DNA of 64,000 nt from Agrobacterium tumefaciens (GTDB taxonomy: Bacteria; Pseudomonadota; Alphaproteobacteria; Rhizobiales; Rhizobiaceae): positions 186,001 to 250,000 of the forward strand of contig CP048486.1 of NCBI GenBank assembly GCA_025560025.1, in the 5' to 3' direction. Each line of letters starts with the position of its first letter. Position 1 is the stretch's first letter. The notes below the pieces were generated by a model, which saw only the letters and a list, made by a program, of their open reading frames with translations, was not told the origin of the DNA and ran no database searches. Shown piece after piece: positions 1 through 64,000 of the stretch. The translations under genes and the position numbers were made by a program.

Positions 1-1
1 C

Positions 2-574
2 TATGCCCATGATGCGCTCGCCCCTGCAGGCATGTCCGAGGAGACGCTGAAGTTTCATCACGATCTCCACCACAAGGCCTATGTCGATAATCTCAACAAG
101 GCGATTTCAGGCACCGAGTGGGAAAACAGGAGCCTCGAAGAGATCGTCCGGGGCACCTATGAGAAGGGTGCGGTGGCGCAGTCCGGCATCTTCAACAATG
201 CCTCCCAGCACTGGAACCACAATATCTTCTGGGAGATCATGGGCCCAAAAAATCATGCGATCCCGAAGGTGCTGGAAGATGCGCTGACGCAGTCCTTCGG
301 CTCGGTCGCGCTGTTCAAGCAGAATTTCGCCCTAGCCGGTGCGTCGCAATTCGGTTCGGGCTGGGCGTGGCTGGTGGTGGATACCGATGGCACACTGAAG
401 ATCACCCGCACGGAAAACGGCGTCAATCCGCTGTGCTTCGGGCAGAAGGCGCTTCTAGGCTGCGATGTATGGGAACACAGCTACTACATCGATTTCCGCA
501 ACAAGCGCCCGGCTTATCTCGAAAATTTCCTCGACAATCTGGTGAACTGGCAGGCGGTCGCCGCCCGCCTCTGA
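2..574 (+). CDS. sodB: Fe/Mn superoxide dismutase, 5' end outside window
   Basis: Cytoplasmic enzyme that dismutates superoxide to oxygen and hydrogen peroxide. The reading frame is open from base 2, and the residues before the first internal ATG (YAHDALAPAG) are the usual SOD N-terminus, so the true start lies a few codons upstream. Visible family motifs are LKFHHDLHHKAY (first metal His and helix), SQHWNHNIFW (second His region) and DVWEHSYYIDFRNKRP (Asp and His ligands). The visible length of 190 aa fits a family of about 200. A 7Fe ferredoxin and a flavin reductase follow on the same strand, suggesting a redox-stress operon. Fe versus Mn preference cannot be decided from sequence alone. 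Confidence 0.95.
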   Translation, partial: YAHDALAPAGMSEETLKFHHDLHHKAYVDNLNKAISGTEWENRSLEEIVRGTYEKGAVAQSGIFNNASQHWNHNIFWEIMGPKNHAIPKVLEDALTQSFGSVALFKQNFALAGASQFGSGWAWLVVDTDGTLKITRTENGVNPLCFGQKALLGCDVWEHSYYIDFRNKRPAYLENFLDNLVNWQAVAARL

Positions 575-678
575 TTTAAGTCCCACCGATCCGGTCGTTG
601 CCGCTGCCCTGGGTGGCTGGCCGGGTCAGGCGCAGCCGGACAGCCGCCGTCCGGCTGCAACTCCATTCGAGCGTCTCA

Positions 679-1014
679 ATGCCCTATGTCGTCACCGAAA
701 ACTGCATCGCCTGCAAATATATGGACTGCGTGGAAGTCTGTCCGGTGGAATGTTTCTACGAGGGCGAGAACATGCTCGTTATCCATCCCGATCAATGTAT
801 CGACTGCGGGATCTGCGAGGGCGAATGTCCCGCCGCGGCCATCCGGCCGGATACCGAAGCGGGGCTGCATGTCTGGCTAGACCTCAACCGCCATTATTCC
901 GGCATCTGGCCAAGGGTGTACCAGAAAGGGAACCCGCCTGATAACGCCGATATCATGAACGGCGCTGCGGCCAAGATGTCCATTTTCTCAAAAAATCCAG
1001 GAGCGGGCGGTTAG
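679..1014 (+). CDS. fdxA: 7Fe ferredoxin (3Fe-4S/4Fe-4S)
   Basis: Small soluble electron carrier of 111 aa. The start at 679 gives the standard N-terminus [10 protein letters not shown]; the longer open frame from 598 encodes an implausible Arg-rich leader. Cysteines 9, 17 and 50 match the 3Fe-4S ligands, and 21, 40, 43 and 46 match the 4Fe-4S ligands of the Azotobacter FdI / FdxA type. The tail from about residue 65 ([12 protein letters not shown]) is also typical. It lies 104 bp behind the SOD gene and 11 bp before the flavin reductase, so co-transcription is likely. It probably passes electrons from a reductase to an iron-sulfur or oxygen-detoxifying partner; the partner is inferred, not shown. 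Confidence 0.93.
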
Positions 1015-1025
1015 CCCGGCACTGC

Positions 1026-1589
1026 ATGTCTCATAATTTCAGGCTGATCGATGGCGGTGTGGTCAATCACGCGCATATTCCACTGAAGGCCGCCACCTCT
1101 CCAACGATCTCGCCGCGTGAATTCAAGGATTCAATGGCCGGGCTTGCCTTTACGGTTGCCGTGGCCACGGCCTCACACGCCGGGGAGCGGATCGGGCGGA
1201 CGATCACATCCTTCATGCCCCTCAGCGCCGAGCCGCCGCTTCTGATGATCTCCATCGACGCCAGCAGCCGCATGGTCGATCTCATCGCTGCAAGCAGACG
1301 GTTTTCCCTCGCAGCGCTATCCAGAGGACAGGAGGAGATCGCCGACGTGTTTGCCGGAAAAGGAAACCAGCCGGACCGGTTTTCCGTCGGCAACTGGGAT
1401 GTCTGGCCTTCGGGAAGCCCAAGGCTTTCCGGGGCCCTGCTCTCCATGGATTGCAACCTTGTCGGTTCCATCGATGCCGCCGATCACATCCTCTTCGTCG
1501 GCGCGATCATCGAAGCGAGGTTCGATCCGTTGCGCAAAGCCTTGCTCTGGAGTGAACGCAACTATAAAAGGGCGGAGGTAACAAAATAG
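1026..1589 (+). CDS. Flavin reductase-like FMN-binding protein
   Basis: Predicted soluble flavin reductase of 187 aa. The domain begins near residue 32 with FKDSMAGLAFTVAVATA and continues with GRTITSFMPLSAEPPLLMISID, the normal order of the flavin_reduct fold that binds FMN and uses NAD(P)H. The C-terminal segment DHILFVGAIIEARFD fits the same family. The start is an ATG 11 bp after fdxA. With SOD and ferredoxin it forms a likely superoxide-response operon: reduced flavin or ferredoxin could re-reduce damaged iron-sulfur centres. A role as the reductase half of a two-component monooxygenase is possible, but no oxygenase lies nearby. Confidence 0.8.
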   Translation: MSHNFRLIDGGVVNHAHIPLKAATSPTISPREFKDSMAGLAFTVAVATASHAGERIGRTITSFMPLSAEPPLLMISIDASSRMVDLIAASRRFSLAALSRGQEEIADVFAGKGNQPDRFSVGNWDVWPSGSPRLSGALLSMDCNLVGSIDAADHILFVGAIIEARFDPLRKALLWSERNYKRAEVTK

Positions 1590-1608
1590 CTGTCGGCACG
1601 GATCTCTC

Positions 1609-2565
1609 TCACCGCGCCTTCAGGCATATCACCGTCCTGTCGTCGCTGAATTCACTCGATGTTGATCCCTTTACCGATGGATAGTCATTGAGCTTGTGAA
1701 AATCTGCCGCTTCGACGCGGGCGAATTCGGCTTCCCAGTCGGCGACGTCGACCCCGGCAGGTAGTGAGAGATAACCGTCGGTAAAGATTTCCAGGCTGTT
1801 GATCGTGTCCTTTGCGAGTGACAGGTCGATCGTCCCCTCCTCCATCACCATCCCGCCATTGATCGAGGCGTATCCCAAAACATGGCCTTGTCTGTTTGCG
1901 TAGCGTGGCTGAACGCGAATACCGCCCATCAGAAACTCTTCCACGGCTTCGATCTCGGCCTGAAGGCCGCTTGCGGTAGCAGCTGTTGTGATCACTGTTT
2001 CCGCGTCCGTCGCACTCATGATCCCGGCTTTGACCGCAGCACGAAGGCCGGAAAATATGGTGGCGCGGGTTTTGGCCTCCGCTGCATCACCATCCCCAAT
2101 TGACGCGAAAAGCTGTTTGAAGACGTGGATGCGCGCCGAGGTGCTGACCCGGTCTATGAGCTTGGCATGCTGCAACAGCCTGTCCCCATTGATGCGCACA
2201 CCGGAATCGCCAGCCAGAAGCAGCCGAAAACTGTCCCCCATATCGGCAACGATAGCGAGCGTGGTGGATGGTGGGTGGCTGGCATTGATGCGCTCGGCTT
2301 CCTTTTTCAGGATATCGCTGATGGTCTGGAACAGCGTGGCTGCCTCGCAATTTTGCAAAGCATCCTGGATGCTCATCTCCGCCACCGCATTTGCGGCGGC
2401 AAGCGCGGCAATGCGGCCGGAACTCAGCCCGCCATAATTCACACCGGTCGGGTCAGTCGCACCGTCAAAAACGGCTAGGACCCGTCCGGGAAGAAGAATG
2501 GCCACATCGTCCCCCGGCGTTGCGGAATTCTTGTATTTCGATTGCGAAAAGCTCGCGATATTCAT
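1609..2565 (-). CDS. PP2C-like protein phosphatase domain protein
   Basis: Soluble protein of 318 aa without a signal peptide. It shows the PP2C order: an acidic start (GDDVAILLPGRVLAVFDGATD, residues 18-38), a central LLLAGDSGVRINGD core, and a terminal DDRTVICLK. The classical DGHGG is replaced by DGATD, so divergence from Ser/Thr phosphatases is clear, but the metal-binding Asp positions are retained. AAGGA lies before the ATG. It is on the same strand and 81 bp behind the fused ABC permease, suggesting it is the last gene of that importer operon. Either protein regulation or hydrolysis of an imported phosphorylated compound is possible; the sequence does not decide. Confidence 0.7.
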   Translation of the reverse strand: MNIASFSQSKYKNSATPGDDVAILLPGRVLAVFDGATDPTGVNYGGLSSGRIAALAAANAVAEMSIQDALQNCEAATLFQTISDILKKEAERINASHPPSTTLAIVADMGDSFRLLLAGDSGVRINGDRLLQHAKLIDRVSTSARIHVFKQLFASIGDGDAAEAKTRATIFSGLRAAVKAGIMSATDAETVITTAATASGLQAEIEAVEEFLMGGIRVQPRYANRQGHVLGYASINGGMVMEEGTIDLSLAKDTINSLEIFTDGYLSLPAGVDVADWEAEFARVEAADFHKLNDYPSVKGSTSSEFSDDRTVICLKAR

Positions 2566-2646
2566 CGTATTGTTTCCTTGCAGAGGGGAGCAGGCGGCGA
2601 CGCGCCGCTCGCCGCTGCTTTAGTCTTTCATGAGGGTTGCAAGCGG

Positions 2647-4332
2647 TCAGACGAAGGATGCTTCCTTGTCTTCCGACAAACGGAAGACGACGAAGACGCA
2701 AATCCCGGTACTGACCAGAAGCAGGGTGGACAACGCAGCCGCCGTGCCGAATTCTCCGTCGATCACCTGGATATAGATCAGCACCGGCATAGTGATCGTG
2801 CGGGCGGTGTAGAGGATCAACGTCGAGGAGAGTTCATTGATGGCAGTGATGAAGCTCATCAGCGAACCGATGATGAGGCCAGGCAGCATCAGAGGCACCG
2901 TCACCGATACGAAGGTCTTTGCCGGAGAAGCCCCAAGATTGACCGCGGCTTCCTCGATGGACGGCTTGATCTGCCTGAGGATTGATGTCGTCGAGCGAAC
3001 GCCATAGGGCAGCCGGCGGATAAACACCAGAAGGATGATGATCAGCGCCGTCCCGGTGATATCAAAGGGCGGATAACGGAACGTCGTCACGTAGCCGATC
3101 GCCATGACGACGCCGGGGATGAGGTAAGGCACCATCAGCAGAAGATCGAGCGAACCGGAGACCGCATTGTCGCGTCGAACCACGATGAAGGACAGCAGGC
3201 CGGAAACGATGGCGATAAGCACGACGGCGGCCAGTGCAAACGTGAAACTGTTGGCAATCGCCTGCGGTGAATCGCGAAGGATGCGGGCGTAGCTGTCCAA
3301 TCCGAAACCGCCGGTAAAGACGGGACCGCTGGTTGCAAGGAACGACGTATAGATGACCGTGAGCGACGGCAGCATGGCGATGAGCACGACAAAATAACAG
3401 AAGCCGTGCACGATGAACGATTTCAGCGGTCGCATGGACTGCTTGACCGGCCGGTTCGTCAGCGAACTGGCGTAGCGGCGCTTGGCAAGAATATGCCGCT
3501 GCAACAGAAGTGCCGCCATGGAGATCGCAATCATCACCATGGAAATCGTCACCGCCATGGTCGGCGTACCAGCCATTTCGGAGGTGTATTGCGCATAGGC
3601 GATGGTCGAAAGCGTTCTGATGCCCTTGCCGAGGATTGCCGGCGTTCCAAAGTCGGCGATGGACAGCACGAAGCAGATGATCGCGCCCGTGCTGACTGCC
3701 GGAAAGACCAGCGGCAGGGTGATCTTGCGGAACCGCTGGAACGCCGTGCAGCCGAGGTTTTCCGCCGCGTCCTCATAGGACTTGTTGATGGTGTTCAGCG
3801 CATTTTCCGTCATCAGGAAGATGTAGGGAAAGAACTTCAGGCTGAAGACCATCACGATACCCGGGATTCCGTAGATCGTCGGCAGGGAAATGCCGGCGAA
3901 GGACAGGAGATTCGTGACAGCACCATTGGCACCGAACAGCATGATCCAGGCATAGGCACCGATGAATGGCGGCGCACAGAGCACCAGCACCGCAAATGTG
4001 GCGATGAAAGTGCGCCCCTTGATGCGATAGCGGGAGGTACAAAAGGCAAGCGGAATACCGAGAAGGCAGGCGCCCAGCATGCCCAGCACCCCGATGAGAA
4101 GCGTATTCCAGAGTGCGACCGTATAAAAACGCCGTGTGAACACTTCCGCATAGTTGCTGAAACCGAATGCGCCTGTTTTGGCATCGAAGAAACTGATAAA
4201 GAACACGCTGAAAATCGGCAGGATCAGAAAGATCGCCAGCAGGATGACGGCAAACACCGTCACGCATGTCCAGAAGCCCGGCAGTCTCAGGCGGAAGCCG
4301 CCGGCGGTCGCAGTCGCGGTGATATCCGTCAT
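2647..4332 (-). CDS. ABC transporter permease, fused double domain (AfuB/SfuB type)
   Basis: Inner-membrane permease of 561 aa with two binding-protein-dependent transport domains in tandem, about 12 membrane segments. The two coupling-helix regions are visible: SYEDAAENLGCTAFQRFRKITLPLV in the first half and SIEEAAVNLGASPAKTFVSVTVPLM in the second. This fused layout is the rule for the ferric iron / hexose-phosphate / 2-aminoethylphosphonate branch of importers. Its ATG overlaps the stop of the ATPase gene (ATGA), indicating translational coupling. Substrate is not readable from the permease. Confidence 0.9.
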   Translation of the reverse strand: MTDITATATAGGFRLRLPGFWTCVTVFAVILLAIFLILPIFSVFFISFFDAKTGAFGFSNYAEVFTRRFYTVALWNTLLIGVLGMLGACLLGIPLAFCTSRYRIKGRTFIATFAVLVLCAPPFIGAYAWIMLFGANGAVTNLLSFAGISLPTIYGIPGIVMVFSLKFFPYIFLMTENALNTINKSYEDAAENLGCTAFQRFRKITLPLVFPAVSTGAIICFVLSIADFGTPAILGKGIRTLSTIAYAQYTSEMAGTPTMAVTISMVMIAISMAALLLQRHILAKRRYASSLTNRPVKQSMRPLKSFIVHGFCYFVVLIAMLPSLTVIYTSFLATSGPVFTGGFGLDSYARILRDSPQAIANSFTFALAAVVLIAIVSGLLSFIVVRRDNAVSGSLDLLLMVPYLIPGVVMAIGYVTTFRYPPFDITGTALIIILLVFIRRLPYGVRSTTSILRQIKPSIEEAAVNLGASPAKTFVSVTVPLMLPGLIIGSLMSFITAINELSSTLILYTARTITMPVLIYIQVIDGEFGTAAALSTLLLVSTGICVFVVFRLSEDKEASFV

Positions 4333-5426
4333 GACAGGCGCTCCCCGGTTGTGCCCTCGCCGAACAGCTGCGCATCGGCCGTGCGCCAGGAAAATGTGGT
4401 TTTCTGGTTGGGCTGCAGCCCGATGATCTCCGGCGATGGCTTGGTGATCGCCTCGATCTCCTCGCCCGACGAAAGCACGGCGGCAACGTTCATTTCGCGG
4501 CCGGTAAAGCTGACCTGCCTTATGGTCACGGGCAGTTCGATGCGTTCATCGCCATCAATCGCGCAAGGACCGACGGCAATCGCCTCCGGGCGGATGGCGG
4601 CGACGATCTTCCGTTCCGGCGAAACTGCGTCCGCCTGCGGCAACGCGACCTTATGGCCGGAAATGGAAGTCTGCCCCCCAGAACGGTCAAGCGTCAGAAA
4701 GTTATTTGCTCCCACGAAAGACGCGACAAAGCGGTTGGCGGGATTGTTATAGACTTCCCAGGGCGCCGCGGCCTGTTGAATGACGCCGCCATACATGACG
4801 CAAACCAGATCGGACATGGCAAGCGCCTCTTCCTGATCATGGGTGACATAAACGGTGGTAATGTTCATCGCCTGCTGGATCTCGCGGAGTTCTCGCCGCA
4901 AATCCACGCGAAGTTTGGCGTCAAGGTTGGATAGGGGTTCGTCCATCAACAGCACTTTCGGGTTGATGACGAGCGCACGCGCCAGACCGACGCGCTGCTG
5001 CTGACCGCCGGACAATTCATGCGGCATACGCTTGGCATAGGGGGCGAGCTGCACGACATCGAGAATCTTGCCTACCCGCTCGCGGATCTCGGCTGAAGAT
5101 GCCCTGCGCTGCTTCAGGCCGAAGGCGATGTTGTCGAACACCGAAATATGCGGAAAGACCGCGTAATCCTGAAAGACCATGCCGACATCACGCTTATGGG
5201 CCGGAACATGTTCGATCGCCTGTCTTTCGATGCTGATGCTGCCGCTATCCTGCTGATGAAAACCGGCAATCGTGCGCAGAAGCGTGGTCTTGCCACAACC
5301 GCTCGGTCCGAGAAGCGTAAAAAACGATCCTGATGGAATGGAGATATTGATGTCGGAGAGAGCAACGACATCCCGGTAACTTTTTTTGATGCTGGTAATT
5401 TCTACGGCGGCCATGTGCTGCTCCAT
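4329..5426 (-). CDS. ABC transporter ATP-binding protein (AfuC/FbpC type)
   Basis: ATPase of 365 aa that powers the fused permease. Walker A GPSGCGKTT, Q-loop VFQDYAVFPH, signature [15 protein letters not shown], Walker [13 protein letters not shown] and the H-loop THDQEEAL are all intact. A TOBE-like C-terminal domain (from about residue 270) precedes the end. The start at 5426 is preferred because AGGA sits 7 bp before it; an ATG at 5414 is possible. The gene follows the binding-protein gene after a stem-loop and overlaps the permease by 4 bp. Confidence 0.9.
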   Translation of the reverse strand: MEQHMAAVEITSIKKSYRDVVALSDINISIPSGSFFTLLGPSGCGKTTLLRTIAGFHQQDSGSISIERQAIEHVPAHKRDVGMVFQDYAVFPHISVFDNIAFGLKQRRASSAEIRERVGKILDVVQLAPYAKRMPHELSGGQQQRVGLARALVINPKVLLMDEPLSNLDAKLRVDLRRELREIQQAMNITTVYVTHDQEEALAMSDLVCVMYGGVIQQAAAPWEVYNNPANRFVASFVGANNFLTLDRSGGQTSISGHKVALPQADAVSPERKIVAAIRPEAIAVGPCAIDGDERIELPVTIRQVSFTGREMNVAAVLSSGEEIEAITKPSPEIIGLQPNQKTTFSWRTADAQLFGEGTTGERLS

Positions 5427-5499
5427 GACATATCCTGCGCGGTACACGACCACGGTGGACGAGACAAAAATGCGAGTATGAATGCGATACCGTGAGGAC

Positions 5500-5515
5500 G
5501 GCGGCCTTCGCCGCC
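5500..5515. terminator. Intercistronic stem-loop between binding protein and ATPase genes
   Basis: Perfect 6-bp GC stem (GGCGGC/GCCGCC) with a CTTC loop in the gap between the binding-protein stop (5527) and the ATPase start. No strong U-run follows, so it more likely protects the upstream message or attenuates transcription than stops it fully, which would raise binding protein above ATPase. Confidence 0.5.
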
Positions 5516-5526
5516 GCCTTAACGTC

Positions 5527-6519
5527 TTATTGGACGTCGAGCAGGATCTCGTTCCATTTTTCCATCAGGCGGGAGCGATTGTCCGCAGCCCACTTGAAGT
5601 CATATTTCGCATCCGGAACATCAGACAGCGGGACAAGCGCCGCATTGGCCGGGACATCGGTTCTGACGGAACGCCGACCGGCCTTTACCACCACTTCCTG
5701 CGCTTCCTTGGAGACGATGAAATCGATGAAGGCCTTGCCGTTTTCGGCATTGGGCCCGCCCTTGACGAGCGCCATGCCGTCAGGTGCGATCGCCGTGCCT
5801 TCTTTCGGATAAACGATCTCTACTGGGGCACTGCCCAGCTTGTAGCGCAAGGCGGCGTCTTCGAGCGTAATGCCAACCGCCTGCTCGCCATCATTGACGA
5901 AACGCGGAACCGCGCCTGACGATGTGGACAGGACGGAGTTGCCGAGAATGCCGGTATAGACCTCCCAGCCCTTCTCCTCGCTGTCGAAATCCTGCAAAAC
6001 CGTTGCCATCTGGATATAGGCGGAACCGGACTGATCGGCGCGAGCCGAGGAAATCAGGCCCTTATATTCAGGCTTCGCAAGATCGGCCCAGGAAGTCGGA
6101 ACCGGTGCGCCTTTCAGCGCTTCCTTATTGACGATGAAGGCCGTAACGACTGCGGTAAAGGGAACCCAGTTGGTGCTCGGCGAAAAGGCAGGGTTGATCG
6201 ATGCTGCCTCGACAGGCTTGTAAGGTTCGAAGAGGTCGGCGGAAAAGTCGATGACAGTGCCATCAACGCTCCAGATCACATCACCCGCTGCCTTGCCGGT
6301 TTCCGCCTTGATGCGGTTCATCAACTCGCCGGAACCGGCTTTGACAAGCTCGACCTTGGTGCCGGTCTTCTTTTCAAACAGCGGCAACAACTCATCCATA
6401 AGCTGCTGCGGCGCTGCCGAATAGACCACGACGGTACCTTCGGCATGGGCGAAAGCCGCGCTGGCAAGGAAGGTTGCGCCGGCAACAAGGCGCGCGAAAA
6501 TAGTGCATGATTGACGCAT
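5527..6519 (-). CDS. Periplasmic substrate-binding protein, AfuA/FutA family
   Basis: Secreted binding protein of 330 aa. The start at 6519 has GGAG 8 bp upstream and gives a normal signal peptide (MRQSCTIFARLVAGATFLASAAFAHA, cleavage near residue 26). The mature start EGTVVVYSAAPQQLMDELLPLFEKKTG and the later DVIWSVDG and AGRRSVRTDVP segments are typical of family 1 binding proteins that take iron, thiamine, aminoethylphosphonate or sugar phosphates. It is the first gene of a four-gene minus-strand operon (binding protein, ATPase, fused permease, PP2C-like phosphatase), divergent from a ROK regulator. The sugar-type regulator and phosphatase favour an organic phosphate ligand over iron; this is inference. 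Confidence 0.88.
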   Translation of the reverse strand: MRQSCTIFARLVAGATFLASAAFAHAEGTVVVYSAAPQQLMDELLPLFEKKTGTKVELVKAGSGELMNRIKAETGKAAGDVIWSVDGTVIDFSADLFEPYKPVEAASINPAFSPSTNWVPFTAVVTAFIVNKEALKGAPVPTSWADLAKPEYKGLISSARADQSGSAYIQMATVLQDFDSEEKGWEVYTGILGNSVLSTSSGAVPRFVNDGEQAVGITLEDAALRYKLGSAPVEIVYPKEGTAIAPDGMALVKGGPNAENGKAFIDFIVSKEAQEVVVKAGRRSVRTDVPANAALVPLSDVPDAKYDFKWAADNRSRLMEKWNEILLDVQ

Positions 6520-6617
6520 GAAGGGTGCTCCGTTTTTTTGTTCCCTGACCACGATGTCCCGCGACCTAAATTTTTTTTGTTTTTGTCGTCGCAGCTCGTT
6601 GTCTGATATTTATTTTC

Positions 6618-6627
6618 TTTACGTAAA
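6618..6627. promoter_or_regulatory. Candidate operator palindrome in the binding protein / ROK divergent promoter
   Basis: TTTACGTAAA, a perfect 10-bp palindrome in a very AT-rich divergent promoter (about 6540-6720). NagC/Mlc-type ROK proteins bind AT-rich operators, so this is a candidate site for the adjacent repressor. No footprint evidence. Confidence 0.35.
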
Positions 6628-6800
6628 TTAATAAGTCAAGCGCGAATTCGTTACAAAAATTAAAACGCCCTATCGCACTGATAAAAAAAGGTATTCTAAT
6701 AAAGTTACAGCATCGCCGCTAAACCCGGACCGGGAAATTCGCTGTACAATCGCGTCGTTTGCGCTATTCAATCCGACGTTACGTCTCGCGGGAGAATGGC

Positions 6801-7934
6801 TTGATCGACCTCGGCTACAATGAACGGCGTCTGCTCGAGATTTTGCGCGGCAAGGGTGGCATGTCCCGTATAGAACTGGCGCGCGAGATGGATGTGTCGG
6901 CACCGACGCTGACGCGTCTGACATCCAGCCTTCTTGAATCCGGCCTCATCATCGAGGCTGAGGAAGCACGCAACGACGGCAAGCGCGGGAAACCGTCTAC
7001 CGCGATCGAGATCAATCCGAACGGGCTTTTCACACTCGGGGTCTACTTCAATCCAGATGACCTGCGGGTCTGCATCGCAGATCTCAATGGCACGATAAGG
7101 CACGAAGTCAGATCTGACCTGGAGGACTACAGCTTCGAGCACATCATGGAAACGGCGGAGGCCGCCGCACGCCAGGTGCTCGAAAAAGCAAAGGTCAAAA
7201 AAATGGATGTGCTTGGCTGCGGCATCAGCTTTCCGGGCCACTTCAAACGAGACCGTGGCCATGTGTTCCGCATCAGGCAATTCGAGAGCTGGCATGACAT
7301 CGATGTCGACAAAGACTTCCAGCCCTATTTTGATTTTCCGGTCTTTCACGAAAACGACGGCAATACCGTTATTCTTTCTGAGCTATATTACGGCGCAGGC
7401 CGAAGCATCCGCAATTTTGCGATGATCTGGCTGACTTACGGCATCGGCGGCGCGGTGGTGGTGCAGCGCCATCTCTATCGCGGGACGAACGGCAATGCGG
7501 GTGAGTTTGGCGGCCTGTTTCCAAAATCCCATCCGCGTCCTTCGGGACAGGACCTTTGCGACACGCTGGCCGCTCACGGCATGGATATCAGGCGTCTGAA
7601 GGATATCGATGAAAGCTATTCGGATCACCCTGCCGTGGTCGCCTGGCTTGAAAGAGCGACAGAACAGCTTCGCTTGCTCGCACTGACCGTTGCCCGAACG
7701 ATCGATCCCGGTGCCATCATTTTTGGCGGATCGCTACCCGACTGGATTCTCGAACATATCGTGCAGCGCATCGGCTCGCTGGAAATGCTCGGCGAGGATT
7801 TCTTCGTCGAACCCCCCGAAATACGCAAATCGATGATGAGCGACCTGCCGCATCTTGGTGCCGCCAGCATACCGATCTACCGTGCCACGACACCCAGCTA
7901 TTATTCAGGCAGGGCGTTGAAGGGATGGGCTTAG
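6801..7934 (+). CDS. ROK-family transcriptional regulator (NagC/XylR type)
   Basis: Regulator of 377 aa with an N-terminal winged helix (RRLLEILRGKGGMSRIELAREMDVSAPTLTRLTSSLLESGL) followed by a ROK sugar-kinase-like domain (GVYFNPDDLRVCIADLNG; TYGIGGAVVV; GNAGEFGG). The TTG at 6801 is chosen because GGAG lies 6 bp upstream; a TTG at 6759 is open but lacks a ribosome site. The usual ROK zinc Cys cluster after GEFGG is absent, as in some non-canonical members. It is divergent from the AfuABC-like operon and is likely its regulator, sensing a sugar or sugar phosphate. Confidence 0.88.
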   Translation: MIDLGYNERRLLEILRGKGGMSRIELAREMDVSAPTLTRLTSSLLESGLIIEAEEARNDGKRGKPSTAIEINPNGLFTLGVYFNPDDLRVCIADLNGTIRHEVRSDLEDYSFEHIMETAEAAARQVLEKAKVKKMDVLGCGISFPGHFKRDRGHVFRIRQFESWHDIDVDKDFQPYFDFPVFHENDGNTVILSELYYGAGRSIRNFAMIWLTYGIGGAVVVQRHLYRGTNGNAGEFGGLFPKSHPRPSGQDLCDTLAAHGMDIRRLKDIDESYSDHPAVVAWLERATEQLRLLALTVARTIDPGAIIFGGSLPDWILEHIVQRIGSLEMLGEDFFVEPPEIRKSMMSDLPHLGAASIPIYRATTPSYYSGRALKGWA

Positions 7935-8067
7935 CCGCTGTTATTCGGCAGCCTTCTTACCCAGTAATGGATTAAGTTGCCGGCTGTCTGCACCTGTGAA
8001 GCGAATGCGCCTATTCCGCCCTCCCTTAAGATAATCCGGGTGCCCTCATCGTCATGACAGGCAACTG

Positions 8068-8997
8068 CTAGAGAAAACCTACCTGCTGCCAGCTTCTGTC
8101 CCCATTTGCGCGGGCAAAGATTCCCGGAGCGACACCGTTTCTTTTGCGGAAAGCGGTACTGAATGCGCTGGCGGATTCGTAGCCGATCTCCTCGGCGATA
8201 TGATCGAGCGACTTTACGCCGCGCATCAGCGCGTCCCTGGCAAGCGCCATCCGCCAGCGCGCTAGATATTCGATCGGCGCGCAACCGAGCACTTCATTAA
8301 ACCGCGCGGCAAAGGCCGAGCGCGACATGCCGGCGATCCCGGCCAGTTCGGCCACGGTCCAGTTCGCGCGGACATTGGCATGCATGGCAGACAAGGCGCG
8401 GGCAAGCCCGGGCAAGCGCATTCCCTTCACCAGCCCCGCCGGAATAGCCTCGCTGCCGGCGCCGGGACGACGCAGCACTTCGATCAAAAGAACCTCCAGC
8501 ATGCGCCGGATGATGAGTTCCTTGCCCGCATCCTCGCTGGCGCATTCCTCTGACAGCAATTCTATGAGGCGCGCCAGCCGGGATGCTCCGCCCTCGCCCG
8601 CCGGCACATGGATCAGCCCGGGAATCAGCGAAAGCAAAAGCGCGGCATTGATCCGCTCGAACATGAAGCTTCCCCCAAGCGCAACGAAATCCGGCTCTCC
8701 CTCCTGTTCACCATGCCGGACCGCCCGGTCTTGCGGCTCCACCGGAATACATTCGACATCGGTATCGCTGCAGAGCGAGAAAGCCGGCGTCGATGGCAGG
8801 AGCAGAAAATCACCGCGCGCCAGCCGCAGGGGGTCGCGGCCCTCGAGCAGAACCCAGGCCGCGCCGGAAAGGACGATTGCAAAACCCGGAGCGTCATAAG
8901 CGCGATAACGCACGCCCCACCGGCCCCGTCCGGAAATCGGCTTGGACACGGCGGCACTCGGGCGCAGAAGATCGATAATATCGCTGAGTGGATCCAT
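8068..8997 (-). CDS. AraC-family transcriptional regulator with cupin domain
   Basis: Regulator of 309 aa. The N-terminal half (YRAYDAPGFAIVLSGAAWVLLEGRDPLRLARGDFLLLPSTP) is an AraC-type cupin_6 sensor, and the C-terminal third carries two helix-turn-helix motifs (NWTVAELAGIAGMSRSAFAARFNEVLG; SLDHIAEEIGYESASAFSTAFRKRNG). The ATG at 8997 starts the recognisable domain; the upstream extension is low-complexity and dropped. It is divergent from a short-chain dehydrogenase across a 93-bp AT-rich gap, an arrangement usual for AraC regulators that control a single SDR/oxidoreductase gene. Confidence 0.9.
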   Translation of the reverse strand: MDPLSDIIDLLRPSAAVSKPISGRGRWGVRYRAYDAPGFAIVLSGAAWVLLEGRDPLRLARGDFLLLPSTPAFSLCSDTDVECIPVEPQDRAVRHGEQEGEPDFVALGGSFMFERINAALLLSLIPGLIHVPAGEGGASRLARLIELLSEECASEDAGKELIIRRMLEVLLIEVLRRPGAGSEAIPAGLVKGMRLPGLARALSAMHANVRANWTVAELAGIAGMSRSAFAARFNEVLGCAPIEYLARWRMALARDALMRGVKSLDHIAEEIGYESASAFSTAFRKRNGVAPGIFARANGDRSWQQVGFL

Positions 8998-9090
8998 TCT
9001 CTGGACGATCAATAATAAATTTCGGCTTATTAAGCATATATCATCCAGATAACGTTGTCTATCTCCAATGGCATCAAACAATGGAGATTT

Positions 9091-9843
9091 ATGATGACCA
9101 AGACCATCCTCATCACCGGCACCTCGTCTGGTTATGGCAAGGCGACCGCCGCGTTCTTTCTGTCCCGCGGCTGGAACGTCATCGCGACCATGCGAAATCC
9201 GGATGCGAGCCACTTCGGTGACGATACCGGACGGTTGCGCGTCCTTCCTCTGGATGTGACGGACGAAAAGAGCATCGCGGCCCTGATCGATACGGCAGGC
9301 CCGGTCGACGTGCTGGTAAACAATGCCGGCATCGGCATGGTCGGGGCTTTCGAGGCGACACCCATGTCGGCAATCCGTACGATCTTCGACACCAACAGCT
9401 TCGGTGTGATGGCAATGACGCAGGCGATCATCCCGCAGATGCGGAAACGCCGGTCCGGCACGATCGTCAACGTCACCTCCAGCGCCACGCTCGCCTCTTT
9501 CCCGCTCGCCGCCGCCTACACCGCCAGCAAGCAGGCAATACAGGGTTTTTCCGGTTCACTTGCGCATGAGCTGGGTCATTTCGGCATCCGCGTGAAGCTG
9601 GTCGAACCCGGCTATGCGCCGACGACCCGTTTCACCGCAAACGCCATCCTGCCGCTGGAGCAATTGCTGCCGGACGACTACATGGGCTTTGCCGCGCCAA
9701 TCCTGGAAGGTTTCGCCACGCCAGCCATGACGACCACGCAAGATGATGTCGCCGAGACGGTCTGGAATGCCGTCCATGACGTATCCGGCCAGCTTCGTTT
9801 TCCGGCAGGCCCGGATGCCGTCGCGCTGGCTCGGGGAAACTGA
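9091..9843 (+). CDS. Short-chain dehydrogenase/reductase (SDR)
   Basis: Soluble NAD(P)-dependent oxidoreductase of 250 aa. Rossmann motif TGTSSGYG, NNAGIG, catalytic Ser region VNVTSSA and YTASK active site are all present in the normal order. GGAG precedes two consecutive ATGs at 9091 and 9094; either can start the protein. It is likely controlled by the divergent AraC protein. The classical-SDR fold does not reveal the substrate. Confidence 0.92.
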   Translation: MMTKTILITGTSSGYGKATAAFFLSRGWNVIATMRNPDASHFGDDTGRLRVLPLDVTDEKSIAALIDTAGPVDVLVNNAGIGMVGAFEATPMSAIRTIFDTNSFGVMAMTQAIIPQMRKRRSGTIVNVTSSATLASFPLAAAYTASKQAIQGFSGSLAHELGHFGIRVKLVEPGYAPTTRFTANAILPLEQLLPDDYMGFAAPILEGFATPAMTTTQDDVAETVWNAVHDVSGQLRFPAGPDAVALARGN

Positions 9844-9863
9844 CCGAACGTGGATAAACCGCA

Positions 9864-9894
9864 GATGCCGGGTGCTTCAGCAACACCCGGCATC
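9864..9894. terminator. Convergent hairpin between SDR and monophosphatase genes
   Basis: Perfect 11-bp inverted repeat with a 9-nt loop, placed between two convergent stop codons (9843 and 9910). It lacks a clean U-run but is well placed to stop or protect transcripts from both sides. Confidence 0.55.
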
Positions 9895-9909
9895 GATGTT
9901 CGCGGCATC

Positions 9910-10695
9910 TCACGCAGGTTCCGTCGATGCTTTCTCCGCAATCTCCGGCCACAGCCCCTCCGTCGCCGTCATCAGCGCCGGCGTGGCGGCGGCAACCCAG
10001 GGGATGCCGCTGCCGGGGCGCGTCCCGATGCGGACATCGAGACCCGCTTCCCTTGCGAGAACGACGCCGCCGGCGATGTCCCACATGGTCGTCAGCTTCT
10101 GCAGATGGCCGTCGAAGATGCCGCGCGCGGCAAAGGCAAGGCCGATCGATGTCGAGCGGATGGATTCCACCACCCAGCCCGCATGCCGAAGCCCGACATT
10201 GAGAGCCGCCACTTCCGCCGCATCGCCGGCGGCGCTGTCGCCGAGCGACATGACCTGCACAGCCTCGAAGGGCACCTGACGGGCAAGCGGCTTGCCGTTC
10301 AGCATCAACCCGGTCCCATCAGCCGCCGCGTAGATATCCGCAAACACCGGCATGGCCACAACTCCGAGTTCCGGTTGGCCGCTCCGCACGAAACCGAGCG
10401 AGATGCCCCAGAGCGGCGAACCGCGCAGGAAATTGGCGGTGCCATCGATGGGATCGATGATCCAGTAGGCGTCATCGGCAACGCCGCCCATTTCTTCGCC
10501 CAGCACGGTTTCGCCGGGAAAGGCGGCCGCCAGACGGTCGCGGATGAGCTTTTCGACCGTGGTGTCGGCTTCCGAGACGAAATCCTGAAAACCCTTCGTC
10601 CGGGTGGCGATGGCATCGCGTGCCTCGAAAAAGCGAAGGGCAAGGCCCATCGCTTCCTCGATGATGGCGACGGCGCGTTCGAGCCGCTCGCTCAT
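9910..10695 (-). CDS. Inositol monophosphatase-family enzyme
   Basis: Predicted Mg-dependent monophosphatase of 261 aa. Motifs: FVSEADTTVEK, the metal motif GEEMGG, WIIDPIDGTANF (IMPase signature 1) and WDIAGGVVLAREAG (signature 2). The ATG at 10695 overlaps the stop of the phosphodiesterase gene (ATGA), indicating coupling; a GTG at 10704 is less likely. Being coupled to a GDPD enzyme and an ABC importer, it probably dephosphorylates the phosphorylated product released inside the cell, such as inositol phosphate or another sugar phosphate. IMPase-family members vary in specificity, so the substrate is inferred from context. Confidence 0.9.
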   Translation of the reverse strand: MSERLERAVAIIEEAMGLALRFFEARDAIATRTKGFQDFVSEADTTVEKLIRDRLAAAFPGETVLGEEMGGVADDAYWIIDPIDGTANFLRGSPLWGISLGFVRSGQPELGVVAMPVFADIYAAADGTGLMLNGKPLARQVPFEAVQVMSLGDSAAGDAAEVAALNVGLRHAGWVVESIRSTSIGLAFAARGIFDGHLQKLTTMWDIAGGVVLAREAGLDVRIGTRPGSGIPWVAAATPALMTATEGLWPEIAEKASTEPA

Positions 10696-11588
10696 CGTCT
10701 CCACGCCCTGCCCGTCTCGCCGGCGCCAGCCTTCAGCCAGCCCGTGAAGGCTTCGACTTCATCCGTCTGGATCGCGCCGACGCCGGCCTCGGCAAGAGCG
10801 CCCCACACGGTTTCGGGATTTGAAAGCGCCCGCGTATCGTCGAAATCAACGCAATGGGACACATCAAGCGTGTTGATCCACAGGCGGATATTCTGGCGCT
10901 CCATCTCGGCCCGGCCTTCGGTAAGATCGGCAATGTCGGTAAATTTCACCTCGATCATCGGCGCCTTCAACGCCTCGATACGGCGCAGATCCTCGGCGAA
11001 CTTGCCCTTCCGGACCGGGAACATCGGCATATGCGGGATCTTGCCGAACCAGTCAGTGTTCAGCACCTCGAAACGGCCCGCTTCGGGATCGATATCGGTC
11101 TTCACCAGCACCTGATCCTCGACGCCGAGCCGCAGCACGGTTTCCATGACCTGCGGCAGATCGCGGGTGAATTTGGTGTCGATATTGACGGTGATCCTGC
11201 CGCGCGCCTCTTCCAGCAACTCCTCCAGCGTCGGCACGCATTCATCGGTCACCTCAGCGGCCTCGCCGCCTGCGCCGGCCTTCAGCTTCGCTGCGCGGAC
11301 CACCTCGAAAGGTAGCGCGCTCACCGTTCCATTGCCCGTCGTGGTTCGGTCGAGCGTTTCGTCATGAATGACAACGAGCCGGCCATCGGTCGTCGCCTGC
11401 GTGTCGATCTCGATCATCTCGACGCCGACCGCGATCGCAGCGCGGACGGAGGCGAGCGAGTTTTCCGCAGTGGCGGTCCAGAAGCCGCGATGGGCGATGG
11501 TCAGGATGGCCGGATTGTCTCGCGAGCAGAGTGCAAGCACATTGCAGGGATTAGAGGTATTGCGGGAGGCAGCAAGGGTCTGGTGCAT
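10692..11588 (-). CDS. Glycerophosphodiester phosphodiesterase (GDPD)
   Basis: Soluble enzyme of 298 aa that cleaves glycerophosphodiesters. Hallmarks are TIAHRGFWTATAENSLASVRAAI (catalytic His and Arg), GVEMIEIDTQATTDGRLVVIHDETLDRTT (metal Glu/Asp and second His) and a C-terminal GALAEAGVGAIQTDEV barrel strand. There is no signal peptide, so it acts in the cytoplasm on imported material. The start is at 11588. It follows the ABC permease gene by 46 bp and overlaps the monophosphatase by 4 bp. Confidence 0.92.
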   Translation of the reverse strand: MHQTLAASRNTSNPCNVLALCSRDNPAILTIAHRGFWTATAENSLASVRAAIAVGVEMIEIDTQATTDGRLVVIHDETLDRTTTGNGTVSALPFEVVRAAKLKAGAGGEAAEVTDECVPTLEELLEEARGRITVNIDTKFTRDLPQVMETVLRLGVEDQVLVKTDIDPEAGRFEVLNTDWFGKIPHMPMFPVRKGKFAEDLRRIEALKAPMIEVKFTDIADLTEGRAEMERQNIRLWINTLDVSHCVDFDDTRALSNPETVWGALAEAGVGAIQTDEVEAFTGWLKAGAGETGRAWRR

Positions 11589-11634
11589 GATTTTCACTTT
11601 CGGACGTTGCAATTACCGGGTTTGACTGCCCGGA

Positions 11635-12501
11635 TCAGATTTTCCCCATACCCGCCGCCATCAGATCATCGCGCAGGATGCGGCCCGCAATGATGAAGAC
11701 AATGAGTGCGGGAAGAAGCAGGATGAAGGAGACGATGGCGGCGAGCGGCAGCTGCATCGAATAGGGATCGAGATACATGTAGAGCTTGATCGGCAGGGTC
11801 TCGACGACCGGCGCGCCGACGATGAAGGACTTGTCGAATTCCTCGAAGCTGCCGATGAAGGACATCAGCCCGCCGGCCAGAAGGCCGGGCACGGCCAGCG
11901 GCAATATGATGTGCAGCACTATGCCGACCGCTCCCGCGCCAAGCGAGCGGGCGGCATGAATGAGATCATCGGGAATGGTCTCCAGCGCCGCCGTCATCAG
12001 CCGGATCATCAGCGGCAGGGTGCCGACGATCTGCACAAGGATGACGCCCGTCACCGAATAAGCGAGGCCGAAAAGAAGGAACACCTGACCGATGCCAACG
12101 GCGACGACAAGCCCGGGAATGATGATCGGCGCCAGAATGAAGATTTCCACCAGCCGTTTCAGCCGGAAGGGAAAACGCGCCATGGCCCAGGCGGTGGGCA
12201 AGGCGATGGCCGCAGTCAGGAAGGTGACGACGATGGCGATGAGGATGCTGTTGACCGCAGCGCGGATGAGGCTGCCATCGCTCAGGATGCTCGCCCAGCG
12301 CGCCGTGGTGTAATCCTTTGGCACGATGAGCGGCGGCGACCAGCCGTCGGCAATGCTCCAGAGGAACATAAGCGCCAGCGGCACGGCGATAGCGAGTGTC
12401 AGCGCGCCATAAAGCCCAATGGAAACGAAAATCCGGTCCTCCGGCGTAAAGGCGCGGCGACGGGCACTGCTGGGGGGATCGAGAGTTATAGCGCTCATCA
12501 T
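11635..12501 (-). CDS. ABC transporter permease (second of pair)
   Basis: Inner-membrane permease of 288 aa with six likely membrane segments and the coupling motif DDLIHAARSLGAGAVGIVLHIILPLAVPG. It resembles PotC/YnjC-type permeases of the spermidine/putrescine-iron-thiamine branch. The ATGATG at 12501/12498 overlaps the stop of the preceding permease gene, so the pair is translationally coupled. It serves the importer encoded with the binding protein at 14476-15705. Confidence 0.9.
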   Translation of the reverse strand: MMSAITLDPPSSARRRAFTPEDRIFVSIGLYGALTLAIAVPLALMFLWSIADGWSPPLIVPKDYTTARWASILSDGSLIRAAVNSILIAIVVTFLTAAIALPTAWAMARFPFRLKRLVEIFILAPIIIPGLVVAVGIGQVFLLFGLAYSVTGVILVQIVGTLPLMIRLMTAALETIPDDLIHAARSLGAGAVGIVLHIILPLAVPGLLAGGLMSFIGSFEEFDKSFIVGAPVVETLPIKLYMYLDPYSMQLPLAAIVSFILLLPALIVFIIAGRILRDDLMAAGMGKI

Positions 12502-13355
12502 GCGTCTCCGCGGGTTTGGCCGGGGCCGATGCGGGATGTCAGGGAATAATAGAGCAGCAGCACGGAGACCGCGAAGAGGCTCAGCACCATGCCCATGGCA
12601 TAGACTTGGTTGAAACGTCCCTGGTTGAATTCCTTGACCATCAGCACCGAAAGGGGCCGGGCCGTCGGCGGGCCGACAATGTCGGGAATGGCATAGGAGC
12701 CCATGGAACCGATGAAGGTCAGAAGAATGGCGGCGGTGATGCCCGGCATGGCGAGCGGCACCTCCACGAAGAAGAATGTCTTCAACCGCGAAGCGCCAAG
12801 CGTGCGCGAGGCATAGCGGATATCCTCGGGAATGGCTGCGAAGGCGCTGGTGATGATCAGCGTCATGAAGGGTATCTGCTTCCAGACGCTGGCGAGGATG
12901 ACGCCGACGCCCCAGTCGTCGCGTACGAGCTTGGGCAGTTCCAGCCCGAGCGGCGCGACCAGCCGGTCGAGAAAACCGCCCCTCTCAAAAACGACGATCA
13001 CCATCAGGCCGACGATGATGCCCGGTACCGCCATCGGCAGCTTGTAAAGGCCGCTGAACAGTTTTCGACCGAGAAAGCTCTTGCGGATCAGAAGCGCCAG
13101 CGGCACCGAGGCCGCAAGCGAGACGATGACAGGCATGACGCCGTAATAGATGGAGGTGGTGAGACCTCGGATCATCGACGCACGGGTGAAAATCCGCTGG
13201 TAGAACATCAGCGTGAAACTGCCATCCTCCTGCCTGAAGCTGCCGATCAGCGCCGACAGCAGCGGCCCGCCGAAGAAGACCAGAAGATACCCAACACCCG
13301 GCAAAAGCAGGAATAGAAGCTGGGCGCGCCTGTTTCGAAAGAGCCCGGCCATCAT
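12498..13355 (-). CDS. ABC transporter permease (first of pair)
   Basis: Inner-membrane permease of 285 aa, PotB-like, with the coupling motif EDIRYASRTLGASRLKTFFFVEVPLAMPG. The first membrane helix is LLFLLLPGVGYLLVFFGGPLL. It overlaps both neighbours by 4 bp (ATPase stop upstream, second permease start downstream). The paired PotB/PotC arrangement with a TOBE-domain ATPase defines one importer. Confidence 0.9.
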   Translation of the reverse strand: MMAGLFRNRRAQLLFLLLPGVGYLLVFFGGPLLSALIGSFRQEDGSFTLMFYQRIFTRASMIRGLTTSIYYGVMPVIVSLAASVPLALLIRKSFLGRKLFSGLYKLPMAVPGIIVGLMVIVVFERGGFLDRLVAPLGLELPKLVRDDWGVGVILASVWKQIPFMTLIITSAFAAIPEDIRYASRTLGASRLKTFFFVEVPLAMPGITAAILLTFIGSMGSYAIPDIVGPPTARPLSVLMVKEFNQGRFNQVYAMGMVLSLFAVSVLLLYYSLTSRIGPGQTRGDA

Positions 13356-14392
13356 GCCGCCTCTCCCGCCATCCTGTCATCGAGAAGATGGACCGAACCG
13401 GGAAACTGCAGGGCGACCTTCTGCCCGGCATCAATAAGAGTTTCCGCACCGGACTGGCTGATCCGGATCTGGCGGCCGCCGATCTCGACCGTATAGAGCG
13501 CATTGGCGCCCATGAAGGAGACAGCGGAAACCGTGCCCTCACCGGCCTGATCGGCGCGGATCTGGATGTTTTCCGGACGAACGGAAATCTGCACATTGCC
13601 GGTGGCTGCGCGGTCCAGCGTCACCAGCTGACCCCATGGCAATTGCGCCTGCTGGCCATCAGCGGAGACCGGCAAAAGATTGGTCTGGCCGAGGAAGCCG
13701 GCGGTAAAGGCGTGTTTCGGCGAGCGGTAAAGCTCAAGCGGCGTGCCGATCTCAACCACCCGACCGGCATTCATGACGACGATCCGGTCAGACATCGCCA
13801 TGGCCTCGGCCTGATCATGCGTCACGTAGAGGCTGGTGGCGCCGATGCGGCGGTGAAGCTCGGTCAGCTCATGGCGCAGCGTATCGCGGAGTTTGGCGTC
13901 GAGGTTGGAAAGCGGCTCATCGAACAGAAGCAGGCTCGGCTGCATGACGATGGCGCGCGCCAGTGCCACACGCTGCTGCTGGCCGCCGGACAATTGCCGG
14001 GGCATGCGATCCACCAGCCCGGTGAGATTGCAGATATCAAGCGCATGGGCGATACGCCGCACCCGCTCATCCTTCGCGACCTTCTTCATTTTCAGCCCGA
14101 AGCCGAGATTCTTGGCGACCGACATATGCGGGAAAAGCGCATAGGACTGGAACACCATGGCGATATCGCGTGCTTCCGGCGGCGCCTGATCGATGCGCTT
14201 GCCACCCAGCCGGATCTCGCCGCCCGAAGGCTGGCTGATGCCGGTGAGTATGCGCAAAAGCGTGGACTTGCCGCAGCCGGAAGGACCGAGAATGGTGACG
14301 AATTCGCCCCGCTCGACAGTGATCGACACGGGATGAAGCGCCCGGCTTGCGCCGTAATCCTTGCTGATATTGCTGATCTCGAGTTCACTCAT
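13352..14392 (-). CDS. ABC transporter ATP-binding protein (PotA-like)
   Basis: ATPase of 346 aa. Walker [11 protein letters not shown]-loop VFQSYALFPH, signature [15 protein letters not shown], Walker [14 protein letters not shown] and H-loop THDQAEAMAM are intact; a TOBE domain occupies roughly residues 260-340. It lies between the binding-protein gene (after a hairpin) and the two permease genes, and overlaps the first permease by 4 bp. Confidence 0.92.
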   Translation of the reverse strand: MSELEISNISKDYGASRALHPVSITVERGEFVTILGPSGCGKSTLLRILTGISQPSGGEIRLGGKRIDQAPPEARDIAMVFQSYALFPHMSVAKNLGFGLKMKKVAKDERVRRIAHALDICNLTGLVDRMPRQLSGGQQQRVALARAIVMQPSLLLFDEPLSNLDAKLRDTLRHELTELHRRIGATSLYVTHDQAEAMAMSDRIVVMNAGRVVEIGTPLELYRSPKHAFTAGFLGQTNLLPVSADGQQAQLPWGQLVTLDRAATGNVQISVRPENIQIRADQAGEGTVSAVSFMGANALYTVEIGGRQIRISQSGAETLIDAGQKVALQFPGSVHLLDDRMAGEAA

Positions 14393-14426
14393 GGCGAGCC
14401 TCCCTCATATTTTTGACCAAGGCTAT

Positions 14427-14461
14427 CCGGACCGTGCAGCCACTTGCGGCACACGATCCGG
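14427..14461. terminator. Intercistronic hairpin after binding-protein gene
   Basis: Ten-bp arms (14427-14436 and 14452-14461, with one G-U-type mismatch) separated by 15 nt, in the gap between the binding-protein stop and the ATPase start. Same placement as hairpins in three other transporter operons here; probably message stabilisation or partial termination. Confidence 0.4.
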
Positions 14462-14475
14462 CAATCCCAACGGCG

Positions 14476-15705
14476 TTACTGGTTGAGGACTTTTTCATCG
14501 AGCGCTTCGGCAAGCGCCGTCGACATGTCCCAGAAAGCCGGCAGCGACAGGCGCGGATAGACGCTCTGCGGCAGGACATGCACCTGCACGGCCGTCGGCA
14601 TCAGATCATTGGTGACATCCGTGCGCGGAGAGCGGGAGGCCTTGTTTTCCAGCTTCCAGAGCTGGAATTCCTTGCTCATCGCCATGTCGATCAGCAGCAG
14701 CGCCGAAGCGACATTCTTGGCATTGGCCGGCACAAACATGGCGTCCCCAGAGCCGACCTGGCCCTTTTCCAGAAGCGTGACGCGGAAACTGTCAGGCAAT
14801 TGCTTGGTGCCGAGGAAGCTCATGACCTGATCTTCCCAGACCGTGCCCATGTGAAGCTGCTGGTTGTTGATGAGGTTGAGCGTATCGGCATTACCATTGG
14901 TCAGTTCTGCCACGGCCAGAAGACGGCGGTAATAGTCCCAGACCGGATCGAGGCACTCGGATTCCATAGCCCAGTCTTCGGCCTGCTGCAGCGTCTGGTT
15001 ATAATCGGTCAGCTGCTTGCGGCAGTCGCCGGTGAGATAATTGAGCGCCACCGAATAGATGAATCCGCCGCCCGAACCACCCTTGGCCGGCAGGGTGACG
15101 CCAAGCCGCTTGGGGTTCTTTTCGGCCCAGACGAGAAGGTCTTCGAAGCTCTTTGGCACATCCTCGGCCTTCACGAAGGCAGAGTCATAACCGATTGCGG
15201 TCTGGTTGAGATGCACTAGCGGGAAGCTGCCGCCATGCGGCTTGCCGAAAACGGTCTCGGCCATTTCCGGATTGTAATTCGCCATGTTCGGCAGGATTTT
15301 CGTCAGCGCAATATTGCCGACAACGCCCTTGGAGGAGAGAAGCGGATAGCTGCCTCCGCCGGCGAAATAAGCATCGACCGGCGAATCCTGCCCTGCCGCC
15401 TGTACCGCGATCAGCTGCTGGTTCGCCTGATCGCCCTTCACGTCGCTATAGGCAACCTTAATGCCATATTTGGCTTCGAAACGGCTGATCAGCTCCTTCC
15501 ACGTATCGGCAAAACTGCCGGCGAAATTATACATCGTCACCGCGCCCTCGGCTTTGGCGGCGGGAACGACGATGTCGTAGAAATTGTCGCGCGTGACCTT
15601 CGACAGATCGAAGTCGAGGTTTTTCATGTTGCTGTCAGCCGAAAGGCACGGCGCTGCCGTCGTCGCCAGCGCAAGCGCGGCGATCGCAAGAAATTTCATG
15701 CGCAT
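14476..15705 (-). CDS. Extracellular solute-binding protein of ABC importer
   Basis: Periplasmic binding protein of 409 aa with signal peptide MRMKFLAIAALALATTAAPCLSA. The mature part contains AKAEGAVTMYNFAGSFADTWKELISRFEAKYGIKV and a long C-terminal lobe, resembling the family that includes YnjB and other family 1 proteins. AGGAGG stands 9 bp before the ATG. It heads an operon of binding protein, ATPase, two permeases, GDPD and monophosphatase, divergent from a ROK regulator. The downstream enzymes suggest uptake of a glycerophosphodiester or other phosphodiester compound. Confidence 0.88.
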   Translation of the reverse strand: MRMKFLAIAALALATTAAPCLSADSNMKNLDFDLSKVTRDNFYDIVVPAAKAEGAVTMYNFAGSFADTWKELISRFEAKYGIKVAYSDVKGDQANQQLIAVQAAGQDSPVDAYFAGGGSYPLLSSKGVVGNIALTKILPNMANYNPEMAETVFGKPHGGSFPLVHLNQTAIGYDSAFVKAEDVPKSFEDLLVWAEKNPKRLGVTLPAKGGSGGGFIYSVALNYLTGDCRKQLTDYNQTLQQAEDWAMESECLDPVWDYYRRLLAVAELTNGNADTLNLINNQQLHMGTVWEDQVMSFLGTKQLPDSFRVTLLEKGQVGSGDAMFVPANAKNVASALLLIDMAMSKEFQLWKLENKASRSPRTDVTNDLMPTAVQVHVLPQSVYPRLSLPAFWDMSTALAEALDEKVLNQ

Positions 15706-15751
15706 TGAATGGTTCCTCCTGAGGACCCGTTGTTGACCGGCCCCTTATTAA

Positions 15752-15766
15752 TACACTCTAAGTGTA
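15752..15766. promoter_or_regulatory. Candidate operator in binding protein / ROK divergent promoter
   Basis: TACACT-CTA-AGTGTA, a perfect 6+3+6 inverted repeat, 46 bp from the binding-protein ATG and 85 bp from the ROK start. Its position suits autoregulation and repression of the operon by the adjacent ROK protein. Confidence 0.45.
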
Positions 15767-15850
15767 ATATTTGTGACAGTCCAGTGAAAAATGCTGTCGC
15801 AAACGAATGCCCCATGTTGCCGCCACTTCGCACAGCCGTTATCCAAGGCC

Positions 15851-16999
15851 ATGACAACAGATCAGACGCCGCAGCACACCTTCGACCGCCAGCCGCTCGC
15901 CAGCGAGAATGAGCGTCTCATTCTGGATATCGTGCGCCGCCATGGCCCCATCGCCCGGGCGTCGATCACGGGCCATACCAACCTGACCCAGCAATCCGTG
16001 CACCGGCTGATCGAAGGCCTGCTGGAGCGCGGACTGCTGCAGACCGGCGCACCGCTAAAAGGTACGCGCGGCCAGCCGAGCCCCACCATCGAGCTGGTGC
16101 CGGAGGCAGCCTATTCGCTCGGCATTTCCATCAACACCGACTCCGTGGTGATCTGCATCGCCGATTTTCGCTGCGACGTGATTGTTGAGGAAAAACTGAA
16201 GATGCTTCCGGAAGACCGGGAGATGACGCTTGCTGCATTGTCACTGGCGCTCGAACGGCTACTGGCGGAGCACGGCATCCCGCGCGAGCGCCTGCTTGGC
16301 CTCGGTTTTTCCATGTCCGGCTTCTTCGTGTCTGAGGACCGCGCCTTCAATGCGCCGGAGCCCCTGCGCGACTGGTCGCTGATGGACCTGAAGCCGATCC
16401 TTGAGAAACGGTTCCACCTGCCGGTCTGGCTGGAGAACAACGCCACCACGGGCGCGATTGGCGAAAGCCTCCGTGGTGTCGGCTCGTGGTGTCAAACCTT
16501 CGCCTATCTGTCGTTTAACTACGGTTTCGGTGGCGGATTGATCCTCGGCGGCCAGCCGTTTCACGGCTTTCATGGCAATGCCGGCGAATTCAGCGGCATA
16601 TACAGCCCGGATGAATCGCCCAAACGGCCCGCCCTGCAATACCTGATCACGACGTTGCAGAAAAACGGCGTCGACATCCATTCGATCGAACCGCTCTATC
16701 AACAGTTCGACCCCGCATGGCCGGGCGTCGAGGAATGGCTGACCGAAACCATGCCGCAGGTGGACCGGCTGGTGGCAAGCCTGATCGCGGTCCTCGATCC
16801 GCAGGCCATCGTCTTCGGCGGACAATTGCCACGCGCCCTCGGCCAGATGATGATCGAACGCACGCATATGCCTTCCCAGCGCGAACACCGTTACGGCGTC
16901 GGCCCGAAGGAGGCGAAGCTGGTTCTCAGCGAAACCGTCGGCGATCCGTCCGCCATCGGCGCCGCGCTATTGCCACTGAGGGTCCGGTACTTCCTGTAG
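15851..16999 (+). CDS. ROK-family transcriptional regulator
   Basis: Regulator of 382 aa with an N-terminal winged helix (ERLILDIVRRHGPIARASITGHTNLTQQSVHRLIEGLLERGL) and a ROK domain (YSLGISINTDSVVICIADF; GFGGGLILGG; GNAGEFSG; LDPQAIVFGGQLP). The canonical zinc Cys cluster is missing, as in the other ROK protein of this window. The ATG at 15851 follows AAGG; an ATG at 15791 is also open. Divergent transcription from the GDPD/monophosphatase importer operon makes it the likely local regulator, with a sugar, polyol or phosphate-ester effector. Confidence 0.88.
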   Translation: MTTDQTPQHTFDRQPLASENERLILDIVRRHGPIARASITGHTNLTQQSVHRLIEGLLERGLLQTGAPLKGTRGQPSPTIELVPEAAYSLGISINTDSVVICIADFRCDVIVEEKLKMLPEDREMTLAALSLALERLLAEHGIPRERLLGLGFSMSGFFVSEDRAFNAPEPLRDWSLMDLKPILEKRFHLPVWLENNATTGAIGESLRGVGSWCQTFAYLSFNYGFGGGLILGGQPFHGFHGNAGEFSGIYSPDESPKRPALQYLITTLQKNGVDIHSIEPLYQQFDPAWPGVEEWLTETMPQVDRLVASLIAVLDPQAIVFGGQLPRALGQMMIERTHMPSQREHRYGVGPKEAKLVLSETVGDPSAIGAALLPLRVRYFL

Positions 17000-17083
17000 G
17001 GTCATTATCCTGCGGTTTCCTGCAAATCTTTTGGGGCCGCCGTAACCGCAGGGTTGCGGCAGCCTCTATCATCGCATCATGGC

Positions 17084-19066
17084 CTATTCGACCACGACGG
17101 ACAGTGCCGAGCCGGTATAGACCGCCCGTACTTTCACATTGCCCGCATCGATCGTGGCGAATGTCCCGGTCAGACCATTGGCAGCGATCACATCGAGGCG
17201 CGTGCCGGCAGCCGGCACGCCACCATCGAAAGCGAGCTTCAGCGTCGCGCCGTCCAGCACCACATTCCCTTTAACGCGCAGAGCAGCCTTTTGCGGATCC
17301 AGCGCCAGTATGCCACCAGACTGCGAATAATCACCGCCGATGGCGACATCCTTGCCTGCCTTGAGCGAAAGCGTGCCGCCGCTGACCAGCACACCGCCGG
17401 TTCCAAGCGCATCGGCAGACGAGACTATCAGCGCACCATCCCTTAAAATTGTGCCGCCACCATAGCTGTTATTACCGCTGAGCGTCAGCGCTCCGCTACC
17501 GGATTTGACGAGACGCCCTGCCCCGGCAATATCGTTCGTCCAGCGGTCTGCCGCGTTGAAGCCGCCGGCGGCGGCATCCATCGTGACTTCGACATCGCCA
17601 TCGAACGCACCGTAACCACCGGCCGCGGCCACCAGATTGATCCGCCCCCAGCCATTGCTGTCATCAAGCAGCGGATAACCCGCCTCGATACCGGTGGAGA
17701 ACAGAACGGCGCGCCGCTCTGCGGCATCAAGATAAGGCAGGCGCGTTTCCAGCAGAACCTCGGCCCCTTTCGGCACCATCATCGGCGCATCACCCACGGC
17801 TTTGTCGCGGCTGAAGGAAAAGGACATGCGCCTGCGATAATCCGATCCGTTCTTCGCCGCATCGGCAAACCGGTCAACATCCGGCTTTGCGCCATGGGCG
17901 AAATCGATGAGCGACTGGCCCTGTGGCAAGCGTTTGGCGAAATAGGCCTGCAAGGCCGCGTGCGCGGCCTTCTTAACCTCGGCATTTTTCGGGTCCTGCA
18001 ACATGGCGGCGGCCATGGCGGTTGCGGTGATGCGGCCGCCGATCACGTCGAGCGGTGAATGCATGCCGGCGACGATGCGGCTTTCGCCGAGTTCGGAAGC
18101 AGCCGTCAGCAATTCGGAAAAGCGCTCCGGCACGGCATAGGCATAGGCGATGGCGGCCAGATAGGCGGCATTGGTATGCCCGCTCGGGAAACCGCCATCC
18201 TTGCCGCGCCCGCGATTTTCCCGCGCATATTTCAGCGCCGGCACGATGATGCCCGGATCGCTTTCATGGCTTTCGAAGCTGCGGTCGCCAATCGTTTCCT
18301 TGCCGGTCTCGATCACCTCGCCTTTGTCGTTCATGCGCCAGGGCCGTGGTGTGGAATAGAAATATTTCGCCGGCGACGTCGTGCCCTCCGGGCCGCGGAT
18401 CACCTTCATGAAGGCGACGAAATCCTTCAGTTCGCTATCGGCTGCACCCGCCTCGGTGCCCTTGTCGTCTTCCTTGCGGGCGATGACCTCGTTCGGGTCG
18501 AAATCAGCGAGCGTATGATTGATCGTCGTCGTCGCGCCCGCCCCTTTGCGATACCAGTCGGCGAGCGGCCCCATGCCGTCGATGACGCTGTAACCCTGCG
18601 AACGGCGATCATTCATATAGGCTTCGAAAGCAGCAGTGCGGCTGCGGTTCTCGCCGGTGACGGACAGCACGTAGCGCATGTTCTCCTGCCAGACGGCGGG
18701 ATCGACGATCTTCACATGGCTGAAATCCGCCGGACCATCGCCATTGGCACCGCCATCCGCCCATTTTTCATCGCCAAGCGTCCAGATGCGGTTGAAACCG
18801 GAGAGGATTTCAATGATCGGGTTGTCCCGATCATCATAGGCGCGAACTGCCTCGCCCTTCTCATTCTTGCCGGTCTGGTTGCGATAATTGTCGGCAAGCG
18901 GCAGCGGGTATGTTGCCGCCGGTTCCGGCACCGTGATGGCATAACCCTGCCCTGCCGGCCCGGTGCGATCGAAGGCCTGCGCGCCCGGAACCAGAATCAG
19001 CAATGCGACGGAGGCGAGCAGGCTCGAGCGTGCGGAAAAGAAAGACGACATCTTCAGTCTGGCCAT
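17084..19066 (-). CDS. Secreted PAP2-family phosphatase with autotransporter-type beta repeat
   Basis: Exported protein of 660 aa; signal peptide with cleavage after AQA near residue 31. The PAP2 / class A acid phosphatase triad is complete: K-x6-RP at 234-242, PSGH at 294-297 and SR-x5-H-x3-D at 329-340. Residues about 518-570 (VKSGSGALTLSGNNSYGGGT, GTGGVLVSGGTLSLKAG) form an autotransporter-associated beta-strand repeat, but no beta-barrel translocator follows; the protein ends soon after. It should hydrolyse phosphate esters in the periplasm or outside the cell. AGGA precedes the ATG. It sits alone between a convergent ROK gene and the pectin locus. Substrate is unknown. Confidence 0.88.
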   Translation of the reverse strand: MARLKMSSFFSARSSLLASVALLILVPGAQAFDRTGPAGQGYAITVPEPAATYPLPLADNYRNQTGKNEKGEAVRAYDDRDNPIIEILSGFNRIWTLGDEKWADGGANGDGPADFSHVKIVDPAVWQENMRYVLSVTGENRSRTAAFEAYMNDRRSQGYSVIDGMGPLADWYRKGAGATTTINHTLADFDPNEVIARKEDDKGTEAGAADSELKDFVAFMKVIRGPEGTTSPAKYFYSTPRPWRMNDKGEVIETGKETIGDRSFESHESDPGIIVPALKYARENRGRGKDGGFPSGHTNAAYLAAIAYAYAVPERFSELLTAASELGESRIVAGMHSPLDVIGGRITATAMAAAMLQDPKNAEVKKAAHAALQAYFAKRLPQGQSLIDFAHGAKPDVDRFADAAKNGSDYRRRMSFSFSRDKAVGDAPMMVPKGAEVLLETRLPYLDAAERRAVLFSTGIEAGYPLLDDSNGWGRINLVAAAGGYGAFDGDVEVTMDAAAGGFNAADRWTNDIAGAGRLVKSGSGALTLSGNNSYGGGTILRDGALIVSSADALGTGGVLVSGGTLSLKAGKDVAIGGDYSQSGGILALDPQKAALRVKGNVVLDGATLKLAFDGGVPAAGTRLDVIAANGLTGTFATIDAGNVKVRAVYTGSALSVVVE

Positions 19067-19243
19067 GACGAATCCTATGATTTTCAGCGAGAGACGCGTG
19101 ACGAAAATAGGCGGCGCGGCGTTCCGCGCGCCTCATCGTCAGGTTTAAACAGAGCGTATTTCAGTTTTTCGATGGACCGCCGGGAATGGCTCCCTGCGGC
19201 AATTCCTCCAGCGAAAATGCGCCGCCTTCGGAAAGAAACGGCG

Positions 19244-19276
19244 CGATATGCCCGGAGCACCACTCCGGGCATATCG
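19244..19276. terminator. Strong hairpin behind CUT1 binding-protein gene
   Basis: Perfect 14-bp inverted repeat with a 5-nt loop between the stop of the sugar-binding-protein gene (19320) and the start of the phosphatase gene. On the minus strand it is followed by a weak pyrimidine stretch. It probably ends or protects the binding-protein transcript. Confidence 0.6.
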
Positions 19277-19319
19277 TTCGAGAGCTTCATCATTCCGCCG
19301 GAGGCGGACGGTCAGACCC

Positions 19320-20600
19320 TTATTTCTTGACCGCGACAGCCTCGTTGATCTTGGCGACGTCATCCTCCAGAACCTTGTAGGTCTGGTCGAGCGTCAACTC
19401 GCCGACGATGAGCTGGCTCATGCGCTGCACGATCTGCTGATACATGGCGCTGCCGCCCTTGGCGCGTTCGAAATCGCGGGCGGCCTGCGGCACGTTCTTC
19501 TTGTTGTCGAGGAACACCTTCATCGCCGCCTTGGCGTCTTCGCTCTTCAGCTTGTATTGCGGATCGACGATCTCGGCACCCGTCAGGACGACATAGTTCT
19601 CGGCGATCTCCCGCTGCACCTTTTCGGAGCCGAGGAATTCGACGAAGTGAGCCACATCTTCAGGGTATTTGGTGCGCTTGAAGCCGACAATGGCGGTGCC
19701 GCCGGGCATGGCGTAGCATCCGGCATCGCCGCAAGGTGCGTTGATTGCGGTCCATTCGAAGGCGTCGCCGATCTTGTTCTGGAACGGATTGACCATCCAG
19801 TTGCCGGCCAGATAGGTCACGACATTGCCGTTGACGAACTCGTCACCCATGTTCTTGTACTGCGAACCGCCGGCGGCACCCCACATTTCCTTGGGGAAGC
19901 TGCCATTCTGCGTCCATGAATAGATATCGGCGATGTATTTCTTCGCCGCATCGTCCGGGAAGCTGAACTTGCCGTCCTTCACATAGGTCGCGCCATAAGC
20001 AAAGGCGCCGCCGGAGAAGCGGTGGCCGGAACGGTCCATGGTGAAGGGAATCTGCACGCCGGTCGCCTTGGCGACACGGGCGGAAGCCTCGACGATCTCG
20101 CTGAATTTCGCGGTCGGGCCGGGCAAGGGTTCACCCGCCTGCTCGAACAGCGTCTTGTTGACGAAGGGCAGGTTGAGCGTCTGCGACGCCATGTAACCGT
20201 TGATCGACTGCGGATCGCTGACATTCGGCAGGCGAAGCTGGTTGAGGCTGGAACCATGCAGCTTCGCGAAGGCTTCCGCGTCTTTCATGTAGGGGCGCAT
20301 GTCGAGATAATAGGGGGCAAGCTGCCAGTCGGTGATCTTGGCGATGTCAGGACCTTCGCCCACCGCCAGCTGCACCGGCAGCTGCTTGGAAACGGCGTCA
20401 TAACCCGAAGACACGAAGTTGATCTTCACGCCGGGATTGGCCGCTTCGAACTCCTTGCTGAGGTCGGCCATGCGCTGCACGTAACCCTGGTCGTCATCCG
20501 TAAAAAGGAAAGTGATCGTGCGGGTCTCGGCCTGCGCGGCTGCAAGACCGGCGACGGAGGCAATTACAAGGGCGCTGACGCCCGAAAACAATTTCATCAT
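19320..20600 (-). CDS. CUT1 sugar-binding protein, probable pectin oligosaccharide importer
   Basis: Periplasmic binding protein of 426 aa. The ATG at 20600 has GGGAGG 6 bp upstream; an ATG at 20606 abuts that site and is unlikely. Signal peptide ends near AAAQAE. The mature part (TITFLFTDDDQGYVQRMADLSKEFEAANPGVKINFV) is a family 1 sugar-binding fold. It is transcribed away from the operon that encodes the matching ATPase, two permeases, GH105 and GH28, sharing a divergent promoter with two near-identical palindromes. It likely captures unsaturated galacturonate- or rhamnogalacturonate-containing oligosaccharides. Confidence 0.9.
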   Translation of the reverse strand: MMKLFSGVSALVIASVAGLAAAQAETRTITFLFTDDDQGYVQRMADLSKEFEAANPGVKINFVSSGYDAVSKQLPVQLAVGEGPDIAKITDWQLAPYYLDMRPYMKDAEAFAKLHGSSLNQLRLPNVSDPQSINGYMASQTLNLPFVNKTLFEQAGEPLPGPTAKFSEIVEASARVAKATGVQIPFTMDRSGHRFSGGAFAYGATYVKDGKFSFPDDAAKKYIADIYSWTQNGSFPKEMWGAAGGSQYKNMGDEFVNGNVVTYLAGNWMVNPFQNKIGDAFEWTAINAPCGDAGCYAMPGGTAIVGFKRTKYPEDVAHFVEFLGSEKVQREIAENYVVLTGAEIVDPQYKLKSEDAKAAMKVFLDNKKNVPQAARDFERAKGGSAMYQQIVQRMSQLIVGELTLDQTYKVLEDDVAKINEAVAVKK

Positions 20601-20614
20601 GCTCATCCTCCCAA

Positions 20615-20628
20615 TGAAAATATTTTCA
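20615..20628. promoter_or_regulatory. Operator candidate 1 of pectin locus
   Basis: TGAAAATATTTTCA, a perfect 14-bp palindrome just upstream of the binding-protein gene. It matches a second site at 20755-20768 in 13 of 14 positions, as expected for a regulator acting on both divergent units. The LacI protein at 29163-30209 is the natural candidate; the TGAAA-N4-TTTCA half-sites also resemble KdgR-type pectin operators. Confidence 0.5.
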
Positions 20629-20754
20629 CAAATCGAACAAAAGCTCCTCTGCTTAATTCGATTTATCCTGTTTTGCGACTTGACAGAATAAACGTCAAGC
20701 TGTTTGTTTTGGGTAAATCACACAAATCGACGCGAAAAAGCGAAAATCGAATTG

Positions 20755-20768
20755 TGAAAATAATTTCA
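20755..20768. promoter_or_regulatory. Operator candidate 2 of pectin locus
   Basis: TGAAAATAATTTCA, 26 bp before the ATG of the 840-aa gene, differs from the site at 20615-20628 by one base. Its nearness to the start fits repression of the enzyme/transporter operon. Confidence 0.5.
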
Positions 20769-20794
20769 TAAAGATCGAAGGGAGGCGACCCATT

Positions 20795-23317
20795 ATGACG
20801 GATGGACCATTTGCGGCGAACGCGTCGCAGCCGACATATACCGTCGCAAACGGCGAAACGGTGACCGCCTGGATCGTCTCCGATCCGGTGGAGACGTCGT
20901 TTCCCGGCACCGCAGCCCCCGCCGAAGACCGCGTGAACTATCGCTTCATCAACGGTTTCGTCGATGTGGGCGACCTGCCCTGCCGCAAGGCCTTCCAGCA
21001 GACCATGATCGGCCGCGATATCGCGCCCGAGACTGGCTTTACGGTTTCGCACCTCAACCTGCCGGGCTCCAACCGCCGCGTCGAATTCACCGGTTTCTGG
21101 CATGTTCCCACTCATGTGCAGCGCTGGCTGAAGGGCACCTTCCGCAGCGATGCGGCAAGACAGGCGCATTTTCGGCTGCGCACCTGCGGCGGCGTCCGCA
21201 TCTGGGTGGGCGGGGTCGAACAGGTCCGTTTCGAACCTTTCATCCGCAATGTCGAAAGCAGCCGTGACATCACGCTCGATCTCGCGGCCGGCGACAACGA
21301 GGTGCTGCTGCTCTGCGAGGATCTGGCGGAACGCGACATCATCTGGTTCTTCGAACTTGAGGTCGTCGACGCCGTGCCGCTGACCGTCGTGCTGCCCGTG
21401 CCGCTCGACCGGGAGGAGACGAAGCGTCTCGCCGCGCTGGTGCGCGATGTTCGCCCGGCGCGGGACGTGTTTTCCGGCACGGCCCTCGAACTGGTCTTCG
21501 GGGCCGCACCTGCGAACGACCTGCCGGTGCACATCGCGGTCAAAAGCCATGGCCATGAGCGCGCTGCGCTCGCGGAAGTGGATACCGTGCTGAAGGCCGG
21601 GCAATCCTCGCTGACGATACCCGAAACGACAGGCATTTCGGATGGGTATCACGGTGTCAAAATCACCATTGGTTCGGGAGCGGGAACGGTAACCCGCGTC
21701 ATCGACGCCGCTTTCATGCATGACATCGCGCCGGAAGCCTCCAATGCCGATATCAACGAGCGGAAAAAGGCCGCCCTCTCCTTCAGCGCCCGCTTCGGCG
21801 CCTGGCGCATCGGCCGCGCGCTGGCGATGGCCGCCACCGGCAGCGATGACATCGAGACGATCGGCGGCATCGTTGACGCAACGCTGCATTCCATCGATCG
21901 GCGGGAAGACTGCTCCGACTTCGTCATGATCCCGCTTCTGTGGCTGGTGCGCGCCTATGGCGACCGCCTGCCGGCAGAGATGCGGGCGCGGATCGATACC
22001 TCGATCCTCGGCTATCGCTACTGGGTGGACGAACCGGGCAATGACGTCATGTGGTTCTGGAGCGAGAACCATGTTCTCTGCTTCCACACCAGCCAGTTAT
22101 TAGCCGGCGAGTATCTGCCGGATGCCGTCTTCACCGCCTCCGGCCGCAACGGCAGAGAACAGGCGGCGCTGGCCACTGAGCGGCTGGAGCGCTGGTTCGA
22201 CAGCGTCGAGGCGCATGGTCTCGCCGAATGGAATTCGGCCGCCTATTACCCGGTGGATTTCATCGGCCTTCTCGCCATCGAACATTGGGCGGGGCAGGAA
22301 CTTGCCGCCCGCGCGCGCTATCAGATTGATCTCATCTTCGAAATGATCGCATTGCACACGCTCGGCGGCGTTCCCTCCGGCTCCCAGGGCAGGGCCTATG
22401 ACAAGGAGCTGCGCGCCGGGCCGCTGACGGAACTGGCGCCTTTTGCGCAGGTCGCCTTCGGTCAGGGCTGGCTGAACAACGGTGTCGCCTCGCTACCGAT
22501 GTTCTGCTGCGGCGATTACCTGCCGCCGGTGCACCTTGCCGCCCTTTCACAGTTGACAAGTGGCCGCATGGTCGAGGCGCGGTATGCGCAGGGGCTGGAG
22601 CCCGGCAAGCTCGTGCTCTTCAAGAACGAGGCCGCCCAGCTTTCCACCGTTGTCGATCACAAGACCGGCCGCAAGGGCCACCAGCAGCACGTCATGGACA
22701 TCAAGCTTGCCGGCCACCCGATGGCGCGGCTCTGGGTCAATCATCCGGGCGAAGACGATCCGTGGGGCACCCAACGCCCCTCCTATTGGGCGGGAAGCGG
22801 CATCCTGCCGCGCGTGGCGCAACATCGCGATCTGGCGATGCTGATCTTCGATACGCAGGATCACCGCAACGACTGGACCCATGCCTATCTCGGCCGCGAC
22901 GGGCTGGACGAGGTGCTGGTGGAGGGCAACTGGCTCATCACCCGCGCGGGCCGCGGCTTTGCCGCGCTTTATGCGACCAACGGGCTTCAGCCCATCGCCG
23001 CCGGCGCCACCGCCAATCGCGAGATCAGATCGCCCGGCCGCCGCGCCGGCTGGGTCGGCATCATCGGCTGCGGGGATGTCGCGGAGTTTGCCCGTTTTCG
23101 GGAAAAAATCCTCACCACGCGGATCACCTTCGATGCCGAAAGCCGGCTGCTCTCGGTCACGCCGCCGGGCAGCCCGGAGCTTACCCTGACCTGGGACGGC
23201 GCATTCACCATTGGCGGGCAGGCCATGGCCTTCGACCACGACCAGCCCCAGCCGGAAATCACCTTCGACAGTGCCGACCCCGCATCGGGCGGCGCGGCAC
23301 AACCATTCTACTCCTAA
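20795..23317 (+). CDS. Large uncharacterised protein of the pectin locus, probable glycan-active enzyme
   Basis: Protein of 840 aa without a signal peptide, so cytoplasmic. GGGAGG precedes the ATG. The N-terminal part (about 1-200) looks like a beta-rich accessory region (FRLRTCGGVRIWVGG; SRDITLDLAAGDNEVLLLCEDL). The middle (about 330-600) is helical with conserved aromatic and acidic stretches (DVMWFWSENHVLCFHTSQLLAGE; GLAEWNSAAYYPVDF; GGVPSGSQGRAYDKE) like an (alpha/alpha)6 glycosidase or lyase toroid, and the C-terminus is again beta-rich. I cannot assign a family with certainty. First gene of the operon with GH105, GH28 and a sugar importer, so action on imported uronic-acid oligosaccharides is likely. 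Confidence 0.7.
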   Translation: MTDGPFAANASQPTYTVANGETVTAWIVSDPVETSFPGTAAPAEDRVNYRFINGFVDVGDLPCRKAFQQTMIGRDIAPETGFTVSHLNLPGSNRRVEFTGFWHVPTHVQRWLKGTFRSDAARQAHFRLRTCGGVRIWVGGVEQVRFEPFIRNVESSRDITLDLAAGDNEVLLLCEDLAERDIIWFFELEVVDAVPLTVVLPVPLDREETKRLAALVRDVRPARDVFSGTALELVFGAAPANDLPVHIAVKSHGHERAALAEVDTVLKAGQSSLTIPETTGISDGYHGVKITIGSGAGTVTRVIDAAFMHDIAPEASNADINERKKAALSFSARFGAWRIGRALAMAATGSDDIETIGGIVDATLHSIDRREDCSDFVMIPLLWLVRAYGDRLPAEMRARIDTSILGYRYWVDEPGNDVMWFWSENHVLCFHTSQLLAGEYLPDAVFTASGRNGREQAALATERLERWFDSVEAHGLAEWNSAAYYPVDFIGLLAIEHWAGQELAARARYQIDLIFEMIALHTLGGVPSGSQGRAYDKELRAGPLTELAPFAQVAFGQGWLNNGVASLPMFCCGDYLPPVHLAALSQLTSGRMVEARYAQGLEPGKLVLFKNEAAQLSTVVDHKTGRKGHQQHVMDIKLAGHPMARLWVNHPGEDDPWGTQRPSYWAGSGILPRVAQHRDLAMLIFDTQDHRNDWTHAYLGRDGLDEVLVEGNWLITRAGRGFAALYATNGLQPIAAGATANREIRSPGRRAGWVGIIGCGDVAEFARFREKILTTRITFDAESRLLSVTPPGSPELTLTWDGAFTIGGQAMAFDHDQPQPEITFDSADPASGGAAQPFYS

Positions 23318-23330
23318 GCGGAATTGACAG

Positions 23331-24425
23331 ATGAACCAGCCAAGCATGGAAAAAGACACTCTCAGGACGACGATCGACAATGTCGCCGCCGCCTTCAGCC
23401 GCCTCAAGGGCATTCAGGAAGGTCTGGTCAGCGGCAGTTCCGATGGCAAGATCCAGTTCGATGAATGGGACTGGGAAGTGGGTGTGGGCCTTTACGGTTT
23501 CCTGCGCCGGGCGCTCGCCGCCAACGACCGGAAGGCATTGGACGACCTCGTGACATGGTATGGCTGGCAGATCGAACGTGGCCTGCCGCCACGCCAGATC
23601 AACAGTTCCGCTCCGATGCTGCCGCTTGTCATCCTCACCGAACATGTCGACCGACCGGATTTCCGGGCGCTGGTGGAAGACTGGGCCGACTGGTTGGTGC
23701 ATCAATTGCCGAAAACCGAAGATGGCGGCTTTCAGCATGTCGTCAAGGAGCGGCTGAATGAGGGCGAACTCTGGGACGACACGCTGTTCATGGCATGTCT
23801 GTTCCTCGCCCGCGCCGGCGTTGTCTGCAAACGTCAGGACTGGATCGACGAGGCGGTCTACCAGTTCATGATCCATACGCGTTATCTCTCGGACCCCGTC
23901 ACCGGGCTCTGGTATCACGGCTGGACCTTCAACGGACGCCATAATTTCGCTGACGCCTTCTGGGCACGCGGCAATTCCTGGATCACCGTCGCCATTCCCG
24001 AACTCTTCGAACTGGTGCCGACGCTTGGCGAAAAGGACAGGCGTTTCCTCGCCAATGTGCTGGCAAGCCAGGTGCGGTCGCTGCGCCAATATCAGCGCGA
24101 GGACGGCATGTTCCACACGCTGCTCGATGACCCGACCTCGCCGGTGGAAACATCAGCCACGGCCGGCATCGCCTATGGCATTCTGCGCGGCATCGAGGCC
24201 GGCATTCTCGGCGAAGAAAATCGCCCGCATGCGGAGCGAGCGCTGAAGGCGGTGCTTGGCAATATCGACGATGAAGGCGTCGTCCACGGTGTCTCCGACG
24301 GCACGCCGATGGGCCACGATCTCGACTTCTACCGCCGCATTCCCAATCTACCCACGCCCTACGGGCAGGCGCTGACCATGCTGCTTTTGATCGACGTTTT
24401 TCTGAAAAGGCCGCAGGTATCATGA
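23331..24425 (+). CDS. GH105 unsaturated rhamnogalacturonyl hydrolase (YteR/YesR-like)
   Basis: Cytoplasmic hydrolase of 364 aa without signal peptide, from the family that removes the 4,5-unsaturated galacturonic acid left by pectate or rhamnogalacturonan lyases. Family marks are GELWDDTLFMA with the catalytic Asp around residues 149-150, FWARGNSW at 208-215, and the repeated (alpha/alpha)6 pattern. The length is typical. It starts 13 bp after the 840-aa gene and its stop overlaps the GH28 start (ATGA). Its presence indicates that the imported sugars are products of lyases secreted elsewhere. Confidence 0.88.
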   Translation: MNQPSMEKDTLRTTIDNVAAAFSRLKGIQEGLVSGSSDGKIQFDEWDWEVGVGLYGFLRRALAANDRKALDDLVTWYGWQIERGLPPRQINSSAPMLPLVILTEHVDRPDFRALVEDWADWLVHQLPKTEDGGFQHVVKERLNEGELWDDTLFMACLFLARAGVVCKRQDWIDEAVYQFMIHTRYLSDPVTGLWYHGWTFNGRHNFADAFWARGNSWITVAIPELFELVPTLGEKDRRFLANVLASQVRSLRQYQREDGMFHTLLDDPTSPVETSATAGIAYGILRGIEAGILGEENRPHAERALKAVLGNIDDEGVVHGVSDGTPMGHDLDFYRRIPNLPTPYGQALTMLLLIDVFLKRPQVS

Positions 24426-25773
24426 GCGCGCAGCCTCACATCAGCATCGAGGCCGGCGGCCATGACGCCACGGCCGACATCCAGCGGGCAATCGATACGG
24501 TCTCGGCAGCCGGCGGCGGTCGCGTGTCGCTTCTGGGCGGTCGCCATGTCACTGGCGGCCTCAAGCTTAAGAGCGGCGTGGAACTGCATCTTGCGGAAGA
24601 CGCGGTGCTTGCGCCTGCCTCCGACTATGAGGCCTATGCCCATACAACGGTTTCGGTGATCGCCGAAGAGTCCAACCGTGGCATGATCATCGCCAAGGGG
24701 GCGAGTGATATCGCCGTCACCGGCCCCGGCCGCATTGAGGCCGGCGGCGAGAACTTCATCACAGGTGATGACGAGGCCATGGGAACCTATATCCCGGCCG
24801 CAAGGCGACCGCGTGTAATGGTGCTGGAGTGCTGCCGCAAGGTGCGCCTTGAAAACCTCTCCATCAGTGGCTCGCCGATGTGGACGCTGCATATGGTCGA
24901 TTGCGAAGACCTTCATTTCCGCAATCTGCGCATCGAAAACGATCGCCGCCTGCCCAATACGGATGGCATCGTGCTGGATGCCTGCCGGCGCGCGCTGATC
25001 GAGGATTGCTTCATCTCGACCGCCGATGACGGCATCTGCCTGAAGACCAGCGCCGGGCCGGACGGCAAAGCGGTGGGTGTCTGCGATGACATCACAGTTC
25101 GCCGCTGCACCGTTTCCAGCGTCAGCTGCGCCCTGAAGCTCGGCACGGAATCCTTCGGCGATTTCACCAATGTGGTGTTCGAGGATTGCAAGATCGTCAA
25201 GTCCAATCGCGGCGTCGGCCTGTTTTCCCGTGATGGCGGTGCCATGCGCAATATCCGCTTTTCACGGATCGAGGCCGAGTGCCACGAAACGCCGGGCGGC
25301 TTCTGGGGCTCCGGCGAGGCTGTGACCGTCACAGTCGTCGACCGCCGCCCCGAGCGTCAGGCCGGCAGCGTCGACAATCTGGTCGTTGAAGACTTGAGCG
25401 GTTCGATGGAAGGCGCGATCAACCTCGTCGCCACATCGAAGGCCGGTATCCACAATGTCCGGCTGGAGCGCATCACGCTGTCGCAGCGGCCCGGCAAGCT
25501 CGGAACCGGCCTGCAATATGATCTGCGCCCGACCAATGCGGATATCGCGCCAAGTCCCGACGCGGCCGGCCGTGCCAATGCGTGGACGCGGGATGCCGAA
25601 GGCAGGATCGTCGGAATGGAGGATTATCCCGGCGGAATGCCGGCGGTCTATCTTGCCGGCGTGGAAGGATTTGCGGCACGCGATGTCGCCATTAAAAGAA
25701 CGACGCCCTTGCCCGAGGGCTGGAACAGCCAAGAGATCGTCGCGACGACGAACTTGTGCGAAGGGAGCAGGTG

Positions 25774-25774
<1 letters not shown>
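24422..25774 (+). CDS. GH28-family polygalacturonase-like protein
   Basis: Right-handed beta-helix protein of 450 aa without signal peptide. It retains the GH28 acid motifs N179-T-D181-G and D202-D203-G, but where the family usually shows GHG it has [12 protein letters not shown] (about 233-244), so specificity may differ from classical polygalacturonases. The start overlaps the GH105 stop, and its own stop shares a base with the ATPase start. A cytoplasmic location suggests trimming of imported homogalacturonan or rhamnogalacturonan oligomers. Confidence 0.85.
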
Positions 25775-26877
<1,103 letters not shown>

Positions 26878-26878
26878 C

Positions 26879-27874
26879 ATGGCCAATCCGACGCTTGCGA
26901 GACTGTCCGACCGTGCGCTCGATGCCGTGATGGCGATTGCCGAAGTGCCGCTCAACTTCATCGAGCGGCTGATCGGCAAAAGGCGTATGCCCTATATTTT
27001 CCTGATGCCGAACCTCGTTCTCTTCGGCATCTTCACCTTCCTGCCGATTGCCATTGCCGTCGGTTACGCCTTCACCGGCGGCACCGAACTTCTCATCACC
27101 GACCGCCCCTTCGTCGGGCTGGAAAACTTCGGCAAGCTGCTGGATTGCCAGAGCTACATGGACCCCGGAAGCTGCCGGGAATCGCTGTTCTGGACGGCGA
27201 TCTGGAACACTTTGTGGTTCGTGGGCTTCAACGTCATCGCCACGCTGCTGGTCGCGCTCATCACCGCCCTCATCCTCAACCGGGCGATTGCCGCGCGCGG
27301 TTTCTTCCGCGCCATGTTCTTTTACCCGGTCCTGCTATCGCCGGTCGTCATCGGCCTCATCTGGAAATGGTTCCTCGACCGCAACGGCCTGCTGAACGCC
27401 TTTTTCCAGATGCTCGGCGTGCCGCCGGAAATCTTCCTGCTGGACGTCGGCTGGTCGCGTTTCTTCGTCGTGGTGGTCTCGGTCTGGTTCCACATGGGCT
27501 TTTATACGCTGATCCTGCTCGCCGGCCTTCAGGCCATCCCGAAGGACCTCTATGAAGCCGCCGCCATCGACGCCGCCTCGCCCCGGCGCACCCTGCTGCG
27601 CATCACCCTGCCGCTGCTTGGGCCCAACCTGCTCGTCGTGCTCATCCTGCTTATGATCCGCTCGGTGCAAATCTTTGACGAAGCTTGGGTTCTGACCAAT
27701 GGCGGCGGGCCGGGCACGGCCAATACATTCGTGGTGCAATATATCTACCAGATGGCCTTCGGCAGCGATCTGAGGCTGTTCGGCCTTGCATCCGCCGCAT
27801 CGGTTCTGATGGGCCTTGTGCTTCTCGCGCTGACGCTCGTGCAGTTGCGCCTTGGCAAAAAGATGGAGTCCTGA
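26879..27874 (+). CDS. CUT1 sugar ABC transporter permease (MalF/UgpA type)
   Basis: Inner-membrane permease of 331 aa with about six membrane helices. First helix: YIFLMPNLVLFGIFTFLPIAI. Coupling motif: KDLYEAAAIDAASPRRTLLRITLPLLGPN. The ATG at 26879 lies two bases after the ATPase stop. It pairs with the next permease for the uronate-oligosaccharide importer. Confidence 0.92.
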   Translation: MANPTLARLSDRALDAVMAIAEVPLNFIERLIGKRRMPYIFLMPNLVLFGIFTFLPIAIAVGYAFTGGTELLITDRPFVGLENFGKLLDCQSYMDPGSCRESLFWTAIWNTLWFVGFNVIATLLVALITALILNRAIAARGFFRAMFFYPVLLSPVVIGLIWKWFLDRNGLLNAFFQMLGVPPEIFLLDVGWSRFFVVVVSVWFHMGFYTLILLAGLQAIPKDLYEAAAIDAASPRRTLLRITLPLLGPNLLVVLILLMIRSVQIFDEAWVLTNGGGPGTANTFVVQYIYQMAFGSDLRLFGLASAASVLMGLVLLALTLVQLRLGKKMES

Positions 27875-27876
27875 CC

Positions 27877-28926
27877 ATGTCCAACGCCGTCGCGTTCCTC
27901 ACGCGCACCCGCCGCCCCGGCCGGATCGGCCTCACCGATATCCTGTCATGGGTCTGGCTCATCGGCGGCACGCTCGCCGTCCTCATCCCGGTCGTCTGGG
28001 CCGCCATGTCATCGCTGAAACCGGAAGCCGAAATCACCCGGTTTCCGCCGAGCCTCCTGCCGCGCGCCGCCGTGCAGGTGGAAGTGCAGGGTTACGACAA
28101 GCCACTCAGCCTGTGGAAAGCCCCCATCGACGGCATGGAGCGGGAAATGGCCATGGTCCGCCGCATCGGCCTTAAAGCCCAGATGGTTGACCCGGCCAAT
28201 CCCGGCCCACCGGTCAGCGTCGATACGCGGGAAATAACGCCCGTCCAGAAACTGACCATCGCGACGGAGAACTTCACCGATCCGCTGACCCGCTTCAGCT
28301 TCCTGACCTTCCTCAAGAACTCGGTCTTCGTCACTTTCGTGGCGACCATCCTGACGCTGATCGTCAATGCCATGGCGGCCTTTGCCCTCTCGAAATACCG
28401 CTTCCGCGGCGAGAAGGCGATCTTCGTGCTGATCATCTCCACCCTGATGATACCGCTCACCGTCGTCATGGTGCCTGCCTATCTGGTCATTGTCGGCGTC
28501 GGCCTCGTCGACAATCTCTGGGGCGTCATCATCCCGACGGTCGCGACGCCGACCGGCGTGTTCCTGCTCCGGCAATATATGCTGACCATCCCGGACGAAC
28601 TGATCGAGGCGGCCCGCGTCGATGCGGCAAGCGAATTCCGTATCTTCTGGCGCATCATCCTGCCGCTGACGGCGCCGGCGCTCGCGGTTCTCGCCATCTT
28701 CTCGGTGCTCTGGCGCTGGAACGACTTCCTCTGGCCGCTGATCGTTCTCAGCAGCCGTGAAAACTTCACGCTGCAGGTGGGGCTGAACGCCTTCCAGGGC
28801 GAGTTCTCGGTGCAATGGCACTATATCCTCGCCATGACCTTCCTCAGCCTGGCACCTGTCACCGTCGTGTTCCTGTTCCTGCAGCGTTACATCACGACAG
28901 GCATTGCGGGCACGGGGATGAAATAA
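27877..28926 (+). CDS. CUT1 sugar ABC transporter permease (MalG/UgpE type)
   Basis: Inner-membrane permease of 349 aa. The coupling motif DELIEAARVDAASEFRIFWRIILPLTAPA and the end ITTGIAGTGMK are MalG-like. Between the first helix (about 20-45) and the transport domain (from about 140) there is a long periplasmic loop of some 80-90 residues, larger than the usual one. The start is two bases after the preceding stop. It is the last gene of the pectin operon; a RIME-like element follows. Confidence 0.92.
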   Translation: MSNAVAFLTRTRRPGRIGLTDILSWVWLIGGTLAVLIPVVWAAMSSLKPEAEITRFPPSLLPRAAVQVEVQGYDKPLSLWKAPIDGMEREMAMVRRIGLKAQMVDPANPGPPVSVDTREITPVQKLTIATENFTDPLTRFSFLTFLKNSVFVTFVATILTLIVNAMAAFALSKYRFRGEKAIFVLIISTLMIPLTVVMVPAYLVIVGVGLVDNLWGVIIPTVATPTGVFLLRQYMLTIPDELIEAARVDAASEFRIFWRIILPLTAPALAVLAIFSVLWRWNDFLWPLIVLSSRENFTLQVGLNAFQGEFSVQWHYILAMTFLSLAPVTVVFLFLQRYITTGIAGTGMK

Positions 28927-28989
28927 GGAGAGTACGAGCGTTGCGGTGAGACAGCAGGCCGTCACGATTGGAATGTTGCAGCCCCTCCA

Positions 28990-29106
28990 CCCGTCATCCC
29001 GGCCTTGAGCCGGGATCCAGCCGCCGCGCGTCTGCGCGGCGAAAGGACTCTTTTCAGCCCAAGGACTTGGGCTGGCTGGATTCCGGCTCAAGGCCGGAAT
29101 GACGGG
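28990..29106. repeat. RIME-like 117-bp palindromic intergenic element, copy 1
   Basis: Element bounded by imperfect terminal inverted repeats (CCCGTCATCCCGGCCTTGAG and its complement at 29087-29106) with two inner palindromes, one around GCCCAAGGACTTGGGC and one around GCGCGTCTGCGCGGC. It lies between convergent stops of the permease and LacI genes. Two more copies occur at 35705 and 41705; this copy has the inner part in the opposite orientation. It resembles the Rhizobium intergenic mosaic elements described in Rhizobiaceae. Confidence 0.8.
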
Positions 29107-29162
29107 AGAATTAATCGTCTGGAGTTTGTTCAGCGGTCAACACAAGACGACACTCAAACACC

Positions 29163-30209
29163 TTACTTCGGCGGCGGCGCGATGCTGCCCCTTAACACCA
29201 GCCGACAGCCGAGTTCCAGCCGGTGCGCCGGACGCGTCGGATCAGCAGCCACAAGCCGCTGCTCCAGCAGCGCGAGCGCCGCACCGCCCAGCCTGTCGGC
29301 GGGCAGCTGGATGGTGCTGAGCGGCGGCGCACTGAAGGCCGCCGGCATGATATCGTCAAATCCCAAGACCGAAACATCGTCCGGCACCCGGATTCCGGCC
29401 TCCGTCAGGGCCTTCAGGCAACCGAGCGCCAGATTGTCGGCGGCGCAGAAGATCGCCGTGGCGTTTCTGAGCGGTCGCTGTTCGGCCAGCAGGCGGCGGA
29501 TGGCCGCCTCGCCCCATTCCGGCTCATAGCTCTCCACCTCGATAACCATATCGGCGGGAACAGTGAGACCCGCCGCGAGATACGCGTCGCTATAACCGTC
29601 ATAACGACGGCGGATCGTCGTGCGCCCTTTCCAGGTGATGTGCAGAATATTGCGATGCCCGAGCGACAGCAGATGCTCGATACCGAGCCGCGCGCCAAAC
29701 CGGTTCTCGGCGGTCACCGTATCGACGATCATGGCGGGATCCTCGCCATTGATCAGCACCACCGGCCGCGCGAGCGCAGACAGCGCCTCGACCAGTTGCG
29801 GCCTGTCATCGTTCAGGATCACGATACCATCGACATTGTCGGCATCCGCCGCCGCCACCACCGCAACCGGGTCGAGCCGGCTCGTTGTGCTGACATAGGG
29901 AACAATGCGAATGCCGCGCCGCTCGCATTCGCGCCTGAAGCCGTTCAGCATGGTCCAGCTGACCATGTTGAGATCGCTCTGCGGAGCAGCGTCATTGGTC
30001 ATGGCCAGAAGCACGACACGCAAAGTCGCGATCGTCGCCTTCTGTCGCCGGCTTTCGAGATAACCAAGTGCGCGTGCCGCCTCCAGCACCCGCTCGCGAA
30101 CCTGCGTGGTCAGGGGTGCGGTGCCGTTGATGGCGTGCGAAGCCGTGCTCAACGAAACATTCGCCTCCCGCGCCACGTCCTTAAGCGTCGTTTTCCTGTC
30201 TATTTTCAT
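29163..30209 (-). CDS. LacI-family transcriptional regulator of pectin locus
   Basis: Repressor of 348 aa. N-terminal HTH and hinge (TTLKDVAREANVSLSTASHAINGTAPLTTQVRERVLEAARALGY), then a periplasmic-binding-protein-like sensor with the usual end (GFDDIMPAAFSAPPLSTIQLPADRLGGAALALLEQRL). The ATG at 30209 is preferred to a TTG at 30224. It is convergent with the pectin operon, and its probable targets are the paired TGAAAATA(T/A)TTTCA sites in the 20.6-20.8 kb divergent promoter. Effector probably a galacturonate-derived sugar. Confidence 0.9.
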   Translation of the reverse strand: MKIDRKTTLKDVAREANVSLSTASHAINGTAPLTTQVRERVLEAARALGYLESRRQKATIATLRVVLLAMTNDAAPQSDLNMVSWTMLNGFRRECERRGIRIVPYVSTTSRLDPVAVVAAADADNVDGIVILNDDRPQLVEALSALARPVVLINGEDPAMIVDTVTAENRFGARLGIEHLLSLGHRNILHITWKGRTTIRRRYDGYSDAYLAAGLTVPADMVIEVESYEPEWGEAAIRRLLAEQRPLRNATAIFCAADNLALGCLKALTEAGIRVPDDVSVLGFDDIMPAAFSAPPLSTIQLPADRLGGAALALLEQRLVAADPTRPAHRLELGCRLVLRGSIAPPPK

Positions 30210-30381
30210 ATAAGGGAAATTCAACCACTCTACTTCGGACGGTGCGGGCAGAAAGCCTGCCTCACGCAGTCGATCTGAAGAATACCCGTGCCTGTTTGCT
30301 GCTCTCTCGTCGCCGGAAGACTACAGCATCATCCGTAAATGCGGAATTGATTTCTCTCGGTTTTTAATCCCCCGCAAGAAA

Positions 30382-30409
30382 CGCCGCCCGCAGCGAACCA
30401 CGGGCGGCG
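30382..30409 (-). terminator. Rho-independent-like terminator of inositol operon
   Basis: Nine-bp GC stem (CGCCGCCCG/CGGGCGGCG) with a 10-nt loop, followed on the minus strand by TTTCTTG, just behind the stop of the last gene (30416). Confidence 0.65.
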
Positions 30410-30415
30410 AGGCGG

Positions 30416-31201
30416 TCAGAGCGCCTGGGAGATATGGTTGATGCTGCTCTTTACGGCAGCAGCCGGATCCTTCAGTTCGTGTACTTCCGTCGCGAAGGGT
30501 TCGAAGCTGTAAGGTCCCTTGTAACCGGCCGCCTCTAGTGTCCTGATCTGGGCGATATTCTCCAGCCGGTCGCCGCCATCCACCAGAACGCGGTGGGCGT
30601 CGAGCATGTCGGCTACGGAGATGGCAGGATCGGTCACGCCGGAAATATGCACGAGGCCGGTGCGTTCGGGGAAGAACACCGTCTCGCCTGCTAGATGGTG
30701 GTGGAAGGTATCGTGCACCAGCCTGTAGACATCGCCGCCACCGGCCGCATCGATGGCCCTGATGGCCTCGGCCTTTGTGCGCAGCGAAGAGACCGGGAAA
30801 CCGAGCGGCTCGACGAAACCGATCAGGCCGCGTTCCTTAAGGATCGGCGTCATGGCCTTCAGCGCCGTGACGAGATCGTCAAAGGACACCGGCGTACCGT
30901 CGTTAAGCGGGCACATGACCAGCGCTTTCGCGCCGCTTGCCGCCGCATAATCGGCCATGGCAACGGCCCGCGCAGGCAGGTCGCCCGACCAGACGTTGAA
31001 GGGATAAAGCGCATTGATCGAGATGATCGTGACGCCCGCCTTTTCGGCCGCCGCCTTCACGGCCGCCGGCTCCACCGTGCCGACGATGTCGGGCAGGTCG
31101 TTGCGGATTTCGACTTCGGTCAGGCCGAGTTCGCGGGCTGTCGCGAAGAACGCCTCAAGAGAAAGCTTCGGGGCGGTGATGTGGTTGATGGCAAAACGCA
31201 T
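30416..31201 (-). CDS. iolI: Sugar isomerase/epimerase, IolI-like TIM barrel
   Basis: TIM-barrel protein of 261 aa of the AP-endonuclease-2 / xylose isomerase-like superfamily. Features: LTEVEIRNDLPDIVG near the N-terminus, IGFVEPLGFPVSSLR (metal Glu), YRLVHDTFHHHLAGE (metal Asp/His) and GPYSFEPFA (C-terminal Glu). This layout fits 2-keto-myo-inositol isomerase (IolI). The ATG at 31201 has GAGG 7 bp upstream. Last gene of binding protein-iolH-iolG-iolI. It would act on the ketone produced by the preceding dehydrogenase. Exact substrate is inferred. Confidence 0.75.
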   Translation of the reverse strand: MRFAINHITAPKLSLEAFFATARELGLTEVEIRNDLPDIVGTVEPAAVKAAAEKAGVTIISINALYPFNVWSGDLPARAVAMADYAAASGAKALVMCPLNDGTPVSFDDLVTALKAMTPILKERGLIGFVEPLGFPVSSLRTKAEAIRAIDAAGGGDVYRLVHDTFHHHLAGETVFFPERTGLVHISGVTDPAISVADMLDAHRVLVDGGDRLENIAQIRTLEAAGYKGPYSFEPFATEVHELKDPAAAVKSSINHISQAL

Positions 31202-31209
31202 GAAAGACC

Positions 31210-32220
31210 TCACTGATAAAGGGCGGGACGGGTGGGAAGCTTGATTTCAACGGCTGCCCCCTCTGTTTCCTGCGCGGCCACGCAGGCGTCGGAGGTGATG
31301 GCGGCCACGTAGCCGTCCCAGGAATTCGGTCCCGAGGCCGTACCCTTTGCCGCCGCATGGATGAAGTCCTGCAATTCCACATCGTAGCTGGCGATGAAGC
31401 GGTCTTTCCAGTCGGTGAGGATATCGTTCTGCAGCTTGGCGCCGAGGCGAGTCTGCACCGACATCGGCTCCGGCAGGCTGGCAATGCCGTCCTCGCCCAC
31501 CACCTGGCACTGGATATCATAGCCATAATGGCAATTGACGAAGATTTCGACATCGATGATCGTGCCCTTCGTCGTCTCCAGAATGACGATCTGCGGGTCC
31601 TTCAGCCGCGCGTGGCTTCTGGCCGCCGAACGGGGAAAGAGAACACGCGCCGAAACATAGTCATCGTCAAGCAGCCAGCGCAACACGTCGATCTCATGGA
31701 TCATCGTGTCATGGATCGCCATCGGGGTGACATATTGCTCCGGAACGGTTGGATTACGATGAGCGGCGTGCACCATGATCGGCGCGCCGATCCTGCTATC
31801 GACGGCCTGTTTCAGCGCGACATAACCGGCATCGTAGCGGCGCATGAAGCCCACCTGAACCAACCGCCTGCCATGCGCCACTTCCGCGTCGACGATGCGT
31901 TTTGCCCCATCCGCCGTTGTTGCCAGCGGCTTTTCGCAAAAGCACGGTTTGCCGGCGGCGATTGACGCCAGCACATATTGCTCATGAGTCGCACCCCAGG
32001 AGGTGACGAGCACCGCATCCACATCAGGTGACGCGATCAGTTCCTCGCCGGTGGCGAAGATTTCCGCATCCGGGGCGATGTCATTGCGCACCGCTTCTGC
32101 CGAGGTGCGGTTGACGTCGCTCAGCGCCACGACCTTCGCGCCGCCAAGGACCTTGTTGATGCGTCGGGCATGGTCGCGGCCGATGGCGCCGGTGCCGATA
32201 ACCCCAATTCTCACAGTCAT
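31210..32220 (-). CDS. iolG: Inositol 2-dehydrogenase-like oxidoreductase (Gfo/Idh/MocA)
   Basis: NAD-dependent dehydrogenase of 336 aa. Rossmann motif [12 protein letters not shown] (residues 6-17), the family motif E96-K97-P98 and the catalytic pair D171/H175 in [14 protein letters not shown] match myo-inositol dehydrogenases. The start at 32220 excludes an unrelated 24-codon extension. It sits between iolH- and iolI-like genes with 10-bp or shorter gaps. Expected reaction: inositol (or a stereoisomer) to the 2-keto form. Confidence 0.85.
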
Positions 32221-32230
32221 TTTCAAAACC

Positions 32231-33130
32231 TCACTTGCGGTATTTTTCGATGTAATTGTTGATTTCAGCGCACATGAACTCGCCCGATTCATCAGCCCTG
32301 TCCTCCCAGGCGAAAACGCAGGAGGTCACGATGCCGTCGAAACCGATTTCGGCGAGCGTGCCGAAGAAGTCGTCCCATGGCACTTCGCCCTGGCCGATAT
32401 TGAGATGCTGGTGTACCCGTGCCTGTGTGCCGGGTGGATTGAGAATGTAGCGAAGCCCGGAACTGGCCTTGTGGTTAAAGGTATCGCCCACATGCACATG
32501 CGCCAACACATCCTTGGCTTCGCGCAGCATCGCCCTGGTGTCGTCGCCGAAATAGAAGGTATGCGGCGCGCAATAGAGGAATTTGACGTTCTTAGAATTG
32601 ACCGTGCGGATGATGTCCAGTGCCGGCTGCAGCGTCTCGCACCAGTCCTCCGGGTGCGGCTCGACATGCAGGTTGATATTTTCGCGCTCGAAGATCGGCA
32701 CCAGCTCTTCCATCGAGCGCCACCAGGCATCCTCGCAGGCCTCGATCATCGATCCGGTGTGGCAGCAATAACATGACCCCTTGTCGGGATGCGGGCCACG
32801 GCCGAATTCGGAGTTCATCGTATCGACCTCCAGTTCGACGGCGATCTCGATGGCGCGTTTCCAGTGTTTCACCGCCGCCTGCCGCTCGGTCTCGTCATTG
32901 GAGGCCCAGCGATACATCGGCAGCAGCGAGGCGATGCCGACATCAGCATCTTTCAGCGCCTTCTTGAAAGACCTGATCCGCTCGGGAAAGACGCGCGGCG
33001 CCTTGAACCATTCGAGGAAATCCGCGCGGGGGCTGAGTTCGATCCAGTCGTAGCCGAGTTCCTTCACTTTGGCCGGAAGGGCTTCGAGGCTGAGATGGCG
33101 GTGCATGAAAGGGTCGAGGGCGATGCGCAT
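32231..33130 (-). CDS. iolH: IolH-like sugar phosphate isomerase/epimerase family protein
   Basis: TIM-barrel protein of 299 aa that follows the IolH pattern closely: [35 protein letters not shown] at the N-terminus, [12 protein letters not shown] and [15 protein letters not shown] in the middle, and [12 protein letters not shown] with [19 protein letters not shown] near the end. IolH belongs to inositol clusters of Bacillus and others, but its exact reaction is poorly defined. AAGGA precedes the ATG. A strong hairpin separates it from the upstream binding-protein gene. Confidence 0.85.
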
Positions 33131-33184
33131 ATACGCTTCCTTGTCGTCGGTCTCTGTTGGGATGTCGTTGCAGGCAGGTCGTGC

Positions 33185-33218
33185 AAGGCCGCGGTCCGGG
33201 AGAAGAGACCGCGGCCTT
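33185..33218. terminator. Intercistronic hairpin after MocB-like binding protein
   Basis: Perfect 12-bp stem (33185-33196 with 33207-33218) and a 10-nt loop in the gap between the binding-protein stop (33289) and iolH start. Likely attenuator or mRNA-protecting structure raising binding-protein levels. Confidence 0.6.
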
Positions 33219-33288
33219 TGGCCGGTTTTTCATGGTCGGCCTTGATTCAAGCCCGGCATGCGGAAGGCATGCCGGTCATAAGGCAGGC

Positions 33289-34230
33289 TCAGTTCTTCGC
33301 CTGGTAGTTTTTGAGGTTGGCTGGCGTGACCAGTTCGAAGGGCACGAAAACCTTCTTGTCGATCGTCTCGCCTTTGGCGAGTTTAAGGGCCGCATCCACC
33401 GCGCCCTTGCCTTGCCCGGCGGCATTCTGGAACACGCTGACATCCAGCTCACCCGCTGCCATGGCGGCAAGCGCATCCTGCGTCGCGTCGATACCCGCAA
33501 TGATGACGCCATCCATCGGCCTGCCGGCCGCCTTCAGCGACTGGATCGCGCCGATCGCCATCTCGTCATTGTTGGAAATCACCGCATCGAACTCGACACC
33601 GGCCGAAAGCCAATTGGTCATCAGGTCAGAGCCCTGCGTGCGCGACCAGTTGGCGGATTGCTCCTCGACAAGCTTGATGAAGCTGCAATCCGGCGTGGCG
33701 ACGACATCCTTGATATCCTGCGTGCGCATGCGGGCCGCCTGATTGGAAAGTTCGCCCATCATCACCACGGCCTTGGCTTCCGTCTTGCCCGCTTCCTTCA
33801 AAAGCCGGCAGACTTCCTGCGTCTGCAATGTTCCGGACTGTTTTTCATCGGATGCGACAAAGGCCTGCTTGTCCGGCAGACTGTCGAGATTGACCGGCTG
33901 GCGATTGACGTAGACCAGCGGAATGCCGGCCTTGGCCGCCGCCTGAGAAAGCGCCACGGTCGCATCCGTATCGACGGGATTGACGATGATGGCGTCAACG
34001 CCGGCGGCGACGAAGTTCTGCACCTGGCTCAACTGCTTGCCGACATCGTTTTGCGCGTCCTCGATCTGCAGCGAGACGCCGTTCATGCCCTTTGAATAGT
34101 CGATCATGCCGTTGCGCAGCACGGTCAGGAAATTGTCGTCGAACAGGGCCATCGAAACGCCGATGGTCTGGGCCGACGCCGTGGTTGCCAGCATGGTAGC
34201 CAGTGCCGCAATCGCAAAATGTCTTTTCAT
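33289..34230 (-). CDS. Sugar/inositol-binding protein, MocB/IbpA/RbsB family
   Basis: Periplasmic binding protein of 313 aa with signal peptide MKRHFAIAALATMLATTASA and mature start QTIGVSMALFDDNFLTVLRNGM. The core (GVDAIIVNPVDTDATVALSQAAAKAGIPLVYVNRQP) and GVIIAGIDATQDALAAMAAGELDVSVFQNA are typical of the ribose/inositol/rhizopine group. The start at 34230 follows a GA-rich ribosome site. It is the first structural gene of the iol-like operon, but no ATPase or permease of the RbsA/RbsC type is encoded anywhere in the window, so it must rely on components encoded elsewhere or act as a sensor. Confidence 0.85.
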   Translation of the reverse strand: MKRHFAIAALATMLATTASAQTIGVSMALFDDNFLTVLRNGMIDYSKGMNGVSLQIEDAQNDVGKQLSQVQNFVAAGVDAIIVNPVDTDATVALSQAAAKAGIPLVYVNRQPVNLDSLPDKQAFVASDEKQSGTLQTQEVCRLLKEAGKTEAKAVVMMGELSNQAARMRTQDIKDVVATPDCSFIKLVEEQSANWSRTQGSDLMTNWLSAGVEFDAVISNNDEMAIGAIQSLKAAGRPMDGVIIAGIDATQDALAAMAAGELDVSVFQNAAGQGKGAVDAALKLAKGETIDKKVFVPFELVTPANLKNYQAKN

Positions 34231-34509
34231 ATCGTCCTCCTCCGAAACACTTGAAAACACCCGCCGCACGGTCAGCGCGCATCGCGTCGCAGCCGATCGC
34301 CGGCAAAAGAATGCCCGTCGCCGAAGATGGATATCTGCGGCGGGCAGCAAACTTGAAACATCGTTATTGCCCTGGATCAGCCTCCTGCCCGCTCCACATG
34401 CGGGCAACATGGTCCTAGTCCGTGGCTGGCGTCAACGCGTCTTCCACGGTCGAAAACATCATGGCTGATAGAAAGAGACGCGGAATTTATGATGAAATCT
34501 ATCAAACCA

Positions 34510-35538
34510 TCAAAGACTCTCAGGAACCCACAGATGAGCGGGTACAAATCTTTGCCCCGGCGTTTCCGCCATTCCGTGCTCAATGGTGTGCACCATGGTG
34601 GCGACGAGATCAGCGCATAATTCGCGAAGCGGTGTCTGGAACACGCCGGTAATGCGCCGTTCCAGCAAGGCCTGCCGGGATTCCGGCGTCAATTCGTTGA
34701 CGAGGCAGACGATAGTTTCCTGGCGGTTTTCCTGCTGCAGGGCCTCGATCACCCCTTCCATGCCGCCACCGACACAATAGATGCCGACGAGATCGCTGTG
34801 TTTGGCGATGGTGTCCATGACAAGCTCATAGGTAAGCCGCCTTGTTTCCAGCGTGATAAGCGCGTCCATCACCTCGAACTCCGGCGCATATTCCCGCATA
34901 TAGCTGCGAAAGCCGGTTTCCCGCAGCGAATGGCCGTGAAAACGGTGGCCGCCAAGCAGCAGAAGCACCTTGCCTTTGCTGCGCGCCAGCCGCGAGATCA
35001 TCCATGCTGCCGTGCGCCCGACTTTCATGTTGTTCGCACCGAGATAGGCTTCCCGAACGCCCTGCGCGAAATCGGAAAGCAGCGAGAATGTGGGAATACC
35101 CTTCGCCTTCAAAGCCTCGACGGCGGCTGTGACATCATGATGATCAGGCCCGGTGGCGGCAACCGCATGGACGCGGCCTTTCATGCCGGTGAGAAGCGCG
35201 GCAAGCTCGCTCGGCTCACCCGACTGTGCGAATTCGATGCGCAGGTTGAGGTGTCGATCCCTGACGTTGCGCGCCGCAAGCTCAAGCTCATCGGCAAATG
35301 TCTGGTAAAAGGAGTGCCGTTCTTTCCGCAGAATGATGCCGAGATTGTAGGATGGCAGATCGGCCAGCATACGCTGGCGAATGATGTTGGTGGCATGAAA
35401 GCCGATCTTTTCCGCCGCCTCGAACACCCGCCGCGAGGTTTCCTCCCGCACCGGCAGGCGACCGTTCAGCACCCGGTCAACGGTTGCGACGCTGACACCG
35501 GCGGCGTTTGCGACATCTGTGATTGTCGGACGTTTCAT
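34510..35538 (-). CDS. LacI-family transcriptional regulator
   Basis: Repressor of 342 aa with N-terminal HTH MKRPTITDVANAAGVSVATVDRVLNGRLPVREETSRRV and a type I periplasmic-binding-like sensor domain (SYNLGIILRKERHSFYQTFADELELAA). It is on the same strand 279 bp upstream of the MocB-like gene and likely controls the inositol-type operon. The end (GQRFVPAHLWVPESL) is complete. Confidence 0.88.
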   Translation of the reverse strand: MKRPTITDVANAAGVSVATVDRVLNGRLPVREETSRRVFEAAEKIGFHATNIIRQRMLADLPSYNLGIILRKERHSFYQTFADELELAARNVRDRHLNLRIEFAQSGEPSELAALLTGMKGRVHAVAATGPDHHDVTAAVEALKAKGIPTFSLLSDFAQGVREAYLGANNMKVGRTAAWMISRLARSKGKVLLLLGGHRFHGHSLRETGFRSYMREYAPEFEVMDALITLETRRLTYELVMDTIAKHSDLVGIYCVGGGMEGVIEALQQENRQETIVCLVNELTPESRQALLERRITGVFQTPLRELCADLVATMVHTIEHGMAETPGQRFVPAHLWVPESL

Positions 35539-35942
35539 GCGCGCACCTCGAAGGCGGAAAGATTCCTGTCATATCTCGCAAAACATGTCACGAATGATGA
35601 TGGAATCCAACGCATGCGGAGGATTTCGTCAGGGGAGACTTTGGACGTGAATGTCAGGCGGGCGCAGCATTTGCGAGATCGGCTTTTTTTGGAATGCCGT
35701 TGCCTCCCTCATCTCTGTGCTTGTCACAGAGATCCAGCCAGCCCAAGTCCTTGGGCTGAAAAGGCCCCTCTCACCGCGCAGACGCGCGTCTGCTGGATTC
35801 CTGTGACAAGCACAGGAAAGAGGGAGTGGGATGGACCCAATGCGAGAAAATCCTGCGTTGAGTGCCTGTTCACCTGCGGGGGCACCTGTGACATGGCGGC
35901 ACCGGCATCCTGACCATCACGATTGCCGAATGCCGCGCCCGG
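35539..35942. other. Intergenic region with RIME-like element
   Basis: About 400 bp between the LacI start and the pcaF stop. It holds the LacI promoter side (AT-richer, 35540-35640), the RIME-like repeat at 35705-35825, and about 115 bp of unassigned sequence next to pcaF. No convincing coding region was seen. Confidence 0.6.
35705..35825. repeat. RIME-like palindromic element, copy 2
   Basis: Element of 121 bp with terminal inverted repeats (TCCCTCATCTCTGTGCTTGT and its near complement), an inner GCCCAAGTCCTTGGGC palindrome and a GCGCAGACGCGC segment. The outer arms differ in sequence from copies 1 and 3 but pair with each other, showing compensatory change that keeps the stem. Confidence 0.75.
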
Positions 35943-37148
35943 TCAGATCCGCTCCAGCGCCACGGCGATGCCCTGCCCCACGCCGATGCACATGGTCGAA
36001 AGCGCATAACGCTTGCCCGTCAGCGAAAGCTCCATCGCTGCCGTGCCGGCTATGCGTGCACCGGACATGCCAAGCGGATGGCCGAGTGCGATGGCGCCGC
36101 CGTTCGCGTTCACCCGCGCATCGTCGTCGGCAATGCCGAGCTGGCGGAGCGTTGCAAGACCCTGGCTTGCGAAAGCCTCATTCAGTTCGATCACGTCGAG
36201 CTGTTCCTGCTTCAGCCCCAGCCGTGCCAGCAGCCGCGCCGAAGCCGGCGCCGGGCCGATGCCCATGACACGTGGCGGAACGCCGGCAGTTGCGCCGCCA
36301 AGAATACGGGCAATCGGCGTCAGGCCGTATTTCTTCGCGGCCTCAGCCGAAGCGATGATCAGCGCGGCAGCACCATCGTTAACGCCGGATGCATTGCCCG
36401 CCGTCACGGTTGCGCCGTCGCGTTTGTTCACCGGCTTCAGTTTGGCAAGGGCTTCAAGGCTGGTGGCGCGCGGATGTTCGTCTTTCGATACCACCAGCGG
36501 ATCGCCCTTGCGCTGCGGGATCGTTACCGGGACGATTTCCTTATCGAGGCGACCATTGGCCTGCGCTTCAGCGGCCTTATTCTGGCTGCGAACGGCAAAG
36601 GCGTCCTGATCATCGCGGGAGACCTGATAGTCAACGGCGACGTTATCACCGGTCTCCGGCATGGAATCGACGCCATATTGCGCCTTCATCAGCGGGTTGA
36701 CGAAACGCCAGCCGATGGTGGTGTCGTAGATTTCGGCATTGCGCGAAAAGGCGCTTTCCGCCTTCGGCAGGACGAAGGGCGCACGGCTCATGCTTTCGAC
36801 GCCACCGGCGATCATCAGTTCCGCTTCGCCCGATTTGATGACGCGGGCAGCGGCAATGACGGCATCCATACCCGAGCCGCACAGCCGGTTGATGGTGGTT
36901 CCGGTTACCGAGACCGGCAGGCCGGCCAGCAGCAGCGACATGCGCGACACATTGCGGTTATCCTCGCCCGCCTGATTGGCGCAGCCGAATATCACGTCCT
37001 CGACGGCTTCCCAATCGACGGAGGGGTTGCGCTCGACAAGCGCCTTCAGCGGCACCGCGCCGAGGTCATCGGCCCGCACGGAGGAAAGCGCGCCGCCGAA
37101 GCGGCCGATGGGCGTGCGGATATAATCGCAGATGAATGCGTCGGTCAT
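35943..37148 (-). CDS. pcaF: Beta-ketoadipyl-CoA thiolase
   Basis: Thiolase of 401 aa that cleaves beta-ketoadipyl-CoA to succinyl-CoA and acetyl-CoA, the last step of the pathway. Nucleophile Cys90 lies in TTINRLCGSGMDA; the C-terminus has NEAFASQG, GGAIALGHPLGMSGAR (active His) and STMCIGVGQG (second Cys). The length and the PcaF-like N-terminus FICDYIRTPIGRFGGAL agree. It starts 11 bp after pcaJ, completing pcaIJF. Confidence 0.95.
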   Translation of the reverse strand: MTDAFICDYIRTPIGRFGGALSSVRADDLGAVPLKALVERNPSVDWEAVEDVIFGCANQAGEDNRNVSRMSLLLAGLPVSVTGTTINRLCGSGMDAVIAAARVIKSGEAELMIAGGVESMSRAPFVLPKAESAFSRNAEIYDTTIGWRFVNPLMKAQYGVDSMPETGDNVAVDYQVSRDDQDAFAVRSQNKAAEAQANGRLDKEIVPVTIPQRKGDPLVVSKDEHPRATSLEALAKLKPVNKRDGATVTAGNASGVNDGAAALIIASAEAAKKYGLTPIARILGGATAGVPPRVMGIGPAPASARLLARLGLKQEQLDVIELNEAFASQGLATLRQLGIADDDARVNANGGAIALGHPLGMSGARIAGTAAMELSLTGKRYALSTMCIGVGQGIAVALERI

Positions 37149-37159
37149 CGGTATTTTCC

Positions 37160-37855
37160 TTACAGTTCCGGGGCGACGAGATCGGCGACCGCGCCATCGA
37201 CCGCCAAAGGCGCGCCGGTCATGGCCTGCAATTCATCGAAGCTCATGTCAGCCAGTTTTTCGCGCAGCACGAAGCGACCATCCACAACGTCGATGACAGC
37301 ATGGCTGGTATAGATGCGGGTAATGCAGCCGACGCCGGTCAGCGGAAAGGCGCATTTTTCGACGAGCTTCGGTTCGCCATTCTTGGTCACATGTTCGGTG
37401 ATGACGAAGACCTGCTTGGCGCCATGCACCAGATCCATGGCGCCGCCGACGGCCGGCACGCCCTTGGAGCCGACGCGCCAATTGGCGAGATCGCCGTTCT
37501 GCGCCACCTGATAGGCGCCGAGGATAGCCACATCCAGATGCCCGCCGCGCACCATGGCGAAGCTGTCGGCATGGTGGAAGAAGGAGGCACCCGGCTTCAG
37601 CGTCACCGCCTTCTTGCCGGCATTGATGAGGTTCCAGTCCTCCTCGCCCTCGGGCGGCGCCTCACCGAAATTCAGGATGCCGTTTTCGGTATGAAAAATC
37701 GCCTGACGGCCGGGCGGCTGGTAACGCGCCACCATTTCGGGAAAGCCGATGCCGAGATTGACGTAAGCGCCGTCCTCGATGTCCTGCGCGGCGCGCCAGG
37801 CGATCTGGGCGTTGGAAAGCTTGATGTCTTCGCGGGTGTCGATTGTCTGGGTCAT
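37160..37855 (-). CDS. pcaJ: 3-oxoadipate CoA-transferase subunit B
   Basis: Subunit of 231 aa; with PcaI it moves CoA from succinyl-CoA to beta-ketoadipate. Motifs: YVNLGIGFPEMVARY, FHTENGILNFG (catalytic Glu) and GGAMDLVHGAKQVFVI. The ATG at 37855 overlaps the pcaI stop (ATGA), so the subunits are translationally coupled. Confidence 0.95.
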   Translation of the reverse strand: MTQTIDTREDIKLSNAQIAWRAAQDIEDGAYVNLGIGFPEMVARYQPPGRQAIFHTENGILNFGEAPPEGEEDWNLINAGKKAVTLKPGASFFHHADSFAMVRGGHLDVAILGAYQVAQNGDLANWRVGSKGVPAVGGAMDLVHGAKQVFVITEHVTKNGEPKLVEKCAFPLTGVGCITRIYTSHAVIDVVDGRFVLREKLADMSFDELQAMTGAPLAVDGAVADLVAPEL

Positions 37856-38559
37856 GCGTAGGCTACTCCCGCACGAATGAGGACTTCTTCTTGTTGCGGA
37901 TCGGGGATTTCCACGACGCCGTTGACGAAAATGCCGGGGGTGACGACGTGCTCCGGATCGATCTCGCCGGCTTCGACGATCTTCGAGACCTGGGCGATGG
38001 TGGTTTTCGCGGCCATGCACATCAGCGGGTTAAAATTGCGGCCCGCCTTGTTGTAGGTGAGGTTGCCATAGGTATCGCCGAGCTCGGCCTTCACAATGGC
38101 AAAATCCGCCTTCAACCAGCGTTCCTGCACGTAAGAGCGGCCGTCGAACTCGGCGATTGGCTTGCCATTGGCAAGCTCGGTGCCGAAGGCGGTCGGGGTG
38201 TAGAACGCCGGAATGCCGGCGCCGCCGGCGCGGATGCGCTCGGCAAGCGTGCCCTGCGGCACCAGTTCCAGCTCGATTTCACCGGCCAGATACCTGTCGG
38301 TAAAAGCGCGGGGGTCTGACGAGCGCGGGAAGGAGCAGATCATCTTCCTGACCATGCCGGCATCGATCATGGCGGCAATGCCGATGCGGCCGTTACCCGC
38401 ATTGTTGTTGATGACCGTCAGATTTTTCGGTCCCTTGTCGATCAGCGCGTGGATCAGCTCGATGGGCGCGCCGGAGCCGCCAAAACCGCCGATCATGACA
38501 GTCGCGCCGTCGCCGATGCCTGAAATTGCCTCGGCCGCACTGTTGATTGTCTTGTCCAT
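37852..38559 (-). CDS. pcaI: 3-oxoadipate CoA-transferase subunit A
   Basis: Subunit of 235 aa. ATVMIGGFGGSGAPIELIHALIDKG is the subunit A signature, and the C-terminal half fits the CoA-transferase alpha fold. The start at 38559 follows AGG-rich sequence. First gene of pcaIJF, divergent from the IclR-family gene pcaR across a 138-bp promoter carrying an IclR-type operator. Confidence 0.95.
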   Translation of the reverse strand: MDKTINSAAEAISGIGDGATVMIGGFGGSGAPIELIHALIDKGPKNLTVINNNAGNGRIGIAAMIDAGMVRKMICSFPRSSDPRAFTDRYLAGEIELELVPQGTLAERIRAGGAGIPAFYTPTAFGTELANGKPIAEFDGRSYVQERWLKADFAIVKAELGDTYGNLTYNKAGRNFNPLMCMAAKTTIAQVSKIVEAGEIDPEHVVTPGIFVNGVVEIPDPQQEEVLIRAGVAYA

Positions 38560-38667
38560 GTCAAACCTCCATCCAGCCGAGCGGATGGAACCGCCAAGGC
38601 TGCGTGGCCCCAGAGGTAAATCCGAAACCGGCTCGACGGCAAGGATTTTGTGCGCTATATGATTTTT

Positions 38668-38682
38668 GTTCGTATATCGCAC
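38668..38682. promoter_or_regulatory. Candidate PcaR operator
   Basis: GTTCGTATATCGCAC (GTTCG-N5-CGCAC) in the pcaI/pcaR divergent promoter, within a larger imperfect inverted repeat with 12-bp arms at 38649-38660 and 38672-38683. From memory it is close to the PcaR site of Pseudomonas pcaIJ/pcaR promoters. Confidence 0.6.
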
Positions 38683-39428
38683 AAATGGAGCCGCGACATG
38701 GCCGTCAATGAAAGAGACATGATGGGCGGCCTCGCCAAGGGACTGAAGGTGATCGAAGCCTTCAGCGCCGAGCGTCCGCGCCTCTCCATTTCCGATGCGG
38801 CTGATATTGCAGGGCTTGACCGCGCCACCACGCGGCGTTGCCTGCTGACGCTTTCAGAACTGGGTTACGCCGCCTATGACGGCAAGTTCTTCACCGTCAC
38901 GCCAAAGGTGCTGCGGCTCGGCACCGGCTGCCTCGCCACCATGCCGCTGCCCCGCATCGTCCAGCCGCTTCTGGATCGTCTGTCGGAAGAGATCGGCCAA
39001 AGCACCTCCGTCTCCATTCTGGATGAGACTGAAATCGTCTATGTGGCGCGCGCCGCCCAGCAGCGCGTCATGTCCATCGCCCTGATGCCGGGATCGCGGC
39101 TGCCCGCCTATTGCACATCGATGGGTCGCGTTCTCCTCTCGGTTCAAACACCGGAGCGGCAGCGGGAAATTCTTGAAAGCTCAAAGCTGGTGGCGCGCAC
39201 GGAAAAGACGATCATTGCCATGGATGCGCTGCTTGCCGAAATCGAGGCGACCGGCAATCGTGGTTATGCCCTGATCGATCAGGAGGTGGAGGTTGGCCTC
39301 CGTTCCATCGCCGTGCCGCTGAAAACCATGCGCGGACAGACGGTCGCAGCGCTCAATGTCGGGCTTGCCGCCTCCGTCGCCTCGATGGACGATCTGGTGG
39401 AACGTTATCTGCCAGCACTTCTCGCCGT

Positions 39429-41642
<2,214 letters not shown>

Positions 41643-41704
41643 GAGGTCCAGGCCGACAAAGCCGCATAAGACAGAGCAGCTTGTTAATCTGTAGCATTTC
41701 CGTC

Positions 41705-41821
41705 TCCGTCACCCCGGACCTGATCCGGGGTCCAGCGCGATCAAGTCCTTGATCGCGGAAGACTCTTTTCACGGCGCAGACGCGCCGTGGCTGGATTCCG
41801 GCTCAAGGCCGGAATGACGGA
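41705..41821. repeat. RIME-like palindromic element, copy 3
   Basis: Element of 117 bp, the same length as copy 1, with terminal pairing of TCCGTCACCCCGGACC... and ...GGCCGGAATGACGGA, an inner GCGATCAAGTCCTTGATCGC palindrome and the shared GGCGCAGACGCGCC segment. It sits between the convergent pobA and pcaQ stops. Confidence 0.8.
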
Positions 41822-41856
41822 GAGGGATTGCTCGGACTTCGTCATCCGCTTGCTTC

Positions 41857-42798
41857 TCAGGAGGTCGCTTCCGATTTCGGTTCCAGCAACTCACTCGCGG
41901 TTTCGCGAATGGCCTGCATCAACAGCGACAGCGGCAATGACGGCTGGGTATCGGCCCTGACCGTCAGCCCCACCGGCCCGCTGGTATCGCCGGTATCAAC
42001 CGGCAGAATTGCCAGAATGCCGTCTGCCACGTCAGCGGCGATCACGCCTTCCGAAATGATCCAGACGGCATCGCTGGTGCGCAGATACGCCCGGCCGAAG
42101 GCATCCGACACGGTCTCAATACGGATCGGTAGCGCCGGCACGCCATTGGCGATCAGGAACTGTTCGACGATGGGGCCGATCACCGATTGCCGTGTCGGCA
42201 TCAGCACGGGAAACTCGTGAAGCCGGTCGAAAACCGAAACGCCGTTAGACAGCAGCGGATGGCCGGCACGCACCACGAACCGCACTTTTTCTGAATAGAG
42301 ATGCTCGAAGGAGAAGCCCGTCATTTTCTGCGGCGCGGCCAGACGCCCGACAACGAGGTCCAGATCGCCGACCCGCAACTGTTCCAGCAGCACGGCGTTT
42401 TCACCGGTGACGATCTTGACGGGGCTGCCGGTTTTTTCCGCGAGAAACCCCGCCATCGCCTTCGGCATGATCCTGACGGAAACGGTCGGCAATGCGCCGA
42501 CCCGGACGGGAGGGCCGGCGCGTGCGGCCTCCTGCGAGACCGAATCAACCGCCTGCCGCAGCGCCGTCATCGTCGCGCCCGCATGGCGCAGAAACACCTC
42601 GCCATAACGGCTGATGCGGATGCCGCGTCCTTCGCGATCAAACAGCGAGACACCGAGGATTTCCTCCAGTTCGCGGATGGTTTTTGTCACCGCCGGCTGG
42701 CTGACATGCAGGATTTCGGCGGCGCGGATGACACTTTTCTGCCGCGCCACCTCCACGAAGGTCTGAAGATGCCGGAACTTGATGCGTTGATCGACCAT
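41857..42798 (-). CDS. pcaQ: LysR-type activator of protocatechuate genes
   Basis: LysR regulator of 313 aa. N-terminal HTH (LQTFVEVARQKSVIRAAEILHVSQPAVTKTIRELEEILGVSLFDR), substrate-binding domain from about residue 95 (RVGALPTVSVRIMPKAMAGFL). PcaQ proteins respond to beta-carboxy-cis,cis-muconate / its lactone and activate pcaDCHGB. Divergent from pcaD across a 94-bp promoter with a PcaQ-type palindrome. Confidence 0.94.
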   Translation of the reverse strand: MVDQRIKFRHLQTFVEVARQKSVIRAAEILHVSQPAVTKTIRELEEILGVSLFDREGRGIRISRYGEVFLRHAGATMTALRQAVDSVSQEAARAGPPVRVGALPTVSVRIMPKAMAGFLAEKTGSPVKIVTGENAVLLEQLRVGDLDLVVGRLAAPQKMTGFSFEHLYSEKVRFVVRAGHPLLSNGVSVFDRLHEFPVLMPTRQSVIGPIVEQFLIANGVPALPIRIETVSDAFGRAYLRTSDAVWIISEGVIAADVADGILAILPVDTGDTSGPVGLTVRADTQPSLPLSLLMQAIRETASELLEPKSEATS

Positions 42799-42805
42799 CG
42801 CTCAT

Positions 42806-42821
42806 ATAATCCATGGGTTAT
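42806..42821. promoter_or_regulatory. PcaQ box of pcaD promoter
   Basis: ATAATC-CATG-GGTTAT, an inverted repeat matching the ATAACC-N4-GGTTAA PcaQ site known from Sinorhizobium at 10 of 12 defined positions. It is 71 bp upstream of the pcaD ATG and 8 bp from the pcaQ start, suiting both activation and autoregulation. Confidence 0.7.
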
Positions 42822-42892
42822 GATTTTCATCGATAATGTCATTTTACTTAACCGGAACGCGCTTGCAATATCCGCGGCGGGAGGAGCACATC

Positions 42893-43690
42893 ATGCATTT
42901 TCTGCGCTGTGGCGAAAACGCGATCCATTACCGTGCGCACGGATTGGAAAGCGGCAAGCCGGTCATCGCCTTCATCAATTCGCTGGGCACCGACTTCCGC
43001 ATCTGGGATGCGGTGATCGAAGCACTCGGCGATGATTATGCTTTTGTCCTGCACGACAAACGCGGCCACGGGCTTTCCGACATCGGCACCTCCCCCTATT
43101 CAGTTGAGGATCATGCCGATGATCTGATCGCGCTTCTCGATCATCTCGGCGTCAAAAGCGCGATCATCTGGGGATTGTCGGTCGGCGGCCTGATCGCCCA
43201 GGGGCTTTATGCCCGCCGCCCCGATCTCGTCCGCGCCTTGATACTCAGCAACACCGCCCACAAAATCGGCACCGCCGAGATGTGGAATGCGCGCATCGAC
43301 AAGATCGCCGCTGACGGCCTTGCCTCGCTGGTCGATCCAGTCATGGAGCGCTGGTTCACACCCGCCTTCCGTCAGCCGGACAATGCGGCTTATGCGGGCG
43401 CGCGCAACATGCTGTCGCAACAGCCGGAAGCCGGCTACAGCGGCACCTGCGCCGCCATTCGCGATGCGGATTTCACGAAAGAGGCGGGCCTTATCGCGGT
43501 TCCCACATTGTGTGTGGCGGGCGATCAGGACGGTTCGACCCCGCCCGCGCTGGTTCGGTCGCTGGCGGGTCTCATTCCCGCCAGCCGCTTCGTCACCATC
43601 GGCAGCTGTGGCCACATCCCCTGCCTTGAACAGCCGCTCGCCTACACACAGGCGGCCTCAATTTTTCTGAAGACCTTGCCGGAGCACTGA
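42893..43690 (+). CDS. pcaD: 3-oxoadipate enol-lactonase
   Basis: Alpha/beta hydrolase of 265 aa that converts beta-ketoadipate enol-lactone to beta-ketoadipate. Nucleophile elbow GLSVGG, oxyanion region INSLGTDFRIWD and catalytic His near GSCGHIPCLEQP. GGGAGGAG precedes the ATG. First gene of pcaDCHGB under PcaQ; the next gene starts 3 bp later. Confidence 0.95.
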   Translation: MHFLRCGENAIHYRAHGLESGKPVIAFINSLGTDFRIWDAVIEALGDDYAFVLHDKRGHGLSDIGTSPYSVEDHADDLIALLDHLGVKSAIIWGLSVGGLIAQGLYARRPDLVRALILSNTAHKIGTAEMWNARIDKIAADGLASLVDPVMERWFTPAFRQPDNAAYAGARNMLSQQPEAGYSGTCAAIRDADFTKEAGLIAVPTLCVAGDQDGSTPPALVRSLAGLIPASRFVTIGSCGHIPCLEQPLAYTQAASIFLKTLPEH

Positions 43691-43693
43691 CAG

Positions 43694-44128
43694 ATGGCGG
43701 AAAATATCGACAAGAACGACAGATTCGAGCAGGGCATGAAAACGCGCCGCGCTGTGCTCGGCGATGCCCATGTGGACCGCGCGCAGACGGTGACGACCGG
43801 GTTCGACCAGCCTTTTCAGCAGCTCATCACCGAAGCGGCGTGGGGATCGGTCTGGTCCGGCAACCACTGGACGAAGCGCGAGCGTTCGATGGTCACCATC
43901 GCTCTGCTCGCCGCACTCGGGCAGGATGAGGAACTTGCCATGCATGTGCGTGCCACCATCAATACCGGCGCGACAGAGGCGGATATTCGCGAGGCGCTGC
44001 TGCATGTGGCGATCTATGCCGGCGTGCCCGCCGCCAACCACGCTTTCAAGATCGCCAAGCTTGCCCTGGCCAGCATGAAAGCCGATAGTTCCCCCGATAA
44101 TTCTGGCGATGGGGAGGAGACGAAATGA
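43694..44128 (+). CDS. pcaC: 4-carboxymuconolactone decarboxylase
   Basis: AhpD-fold decarboxylase of 144 aa turning gamma-carboxymuconolactone into beta-ketoadipate enol-lactone. The N-terminal [17 protein letters not shown] and AWGSVWS region, then [17 protein letters not shown] and [32 protein letters not shown], are standard. The stop overlaps the pcaH start (ATGA). Confidence 0.95.
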
Positions 44129-44865
44129 GCAACCAGCCACCCGAAACAGGGCCGTTCTTCGCACGCGACCGCAATATCCATCCGCTGCCCTATTCGCCCG
44201 GTTACAAGACCTCGATCCTGCGCTCGCCCCAGCGCGCGCTGATTTCGCTCGAAGGCACCAAAAGCGAGATCACCGGCCCGGTCTTCGGTCATGGCATGCT
44301 GAACCCGCTGGATAACGACCTCATCCTCAACTATGCCCGCCCCGGCGAAATGCCCGTCGGCCCGCGCCTTCTTGTGCATGGCCGGGTGCTGGACGAGCGC
44401 GGCCGCGGTGTGGATGGCGCGCTGGTGGAATTCTGGCAGGCCAATGCCGGCGGGCGCTACCGCCACAAGAAAGAAAGCTATCTTGCCGCCATCGATCCGA
44501 ATTTCGGCGGCGTCGGCCGCACGATCACCGATGAGAACGGTTATTACTGGTTCAAGACCATTCAGCCCGGTGCTTACCCCTGGCCGAACGGCGTCAATGA
44601 CTGGCGCCCGGCCCATATCCATTTCTCGGTCTTCGGCCACGGGTTTGCCCAGCGCCTCATCACCCAGATGTATTTTGAAGGCGATCCGCTGATCTGGAAA
44701 TGTCCGATCGTCAAAACCATACCGGATGAGGATGCGATCAGAAGATTGATCGCGCCGCTGGACATGAATGCGACGCTGCCCATGGACATGCTGGCCTATA
44801 AGTTCGATATCGTTCTGCGTGGCCGCCGCTCGACCCTGTTCGAAAACCGCATGGAGGGCAACTGA
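44125..44865 (+). CDS. pcaH: Protocatechuate 3,4-dioxygenase beta subunit
   Basis: Iron-binding catalytic subunit of 246 aa of the ring-cleaving dioxygenase. Core motif [34 protein letters not shown], then [16 protein letters not shown] and [28 protein letters not shown] supply the Tyr and His ligands. It follows pcaC with a 4-bp overlap and precedes pcaG by two bases. Confidence 0.96.
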
Positions 44866-44867
44866 TC

Positions 44868-45488
44868 ATGGTTCAGCCGCTCAACTACTTCAAAGAAACC
44901 GCCTCGCAGACGGCAGGCCCCTATGTCCATATCGGCTGCACGCCCAATTTCGTCGGCATCGAGGGCGTATTCGAAAAGGATCTCGGATCCGGCGCGCTCT
45001 ATAACGACAAGGCCCGCGGTGAGCGTATCAGCGTGCGCGGCACGGTGTACGACGGCGCAGGCATGCCGCTGAAGGACGCCCTGATCGAAATCTGGCAGGC
45101 GGATACGGACGGTTATTACAACAGCCCGAGCGAGACCCGCGGCAAGGCCGATCCGAATTTCATCGGCTGGGGCCGTTCGCCGGGTGACATGGATACCGGT
45201 GAATTCATCTTCGAAACCATCAAGCCCGGCACCGTGCCGTTCCGGGATGGCCGACCGATGGCGCCGCACATCACCTTCTGGATCGTGGCGCGCGGCATCA
45301 ATATCGGCCTGCAAACCCGCATGTATTTCCCCGAGGAAGAGGCCGCCAATGCGGCCGATCCGGTTCTTGCCCGCGTGGAACAGAAAAGCCGCATCGCCAC
45401 GCTTGTTGCCAGGAAGGAAGAGGGAAACATCTATCGTTTCGATATCCGCCTCCAGGGCGAAGGCGAAACGGTGTTTTTCGATATCTGA
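44868..45488 (+). CDS. pcaG: Protocatechuate 3,4-dioxygenase alpha subunit
   Basis: Structural subunit of 206 aa partnering PcaH. It shares the intradiol fold (VRGTVYDGAGMPLKDALIEIWQADTDGYYNSP) but lacks the full Tyr2-His2 iron set, as expected of the alpha chain. Family N-terminus LNYFKETASQTAGPYVHIG is present. Confidence 0.96.
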   Translation: MVQPLNYFKETASQTAGPYVHIGCTPNFVGIEGVFEKDLGSGALYNDKARGERISVRGTVYDGAGMPLKDALIEIWQADTDGYYNSPSETRGKADPNFIGWGRSPGDMDTGEFIFETIKPGTVPFRDGRPMAPHITFWIVARGINIGLQTRMYFPEEEAANAADPVLARVEQKSRIATLVARKEEGNIYRFDIRLQGEGETVFFDI

Positions 45489-45506
45489 GCGAAAGCGAAA
45501 CCTGAA

Positions 45507-46568
45507 ATGAGCCTTTCCCCCTTCGAACATCCGTTTCTGTCCGGCCTTTTCGGCGACAGCGAGATCGTCGAACTGTTTTCGGCGAAAGCGGATATCGACG
45601 CCATGGTCCGTTTCGAGACGGCACTGGCGCAGGCGGAAGCCGAGGCCGGTATCTTTGCGGATGATGTGGCGGAAGCCATCGTTTCGGGGCTTTCAGAATT
45701 TGCCGCCGATATGACCGCGCTTCGCCATGGCGTCGCAAAGGATGGCGTCGTGGTTCCGGAACTCATCCGGCAGATGCGGGCGGCGGTCGCCGGTCAGGCA
45801 GCGGACAAGGTGCATTTCGGCGCGACCAGCCAGGACGTCATCGACACCAGCCTGATGCTGCGGCTGAAGATGGCGGCGGAAATCATCGCCACCCGCCTCG
45901 GTCATCTCATCGATACGCTGGGTGACCTCGCTTCGCGCGACGGCCACAAGCCGCTGACAGGTTACACACGCATGCAGGCCGCCATCGGTATCACCGTTGC
46001 CGACCGGGCGGCGGGCTGGATCGCACCGCTGGAACGTCATCTGCTGCGGCTAGAGACCTTCGCCCAGAATGGCTTTGCCCTGCAATTTGGCGGCGCGGCC
46101 GGCACGCTGGAAAAGCTCGGCGACAATGCGGGCGCGGTCCGCGCCGATCTCGCAAAACGGCTCGGCCTTGCCGACAGGCCGCAATGGCACAATCAGAGAG
46201 ACGGTATCGCCGAATTTGGCAATCTGCTGTCGCTCGTCACCGGAACGCTCGGCAAGTTCGGTCAGGATATTGCGCTGATGGCCGAACTCGGCAGCGAAAT
46301 CCGCCTCTCCGGCGGCGGCGGTTCATCGGCCATGCCGCACAAGCAGAACCCGGTCAATGCGGAAACGCTGGTAACGCTTGCCCGCTTCAACGCCGTGCAG
46401 ATTTCAGCACTTCACCAGTCCCTCGTCCACGAACAGGAACGATCCGGCGCGGGCTGGATGCTGGAATGGCTGACGCTGCCGCAAATGGTGACCGCAACCG
46501 GAACTTCACTGCTGGTCGCCGAAAGGCTCGCAGCGCAGATAGACAGGCTGGGGGCTGACGAAAGCTAG
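45507..46568 (+). CDS. pcaB: 3-carboxy-cis,cis-muconate cycloisomerase
   Basis: Fumarase/aspartase superfamily enzyme of 353 aa that lactonises beta-carboxymuconate. Motifs: DKVHFGATSQDVIDTSLMLR and the superfamily loop GGGGSSAMPHKQNPVNAE with the catalytic Ser. The length is at the short end of the family (about 350-450), as usual for rhizobial PcaB. Last gene of pcaDCHGB. Confidence 0.94.
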   Translation: MSLSPFEHPFLSGLFGDSEIVELFSAKADIDAMVRFETALAQAEAEAGIFADDVAEAIVSGLSEFAADMTALRHGVAKDGVVVPELIRQMRAAVAGQAADKVHFGATSQDVIDTSLMLRLKMAAEIIATRLGHLIDTLGDLASRDGHKPLTGYTRMQAAIGITVADRAAGWIAPLERHLLRLETFAQNGFALQFGGAAGTLEKLGDNAGAVRADLAKRLGLADRPQWHNQRDGIAEFGNLLSLVTGTLGKFGQDIALMAELGSEIRLSGGGGSSAMPHKQNPVNAETLVTLARFNAVQISALHQSLVHEQERSGAGWMLEWLTLPQMVTATGTSLLVAERLAAQIDRLGADES

Positions 46569-46933
46569 CCGAAGGGCCGGACGGTTTTCAAAAAAGAACA
46601 GCCCCCTGGCATGCTCATGGTGGAGCCGAGGCAACGCTTCCGCGCGTCGAAACCGCTTGCGATTTTTCGCATTAGCCATTGATATAAAACAACTTTCTTA
46701 AAAGAAGAAAATACAGAAAAAACCGCTTTGAGGCTGTTTTTAACCGAGTGAAGCGCTTGACACAAAAATGAACTAACTGGTACAAACATTCACGTTAAGA
46801 CCTGCAGCGCGAAGAGGAAAAAGAGCTTCCGAAGCGGGACAAAACAAATGGAGGGCTTTGGGGCCACAAGGTTTCCAGAGCGATGCGAGCAAGGCGAAAC
46901 GCCTGTTCGGACCCGAAGGGGTTGGGAGGAAGA
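46569..46933. other. Intergenic region upstream of amino-acid-type ABC operon
   Basis: About 365 bp. The first half after pcaB is unassigned; 46680-46800 is strongly AT-rich and holds a good promoter (46757-46786), and the rest is leader for the ABC permease gene. No convincing gene seen. Confidence 0.6.
46757..46786 (+). promoter_or_regulatory. Predicted sigma70-type promoter of the ABC operon
   Basis: TTGACA (46757-46762), 18-bp spacer, TACAAA (46781-46786). The spacer holds AACTAACTGGTACA (46771-46784), similar in 10 of 14 positions to a sequence in front of the 3-dehydroshikimate dehydratase gene, a possible shared TetR target. Confidence 0.5.
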
Positions 46934-47602
46934 ATGTCTTACAGTCTCGATTTTTCGGCGGTCATAGACCGCCTGCCCGAGCTGCTTTTGGCCTGTCTGG
47001 CAACGATCGGCCTTGCTATAGCAGGCATGTCGCTCGCCACCGTCATCGGGGTTCTCGGCGTCGTCGCCCGCCGTTCGCGGTTCAAGCTGCTGCGCGGCCT
47101 GGTCATCGGCTTTGTCGAGACGATCCGCAACACGCCGTTTCTGGTGCAGATATTCTTCATCTTCTTCGCCCTGCCGCAGATCGGCATCAAGCTTAACCCC
47201 ACCGTCACCGCCATCATTGCGCTCGCCCTGAACGGCGGCGCCTATGCTATTGAAATCATTCGCGGCGGTGTGGATTCCATTCCCAAGGGCCAGGTGGAAG
47301 CGGGCCTCGCGCTCGGCCTGCACCGGTCACAGATATTCCGCCATATCATTCTGAAGCCGGCGCTGCGCGCGGTCTATCCGTCGCTCACCAGCCAGTTCAT
47401 CATGCTGACGCTGACCACCTCGGTCTGTACCTCGATCGCCGCTTACGAACTGACGTCAGTGGCCCAGAAGATCGAGGCGGACACCTTCCGGTCCTTCGAG
47501 GTCTATTTCTCGATCACGCTGCTTTATCTGGTCATTTCCTCGCTGATGATGGGCATTTTCTCGCTCATCTCCCGCGCGTCGTTCAGCTATCCGGTCAAGT
47601 GA
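46934..47602 (+). CDS. Polar-amino-acid-type ABC transporter permease (HisM/GlnP family)
   Basis: Inner-membrane permease of 222 aa. The start at 46934 has GGGAGGA upstream. Motifs: GFVETIRNTPFLVQIFFIFF and the coupling loop VDSIPKGQVEAGLALGLHRSQIFRHIILKPALR. First gene of permease-permease-binding protein-ATPase, followed by aroE- and aroQ-like genes, so its substrate may be quinate or shikimate rather than an amino acid. Confidence 0.9.
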   Translation: MSYSLDFSAVIDRLPELLLACLATIGLAIAGMSLATVIGVLGVVARRSRFKLLRGLVIGFVETIRNTPFLVQIFFIFFALPQIGIKLNPTVTAIIALALNGGAYAIEIIRGGVDSIPKGQVEAGLALGLHRSQIFRHIILKPALRAVYPSLTSQFIMLTLTTSVCTSIAAYELTSVAQKIEADTFRSFEVYFSITLLYLVISSLMMGIFSLISRASFSYPVK

Positions 47603-47612
47603 GGAAAAGACA

Positions 47613-48263
47613 ATGGAATCCATCGGTCCCAACGAATTCTTCTTCCTGCTGCAAGGCCTGAAATGGACGCTTGCGCTGACCGTGATCGGCTTCATCGGCG
47701 GCGGCGTCTTCGGGCTTTGCGTGGCGCTTGCCCGCGTTGCCGATAATGCCACGATCCAGCGCGCCAGCACCGGCTATATCGCCGTCTTCCAGGGCACGCC
47801 GCTCCTGATGCAGCTTTTCGTGGTTTATTACGGCGTGGCGCTGGCTGGCCTCAATGTCGACGCCTGGATTGCCGTCGCCATCGCCTTCACGCTGCATGCC
47901 AGCGCCTTTCTCGGTGAAATCTGGCGGGGCGGCATTCAGGCCGTACCGAAGGGCCAGACGGAAGCCGCCAATGCGCTCGGCCTGCATTATGTCTCCCGCA
48001 TGAAGGATGTGATCCTGCCGCAGGCCCTCAAGATCTCGCTGCCCGCCACCATCGGCTTCCTGGTGCAGCTCATCAAGGGCACCTCGCTTGCGGCCATTGT
48101 CGGCTTTGTCGAACTGTCCCGCGCCGGCCAGATCGTCTCCAACCAGACGTTCCGCCCGCTCACCGTCTTCGCCATCGTCGGCATCATCTATTTCCTGATC
48201 TGCTGGCCGCTTTCCCTGTGGGGCGCCGGCGTCGAAAAGCGGCTGCAGGCCGCATCCCGCTAA
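47613..48263 (+). CDS. Polar-amino-acid-type ABC transporter permease, second
   Basis: Inner-membrane permease of 216 aa. YIAVFQGTPLLMQLFVVYYGVAL and IQAVPKGQTEAANALGLHYVSRMKDVILPQALK mark the HisM/GlnP family. GAGG precedes the ATG. Partner of the previous permease as a heterodimer. Confidence 0.9.
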   Translation: MESIGPNEFFFLLQGLKWTLALTVIGFIGGGVFGLCVALARVADNATIQRASTGYIAVFQGTPLLMQLFVVYYGVALAGLNVDAWIAVAIAFTLHASAFLGEIWRGGIQAVPKGQTEAANALGLHYVSRMKDVILPQALKISLPATIGFLVQLIKGTSLAAIVGFVELSRAGQIVSNQTFRPLTVFAIVGIIYFLICWPLSLWGAGVEKRLQAASR

Positions 48264-48305
48264 ATGTCACGATCATCTCATCAGCTTTGTAAGGAGGAGC
48301 AAAAG

Positions 48306-49145
48306 ATGAAAACCAGAACTATGAAATTCTCACGTCGCACCCTGCTCGCGCTTGCCGCAGCAACCGTCGCCCTGCCCTTTGTCGCACCGGTCGATGCTTT
48401 CGCCGGCACGGTGGAAGAGGCCAAGGCCAAGGGCAAGGTCGTCATCGGCATTCAGGGTGACAATTCGCCATGGGGCTTCGTCAATTCCAGCGGCGTGCAG
48501 GATGGTCTCGATGCCGATATCGGCAAGGCCTTTGCCGACTATCTCGGCGTCAAGGTCGAATTCGTGCCGCTTGCCGTGGCAAACCGTATTCCCGCCCTTC
48601 TGACCGGCAAGGTCGATCTGCTGTTCGCAACCATGGGCATGACCGCCGAGCGCGCCAAGACCATTCAATATTCCAAGCCCTATGCCGGCAACGTGCTGTC
48701 CGTTTACGGTCCGAAAGACAAGAAGATCGCCGGTTATGACGATCTGACCGGCGTTGCCGTTGGCGTGCCGAAGTCGAGCGCGATGGACACCTCTATCACG
48801 GCAGGCGCTGGCTCGAAGGCCAATATCCTGCGCTTTGATGATGACGCCGCCAATATTCAGGCGCTCATCTCCGGCCAGGTCGAGGTTGTCGGCGGCAACC
48901 AGTTTTATGGCGATCGCCTGAACAAGGCCGCCGAAGGCAAATACGAACCGAAATTCGATCTGACGACGCTTTATAACGGCGCCGGCACCCGTCCGGGTGA
49001 AAAGGACTGGAACGAGACCGTCAACGCCTTCCTCGACAAGATCAAGTCAGACGGCCAGCTGGCCAAGATCTACGACAAGTGGATGAAGCGCGACGTTCCG
49101 GCCTTCCCGGACAGCCTGCCCGACATCCCTTTCACCGTGAAGTAA
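48306..49145 (+). CDS. Family 3 periplasmic substrate-binding protein
   Basis: Binding protein of 279 aa with a twin-arginine-like N-terminus ([17 protein letters not shown]) and cleavage near DAFAG. The core [47 protein letters not shown] is the SBP_bac_3 signature; the [34 protein letters not shown] segment also fits. The usual amino-acid carboxylate Arg region is present but ligand cannot be read from it. AAGGAGGAG precedes the ATG. Confidence 0.9.
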
Positions 49146-49158
49146 GCAGGAGGTTTCC

Positions 49159-49920
49159 ATGCCGCAATCCGCCACTGCCGAGGTTCCGCTTATCGCCCTT
49201 CAAGGGGTTGGAAAGTGGTATGGAGCCTTCCACGCGCTAAAGAATATCGACATGACGGTTCGCAAGGGTGAAAAAATCGTCCTTTGCGGCCCGTCCGGTT
49301 CGGGAAAATCCACCCTGATCCGCTGCATCAACCATCTGGAGGAAATCCAGGAGGGCAAGATCACGGTCGAAGGGACCACGCTTTCGGATTCGAGCCGCGC
49401 CATCGATGCGGTTCGCCGCGAGGTGGGCATGGTGTTCCAGAGCTTTAATCTCTTCCCGCACAAGACCATCATGGAAAACTGCACGCTGGCGCCCATGCGG
49501 GTGAAGGGGCTTTCGAAAGCCGATGCGGAGGCGACGGCGCGCAAATATCTCGAGCGCGTGCGCATTCTTAATCAGGCCGACAAATATCCGGCCCAGCTTT
49601 CCGGCGGACAGCAGCAGCGCGCGGCGATTGCCCGGGCGCTCTGCATGGAGCCAAAAGCCATGCTGTTCGATGAACCGACTTCGGCGCTCGATCCGGAAAT
49701 GGTGAAGGAAGTGCTCGACACCATGATCGGGCTTGCCCGTGACGGCATGACGATGATCTGCGTGACCCATGAAATGGGTTTTGCCCGGCAGGTGGCCGAC
49801 CGCGTGGTCTTCATGTCGGAAGGCGAGATCATCGAGGAAGGCCCGCCGGAAGAATTCTTCAGCGATCCCAAGCACCAGCGCACCCGTACCTTCCTCGGCG
49901 AAATTCTCGCCCACCATTGA
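49159..49920 (+). CDS. Polar-amino-acid-type ABC ATPase (GlnQ/HisP family)
   Basis: ATPase of 253 aa. Walker [14 protein letters not shown]-loop [12 protein letters not shown], signature [15 protein letters not shown], Walker [17 protein letters not shown]-loop [18 protein letters not shown] precedes the ATG. Completes the importer; a palindromic repeat separates it from the aroE-like gene. Confidence 0.93.
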
Positions 49921-49969
49921 GGCTCGCCTGTCTGCCCTCGGACATGTGGCGACCTCTCGACATACACGA

Positions 49970-50053
49970 CGTCATCCTCGGGCTCGACCCCGAGGATCCA
50001 TGAGTTTCAGCGGATGATCAATCCTCGGGTTTAACCCGAGGACGAGGATGACG
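49970..50053. repeat. Palindromic intergenic element with CATCCTCGGG motifs
   Basis: 84 bp bounded by CGTCATCCTCG and CGAGGATGACG, with two inner stems (CTCGGGCTCGACCCCGAG and CCTCGGGTTTAACCCGAGG). It differs from the three 117-bp elements but has the same design. A related single hairpin is at 54612-54642. Between two co-directional genes. Confidence 0.7.
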
Positions 50054-50130
50054 AAGGAGGGGTTTCAATACCCCGCCAGCAACCCGAAGGCAGGCGGAGC
50101 CCGCCCCGAACCGACGAACGACACCGGATC

Positions 50131-51000
50131 ATGACAGAGAAAACCGCCTTCAAGGTCGGCCTCATTGGCGCCGATATCCAGCTTTCGAAATCGCCCGCGC
50201 TGCATATGCGCGAAGGGGCTGCCCATGGCCTCGATTATTCCTATGAGCTGGTGGATGTCACTGCCCGCAAGCTCCCGGCCAGCGCCCTTCCCGTCCTGCT
50301 CGACGAGCTGGAAGCGCGCGGTTTTGCCGGCACCAATATCACCCACCCATTCAAGCAGGCGGTCATTCCGCACCTGCATGAATTGTCGGAAGATGCCCGT
50401 ATGCTGGGCGCGGTCAACACCGTCGTCTTCAAGGACGGTCGCCGCATCGGCCACAATACCGACTGGTACGGTTTTTACGAAAGCTTCGTGCGTGGCTTGC
50501 CGGATGCGAAGCGGGATCGCGCGCTGCTCGTCGGCGCGGGTGGGGCGGGTGTCGCGGTGGCGCATGCCGCGCTGAAGCTCGATATCGCTCGGCTAGACAT
50601 TTTCGACCGCGAGTTCGAAAGGGCGGAGCGACTGGCTCTCGAGCTCAATGCCCGCTTTGGCGCAGGCCGCGCCTTTGCCGTTGAGGACCCGTCCGCCTCC
50701 CTGCCCTTCGCCAACGGTCTCATCCACGCCACCCCGATGGGCATGCCCGCCCATCCCGGCATGCCGGTTTCAGCCGATCTCATCGAACAGCGGCACTGGG
50801 TGGCCGATATCGTCTATATGCCGCTCGTCACCGAACTTCTGGCGACGGCGGCGAAAAAAGGCTGTCGCACCCTGCCCGGCGGCGGCATGACCGTTTTTCA
50901 GGCCGTCGGCGCATTCCGCCTCTTCTGCGGTCGCGAGCCGGATGCGCAGCGCATGACGGCGCATTTCACCGAACTTTGCATGGCGGAGGGTGTGGCATGA
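50131..51000 (+). CDS. Shikimate/quinate dehydrogenase (AroE-like)
   Basis: NAD(P)-dependent dehydrogenase of 289 aa. [19 protein letters not shown] (substrate loop SxSP), [16 protein letters not shown] (catalytic Lys), [23 protein letters not shown] and [14 protein letters not shown] (nucleotide loop) are in AroE order. It lies beside a type II dehydroquinase and a 3-dehydroshikimate dehydratase, and close to pcaHG, so it is probably the catabolic quinate/shikimate dehydrogenase rather than the biosynthetic AroE. The stop overlaps the next start (ATGA). Confidence 0.88.
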
Positions 51001-51440
51001 GCCTTTTCACCATCCTCAATGGCCCGAACCTCAACCTGCTCGGCCAGCGCCAGCCGGAAATCTATGGCTATGAGACCCTGGCCGATATCGAAGCCATTTG
51101 CCGTGGGATAACCGAAGCCGCCGGCCACGAACTGTTCTTTGCCCAGAGCAACCGCGAATATGAGTTGATCGACTGGATTCACGAAGCGCGGGGCAAATCA
51201 TCAGGCATAGCCATCAATCCCGGCGCCTTTACCCACACATCAGTGGCCATCCTCGATGCGCTGAACGCCTTCGAAGCGCCCGTCATCGAGGTTCACATTT
51301 CCAACATCCACAAACGCGAGGTTTTCCGCCACCATTCCTATGTCTCGACCCGCGCCGAAGGCGTAATCGCCGGCCTCGGCATCGAAGGTTATGAGGTGGC
51401 TTTACGCCACCTGATCAACCGTCTTTCCCGATCGTCGTGA
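50997..51440 (+). CDS. aroQ: Type II 3-dehydroquinate dehydratase
   Basis: Enzyme of 147 aa. [19 protein letters not shown] (with catalytic Tyr), [17 protein letters not shown] and [18 protein letters not shown] are diagnostic. It dehydrates 3-dehydroquinate to 3-dehydroshikimate. Coupled by ATGA to the dehydrogenase; in this context it serves quinate catabolism (QuiB/QutE role). Its 3' end overlaps the convergent TetR gene by 26 bp. Confidence 0.93.
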
Positions 51441-52107
51441 TATGGCCGGGCGTCAGCACATAACGCAGCACCATGTCGCTGACATGCCGCGACAGTGTGT
51501 CCTGCCCCTCATCGGTGAACAGATTATCACCGAAGATGAACGAGAAGGTCGCGACATTCGAGACGTTGAAAAAAGACAGCGCGCTGATCTGCCAGTGCAG
51601 TTCCAGCGCATCGATGCCGTTACGGAAGATGCCACGCTTCTGCCCGCGCAGCAGCACGCTTTCCAGCGCGTCGATGGCCGGCCTGTTGAGCTGGCGGATC
51701 GTCTCCGACGATTGCATATGCCGGCCGTGATGGATGTTTTCGATCATCACCATGCGAATGAAGGCCGGGTTGCGACGGTGGTGGTCAAAGGTGAACCGAC
51801 AGAGCTTGTCGAGCGCCGCAGCCGGCTCAAGGTCGTCGAGCTCCAGATTGCTCTCGCCGCCGCGCACCTTGGCATAGGCTTCCTCAAGCACGCGCTGGTA
51901 AAGGCTCTCCTTATCGCTGAAATAATAATAGATCATGCGCTTGGACGTGCGCGTGCGGGCGGCGATTTCATCGATGCGGGCGCCGGAAAGGCCGTTCTGC
52001 GAAAACTCTTCCATGGCCACCGAAAGAATGTCGCGGCGAACCCCCTCCGGATCGCGCTTCGCCTGCCGGCTGTCTCGGGTTCCGTTCGAAGTCGCGCTTT
52101 TGGTCAT
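51415..52107 (-). CDS. TetR-family regulator of the quinate/shikimate cluster
   Basis: Repressor of 230 aa (from the ATG at 52107). N-terminal HTH: REGV-like start then [55 protein letters not shown]. The C-terminal domain is of the kind found in TetR regulators of aromatic degradation genes. It is divergent from the dehydratase gene, with an inverted repeat in the 86-bp gap. Effector is probably quinate, shikimate or dehydroshikimate (inferred). Confidence 0.88.
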
Positions 52108-52149
52108 GATCCATTCCATCGGTGGGGCGGCTGGCCTGTCGCCACGCCC

Positions 52150-52166
52150 TGATTATTAACCAATCA
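52150..52166. promoter_or_regulatory. Inverted repeat in TetR / dehydratase promoter
   Basis: TGATT-ATTAACC-AATCA, 5-bp arms with 7-bp spacer, in the divergent gap. It overlaps AACCAATCAGTACA (52158-52171), the sequence similar to one in the ABC-operon promoter. Candidate TetR operator. Confidence 0.4.
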
Positions 52167-52193
52167 GTACATAAGGCTGAAAAGGAAGGCAAT

Positions 52194-54131
52194 ATGGCGA
52201 GCTATGACACAGGCAGACACAGCATGCCAATGCGCACATCCATTGCAACCGTATCGATCAGCGGCGAATTTCCCGAAAAACTGGCCGCCATCGCCAAGGC
52301 CGGTTTTACCGGCGTGGAAATTTTCGAAAACGATTTCCTGACCTATGACGCCTCCCCGCGCGAGGTAAAGGCTTTGGTGGCCGATCACGGGCTGGACATT
52401 ACCCTGTTCCAGCCATTCCGCGATTTTGAAGGCATGCCGGAACCGCACCGGGCCCGCACCTTCGAGAGAGCACAGCGCAAGTTCGATATCATGGGCGAAC
52501 TCGGCACCGATCTGATGCTGATCTGCTCCAATGTCTCGCCGGTCTCGCTCGGCGGCATCGACCGCGCCGCCGCCGATTTCCATCAGCTCGGTGAACTGGC
52601 CGCAAAACATGGTGTGCGCGTCGGTTACGAGGCGCTGGCCTGGGGCCGCCATATCAGCGATCACCGCGATGCCTGGGAGGTGGTGCGCCGCGCCGACCAC
52701 GCCAATGTCGGCATCATTCTCGACAGTTTCCACACGCTGTCTCGCAAGATCGACCCCAATTCGATCCGCTCCATTCCCGGCGACAAGATCTTCATCGTGC
52801 AGCTGGCCGATGCGCCGCTGATCGACATGGACCTGCTTTACTGGAGCCGCCATTTCCGCAACATGCCGGGCGAAGGCGATCTGCCTGTCGTGGATTTCAT
52901 GCGCGCCGTGGCTGCAACCGGTTATAACGGCCCGCTGTCGCTCGAAATCTTCAACGACCAGTTCCGCGGCGGCTCGGCCCGCCTGCTTGCCGAAGATGGC
53001 CACCGTTCGCTGGTCAACCTCATGGATCAGGTACGCCGCCTCGAGCCGGATATCCGCATCGATGTGCCCGCCATGCCCGAACGGGTCGAGACGCAAGGCG
53101 TGGAATTCGTCGAATTCACCACTGCACCCGAAGAAAAGGCAAATCTGGAAGCGCTGCTCGCCACGCTCGGCTTTGAAAAAACCGCAAGGCATCGCAACCG
53201 TGACGTTGATCTCCATACGCAGGGCGATATCCGTATCGTCATCAATACCGGTGGCACCGGCGACAGTTTCGCCGGCGCGTCCTATTCCATCCACGGCACC
53301 AATGCCTATGCTTTCGGACTCAAGGTCGCGGACGCGCAGGCTGCCCTTGCCCGTGCGGAAGCGCTCGGTGCACCAACCTTTGCCGAGCCGCGCCGATCGG
53401 GCGAGGTCGCCGTCCCCGCCATTCAGGGTGTGGGCAATGGCGTTATCTATTTCCTCGACGGCTCCCCGGCACTCGCTTCCATCTGGGACAATGAATTTGT
53501 GCCGGCAGAAGGTCAGACCGGGAAAGGCGACGCTCATCTCACCCGTATCGATCATCTTGCGCAAACAACGCATTACGATGAAATGCTGACCTGGCTTCTG
53601 TTTTACACGTCGCTGTTTTCCTCCCGCCGCACGCCGATGGTCGATGTGGTCGATCCCGGCGGGCTGGTGCGCAGCCAGGCGATTGAAAGCGTGCCTTCAC
53701 CGCATTTTCGCCTGACCATGAACGGCGCGGACAATCGCAAGACTTTCGCCGGCAAATTTTTGGCCGAAGGTTTTGGCACCAGCATCCAGCATATCGCCTT
53801 TGCTACAAGCGATATCTTCGCCACCGCAGGAGCGTTGCGGGCCCGGGGGTTTCAGGCACTGCCCATCTCACGCAATTATTACGACGACCTCGAGGCGCGC
53901 TTCGGGCTGGAGCCGGAATTTTCCGATGCGCTGCGGGCGGCAAGCATTCTCTACGACCGCGACGACAACGGCGAATATTTCCAGATATACAGCCGCACCT
54001 TTGGCGAAGGTTTCTTCTTCGAAATCATCGAGAGACGTGGGGCCTATGGCGGTTATGGCGCCATGAATGCGCCCTTCCGCATCGCCGCGCAAAGGCGCCT
54101 TGCGCCTCCGGTCGGCATGCCGCGGGAATAG
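52194..54131 (+). CDS. quiC1: 3-dehydroshikimate dehydratase, fusion with HPPD-like domain
   Basis: Two-domain protein of 645 aa. The N-terminal TIM barrel (about 10-290) has metal ligands E146 (GYEALAWG), D177 (ILDSFHT), Q203 (IVQLADAP) and E251 (LSLEIFND), as in bacterial dehydroshikimate dehydratases. The C-terminal part (about 310-630) is a vicinal-oxygen-chelate fold like 4-hydroxyphenylpyruvate dioxygenase, with RIDHLAQ, IQHIAFAT and FFFEIIER supplying His, His and Glu. The fusion is known for QuiC1-type enzymes, where the first domain makes protocatechuate. The start at 52194 has AAGGAAGG upstream. Product feeds pcaHG. Confidence 0.9.
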   Translation: MASYDTGRHSMPMRTSIATVSISGEFPEKLAAIAKAGFTGVEIFENDFLTYDASPREVKALVADHGLDITLFQPFRDFEGMPEPHRARTFERAQRKFDIMGELGTDLMLICSNVSPVSLGGIDRAAADFHQLGELAAKHGVRVGYEALAWGRHISDHRDAWEVVRRADHANVGIILDSFHTLSRKIDPNSIRSIPGDKIFIVQLADAPLIDMDLLYWSRHFRNMPGEGDLPVVDFMRAVAATGYNGPLSLEIFNDQFRGGSARLLAEDGHRSLVNLMDQVRRLEPDIRIDVPAMPERVETQGVEFVEFTTAPEEKANLEALLATLGFEKTARHRNRDVDLHTQGDIRIVINTGGTGDSFAGASYSIHGTNAYAFGLKVADAQAALARAEALGAPTFAEPRRSGEVAVPAIQGVGNGVIYFLDGSPALASIWDNEFVPAEGQTGKGDAHLTRIDHLAQTTHYDEMLTWLLFYTSLFSSRRTPMVDVVDPGGLVRSQAIESVPSPHFRLTMNGADNRKTFAGKFLAEGFGTSIQHIAFATSDIFATAGALRARGFQALPISRNYYDDLEARFGLEPEFSDALRAASILYDRDDNGEYFQIYSRTFGEGFFFEIIERRGAYGGYGAMNAPFRIAAQRRLAPPVGMPRE

Positions 54132-54210
54132 GCATGGACGCCTGCCCACCGGCATCGCCGATATTCAATCGAGCCGCAGCCGCAGGCATGCCTCCTCGGC
54201 CGGCCCTCAT

Positions 54211-54504
54211 TCACGCCAGTGTCGTTATCTCATAGTCCCGTGGAATGGCGGAGGTCGCAACGAACCACTGAGACGCGCGTGTCCGCTGCTGGTGAAAATC
54301 AAAGGCGTCCCGATCGATAAAAAGCTCTTCCACCCGCCAGATCAGCGGATCGTCGGTCTGAGATACCTCGAAGGAAAGACAGCCCGGCTCCGCTCTCGTC
54401 AGGCGGATATGCTCAGGCAGATGACGCACGACCAGTTCGACATCCTCCATTGATGCACAACGCAGGAAGCCGGATAGCCTGACCGCACCTGTCCTATTCG
54501 TCAT
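54211..54504 (-). CDS. Antibiotic biosynthesis monooxygenase (ABM) domain protein
   Basis: Small soluble protein of 97 aa. VRHLPEHIRLTRAEPGCLSFEVSQTDDPLIWRVEELFIDRDAFDFHQQRTRASQW is the dimeric alpha-beta barrel ABM pattern seen in YgiN-type quinol monooxygenases. The ATG at 54504 gives the family length. It is convergent with the dehydratase gene. A role in quinol or small-aromatic oxidation is possible; without neighbours the substrate is unknown. Confidence 0.75.
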   Translation of the reverse strand: MTNRTGAVRLSGFLRCASMEDVELVVRHLPEHIRLTRAEPGCLSFEVSQTDDPLIWRVEELFIDRDAFDFHQQRTRASQWFVATSAIPRDYEITTLA

Positions 54505-54611
54505 ATTCGGTATCCTTTTTGGGTATTCTTTATTCACCCTGTAACACGGGGAGCGATACAATCGCCTCCCATTTCGACATCGCGGCAAAATTTGCCCGCT
54601 TATCCTTCCTC

Positions 54612-54642
54612 CGCCATCCTCGGGTCAAGCCCGAGGATGGCG
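54612..54642. repeat. Single palindrome related to the 49970 element
   Basis: A 31-bp near-perfect hairpin whose arms CGCCATCCTCGGG / CCCGAGGATGGCG share CATCCTCGGG with the element at 49970-50053. Could be a reduced repeat copy or a terminator-like structure for neighbouring genes. Confidence 0.55.
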
Positions 54643-54741
54643 TCGAATATATCGGAGCCGTTATCGATCTCCGGCACCCACGCCCAAAATAAATGCAGCT
54701 GCGTATTTGTAGAGCATTACACAAAAATTGTTCAACACTAT

Positions 54742-54755
54742 GGACATGATTGTCC
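54742..54755. promoter_or_regulatory. Candidate operator before dipeptide ABC operon
   Basis: GGACA-TGAT-TGTCC, a perfect 5+4+5 palindrome in the AT-rich promoter zone about 325 bp before the ATPase start. Regulator unknown. Confidence 0.3.
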
Positions 54756-54801
54756 GGTTTTGTTAGCTTTTTTGTAAAACAAGGGTGGGGAATACAGTTT
54801 C

Positions 54802-54939
54802 ATGCGCATCATCGATTCCGAAACCGATGCCAGGCATTTTGCCGGCACCGACGGGGTTGTTTTAAAGGCCTGCAGAGGATCGCGATATCTGCATCTGCCG
54901 GCAGCAACCGATGCGCATTGCGCGCTCAAGGCGGCGTAA
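54802..54939 (+). CDS. Doubtful small open frame, 45 codons
   Basis: Starts MRIIDSETDARHFAG and ends in CALKAA; it has only a weak GGGG 10 bp before the ATG, no recognised homology, and lies in the leader of the dipeptide ABC operon. It may be a leader peptide or chance. Listed so it can be tested. Confidence 0.15.
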   Translation: MRIIDSETDARHFAGTDGVVLKACRGSRYLHLPAATDAHCALKAA

Positions 54940-55078
54940 GACGTCATGCGCCTCTCTGCGACATTCCCGTTCTCTGGCGCAACGCCGCAGACCGCCCCCT
55001 TATCCCCCGCACTTCGCACTTCCCAATTTCAGATGGCAGCGCCGGAAATTCCGCGCATGCCAAGCCGGAGACGCTGAT

Positions 55079-56899
<1,821 letters not shown>

Positions 56900-56940
56900 A
56901 TAACAACCAGACCCACAACCATCTGAAGAGGAACAGGTAG

Positions 56941-58476
56941 ATGACAATGATCAAGAAGGGGATGACGACAACGTTCGTCGCACTTGCCATGGCCGCCACG
57001 GCCTTTACCGCCGCACCGGCTCTCGCCGCCGGCAAGATGACCATTTCCAGCCCGCAGGATCCGGGCAGCTGGGATCCGATCGACACCTTCCTCGTGCAAT
57101 GGGCTGCCGTCGCCACCAACATCTTCGATGGCCTGACCTATCGCGGCCCGGACCTGAAGGTTGTGCCCGGCCTTGCCGAATCCTGGGAAGAGCTGGATGA
57201 GGGCAAGCGTATCCGCTTCAAGCTGCGCCAGAACGTCAAGTTCCACAATGGCGAGCCCTTCAACGCCGCCGCCGTCAAGTTCACCTTCGAGCGCCTTCTC
57301 GGCGAACAGGGTGCCAAGGGCCCGCAGCGCTCCAACTATGTCGCCATCGAAAGCGTCGATGTCATCGACGATTACACGGTCGACATGAAGCTGAAGGCGC
57401 CGGATCCCGTGCTGCTGACCAAGCTTGCCGGTTATGGCGGCATGATCGTTCCGCCTGCCTACATCAAGGAAAAGGGCGAGGACAATTTCAACCTCAACCC
57501 CGTCGGCACCGGCGCGTTCAAATTCGTTTCCTACGCACCAAAGACCAACATCAAGCTGGAAGCCAACCCCGATTACTGGGGCGGTGCGCCAAAGCTTTCC
57601 GAGCTTGAATATCGCTTCATCGCCGAGCCCGCGACCGCCGTTGCCGAATTGCAGGCCGGCCGCGTCGATCTCGTCATTCCGCCCACCATCCCGATCGGCA
57701 TGATCCCGGTCATCGAAGGCGATTCCAAGCTTGAGATCGTCAGCGTGCCCGGCCCGACGGTCGATGCGCTGCGTTTCAACACCCGTGACGGCATCACCGC
57801 CGATCCGAAGGTGCGCAAGGCGATCATCATGGCCGTCGACCGCGGCACCATCGTCAAGTCGATCCTTGCCGGTCAGGCATCCGAAATCGCGAGCTTCCAG
57901 AGCGCGCTGTCCTTCGGTTACGATCCGGAACTGAAGCCCCTGCCTTACGATCCGGAAGGTGCGAAAAAGCTGCTCGCGGAAGCCGGCGTCAAGCCGGGTG
58001 CGACGCTGCAGATCGATATCCGCGGCAATGATGCGACGATGAACGAGGTGGCGCAGGTTATTTCCAGCTACCTCTCCATGGTCGGCATCACCGCCACTAT
58101 CAAGCCTTACGAAACCAACGTTCTGCTGAACGATATCATCCCGCAGGGCAAGACCGGCGCGATGTTCCAGCAGAAATGGGGCGGCTGGACCTTCGATTAC
58201 GACAATACGGCCTATTCCATGTATCACTCGGGTGAAAAGTGGAACCCTTACGACAAGGACGAAAAGCTGGACAAGCTGCTTGAATCCCAGCGTCCGCTGA
58301 CCGACCGTGCCGAGCGCGAAAAGATCCTCAAGGAAATCGGCAGCTATACCGCCGAACGCGCGCTGGAAATTCCGCTTTACAACAGCAATGCCATTTACGG
58401 CATCAACAAGCGGGTCAAGGGTTTCGTCGCACCGCCGGATAACCGCCTGAAGCTGACCGACGTGACCGTCGAATAA
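56941..58476 (+). CDS. Family 5 peptide-type substrate-binding protein (DppA/OppA-like)
   Basis: Periplasmic binding protein of 511 aa, signal peptide ending near PALAAG. MTISSPQDPGSWDPIDTFLVQWAAVATNIFDGLTY and PGLAESWEELDEGKRIRFKLRQNVKFHNGEPFNAAAVKFTFERLL are SBP_bac_5 hallmarks. GAGG precedes the ATG. Ligand is probably a peptide or peptide-like compound, given the downstream peptidase; glutathione or opine-type ligands are alternatives. Confidence 0.92.
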   Translation: MTMIKKGMTTTFVALAMAATAFTAAPALAAGKMTISSPQDPGSWDPIDTFLVQWAAVATNIFDGLTYRGPDLKVVPGLAESWEELDEGKRIRFKLRQNVKFHNGEPFNAAAVKFTFERLLGEQGAKGPQRSNYVAIESVDVIDDYTVDMKLKAPDPVLLTKLAGYGGMIVPPAYIKEKGEDNFNLNPVGTGAFKFVSYAPKTNIKLEANPDYWGGAPKLSELEYRFIAEPATAVAELQAGRVDLVIPPTIPIGMIPVIEGDSKLEIVSVPGPTVDALRFNTRDGITADPKVRKAIIMAVDRGTIVKSILAGQASEIASFQSALSFGYDPELKPLPYDPEGAKKLLAEAGVKPGATLQIDIRGNDATMNEVAQVISSYLSMVGITATIKPYETNVLLNDIIPQGKTGAMFQQKWGGWTFDYDNTAYSMYHSGEKWNPYDKDEKLDKLLESQRPLTDRAEREKILKEIGSYTAERALEIPLYNSNAIYGINKRVKGFVAPPDNRLKLTDVTVE

Positions 58477-58498
58477 GCGGGTTAATCCTGTGAACACG

Positions 58499-58529
58499 CC
58501 GCCTTGTCCGCCTCTCGCGGGCAAGGCGG
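58499..58529. terminator. Intercistronic hairpin after DppA-like gene
   Basis: Thirteen-bp GC stem with one G-U pair and a CTCTC loop, then a T-rich stretch (ATTTCTCTT), between the binding-protein stop and permease start. Likely partial terminator or 3' protector. Confidence 0.6.
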
Positions 58530-58566
58530 GATTTCTCTTCCCAGTTTTTTCTTCAAGGTAAAAAAC

Positions 58567-59490
58567 GTGGCCGGTTTCCTCATCAAGCGATTGTTGCAGG
58601 CGATTTTTGTCGTCATCGCCATCACTCTTCTCGTTTCCTTCGCCATTCGCCTCACCGGCGATCCGGCTGTCACCATGTTCCAGGGCGGCGGCAGCATGAC
58701 GGAAGACGATCTGGCGCGCATCCGCGCGGCGCTGGGCACTGACCGGCCGTTCTTCGTGCAATATTTCAGCTTCCTGAAGGGCCTCGTGACGCTCGATTTC
58801 GGCCGCAGCTTCACCGGTAGCACGCCGGTCTCGCGCCTCATCGCCGATGCCCTGCCCGCCACGCTGCTGCTCGCCTTCATCTCCATGGCGGTGTCGATTG
58901 CGCTCTCCATCCCGCTCGGCATCAAGGCGGCGACCTCGCGCGGCAAGACGGCCGATCAGGTGATCCGCATCTTTTCGCTCGTCGGCCTATCCTTCCCGAA
59001 TTTCTGGCTGGCCACGATGCTGGTGCTCTTATTCTCCATCACGCTCGGCTGGCTGCCGCCAAGCGGCATGGGTGGTTTCGCCAGCTACATCATGCCCGCT
59101 GTCACCATGGGCGTCATCCTCACCGCCACCAATGTCCGCCTCGTGCGCACCGCCATGCTCGATACGCTGCGCTCGCAATACATCATGGTGGCGCGCGCCA
59201 AGGGCCTCAGCGAAAACAAGGTTCTCTACAAACACGCGCTGCGCAACTGCGCCATTCCGCTCATCACCTATTTCGGCCTGCAATTCGGCGGGCTGCTCGG
59301 CGGCATCGTCGTCATCGAACGTGTCTTCAACTGGCCGGGCCTCGGCACGCTGGCTTTCGATGCGGTCGGCGCGCGCGATTATCCCGTGCTTCAGGCCGTC
59401 ATCACCGTGCTGTCGCTGATGATCGTCGGCATCAACCTTCTGGTCGATATCGCCTATGGGCTTGTCGATCCGCGCATTCGCACGGAGTAA
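58567..59490 (+). CDS. Dipeptide-type ABC transporter permease (DppB-like)
   Basis: Inner-membrane permease of 307 aa. The GTG at 58567 with AAGG 8 bp upstream gives the standard N-terminus VAGFLIKRLLQAIFVVIAITLLVSF; a longer TTG-started frame would begin inside the hairpin. Coupling region: DTLRSQYIMVARAKGLSENKVLYKHALRN. Confidence 0.9.
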   Translation: MAGFLIKRLLQAIFVVIAITLLVSFAIRLTGDPAVTMFQGGGSMTEDDLARIRAALGTDRPFFVQYFSFLKGLVTLDFGRSFTGSTPVSRLIADALPATLLLAFISMAVSIALSIPLGIKAATSRGKTADQVIRIFSLVGLSFPNFWLATMLVLLFSITLGWLPPSGMGGFASYIMPAVTMGVILTATNVRLVRTAMLDTLRSQYIMVARAKGLSENKVLYKHALRNCAIPLITYFGLQFGGLLGGIVVIERVFNWPGLGTLAFDAVGARDYPVLQAVITVLSLMIVGINLLVDIAYGLVDPRIRTE

Positions 59491-59496
59491 GTGACG

Positions 59497-60345
59497 ATGG
59501 CTGCAAAAACCTCGCGTCTCGCGCGCTTCACCAATCTCGAATTCATCCTCGGCGCGTTCCTCACCACGGTCATCTGCCTCGCCGTCGTCTTTTCCGACGT
59601 GCTGTTTCCGGGCGGAGCGGACAAGATCGACCTGATGGCGCGCCTTGCCAAGCCCTTTGCCAATGCCGCCCATCCGCTCGGCACCGATCCGCTGGGGCGT
59701 GACGTGCTCGCCCGCGTCGTCGCCGGCGGCAAGATTTCGCTGCTGGTCGGTTTCACCTCGGTCATCGGCGCGGTCATCTTCGGCGTCGCGGTTGGTCTGG
59801 TGGCCGGTTATTATCGCGGCTTCTGGGATATGCTGGTCATGCGCTTTGCGGATATCCAGCTCGCCATGCCCTTCATTCTGCTCGCCATCACCTTCATCGC
59901 CATTGTCGGCGGCAGCCTCACCAACACCATCATCCTCCTGATCGTCTCGCAATGGGTGCAATATGCCCGTCTCGTGCGCGGCTCGGTGCTGACGCTGCGA
60001 GAGCGGGAGTTCATCCTTTCCGCCCGCGCCATCGGCGTGAAGGACTGGCGCATCATTCTCCAGCACCTGCTGCCGAACCTCATCGGCCCGGTCATCGTGC
60101 TGATGACGCTCAATGTCGCCAACAACATCCTCTTGGAAAGCAGCCTCACCTTCCTCGGCCTCGGCGTCGATCCGACCATTCCGAGCTGGGGCGGCATGCT
60201 GGCGGATGGACGGACCTATTTGCAGACGGCATGGTGGGTCAGCGTCTTCCCGGGCCTTGCCATCCTTCTGACGGTGCTTGGCCTCAACCTTCTCGGCGAC
60301 TGGCTGCGTGACAGCCTCGACCCCACCGGCAGAACTTCGAGGTAA
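59497..60345 (+). CDS. Dipeptide-type ABC transporter permease (DppC-like)
   Basis: Inner-membrane permease of 282 aa. HPLGTDPLGRDVLARVVAGGKISLLVGF is the DppC/OppC entry motif; coupling region is REREFILSARAIGVKDWRIILQHLLPN. GGAG lies 9 bp before the ATG at 59497; a GTG at 59491 immediately follows the DppB stop and is less likely. Confidence 0.92.
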   Translation: MAAKTSRLARFTNLEFILGAFLTTVICLAVVFSDVLFPGGADKIDLMARLAKPFANAAHPLGTDPLGRDVLARVVAGGKISLLVGFTSVIGAVIFGVAVGLVAGYYRGFWDMLVMRFADIQLAMPFILLAITFIAIVGGSLTNTIILLIVSQWVQYARLVRGSVLTLREREFILSARAIGVKDWRIILQHLLPNLIGPVIVLMTLNVANNILLESSLTFLGLGVDPTIPSWGGMLADGRTYLQTAWWVSVFPGLAILLTVLGLNLLGDWLRDSLDPTGRTSR

Positions 60346-60350
60346 ATGCG

Positions 60351-62084
60351 ATGAGCCAGATTTTCGACCAGACTTTCGAACGCACGCTGGATGCGCTTCT
60401 CGCCAATGCCGAGCCCGGCCAATCTTTCGAGGCATGGAGCTTCGATGATGCCAAAAGCCGCCGCGAAGCCGAAAACCGGCTGAAGAAAAAAGGCGTCAGC
60501 GCCCGCATCCGCAGCGCCTACAAGCCGCTTCTCTTCACCTTTCTGGAAGAGATCAATCTGGATGGCGTCGACACCATCGAGGTGCGTTACCCGGTGCATG
60601 CCAACGCACCCGCCAATCGTTTCCGGCTGGAGGCCTATCCGCTGGCCGCGCTGGTGGGCGATGCGAAGATCGACTTCGTCGCCCGAAAAGACGACGCCTT
60701 CCATTATGATGTTACCCTGAGTCGCAACGGCAAGAAGGAAACCCTGAAGATTCTGGCGCCAAACCGGGTGCACACCGATATCGTCGGCGAAACCAATGTT
60801 TCACCCACGGGCTGGTTCCGGTTTGCCGGCGACGCTTTAGGCGAGCGGCTGGAGACGGACTACGAACGGCTTTTCGAAGCGGCGATTCATGCCTTCGCTA
60901 ACCACGGCTGGGGCGATGAAGAGCCCTATTTCGAGGAACTGAACATCCGCGTCGCGCATCCGGCCGAAGATCTGCCGCTCTCCCTTGGCGATGAGGTCGT
61001 CAGCCTGCGCGAAGCCCTGCATGAGGATTTCTATTTCTCGCTGCTGGAGTTCTTCCAGAAAAAGTCGGGCCGGCCGCTGGGCGACCGGGGCCTGAAGCCC
61101 GGCCAGATCGTGCCGGAAATCGTGAAAAGCGAAGGTGAAGTCTCCGTGCGCATCGAGGCCCGCACGCTCACCACCGCCTTTCTCGATGGCCGTGAACAGC
61201 AGATCGATACGGCCAGCGAACCGGTTGCGGCAGGCCAGCTCGCGAAACTGCTTGAAGAAATCGGCGGCGAGGCCTTCGAGGCCCGCTCCCGTTCCGGCCG
61301 TATTCTTGCCGCCCGTTATGTCGCCGGCAGCGATGCCGCAGTGATGATCAGCGGCGGCCAGCACCCCAACGAGACCACAGGCATCGTCGGCGCCATCCGT
61401 GCCGCCCGTAAACTTGCCGAGCGCAGGGGCGCACATTTCACCATTTCGCCGCTGGAAAATCCTGACGGTTACGCCCTTCATCAACGGCTGAGAGCCGACA
61501 ATCCGCGCCACATGCATCACGCGGCGCGTTACACGGCGCTCGGCGACGATCTCGAATATCGCACGCGGGAAAATTCGGGTGTCCATCTCAACGAGAAGGC
61601 AATCCGTTTCAGGGCGCAGGAGATGAGCGGCGCGAGCCTGCATGTGAACCTGCACGGTTATCCATCCCATGAATGGACCCGGCCGCTTTCCGGCTATGTA
61701 CCGCGCAATTTTGCCATGTGGACGCTGCCGAAGGGTTTCTTCCTCATCATCCGCCACCATGCGGACTGGGAAAGGCAGGCCGAAGCCCTGCTCGACCGGG
61801 TGACCCGCCATCTCGGCGCGATTCCCGGCCTGCTCGATTACAACAACCGACAGATCGCTCTTTATGAAATCCACGCCGGCGAAACCGGTTTCCGCATCAT
61901 CAACGGTTTCCCGTGCCTGTCCTCCGTCGACGACCGCCACACCGTGCCGATGACGCTGATCACCGAATATCCTGATGAGACGATCTACGGCAACGACTTC
62001 ATCACCGGTCACACCGCGCAGATGGAAACGGTTCTCTCCGCCTATGATGCCTGGCAGAAGATTCTCGTCGGGGAAGTCGCCTGA
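60351..62084 (+). CDS. M14-family zinc carboxypeptidase-like protein with unknown N-terminal half
   Basis: Cytoplasmic protein of 577 aa without signal peptide. The C-terminal half holds the M14 zinc pattern: H338 and E341 in GGQHPNETTG, PLENPDGY, and the third ligand in SLHVNLHGYPSHEW (about 431-435). A distal Glu lies in HAGETGF or LITEYPDET. The first ~310 residues do not match a domain I recognise. It starts 5 bp after the DppC-like gene, so it belongs to the operon and probably hydrolyses the imported peptide or amide. A terminator follows. Confidence 0.8.
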   Translation: MSQIFDQTFERTLDALLANAEPGQSFEAWSFDDAKSRREAENRLKKKGVSARIRSAYKPLLFTFLEEINLDGVDTIEVRYPVHANAPANRFRLEAYPLAALVGDAKIDFVARKDDAFHYDVTLSRNGKKETLKILAPNRVHTDIVGETNVSPTGWFRFAGDALGERLETDYERLFEAAIHAFANHGWGDEEPYFEELNIRVAHPAEDLPLSLGDEVVSLREALHEDFYFSLLEFFQKKSGRPLGDRGLKPGQIVPEIVKSEGEVSVRIEARTLTTAFLDGREQQIDTASEPVAAGQLAKLLEEIGGEAFEARSRSGRILAARYVAGSDAAVMISGGQHPNETTGIVGAIRAARKLAERRGAHFTISPLENPDGYALHQRLRADNPRHMHHAARYTALGDDLEYRTRENSGVHLNEKAIRFRAQEMSGASLHVNLHGYPSHEWTRPLSGYVPRNFAMWTLPKGFFLIIRHHADWERQAEALLDRVTRHLGAIPGLLDYNNRQIALYEIHAGETGFRIINGFPCLSSVDDRHTVPMTLITEYPDETIYGNDFITGHTAQMETVLSAYDAWQKILVGEVA

Positions 62085-62090
62085 TATTGC

Positions 62091-62118
62091 AGGCCGCCCT
62101 CGATGGGCGGCCTATTTT
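62091..62118 (+). terminator. Rho-independent terminator of dipeptide ABC operon
   Basis: Perfect 9-bp GC stem (AGGCCGCCC/GGGCGGCCT), 5-nt loop, then ATTTTC, 7 bp after the peptidase stop. It overlaps the 3' end of the opposite-strand hypothetical gene. Confidence 0.8.
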
Positions 62119-62483
62119 CCCGCCGTGCCGGCGAGTTTTTGGTCCCGCTGCTTCTGCAAAAGCCTCTTGCCCTTGCTCAGAATATGCATATTTGCGGCAT
62201 CAAGCTTGTTGTACCCGGCCTGAATAATATCGAGATCGGCAACGTGACCGATTGCTGCCAGCTCATGCATCACGTCGCCAATAGCGACATCGACACTCTG
62301 CTTTTGCAGGTTGACCACGTCCTCCACCGCAGCGTGCATGCCTTGCGCGTCTCCGCCCATGACATGATACAGCGCCAGCGTCTTGCGAAGAAATGCTTCG
62401 CGGCGCTCGATCTTGTTGTTGAGTATACTTTCGCCAACGCGATCTCGCATCAACTCAACAACTCTATTTTGATATTCGCCCAT
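62112..62483 (-). CDS. Hypothetical helical protein
   Basis: Predicted 123-aa soluble protein, not recognised. It is highly helical, with an acidic/basic N-terminal part (MGEYQNRVVELMRDRVGESI) and a Lys/Arg-rich tail (ILSKGKRLLQKQRDQKLAGTAGK). The ATG at 62483 is chosen over a GTG at 62504; neither has a strong ribosome site. Convergent with the peptidase operon, sharing its terminator, and divergent from the binding-protein gene at the right edge. Codon use is less GC-rich than its neighbours, hinting at a mobile or poorly conserved gene. Confidence 0.5.
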   Translation of the reverse strand: MGEYQNRVVELMRDRVGESILNNKIERREAFLRKTLALYHVMGGDAQGMHAAVEDVVNLQKQSVDVAIGDVMHELAAIGHVADLDIIQAGYNKLDAANMHILSKGKRLLQKQRDQKLAGTAGK

Positions 62484-62859
62484 CAGACACCAAATAAAGT
62501 TCACAATATGCTTCGCGAGGCTACAAACAATCCCCTTAGAACTGGTTAAGGCACGAGGCTTGCGCGGGTATGACCGTCATTTTCGAAACATGCACAAAAG
62601 CTGGTTTTCATGACGAAGCATTTCGATACCATGTGCCGCGAAAACACCGGTCGTGATGGCTGCGGCGGCGCTATATAGTGAGAATCACGGGATGATCACT
62701 ATTGTGCGATCTCGCATGAGACAAACCCTGTAAGACGGGTATTGATAACCGTCAGGTTATTTATCATCCCCCTTATTTCATTTTACTTTGGCCACCGCAC
62801 TCATCAATCTGGCAGCCTGGATCGGTGGATGGGAGCCACGGATCAATTGGGAGGAATTC
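62484..62859. other. 376-bp divergent promoter region at right edge
   Basis: AT-richer than its surroundings. It contains a PcaQ-type palindrome (62745-62760) and a good ribosome site (GGGAGGA) before the binding-protein ATG. No convincing gene. Confidence 0.6.
62745..62760. promoter_or_regulatory. Predicted PcaQ box of an ABC importer promoter
   Basis: ATAACC-GTCA-GGTTAT, a perfect 6+4+6 palindrome 99 bp before the ATG. It matches the ATAACC-N4-GGTTAA PcaQ consensus at 11 of 12 defined positions and the pcaD-promoter site (42806-42821) at 11 of 12. Positioned as expected for LysR activation. Confidence 0.6.
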
Positions 62860-64000
62860 ATGAAATTACGGATCACCGCCGCCATCGCGGCCATCTGCTT
62901 CAGTACTGCCGCTTATGCCGAGACCATCAAGGTCGGCGTGGTCGGTCCGTTCTCCGGCCCCTTCGCGCTGCAGGGCAAGAACTTCAAGGCCGGCATCGAT
63001 GCCTGGTTCGCCCTGCATGGAAACAAGGTCGGCGATGACACGGTCGAAGTCGTCTATCGCGATGTGCCGCAGGCCGATCCGGCGCAGTCCAAGGCGCTGG
63101 CGCAGGAGCTGGTGGTGAAGGAAGGCGTGCAATATCTCGCCGGCTTCTATTTCACCCCGGATGCGATGGCCGTCACGCCTTTGCTGAAGCAGGGCAACGT
63201 GCCGATGGTCATCATGAATGCCGCCACTTCGGCCATCGTGACCAAGAGCCCGTATGTGGTGCGCACCTCGTTCACCACCTGGCAGACCTCCACCCCCATC
63301 GCCAAGGTGGCCTTTGATGGCGGCGTGAAGAAGGTCATCTCGCTGGTCAGCGATTATGGCCCGGGCGTCGATGCCGAGAACGCCTTTAAGGCGGCCTTTA
63401 CCGCCGCCGGCGGCGAGGTTGTCGAAAGCATCCGCATGCCGCTTTCCACCAATGATTTCAGCCCGATCATGCAGCGCGTGAAGGATTCCGGCGCGCAAGG
63501 CGTCTTCGCCTTCCTGCCGTCGGGCCCGACCACGCTCGGTTTCGTCAAGGCCTTCAACGATAACGGCCTGAAATCCGCAGGCGTCAAGCTCTTCGCGCCG
63601 GGCGATCTGACGCAGGAATCCGACCTGCCGGCGCTTGGCGAAGCCGCGCTCGGCATGCAGACGACCTTCCACTACGCCGTCTCGCATGATTCCCCCGAGA
63701 ACAAGACCTTCGTGGAAGCCGCCGCCAAGGCCATCGGCAATCCGAAGGAGCTCTCCTTCCCTTCCGTCGGCGCCTTTGACGGCATGTATGTCATCAGCAA
63801 GATGATCGAAGCCACCGGCGGCAAACAGGATGCGGAAAAGGCGGTGGACGCGGTGAAGGGTCTTTCCTGGACAAGCCCGCGCGGCCCTGTCAGCATCGAT
63901 CCGGAAAGCCGCCACATCACGCAGAACATCTATCTGCGCGAAGTGGCCAAGGGCGATGACGGCAATTATTACAACAAGGAAGTCCAGACCTTTGAAAAAC
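62860..64000 (+). CDS. Branched-chain-type ABC substrate-binding protein, 3' end outside window
   Basis: Periplasmic binding protein, 380 codons visible, open to the window end. Signal peptide MKLRITAAIAAICFSTAAYA, then ETIKVGVVGPFSGPFALQGKNFKAGIDAWFAL, the Leu/Ile/Val-type (family 4) signature; ASxA-like NAATSAIV and SDYGPGVDAENAFKAAF follow. GGGAGGA precedes the ATG. This family also binds aromatic acids, and the PcaQ-type box upstream suggests protocatechuate or a related benzoate as ligand. Permease and ATPase genes would be expected just beyond the edge. Confidence 0.88.
   Translation, partial: MKLRITAAIAAICFSTAAYAETIKVGVVGPFSGPFALQGKNFKAGIDAWFALHGNKVGDDTVEVVYRDVPQADPAQSKALAQELVVKEGVQYLAGFYFTPDAMAVTPLLKQGNVPMVIMNAATSAIVTKSPYVVRTSFTTWQTSTPIAKVAFDGGVKKVISLVSDYGPGVDAENAFKAAFTAAGGEVVESIRMPLSTNDFSPIMQRVKDSGAQGVFAFLPSGPTTLGFVKAFNDNGLKSAGVKLFAPGDLTQESDLPALGEAALGMQTTFHYAVSHDSPENKTFVEAAAKAIGNPKELSFPSVGAFDGMYVISKMIEATGGKQDAEKAVDAVKGLSWTSPRGPVSIDPESRHITQNIYLREVAKGDDGNYYNKEVQTFEK

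Follow-up and report, generated by a model that had tools for sequence, protein, structure and literature searches.

What controls the importer whose binding-protein gene runs off the right edge of the 64-kb stretch of Agrobacterium tumefaciens DNA analyzed here (the window; G000:C2:186001-250000 of a 5.68-Mb, four-contig genome), and what does it carry? A sequence-only reading had described a perfect palindrome ahead of this gene and a second box at the pcaQ-pcaD promoter about 20 kb away, and we find both, at 62745-62760 and 42806-42821. It had also pointed to LivHMGF-like genes beyond position 64000, and genes for two permeases and two ATPases do follow in L027, a stretch reaching past the window edge (adding 58999 to an L027 position gives its window position). 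The two promoters and the importer genes are laid out as follows.

62745..62760, plus strand: importer box ATAACCGTCAGGTTAT (palindrome ATAACC-GTCA-GGTTAT), predicted primary PcaQ site
62778..62786, plus strand: second conserved element TCATTTTAC of the importer promoter, containing a predicted -35 (TTTTAC, 62781-62786)
62805..62810, plus strand: predicted -10 of the importer (CAATCT), picked by eye
62850..62854, plus strand: ribosome-binding site GGAGG, conserved in aligned near-clade promoters
62860..64032 (L027:3861-5033), plus strand: pcaM-like gene for a predicted periplasmic hydroxybenzoate/protocatechuate-binding protein of 390 aa, crossing the window edge
L027:5122-8452, same direction as the pcaM-like gene: two permease genes (BPD_transp_2) and two ABC ATPase genes
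42806..42821, plus strand: pcaD box ATAATCCATGGGTTAT (ATAATC-CATG-GGTTAT), a PcaQ box between pcaQ and pcaD
42839..42847, plus strand: TCATTTTAC at the pcaD promoter, with a predicted -35 (TTTTAC, 42842-42847) and -10 (CAATAT, 42866-42871), a putative promoter

At both promoters, the gap between the box and TCATTTTAC is exactly 17 nt, and 18 nt separate TTTTAC from the -10-like hexamer recognized by eye (CAATCT at the importer, CAATAT at pcaD). The composite of box, 17 nt and TCATTTTAC is a specific signature that the sequence-only reading had not described. Between the importer box and the ATG of the binding-protein gene lie 99 bp. Transcription of the importer is predicted to start near 62817, and if both starts fall 7 nt past the -10-like hexamer, the box would be centred at about -64.5 in each promoter. 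LysR-type activators usually have their primary site at about this distance from the start. The high-affinity site of OccR is placed at -64 (PMC5002191). The second element overlaps the predicted -35 and is probably the PcaQ activation site, a function that we assign from sequence. A consensus promoter scan did not have the importer -35/-10 pair among its calls. The second elements of the two promoters share 11 bases (TCATTTTACTT) and then diverge (TGGCC at the importer, AACCG at pcaD), so PcaQ may act differently at the importer. In 10 aligned near-clade promoters, mean column identity was 100% in TCATTTTAC and 95% in the box, compared with 83.5% in the spacer, 86.5% in the downstream sequence and 62% in the sequence ahead of the box.

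Scanning the window with ATAAYC-N4-GGTTAW returned these two sites, and allowing up to one mismatch gave four strand matches, whereas shuffled sequences gave a mean of 0.19 and at most 2. A matrix scan (22 training rows, with L112 out of register) found no third PcaQ site in the window: the scores were 45.0 and 8.3, followed by -19.6, which is the importer box on the opposite strand, and -21.0. The relaxed-composite counts given below are independent of this matrix.

The importer had been called distant from the protocatechuate genes. Its box does lie 19.9 kb from the pcaQ-pcaD box, but the importer stands 16 kb past pcaB and is part of one supra-operonic aromatic region, which contains the following genes.

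40353..41642, plus strand: pobA ORF (TIGR02360, 693.4 vs cut-off 538.7)
41857..42798, minus strand: pcaQ, LysR-type regulator (TIGR02424, 459.6 bits vs cut-off 303.8)
42893..43690, plus strand: pcaD (TIGR02427, 370.4 vs 255.85)
43694..46568, plus strand: pcaC, pcaH, pcaG and pcaB, all four above NCBIfam cut-offs
50131-50997: shikimate-dehydrogenase-like gene, beside the QuiC-like gene
51415-52119, minus strand: divergent TetR-type gene
52122-54128: QuiC-like 3-dehydroshikimate dehydratase with a C-terminal 4HPPD-like part (636.8 bits, below the equivalog cut-off of 1200)
54911-62084: peptide-type ABC system (ATPase fusion, SBP_bac_5, two permeases), then a 577-aa protein

We prefer the pcaD ATG at 42893 because the ORF start at 42836 would put the second element inside the gene. 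The TIGR02360 match starts at residue 40 of pobA, so the real pobA start is probably downstream. The gene called pobR was named from its position and from a similarity to HpaA that is below the cut-off (114.9 vs 274.65). Besides the hydroaromatic genes and the peptide-type ABC system, the pcaB-importer interval holds an SBP_bac_3 ABC system; the 577-aa protein has a zinc carboxypeptidase match below threshold (20.1 vs 21.6 bits). QuiC-type 3-dehydroshikimate dehydratases make protocatechuate, and the QuiC-like and shikimate-dehydrogenase-like genes could form a hydroaromatic branch feeding protocatechuate into the pathway. The matrix scan of the window found no PcaQ composite belonging to this branch itself.

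For the binding protein, tblastn gave 100% identity (rounded) to those of Agrobacterium genomosp. 13 CFBP 6927 and A. leguminum MOPV5; the orthologue on pSymB of S. meliloti 1021 is 87% identical over residues 21-390 by tblastn and 85% identical in alignment. The nearest solved relative, RPA0985, holds 4-hydroxybenzoate. By sequence identity, the protein is nearer to RPA0985 (63% over 367 residues) than to amino-acid binding proteins (13-22% with the leucine/valine-binding proteins listed), and it scored far below the cut-offs of the LivK model NF011933 (66.4 bits vs 477) and the UrtA model TIGR03407 (82.6 bits vs 492.75). A separate DNA segment, G000:C3:305991-306103 (in L002 and L034), shares 72% identity with the 3' portion of this protein's gene and perhaps represents a paralogue on another replicon.

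The genome-wide scan for ATAAYC-N4-GGTTAW proposed by the sequence-only reading recovered both sites but was not fully specific, as a third exact match occurs on contig C1. That site (palindrome ATAACCTTTGGGTTAT, L028:8481-8496) is without TCATTTTAC and was set aside; it lies near integrase-like and phage-like ORFs, looks prophage-like by eye, and is perhaps a phage operator or a chance occurrence. With up to one mismatch, the simple box gave 38 strand hits in the whole genome vs 20 for the reversed control, an approximately twofold difference. Given that the control produced about half as many matches, we moved the search to the composite, written as ATAAY, 28 nt and TCATTTTAC. The 5.68-Mb genome contains two exact composites. 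Allowing one mismatch adds none, and allowing a second adds 15; the reversed composite matched 16 times at up to two mismatches. Only one PcaQ match was detected in this genome at E <= 1e-60.

Across 39 genomes of the genus, we found 56 exact composites and none with the reversed control. Thirty-two lie within 14 bp of a pcaQ match (31 genomes, one having two), and the other 24 are placed 114-133 bp ahead of an importer match. An importer of at least 84% identity is present in 30 genomes, and in 24 of these the exact composite precedes it; the remaining six comprise one form missed by the exact pattern, two with one extra spacer base and three with none. In these three box-less genomes, the upstream reading frame ends like PobA (by eye). 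The motif used for finding starts missed two of the 30 genus loci (L155 and L162), in both of which the composite scan shows the site. A close importer is missing from nine of the 39 genomes, six without a match at E <= 1e-100 and three with 46-48% relatives only, and eight of the nine keep a PcaQ match (E <= 1e-60), so the importer can be dispensed with. The importer of G002 and G018 is box-less behind a frame ending like PobA, and no exact composite was found in either genome; one TGA was counted inside the PcaQ match of G002, G018 and G010, which in the first two is perhaps just the terminal stop.

We extended the comparison to the best 80 of 299 named contigs encoding a relative, plus S. 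meliloti pSymB (n = 81). A first pass with the strict box found it in only 9 of the 80 relatives, which looked like evidence against conservation until 22 pcaQ-pcaD promoters overturned this impression: their boxes are looser than the strict form, while the spacing to TCATTTTAC is near-constant. The relaxed composite occurs within 300 bp ahead of the importer in 66 of the 81 loci, with a 28-nt gap in 63 and a 29-nt gap in three, under a pattern that also admits weaker forms such as TTTATTAT (L051, L056, L104 and L113). All 22 pcaQ-pcaD promoters inside these loci carry it as well. In 3.1 million strand-bases there were 91 matches, namely the 66 and 22 at these promoters, two opposite-strand copies and a single match elsewhere.

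The importer is found in several genomic arrangements. It stands behind pcaB in 19 loci, ahead of rpiR-iol genes in nine and in other arrangements in 17, all with the box, whereas the 36 loci in which it stands behind pobA are divided into 21 with the box and 15 without (counting L046, where a variant differing by one letter keeps the spacing). PcaQ control is therefore not universal among these 81 relatives. In L049, L050, L052, L061-L065, L075, L083, L086, L098, L099 and L105, the box-less importer begins 68-136 bp behind the pobA match. In a quick gene tree, in which 21 of 78 inner branches are weak and which cannot tell gain of the box from its loss, the iol-adjacent rows and one row without iol genes in its flank form one group with good support (SH-aLRT 99), and a pcaB-adjacent group is its sister (85). 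Only pobA-linked rows are without the box, and at least two changes on well-supported branches are needed to account for this. The two-part operator-promoter may be a portable module kept with the importer through its moves but absent from some pobA-linked lineages, in which the importer would have passed from PcaQ to control by the pobA transcript, the inducer being swapped between a ring-cleavage product and 4-hydroxybenzoate; we regard the chances for and against this scenario as even.

Our findings make it highly likely that the right-edge gene is the pcaM of a pcaMNVWX-type importer for protocatechuate, and probably also for 4-hydroxybenzoate, and that its promoter is a second PcaQ target beside pcaDCHGB. 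PcaQ would bind the palindrome, around -65, and, with a ring-cleavage intermediate as co-inducer, would extend over the second element at -35 and recruit RNA polymerase, so that importer and ring-cleavage enzymes would rise together. A positive loop would follow, in which a little protocatechuate enters, its cleavage by PcaHG yields inducer, and inducer brings about more import.

The importer might be controlled by PcaQ and nevertheless carry mainly 4-hydroxybenzoate or a wider range of hydroxybenzoates, protocatechuate being one of several ligands. Three of the four nearest solved relatives name such compounds in their titles (4-hydroxybenzoate in 4evs, vanillic acid in 4eyg and p-hydroxybenzoic acid in 4ey3; the fourth is 4f06), the gene lies behind pobA in the 36 loci mentioned above, with PobA turning 4-hydroxybenzoate into protocatechuate, and 4-hydroxybenzoate also induces the R. 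leguminosarum set (PMC4495286). Two points speak against a cargo of mainly 4-hydroxybenzoate: PcaQ responds to two protocatechuate-pathway intermediates (PMC12288460), and PMC4495286 describes the orthologous S. meliloti system as one for protocatechuate. We consider this alternative possible, though the less probable of the two.

The position of the importer beside inositol genes raises a further question, as rpiR and an iolC-D-E-B set begin 274 bp past the last importer gene. PcaQ activation might read through into rpiR-iolCDEB and couple the use of aromatics and inositol: in the nine loci rpiR-iolC follows the importer in the same orientation, these loci making up, with one further row, a single tree group, and a simple scan called no plus-strand terminator-like site between importer and rpiR. 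We nonetheless consider read-through improbable, as the gap spans 274 bp and contains a long inverted repeat, and the iol set begins with a regulator gene. In the close relative L036 this gap is longer still, and in L037, another one, no iol gene was found within the fetched flank. The repeat, seen by eye at L027 ~8500-8600 (window-equivalent ~67500-67600), is possibly a mobile intergenic repeat or a terminator. Less probable still is an ordinary branched-chain amino acid importer behind a chance palindrome or the box of another LysR-type regulator, given the exclusive and conserved composite, the single PcaQ match, the much lower identity to leucine/valine-binding proteins than to RPA0985 and the widely missed LivK and UrtA cut-offs.

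With a PcaQ-controlled pcaMNVWX-type importer, Agrobacterium would have a likely route for taking up protocatechuate, a plant-derived aromatic acid. The pca cluster of A. fabrum is without pcaK, and the nearest PcaK relative there was not induced by 4-hydroxybenzaldehyde, as stated in PMC12288460; the words 'ABC' and 'transporter' were not found in the main text of a 2025 A. tumefaciens pob paper (PMC12285266). The composite also gives a sharper rule than the palindrome alone for finding PcaQ targets, and a single importer under different genomic arrangements offers a natural series.

Among known systems, the closest solved binding proteins are those of Rhodopseudomonas palustris, RPA0985 and RPB_2270 (PDB 4evs and 4f06; 63% over 367 residues). 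The R. leguminosarum set RL3906-RL3910 resembles the Agrobacterium importer in having a pcaM orthologue, a predicted PcaQ site and induction by protocatechuate, and differs in standing behind a pobA-type gene away from the pca genes and in its additional response to 4-hydroxybenzoate (PMC4495286); for the same species, a TRAP system is named as the protocatechuate importer in PMC3333776.

The best match is pcaMNVWX of S. meliloti (SMb20568-SMb20784), to which PMC4495286 assigns a role in protocatechuate transport under regulation by PcaQ. The sequence-only reading had noted a fit to the Sinorhizobium PcaQ site and its ABC system, and the promoter of the pSymB orthologue indeed holds, at the homologous place, the site quoted for pcaMNVWX in PMC5002191. 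We equate the pSymB locus with SMb20568 on the strength of this quoted site and of PMC4495286, as the pSymB record is without gene annotation there. PMC5002191 places the site 65.5 bp before the 'structural gene' in a pcaQ-pcaMNVWX intergenic region; we find it 141 bp before a coding start that we infer, with pcaQ 11.6 kb off. These distances disagree with that wording, so we take the 65.5 bp to be measured from the start of transcription. The two systems share an orthologous binding protein (85-87%) followed by permease and ATPase relatives, a two-part promoter with an identical spacing to TCATTTT, and pcaQ in the same region. They differ in the palindrome, perfect in the Agrobacterium importer promoter and imperfect in S. 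meliloti, in the rpiR-iol set that follows the importer in Agrobacterium only, and in the distance from importer to pcaQ (20 kb vs ~11.6 kb). The Agrobacterium importer is very probably the orthologue of this known PcaQ-regulated system. Related rhizobia already show this arrangement, and the find is mostly ordinary and well supported; modestly new are the two-part signature, its two targets in the genome, the place beside iol with the box kept and, in some lineages, the lack of a box behind pobA.
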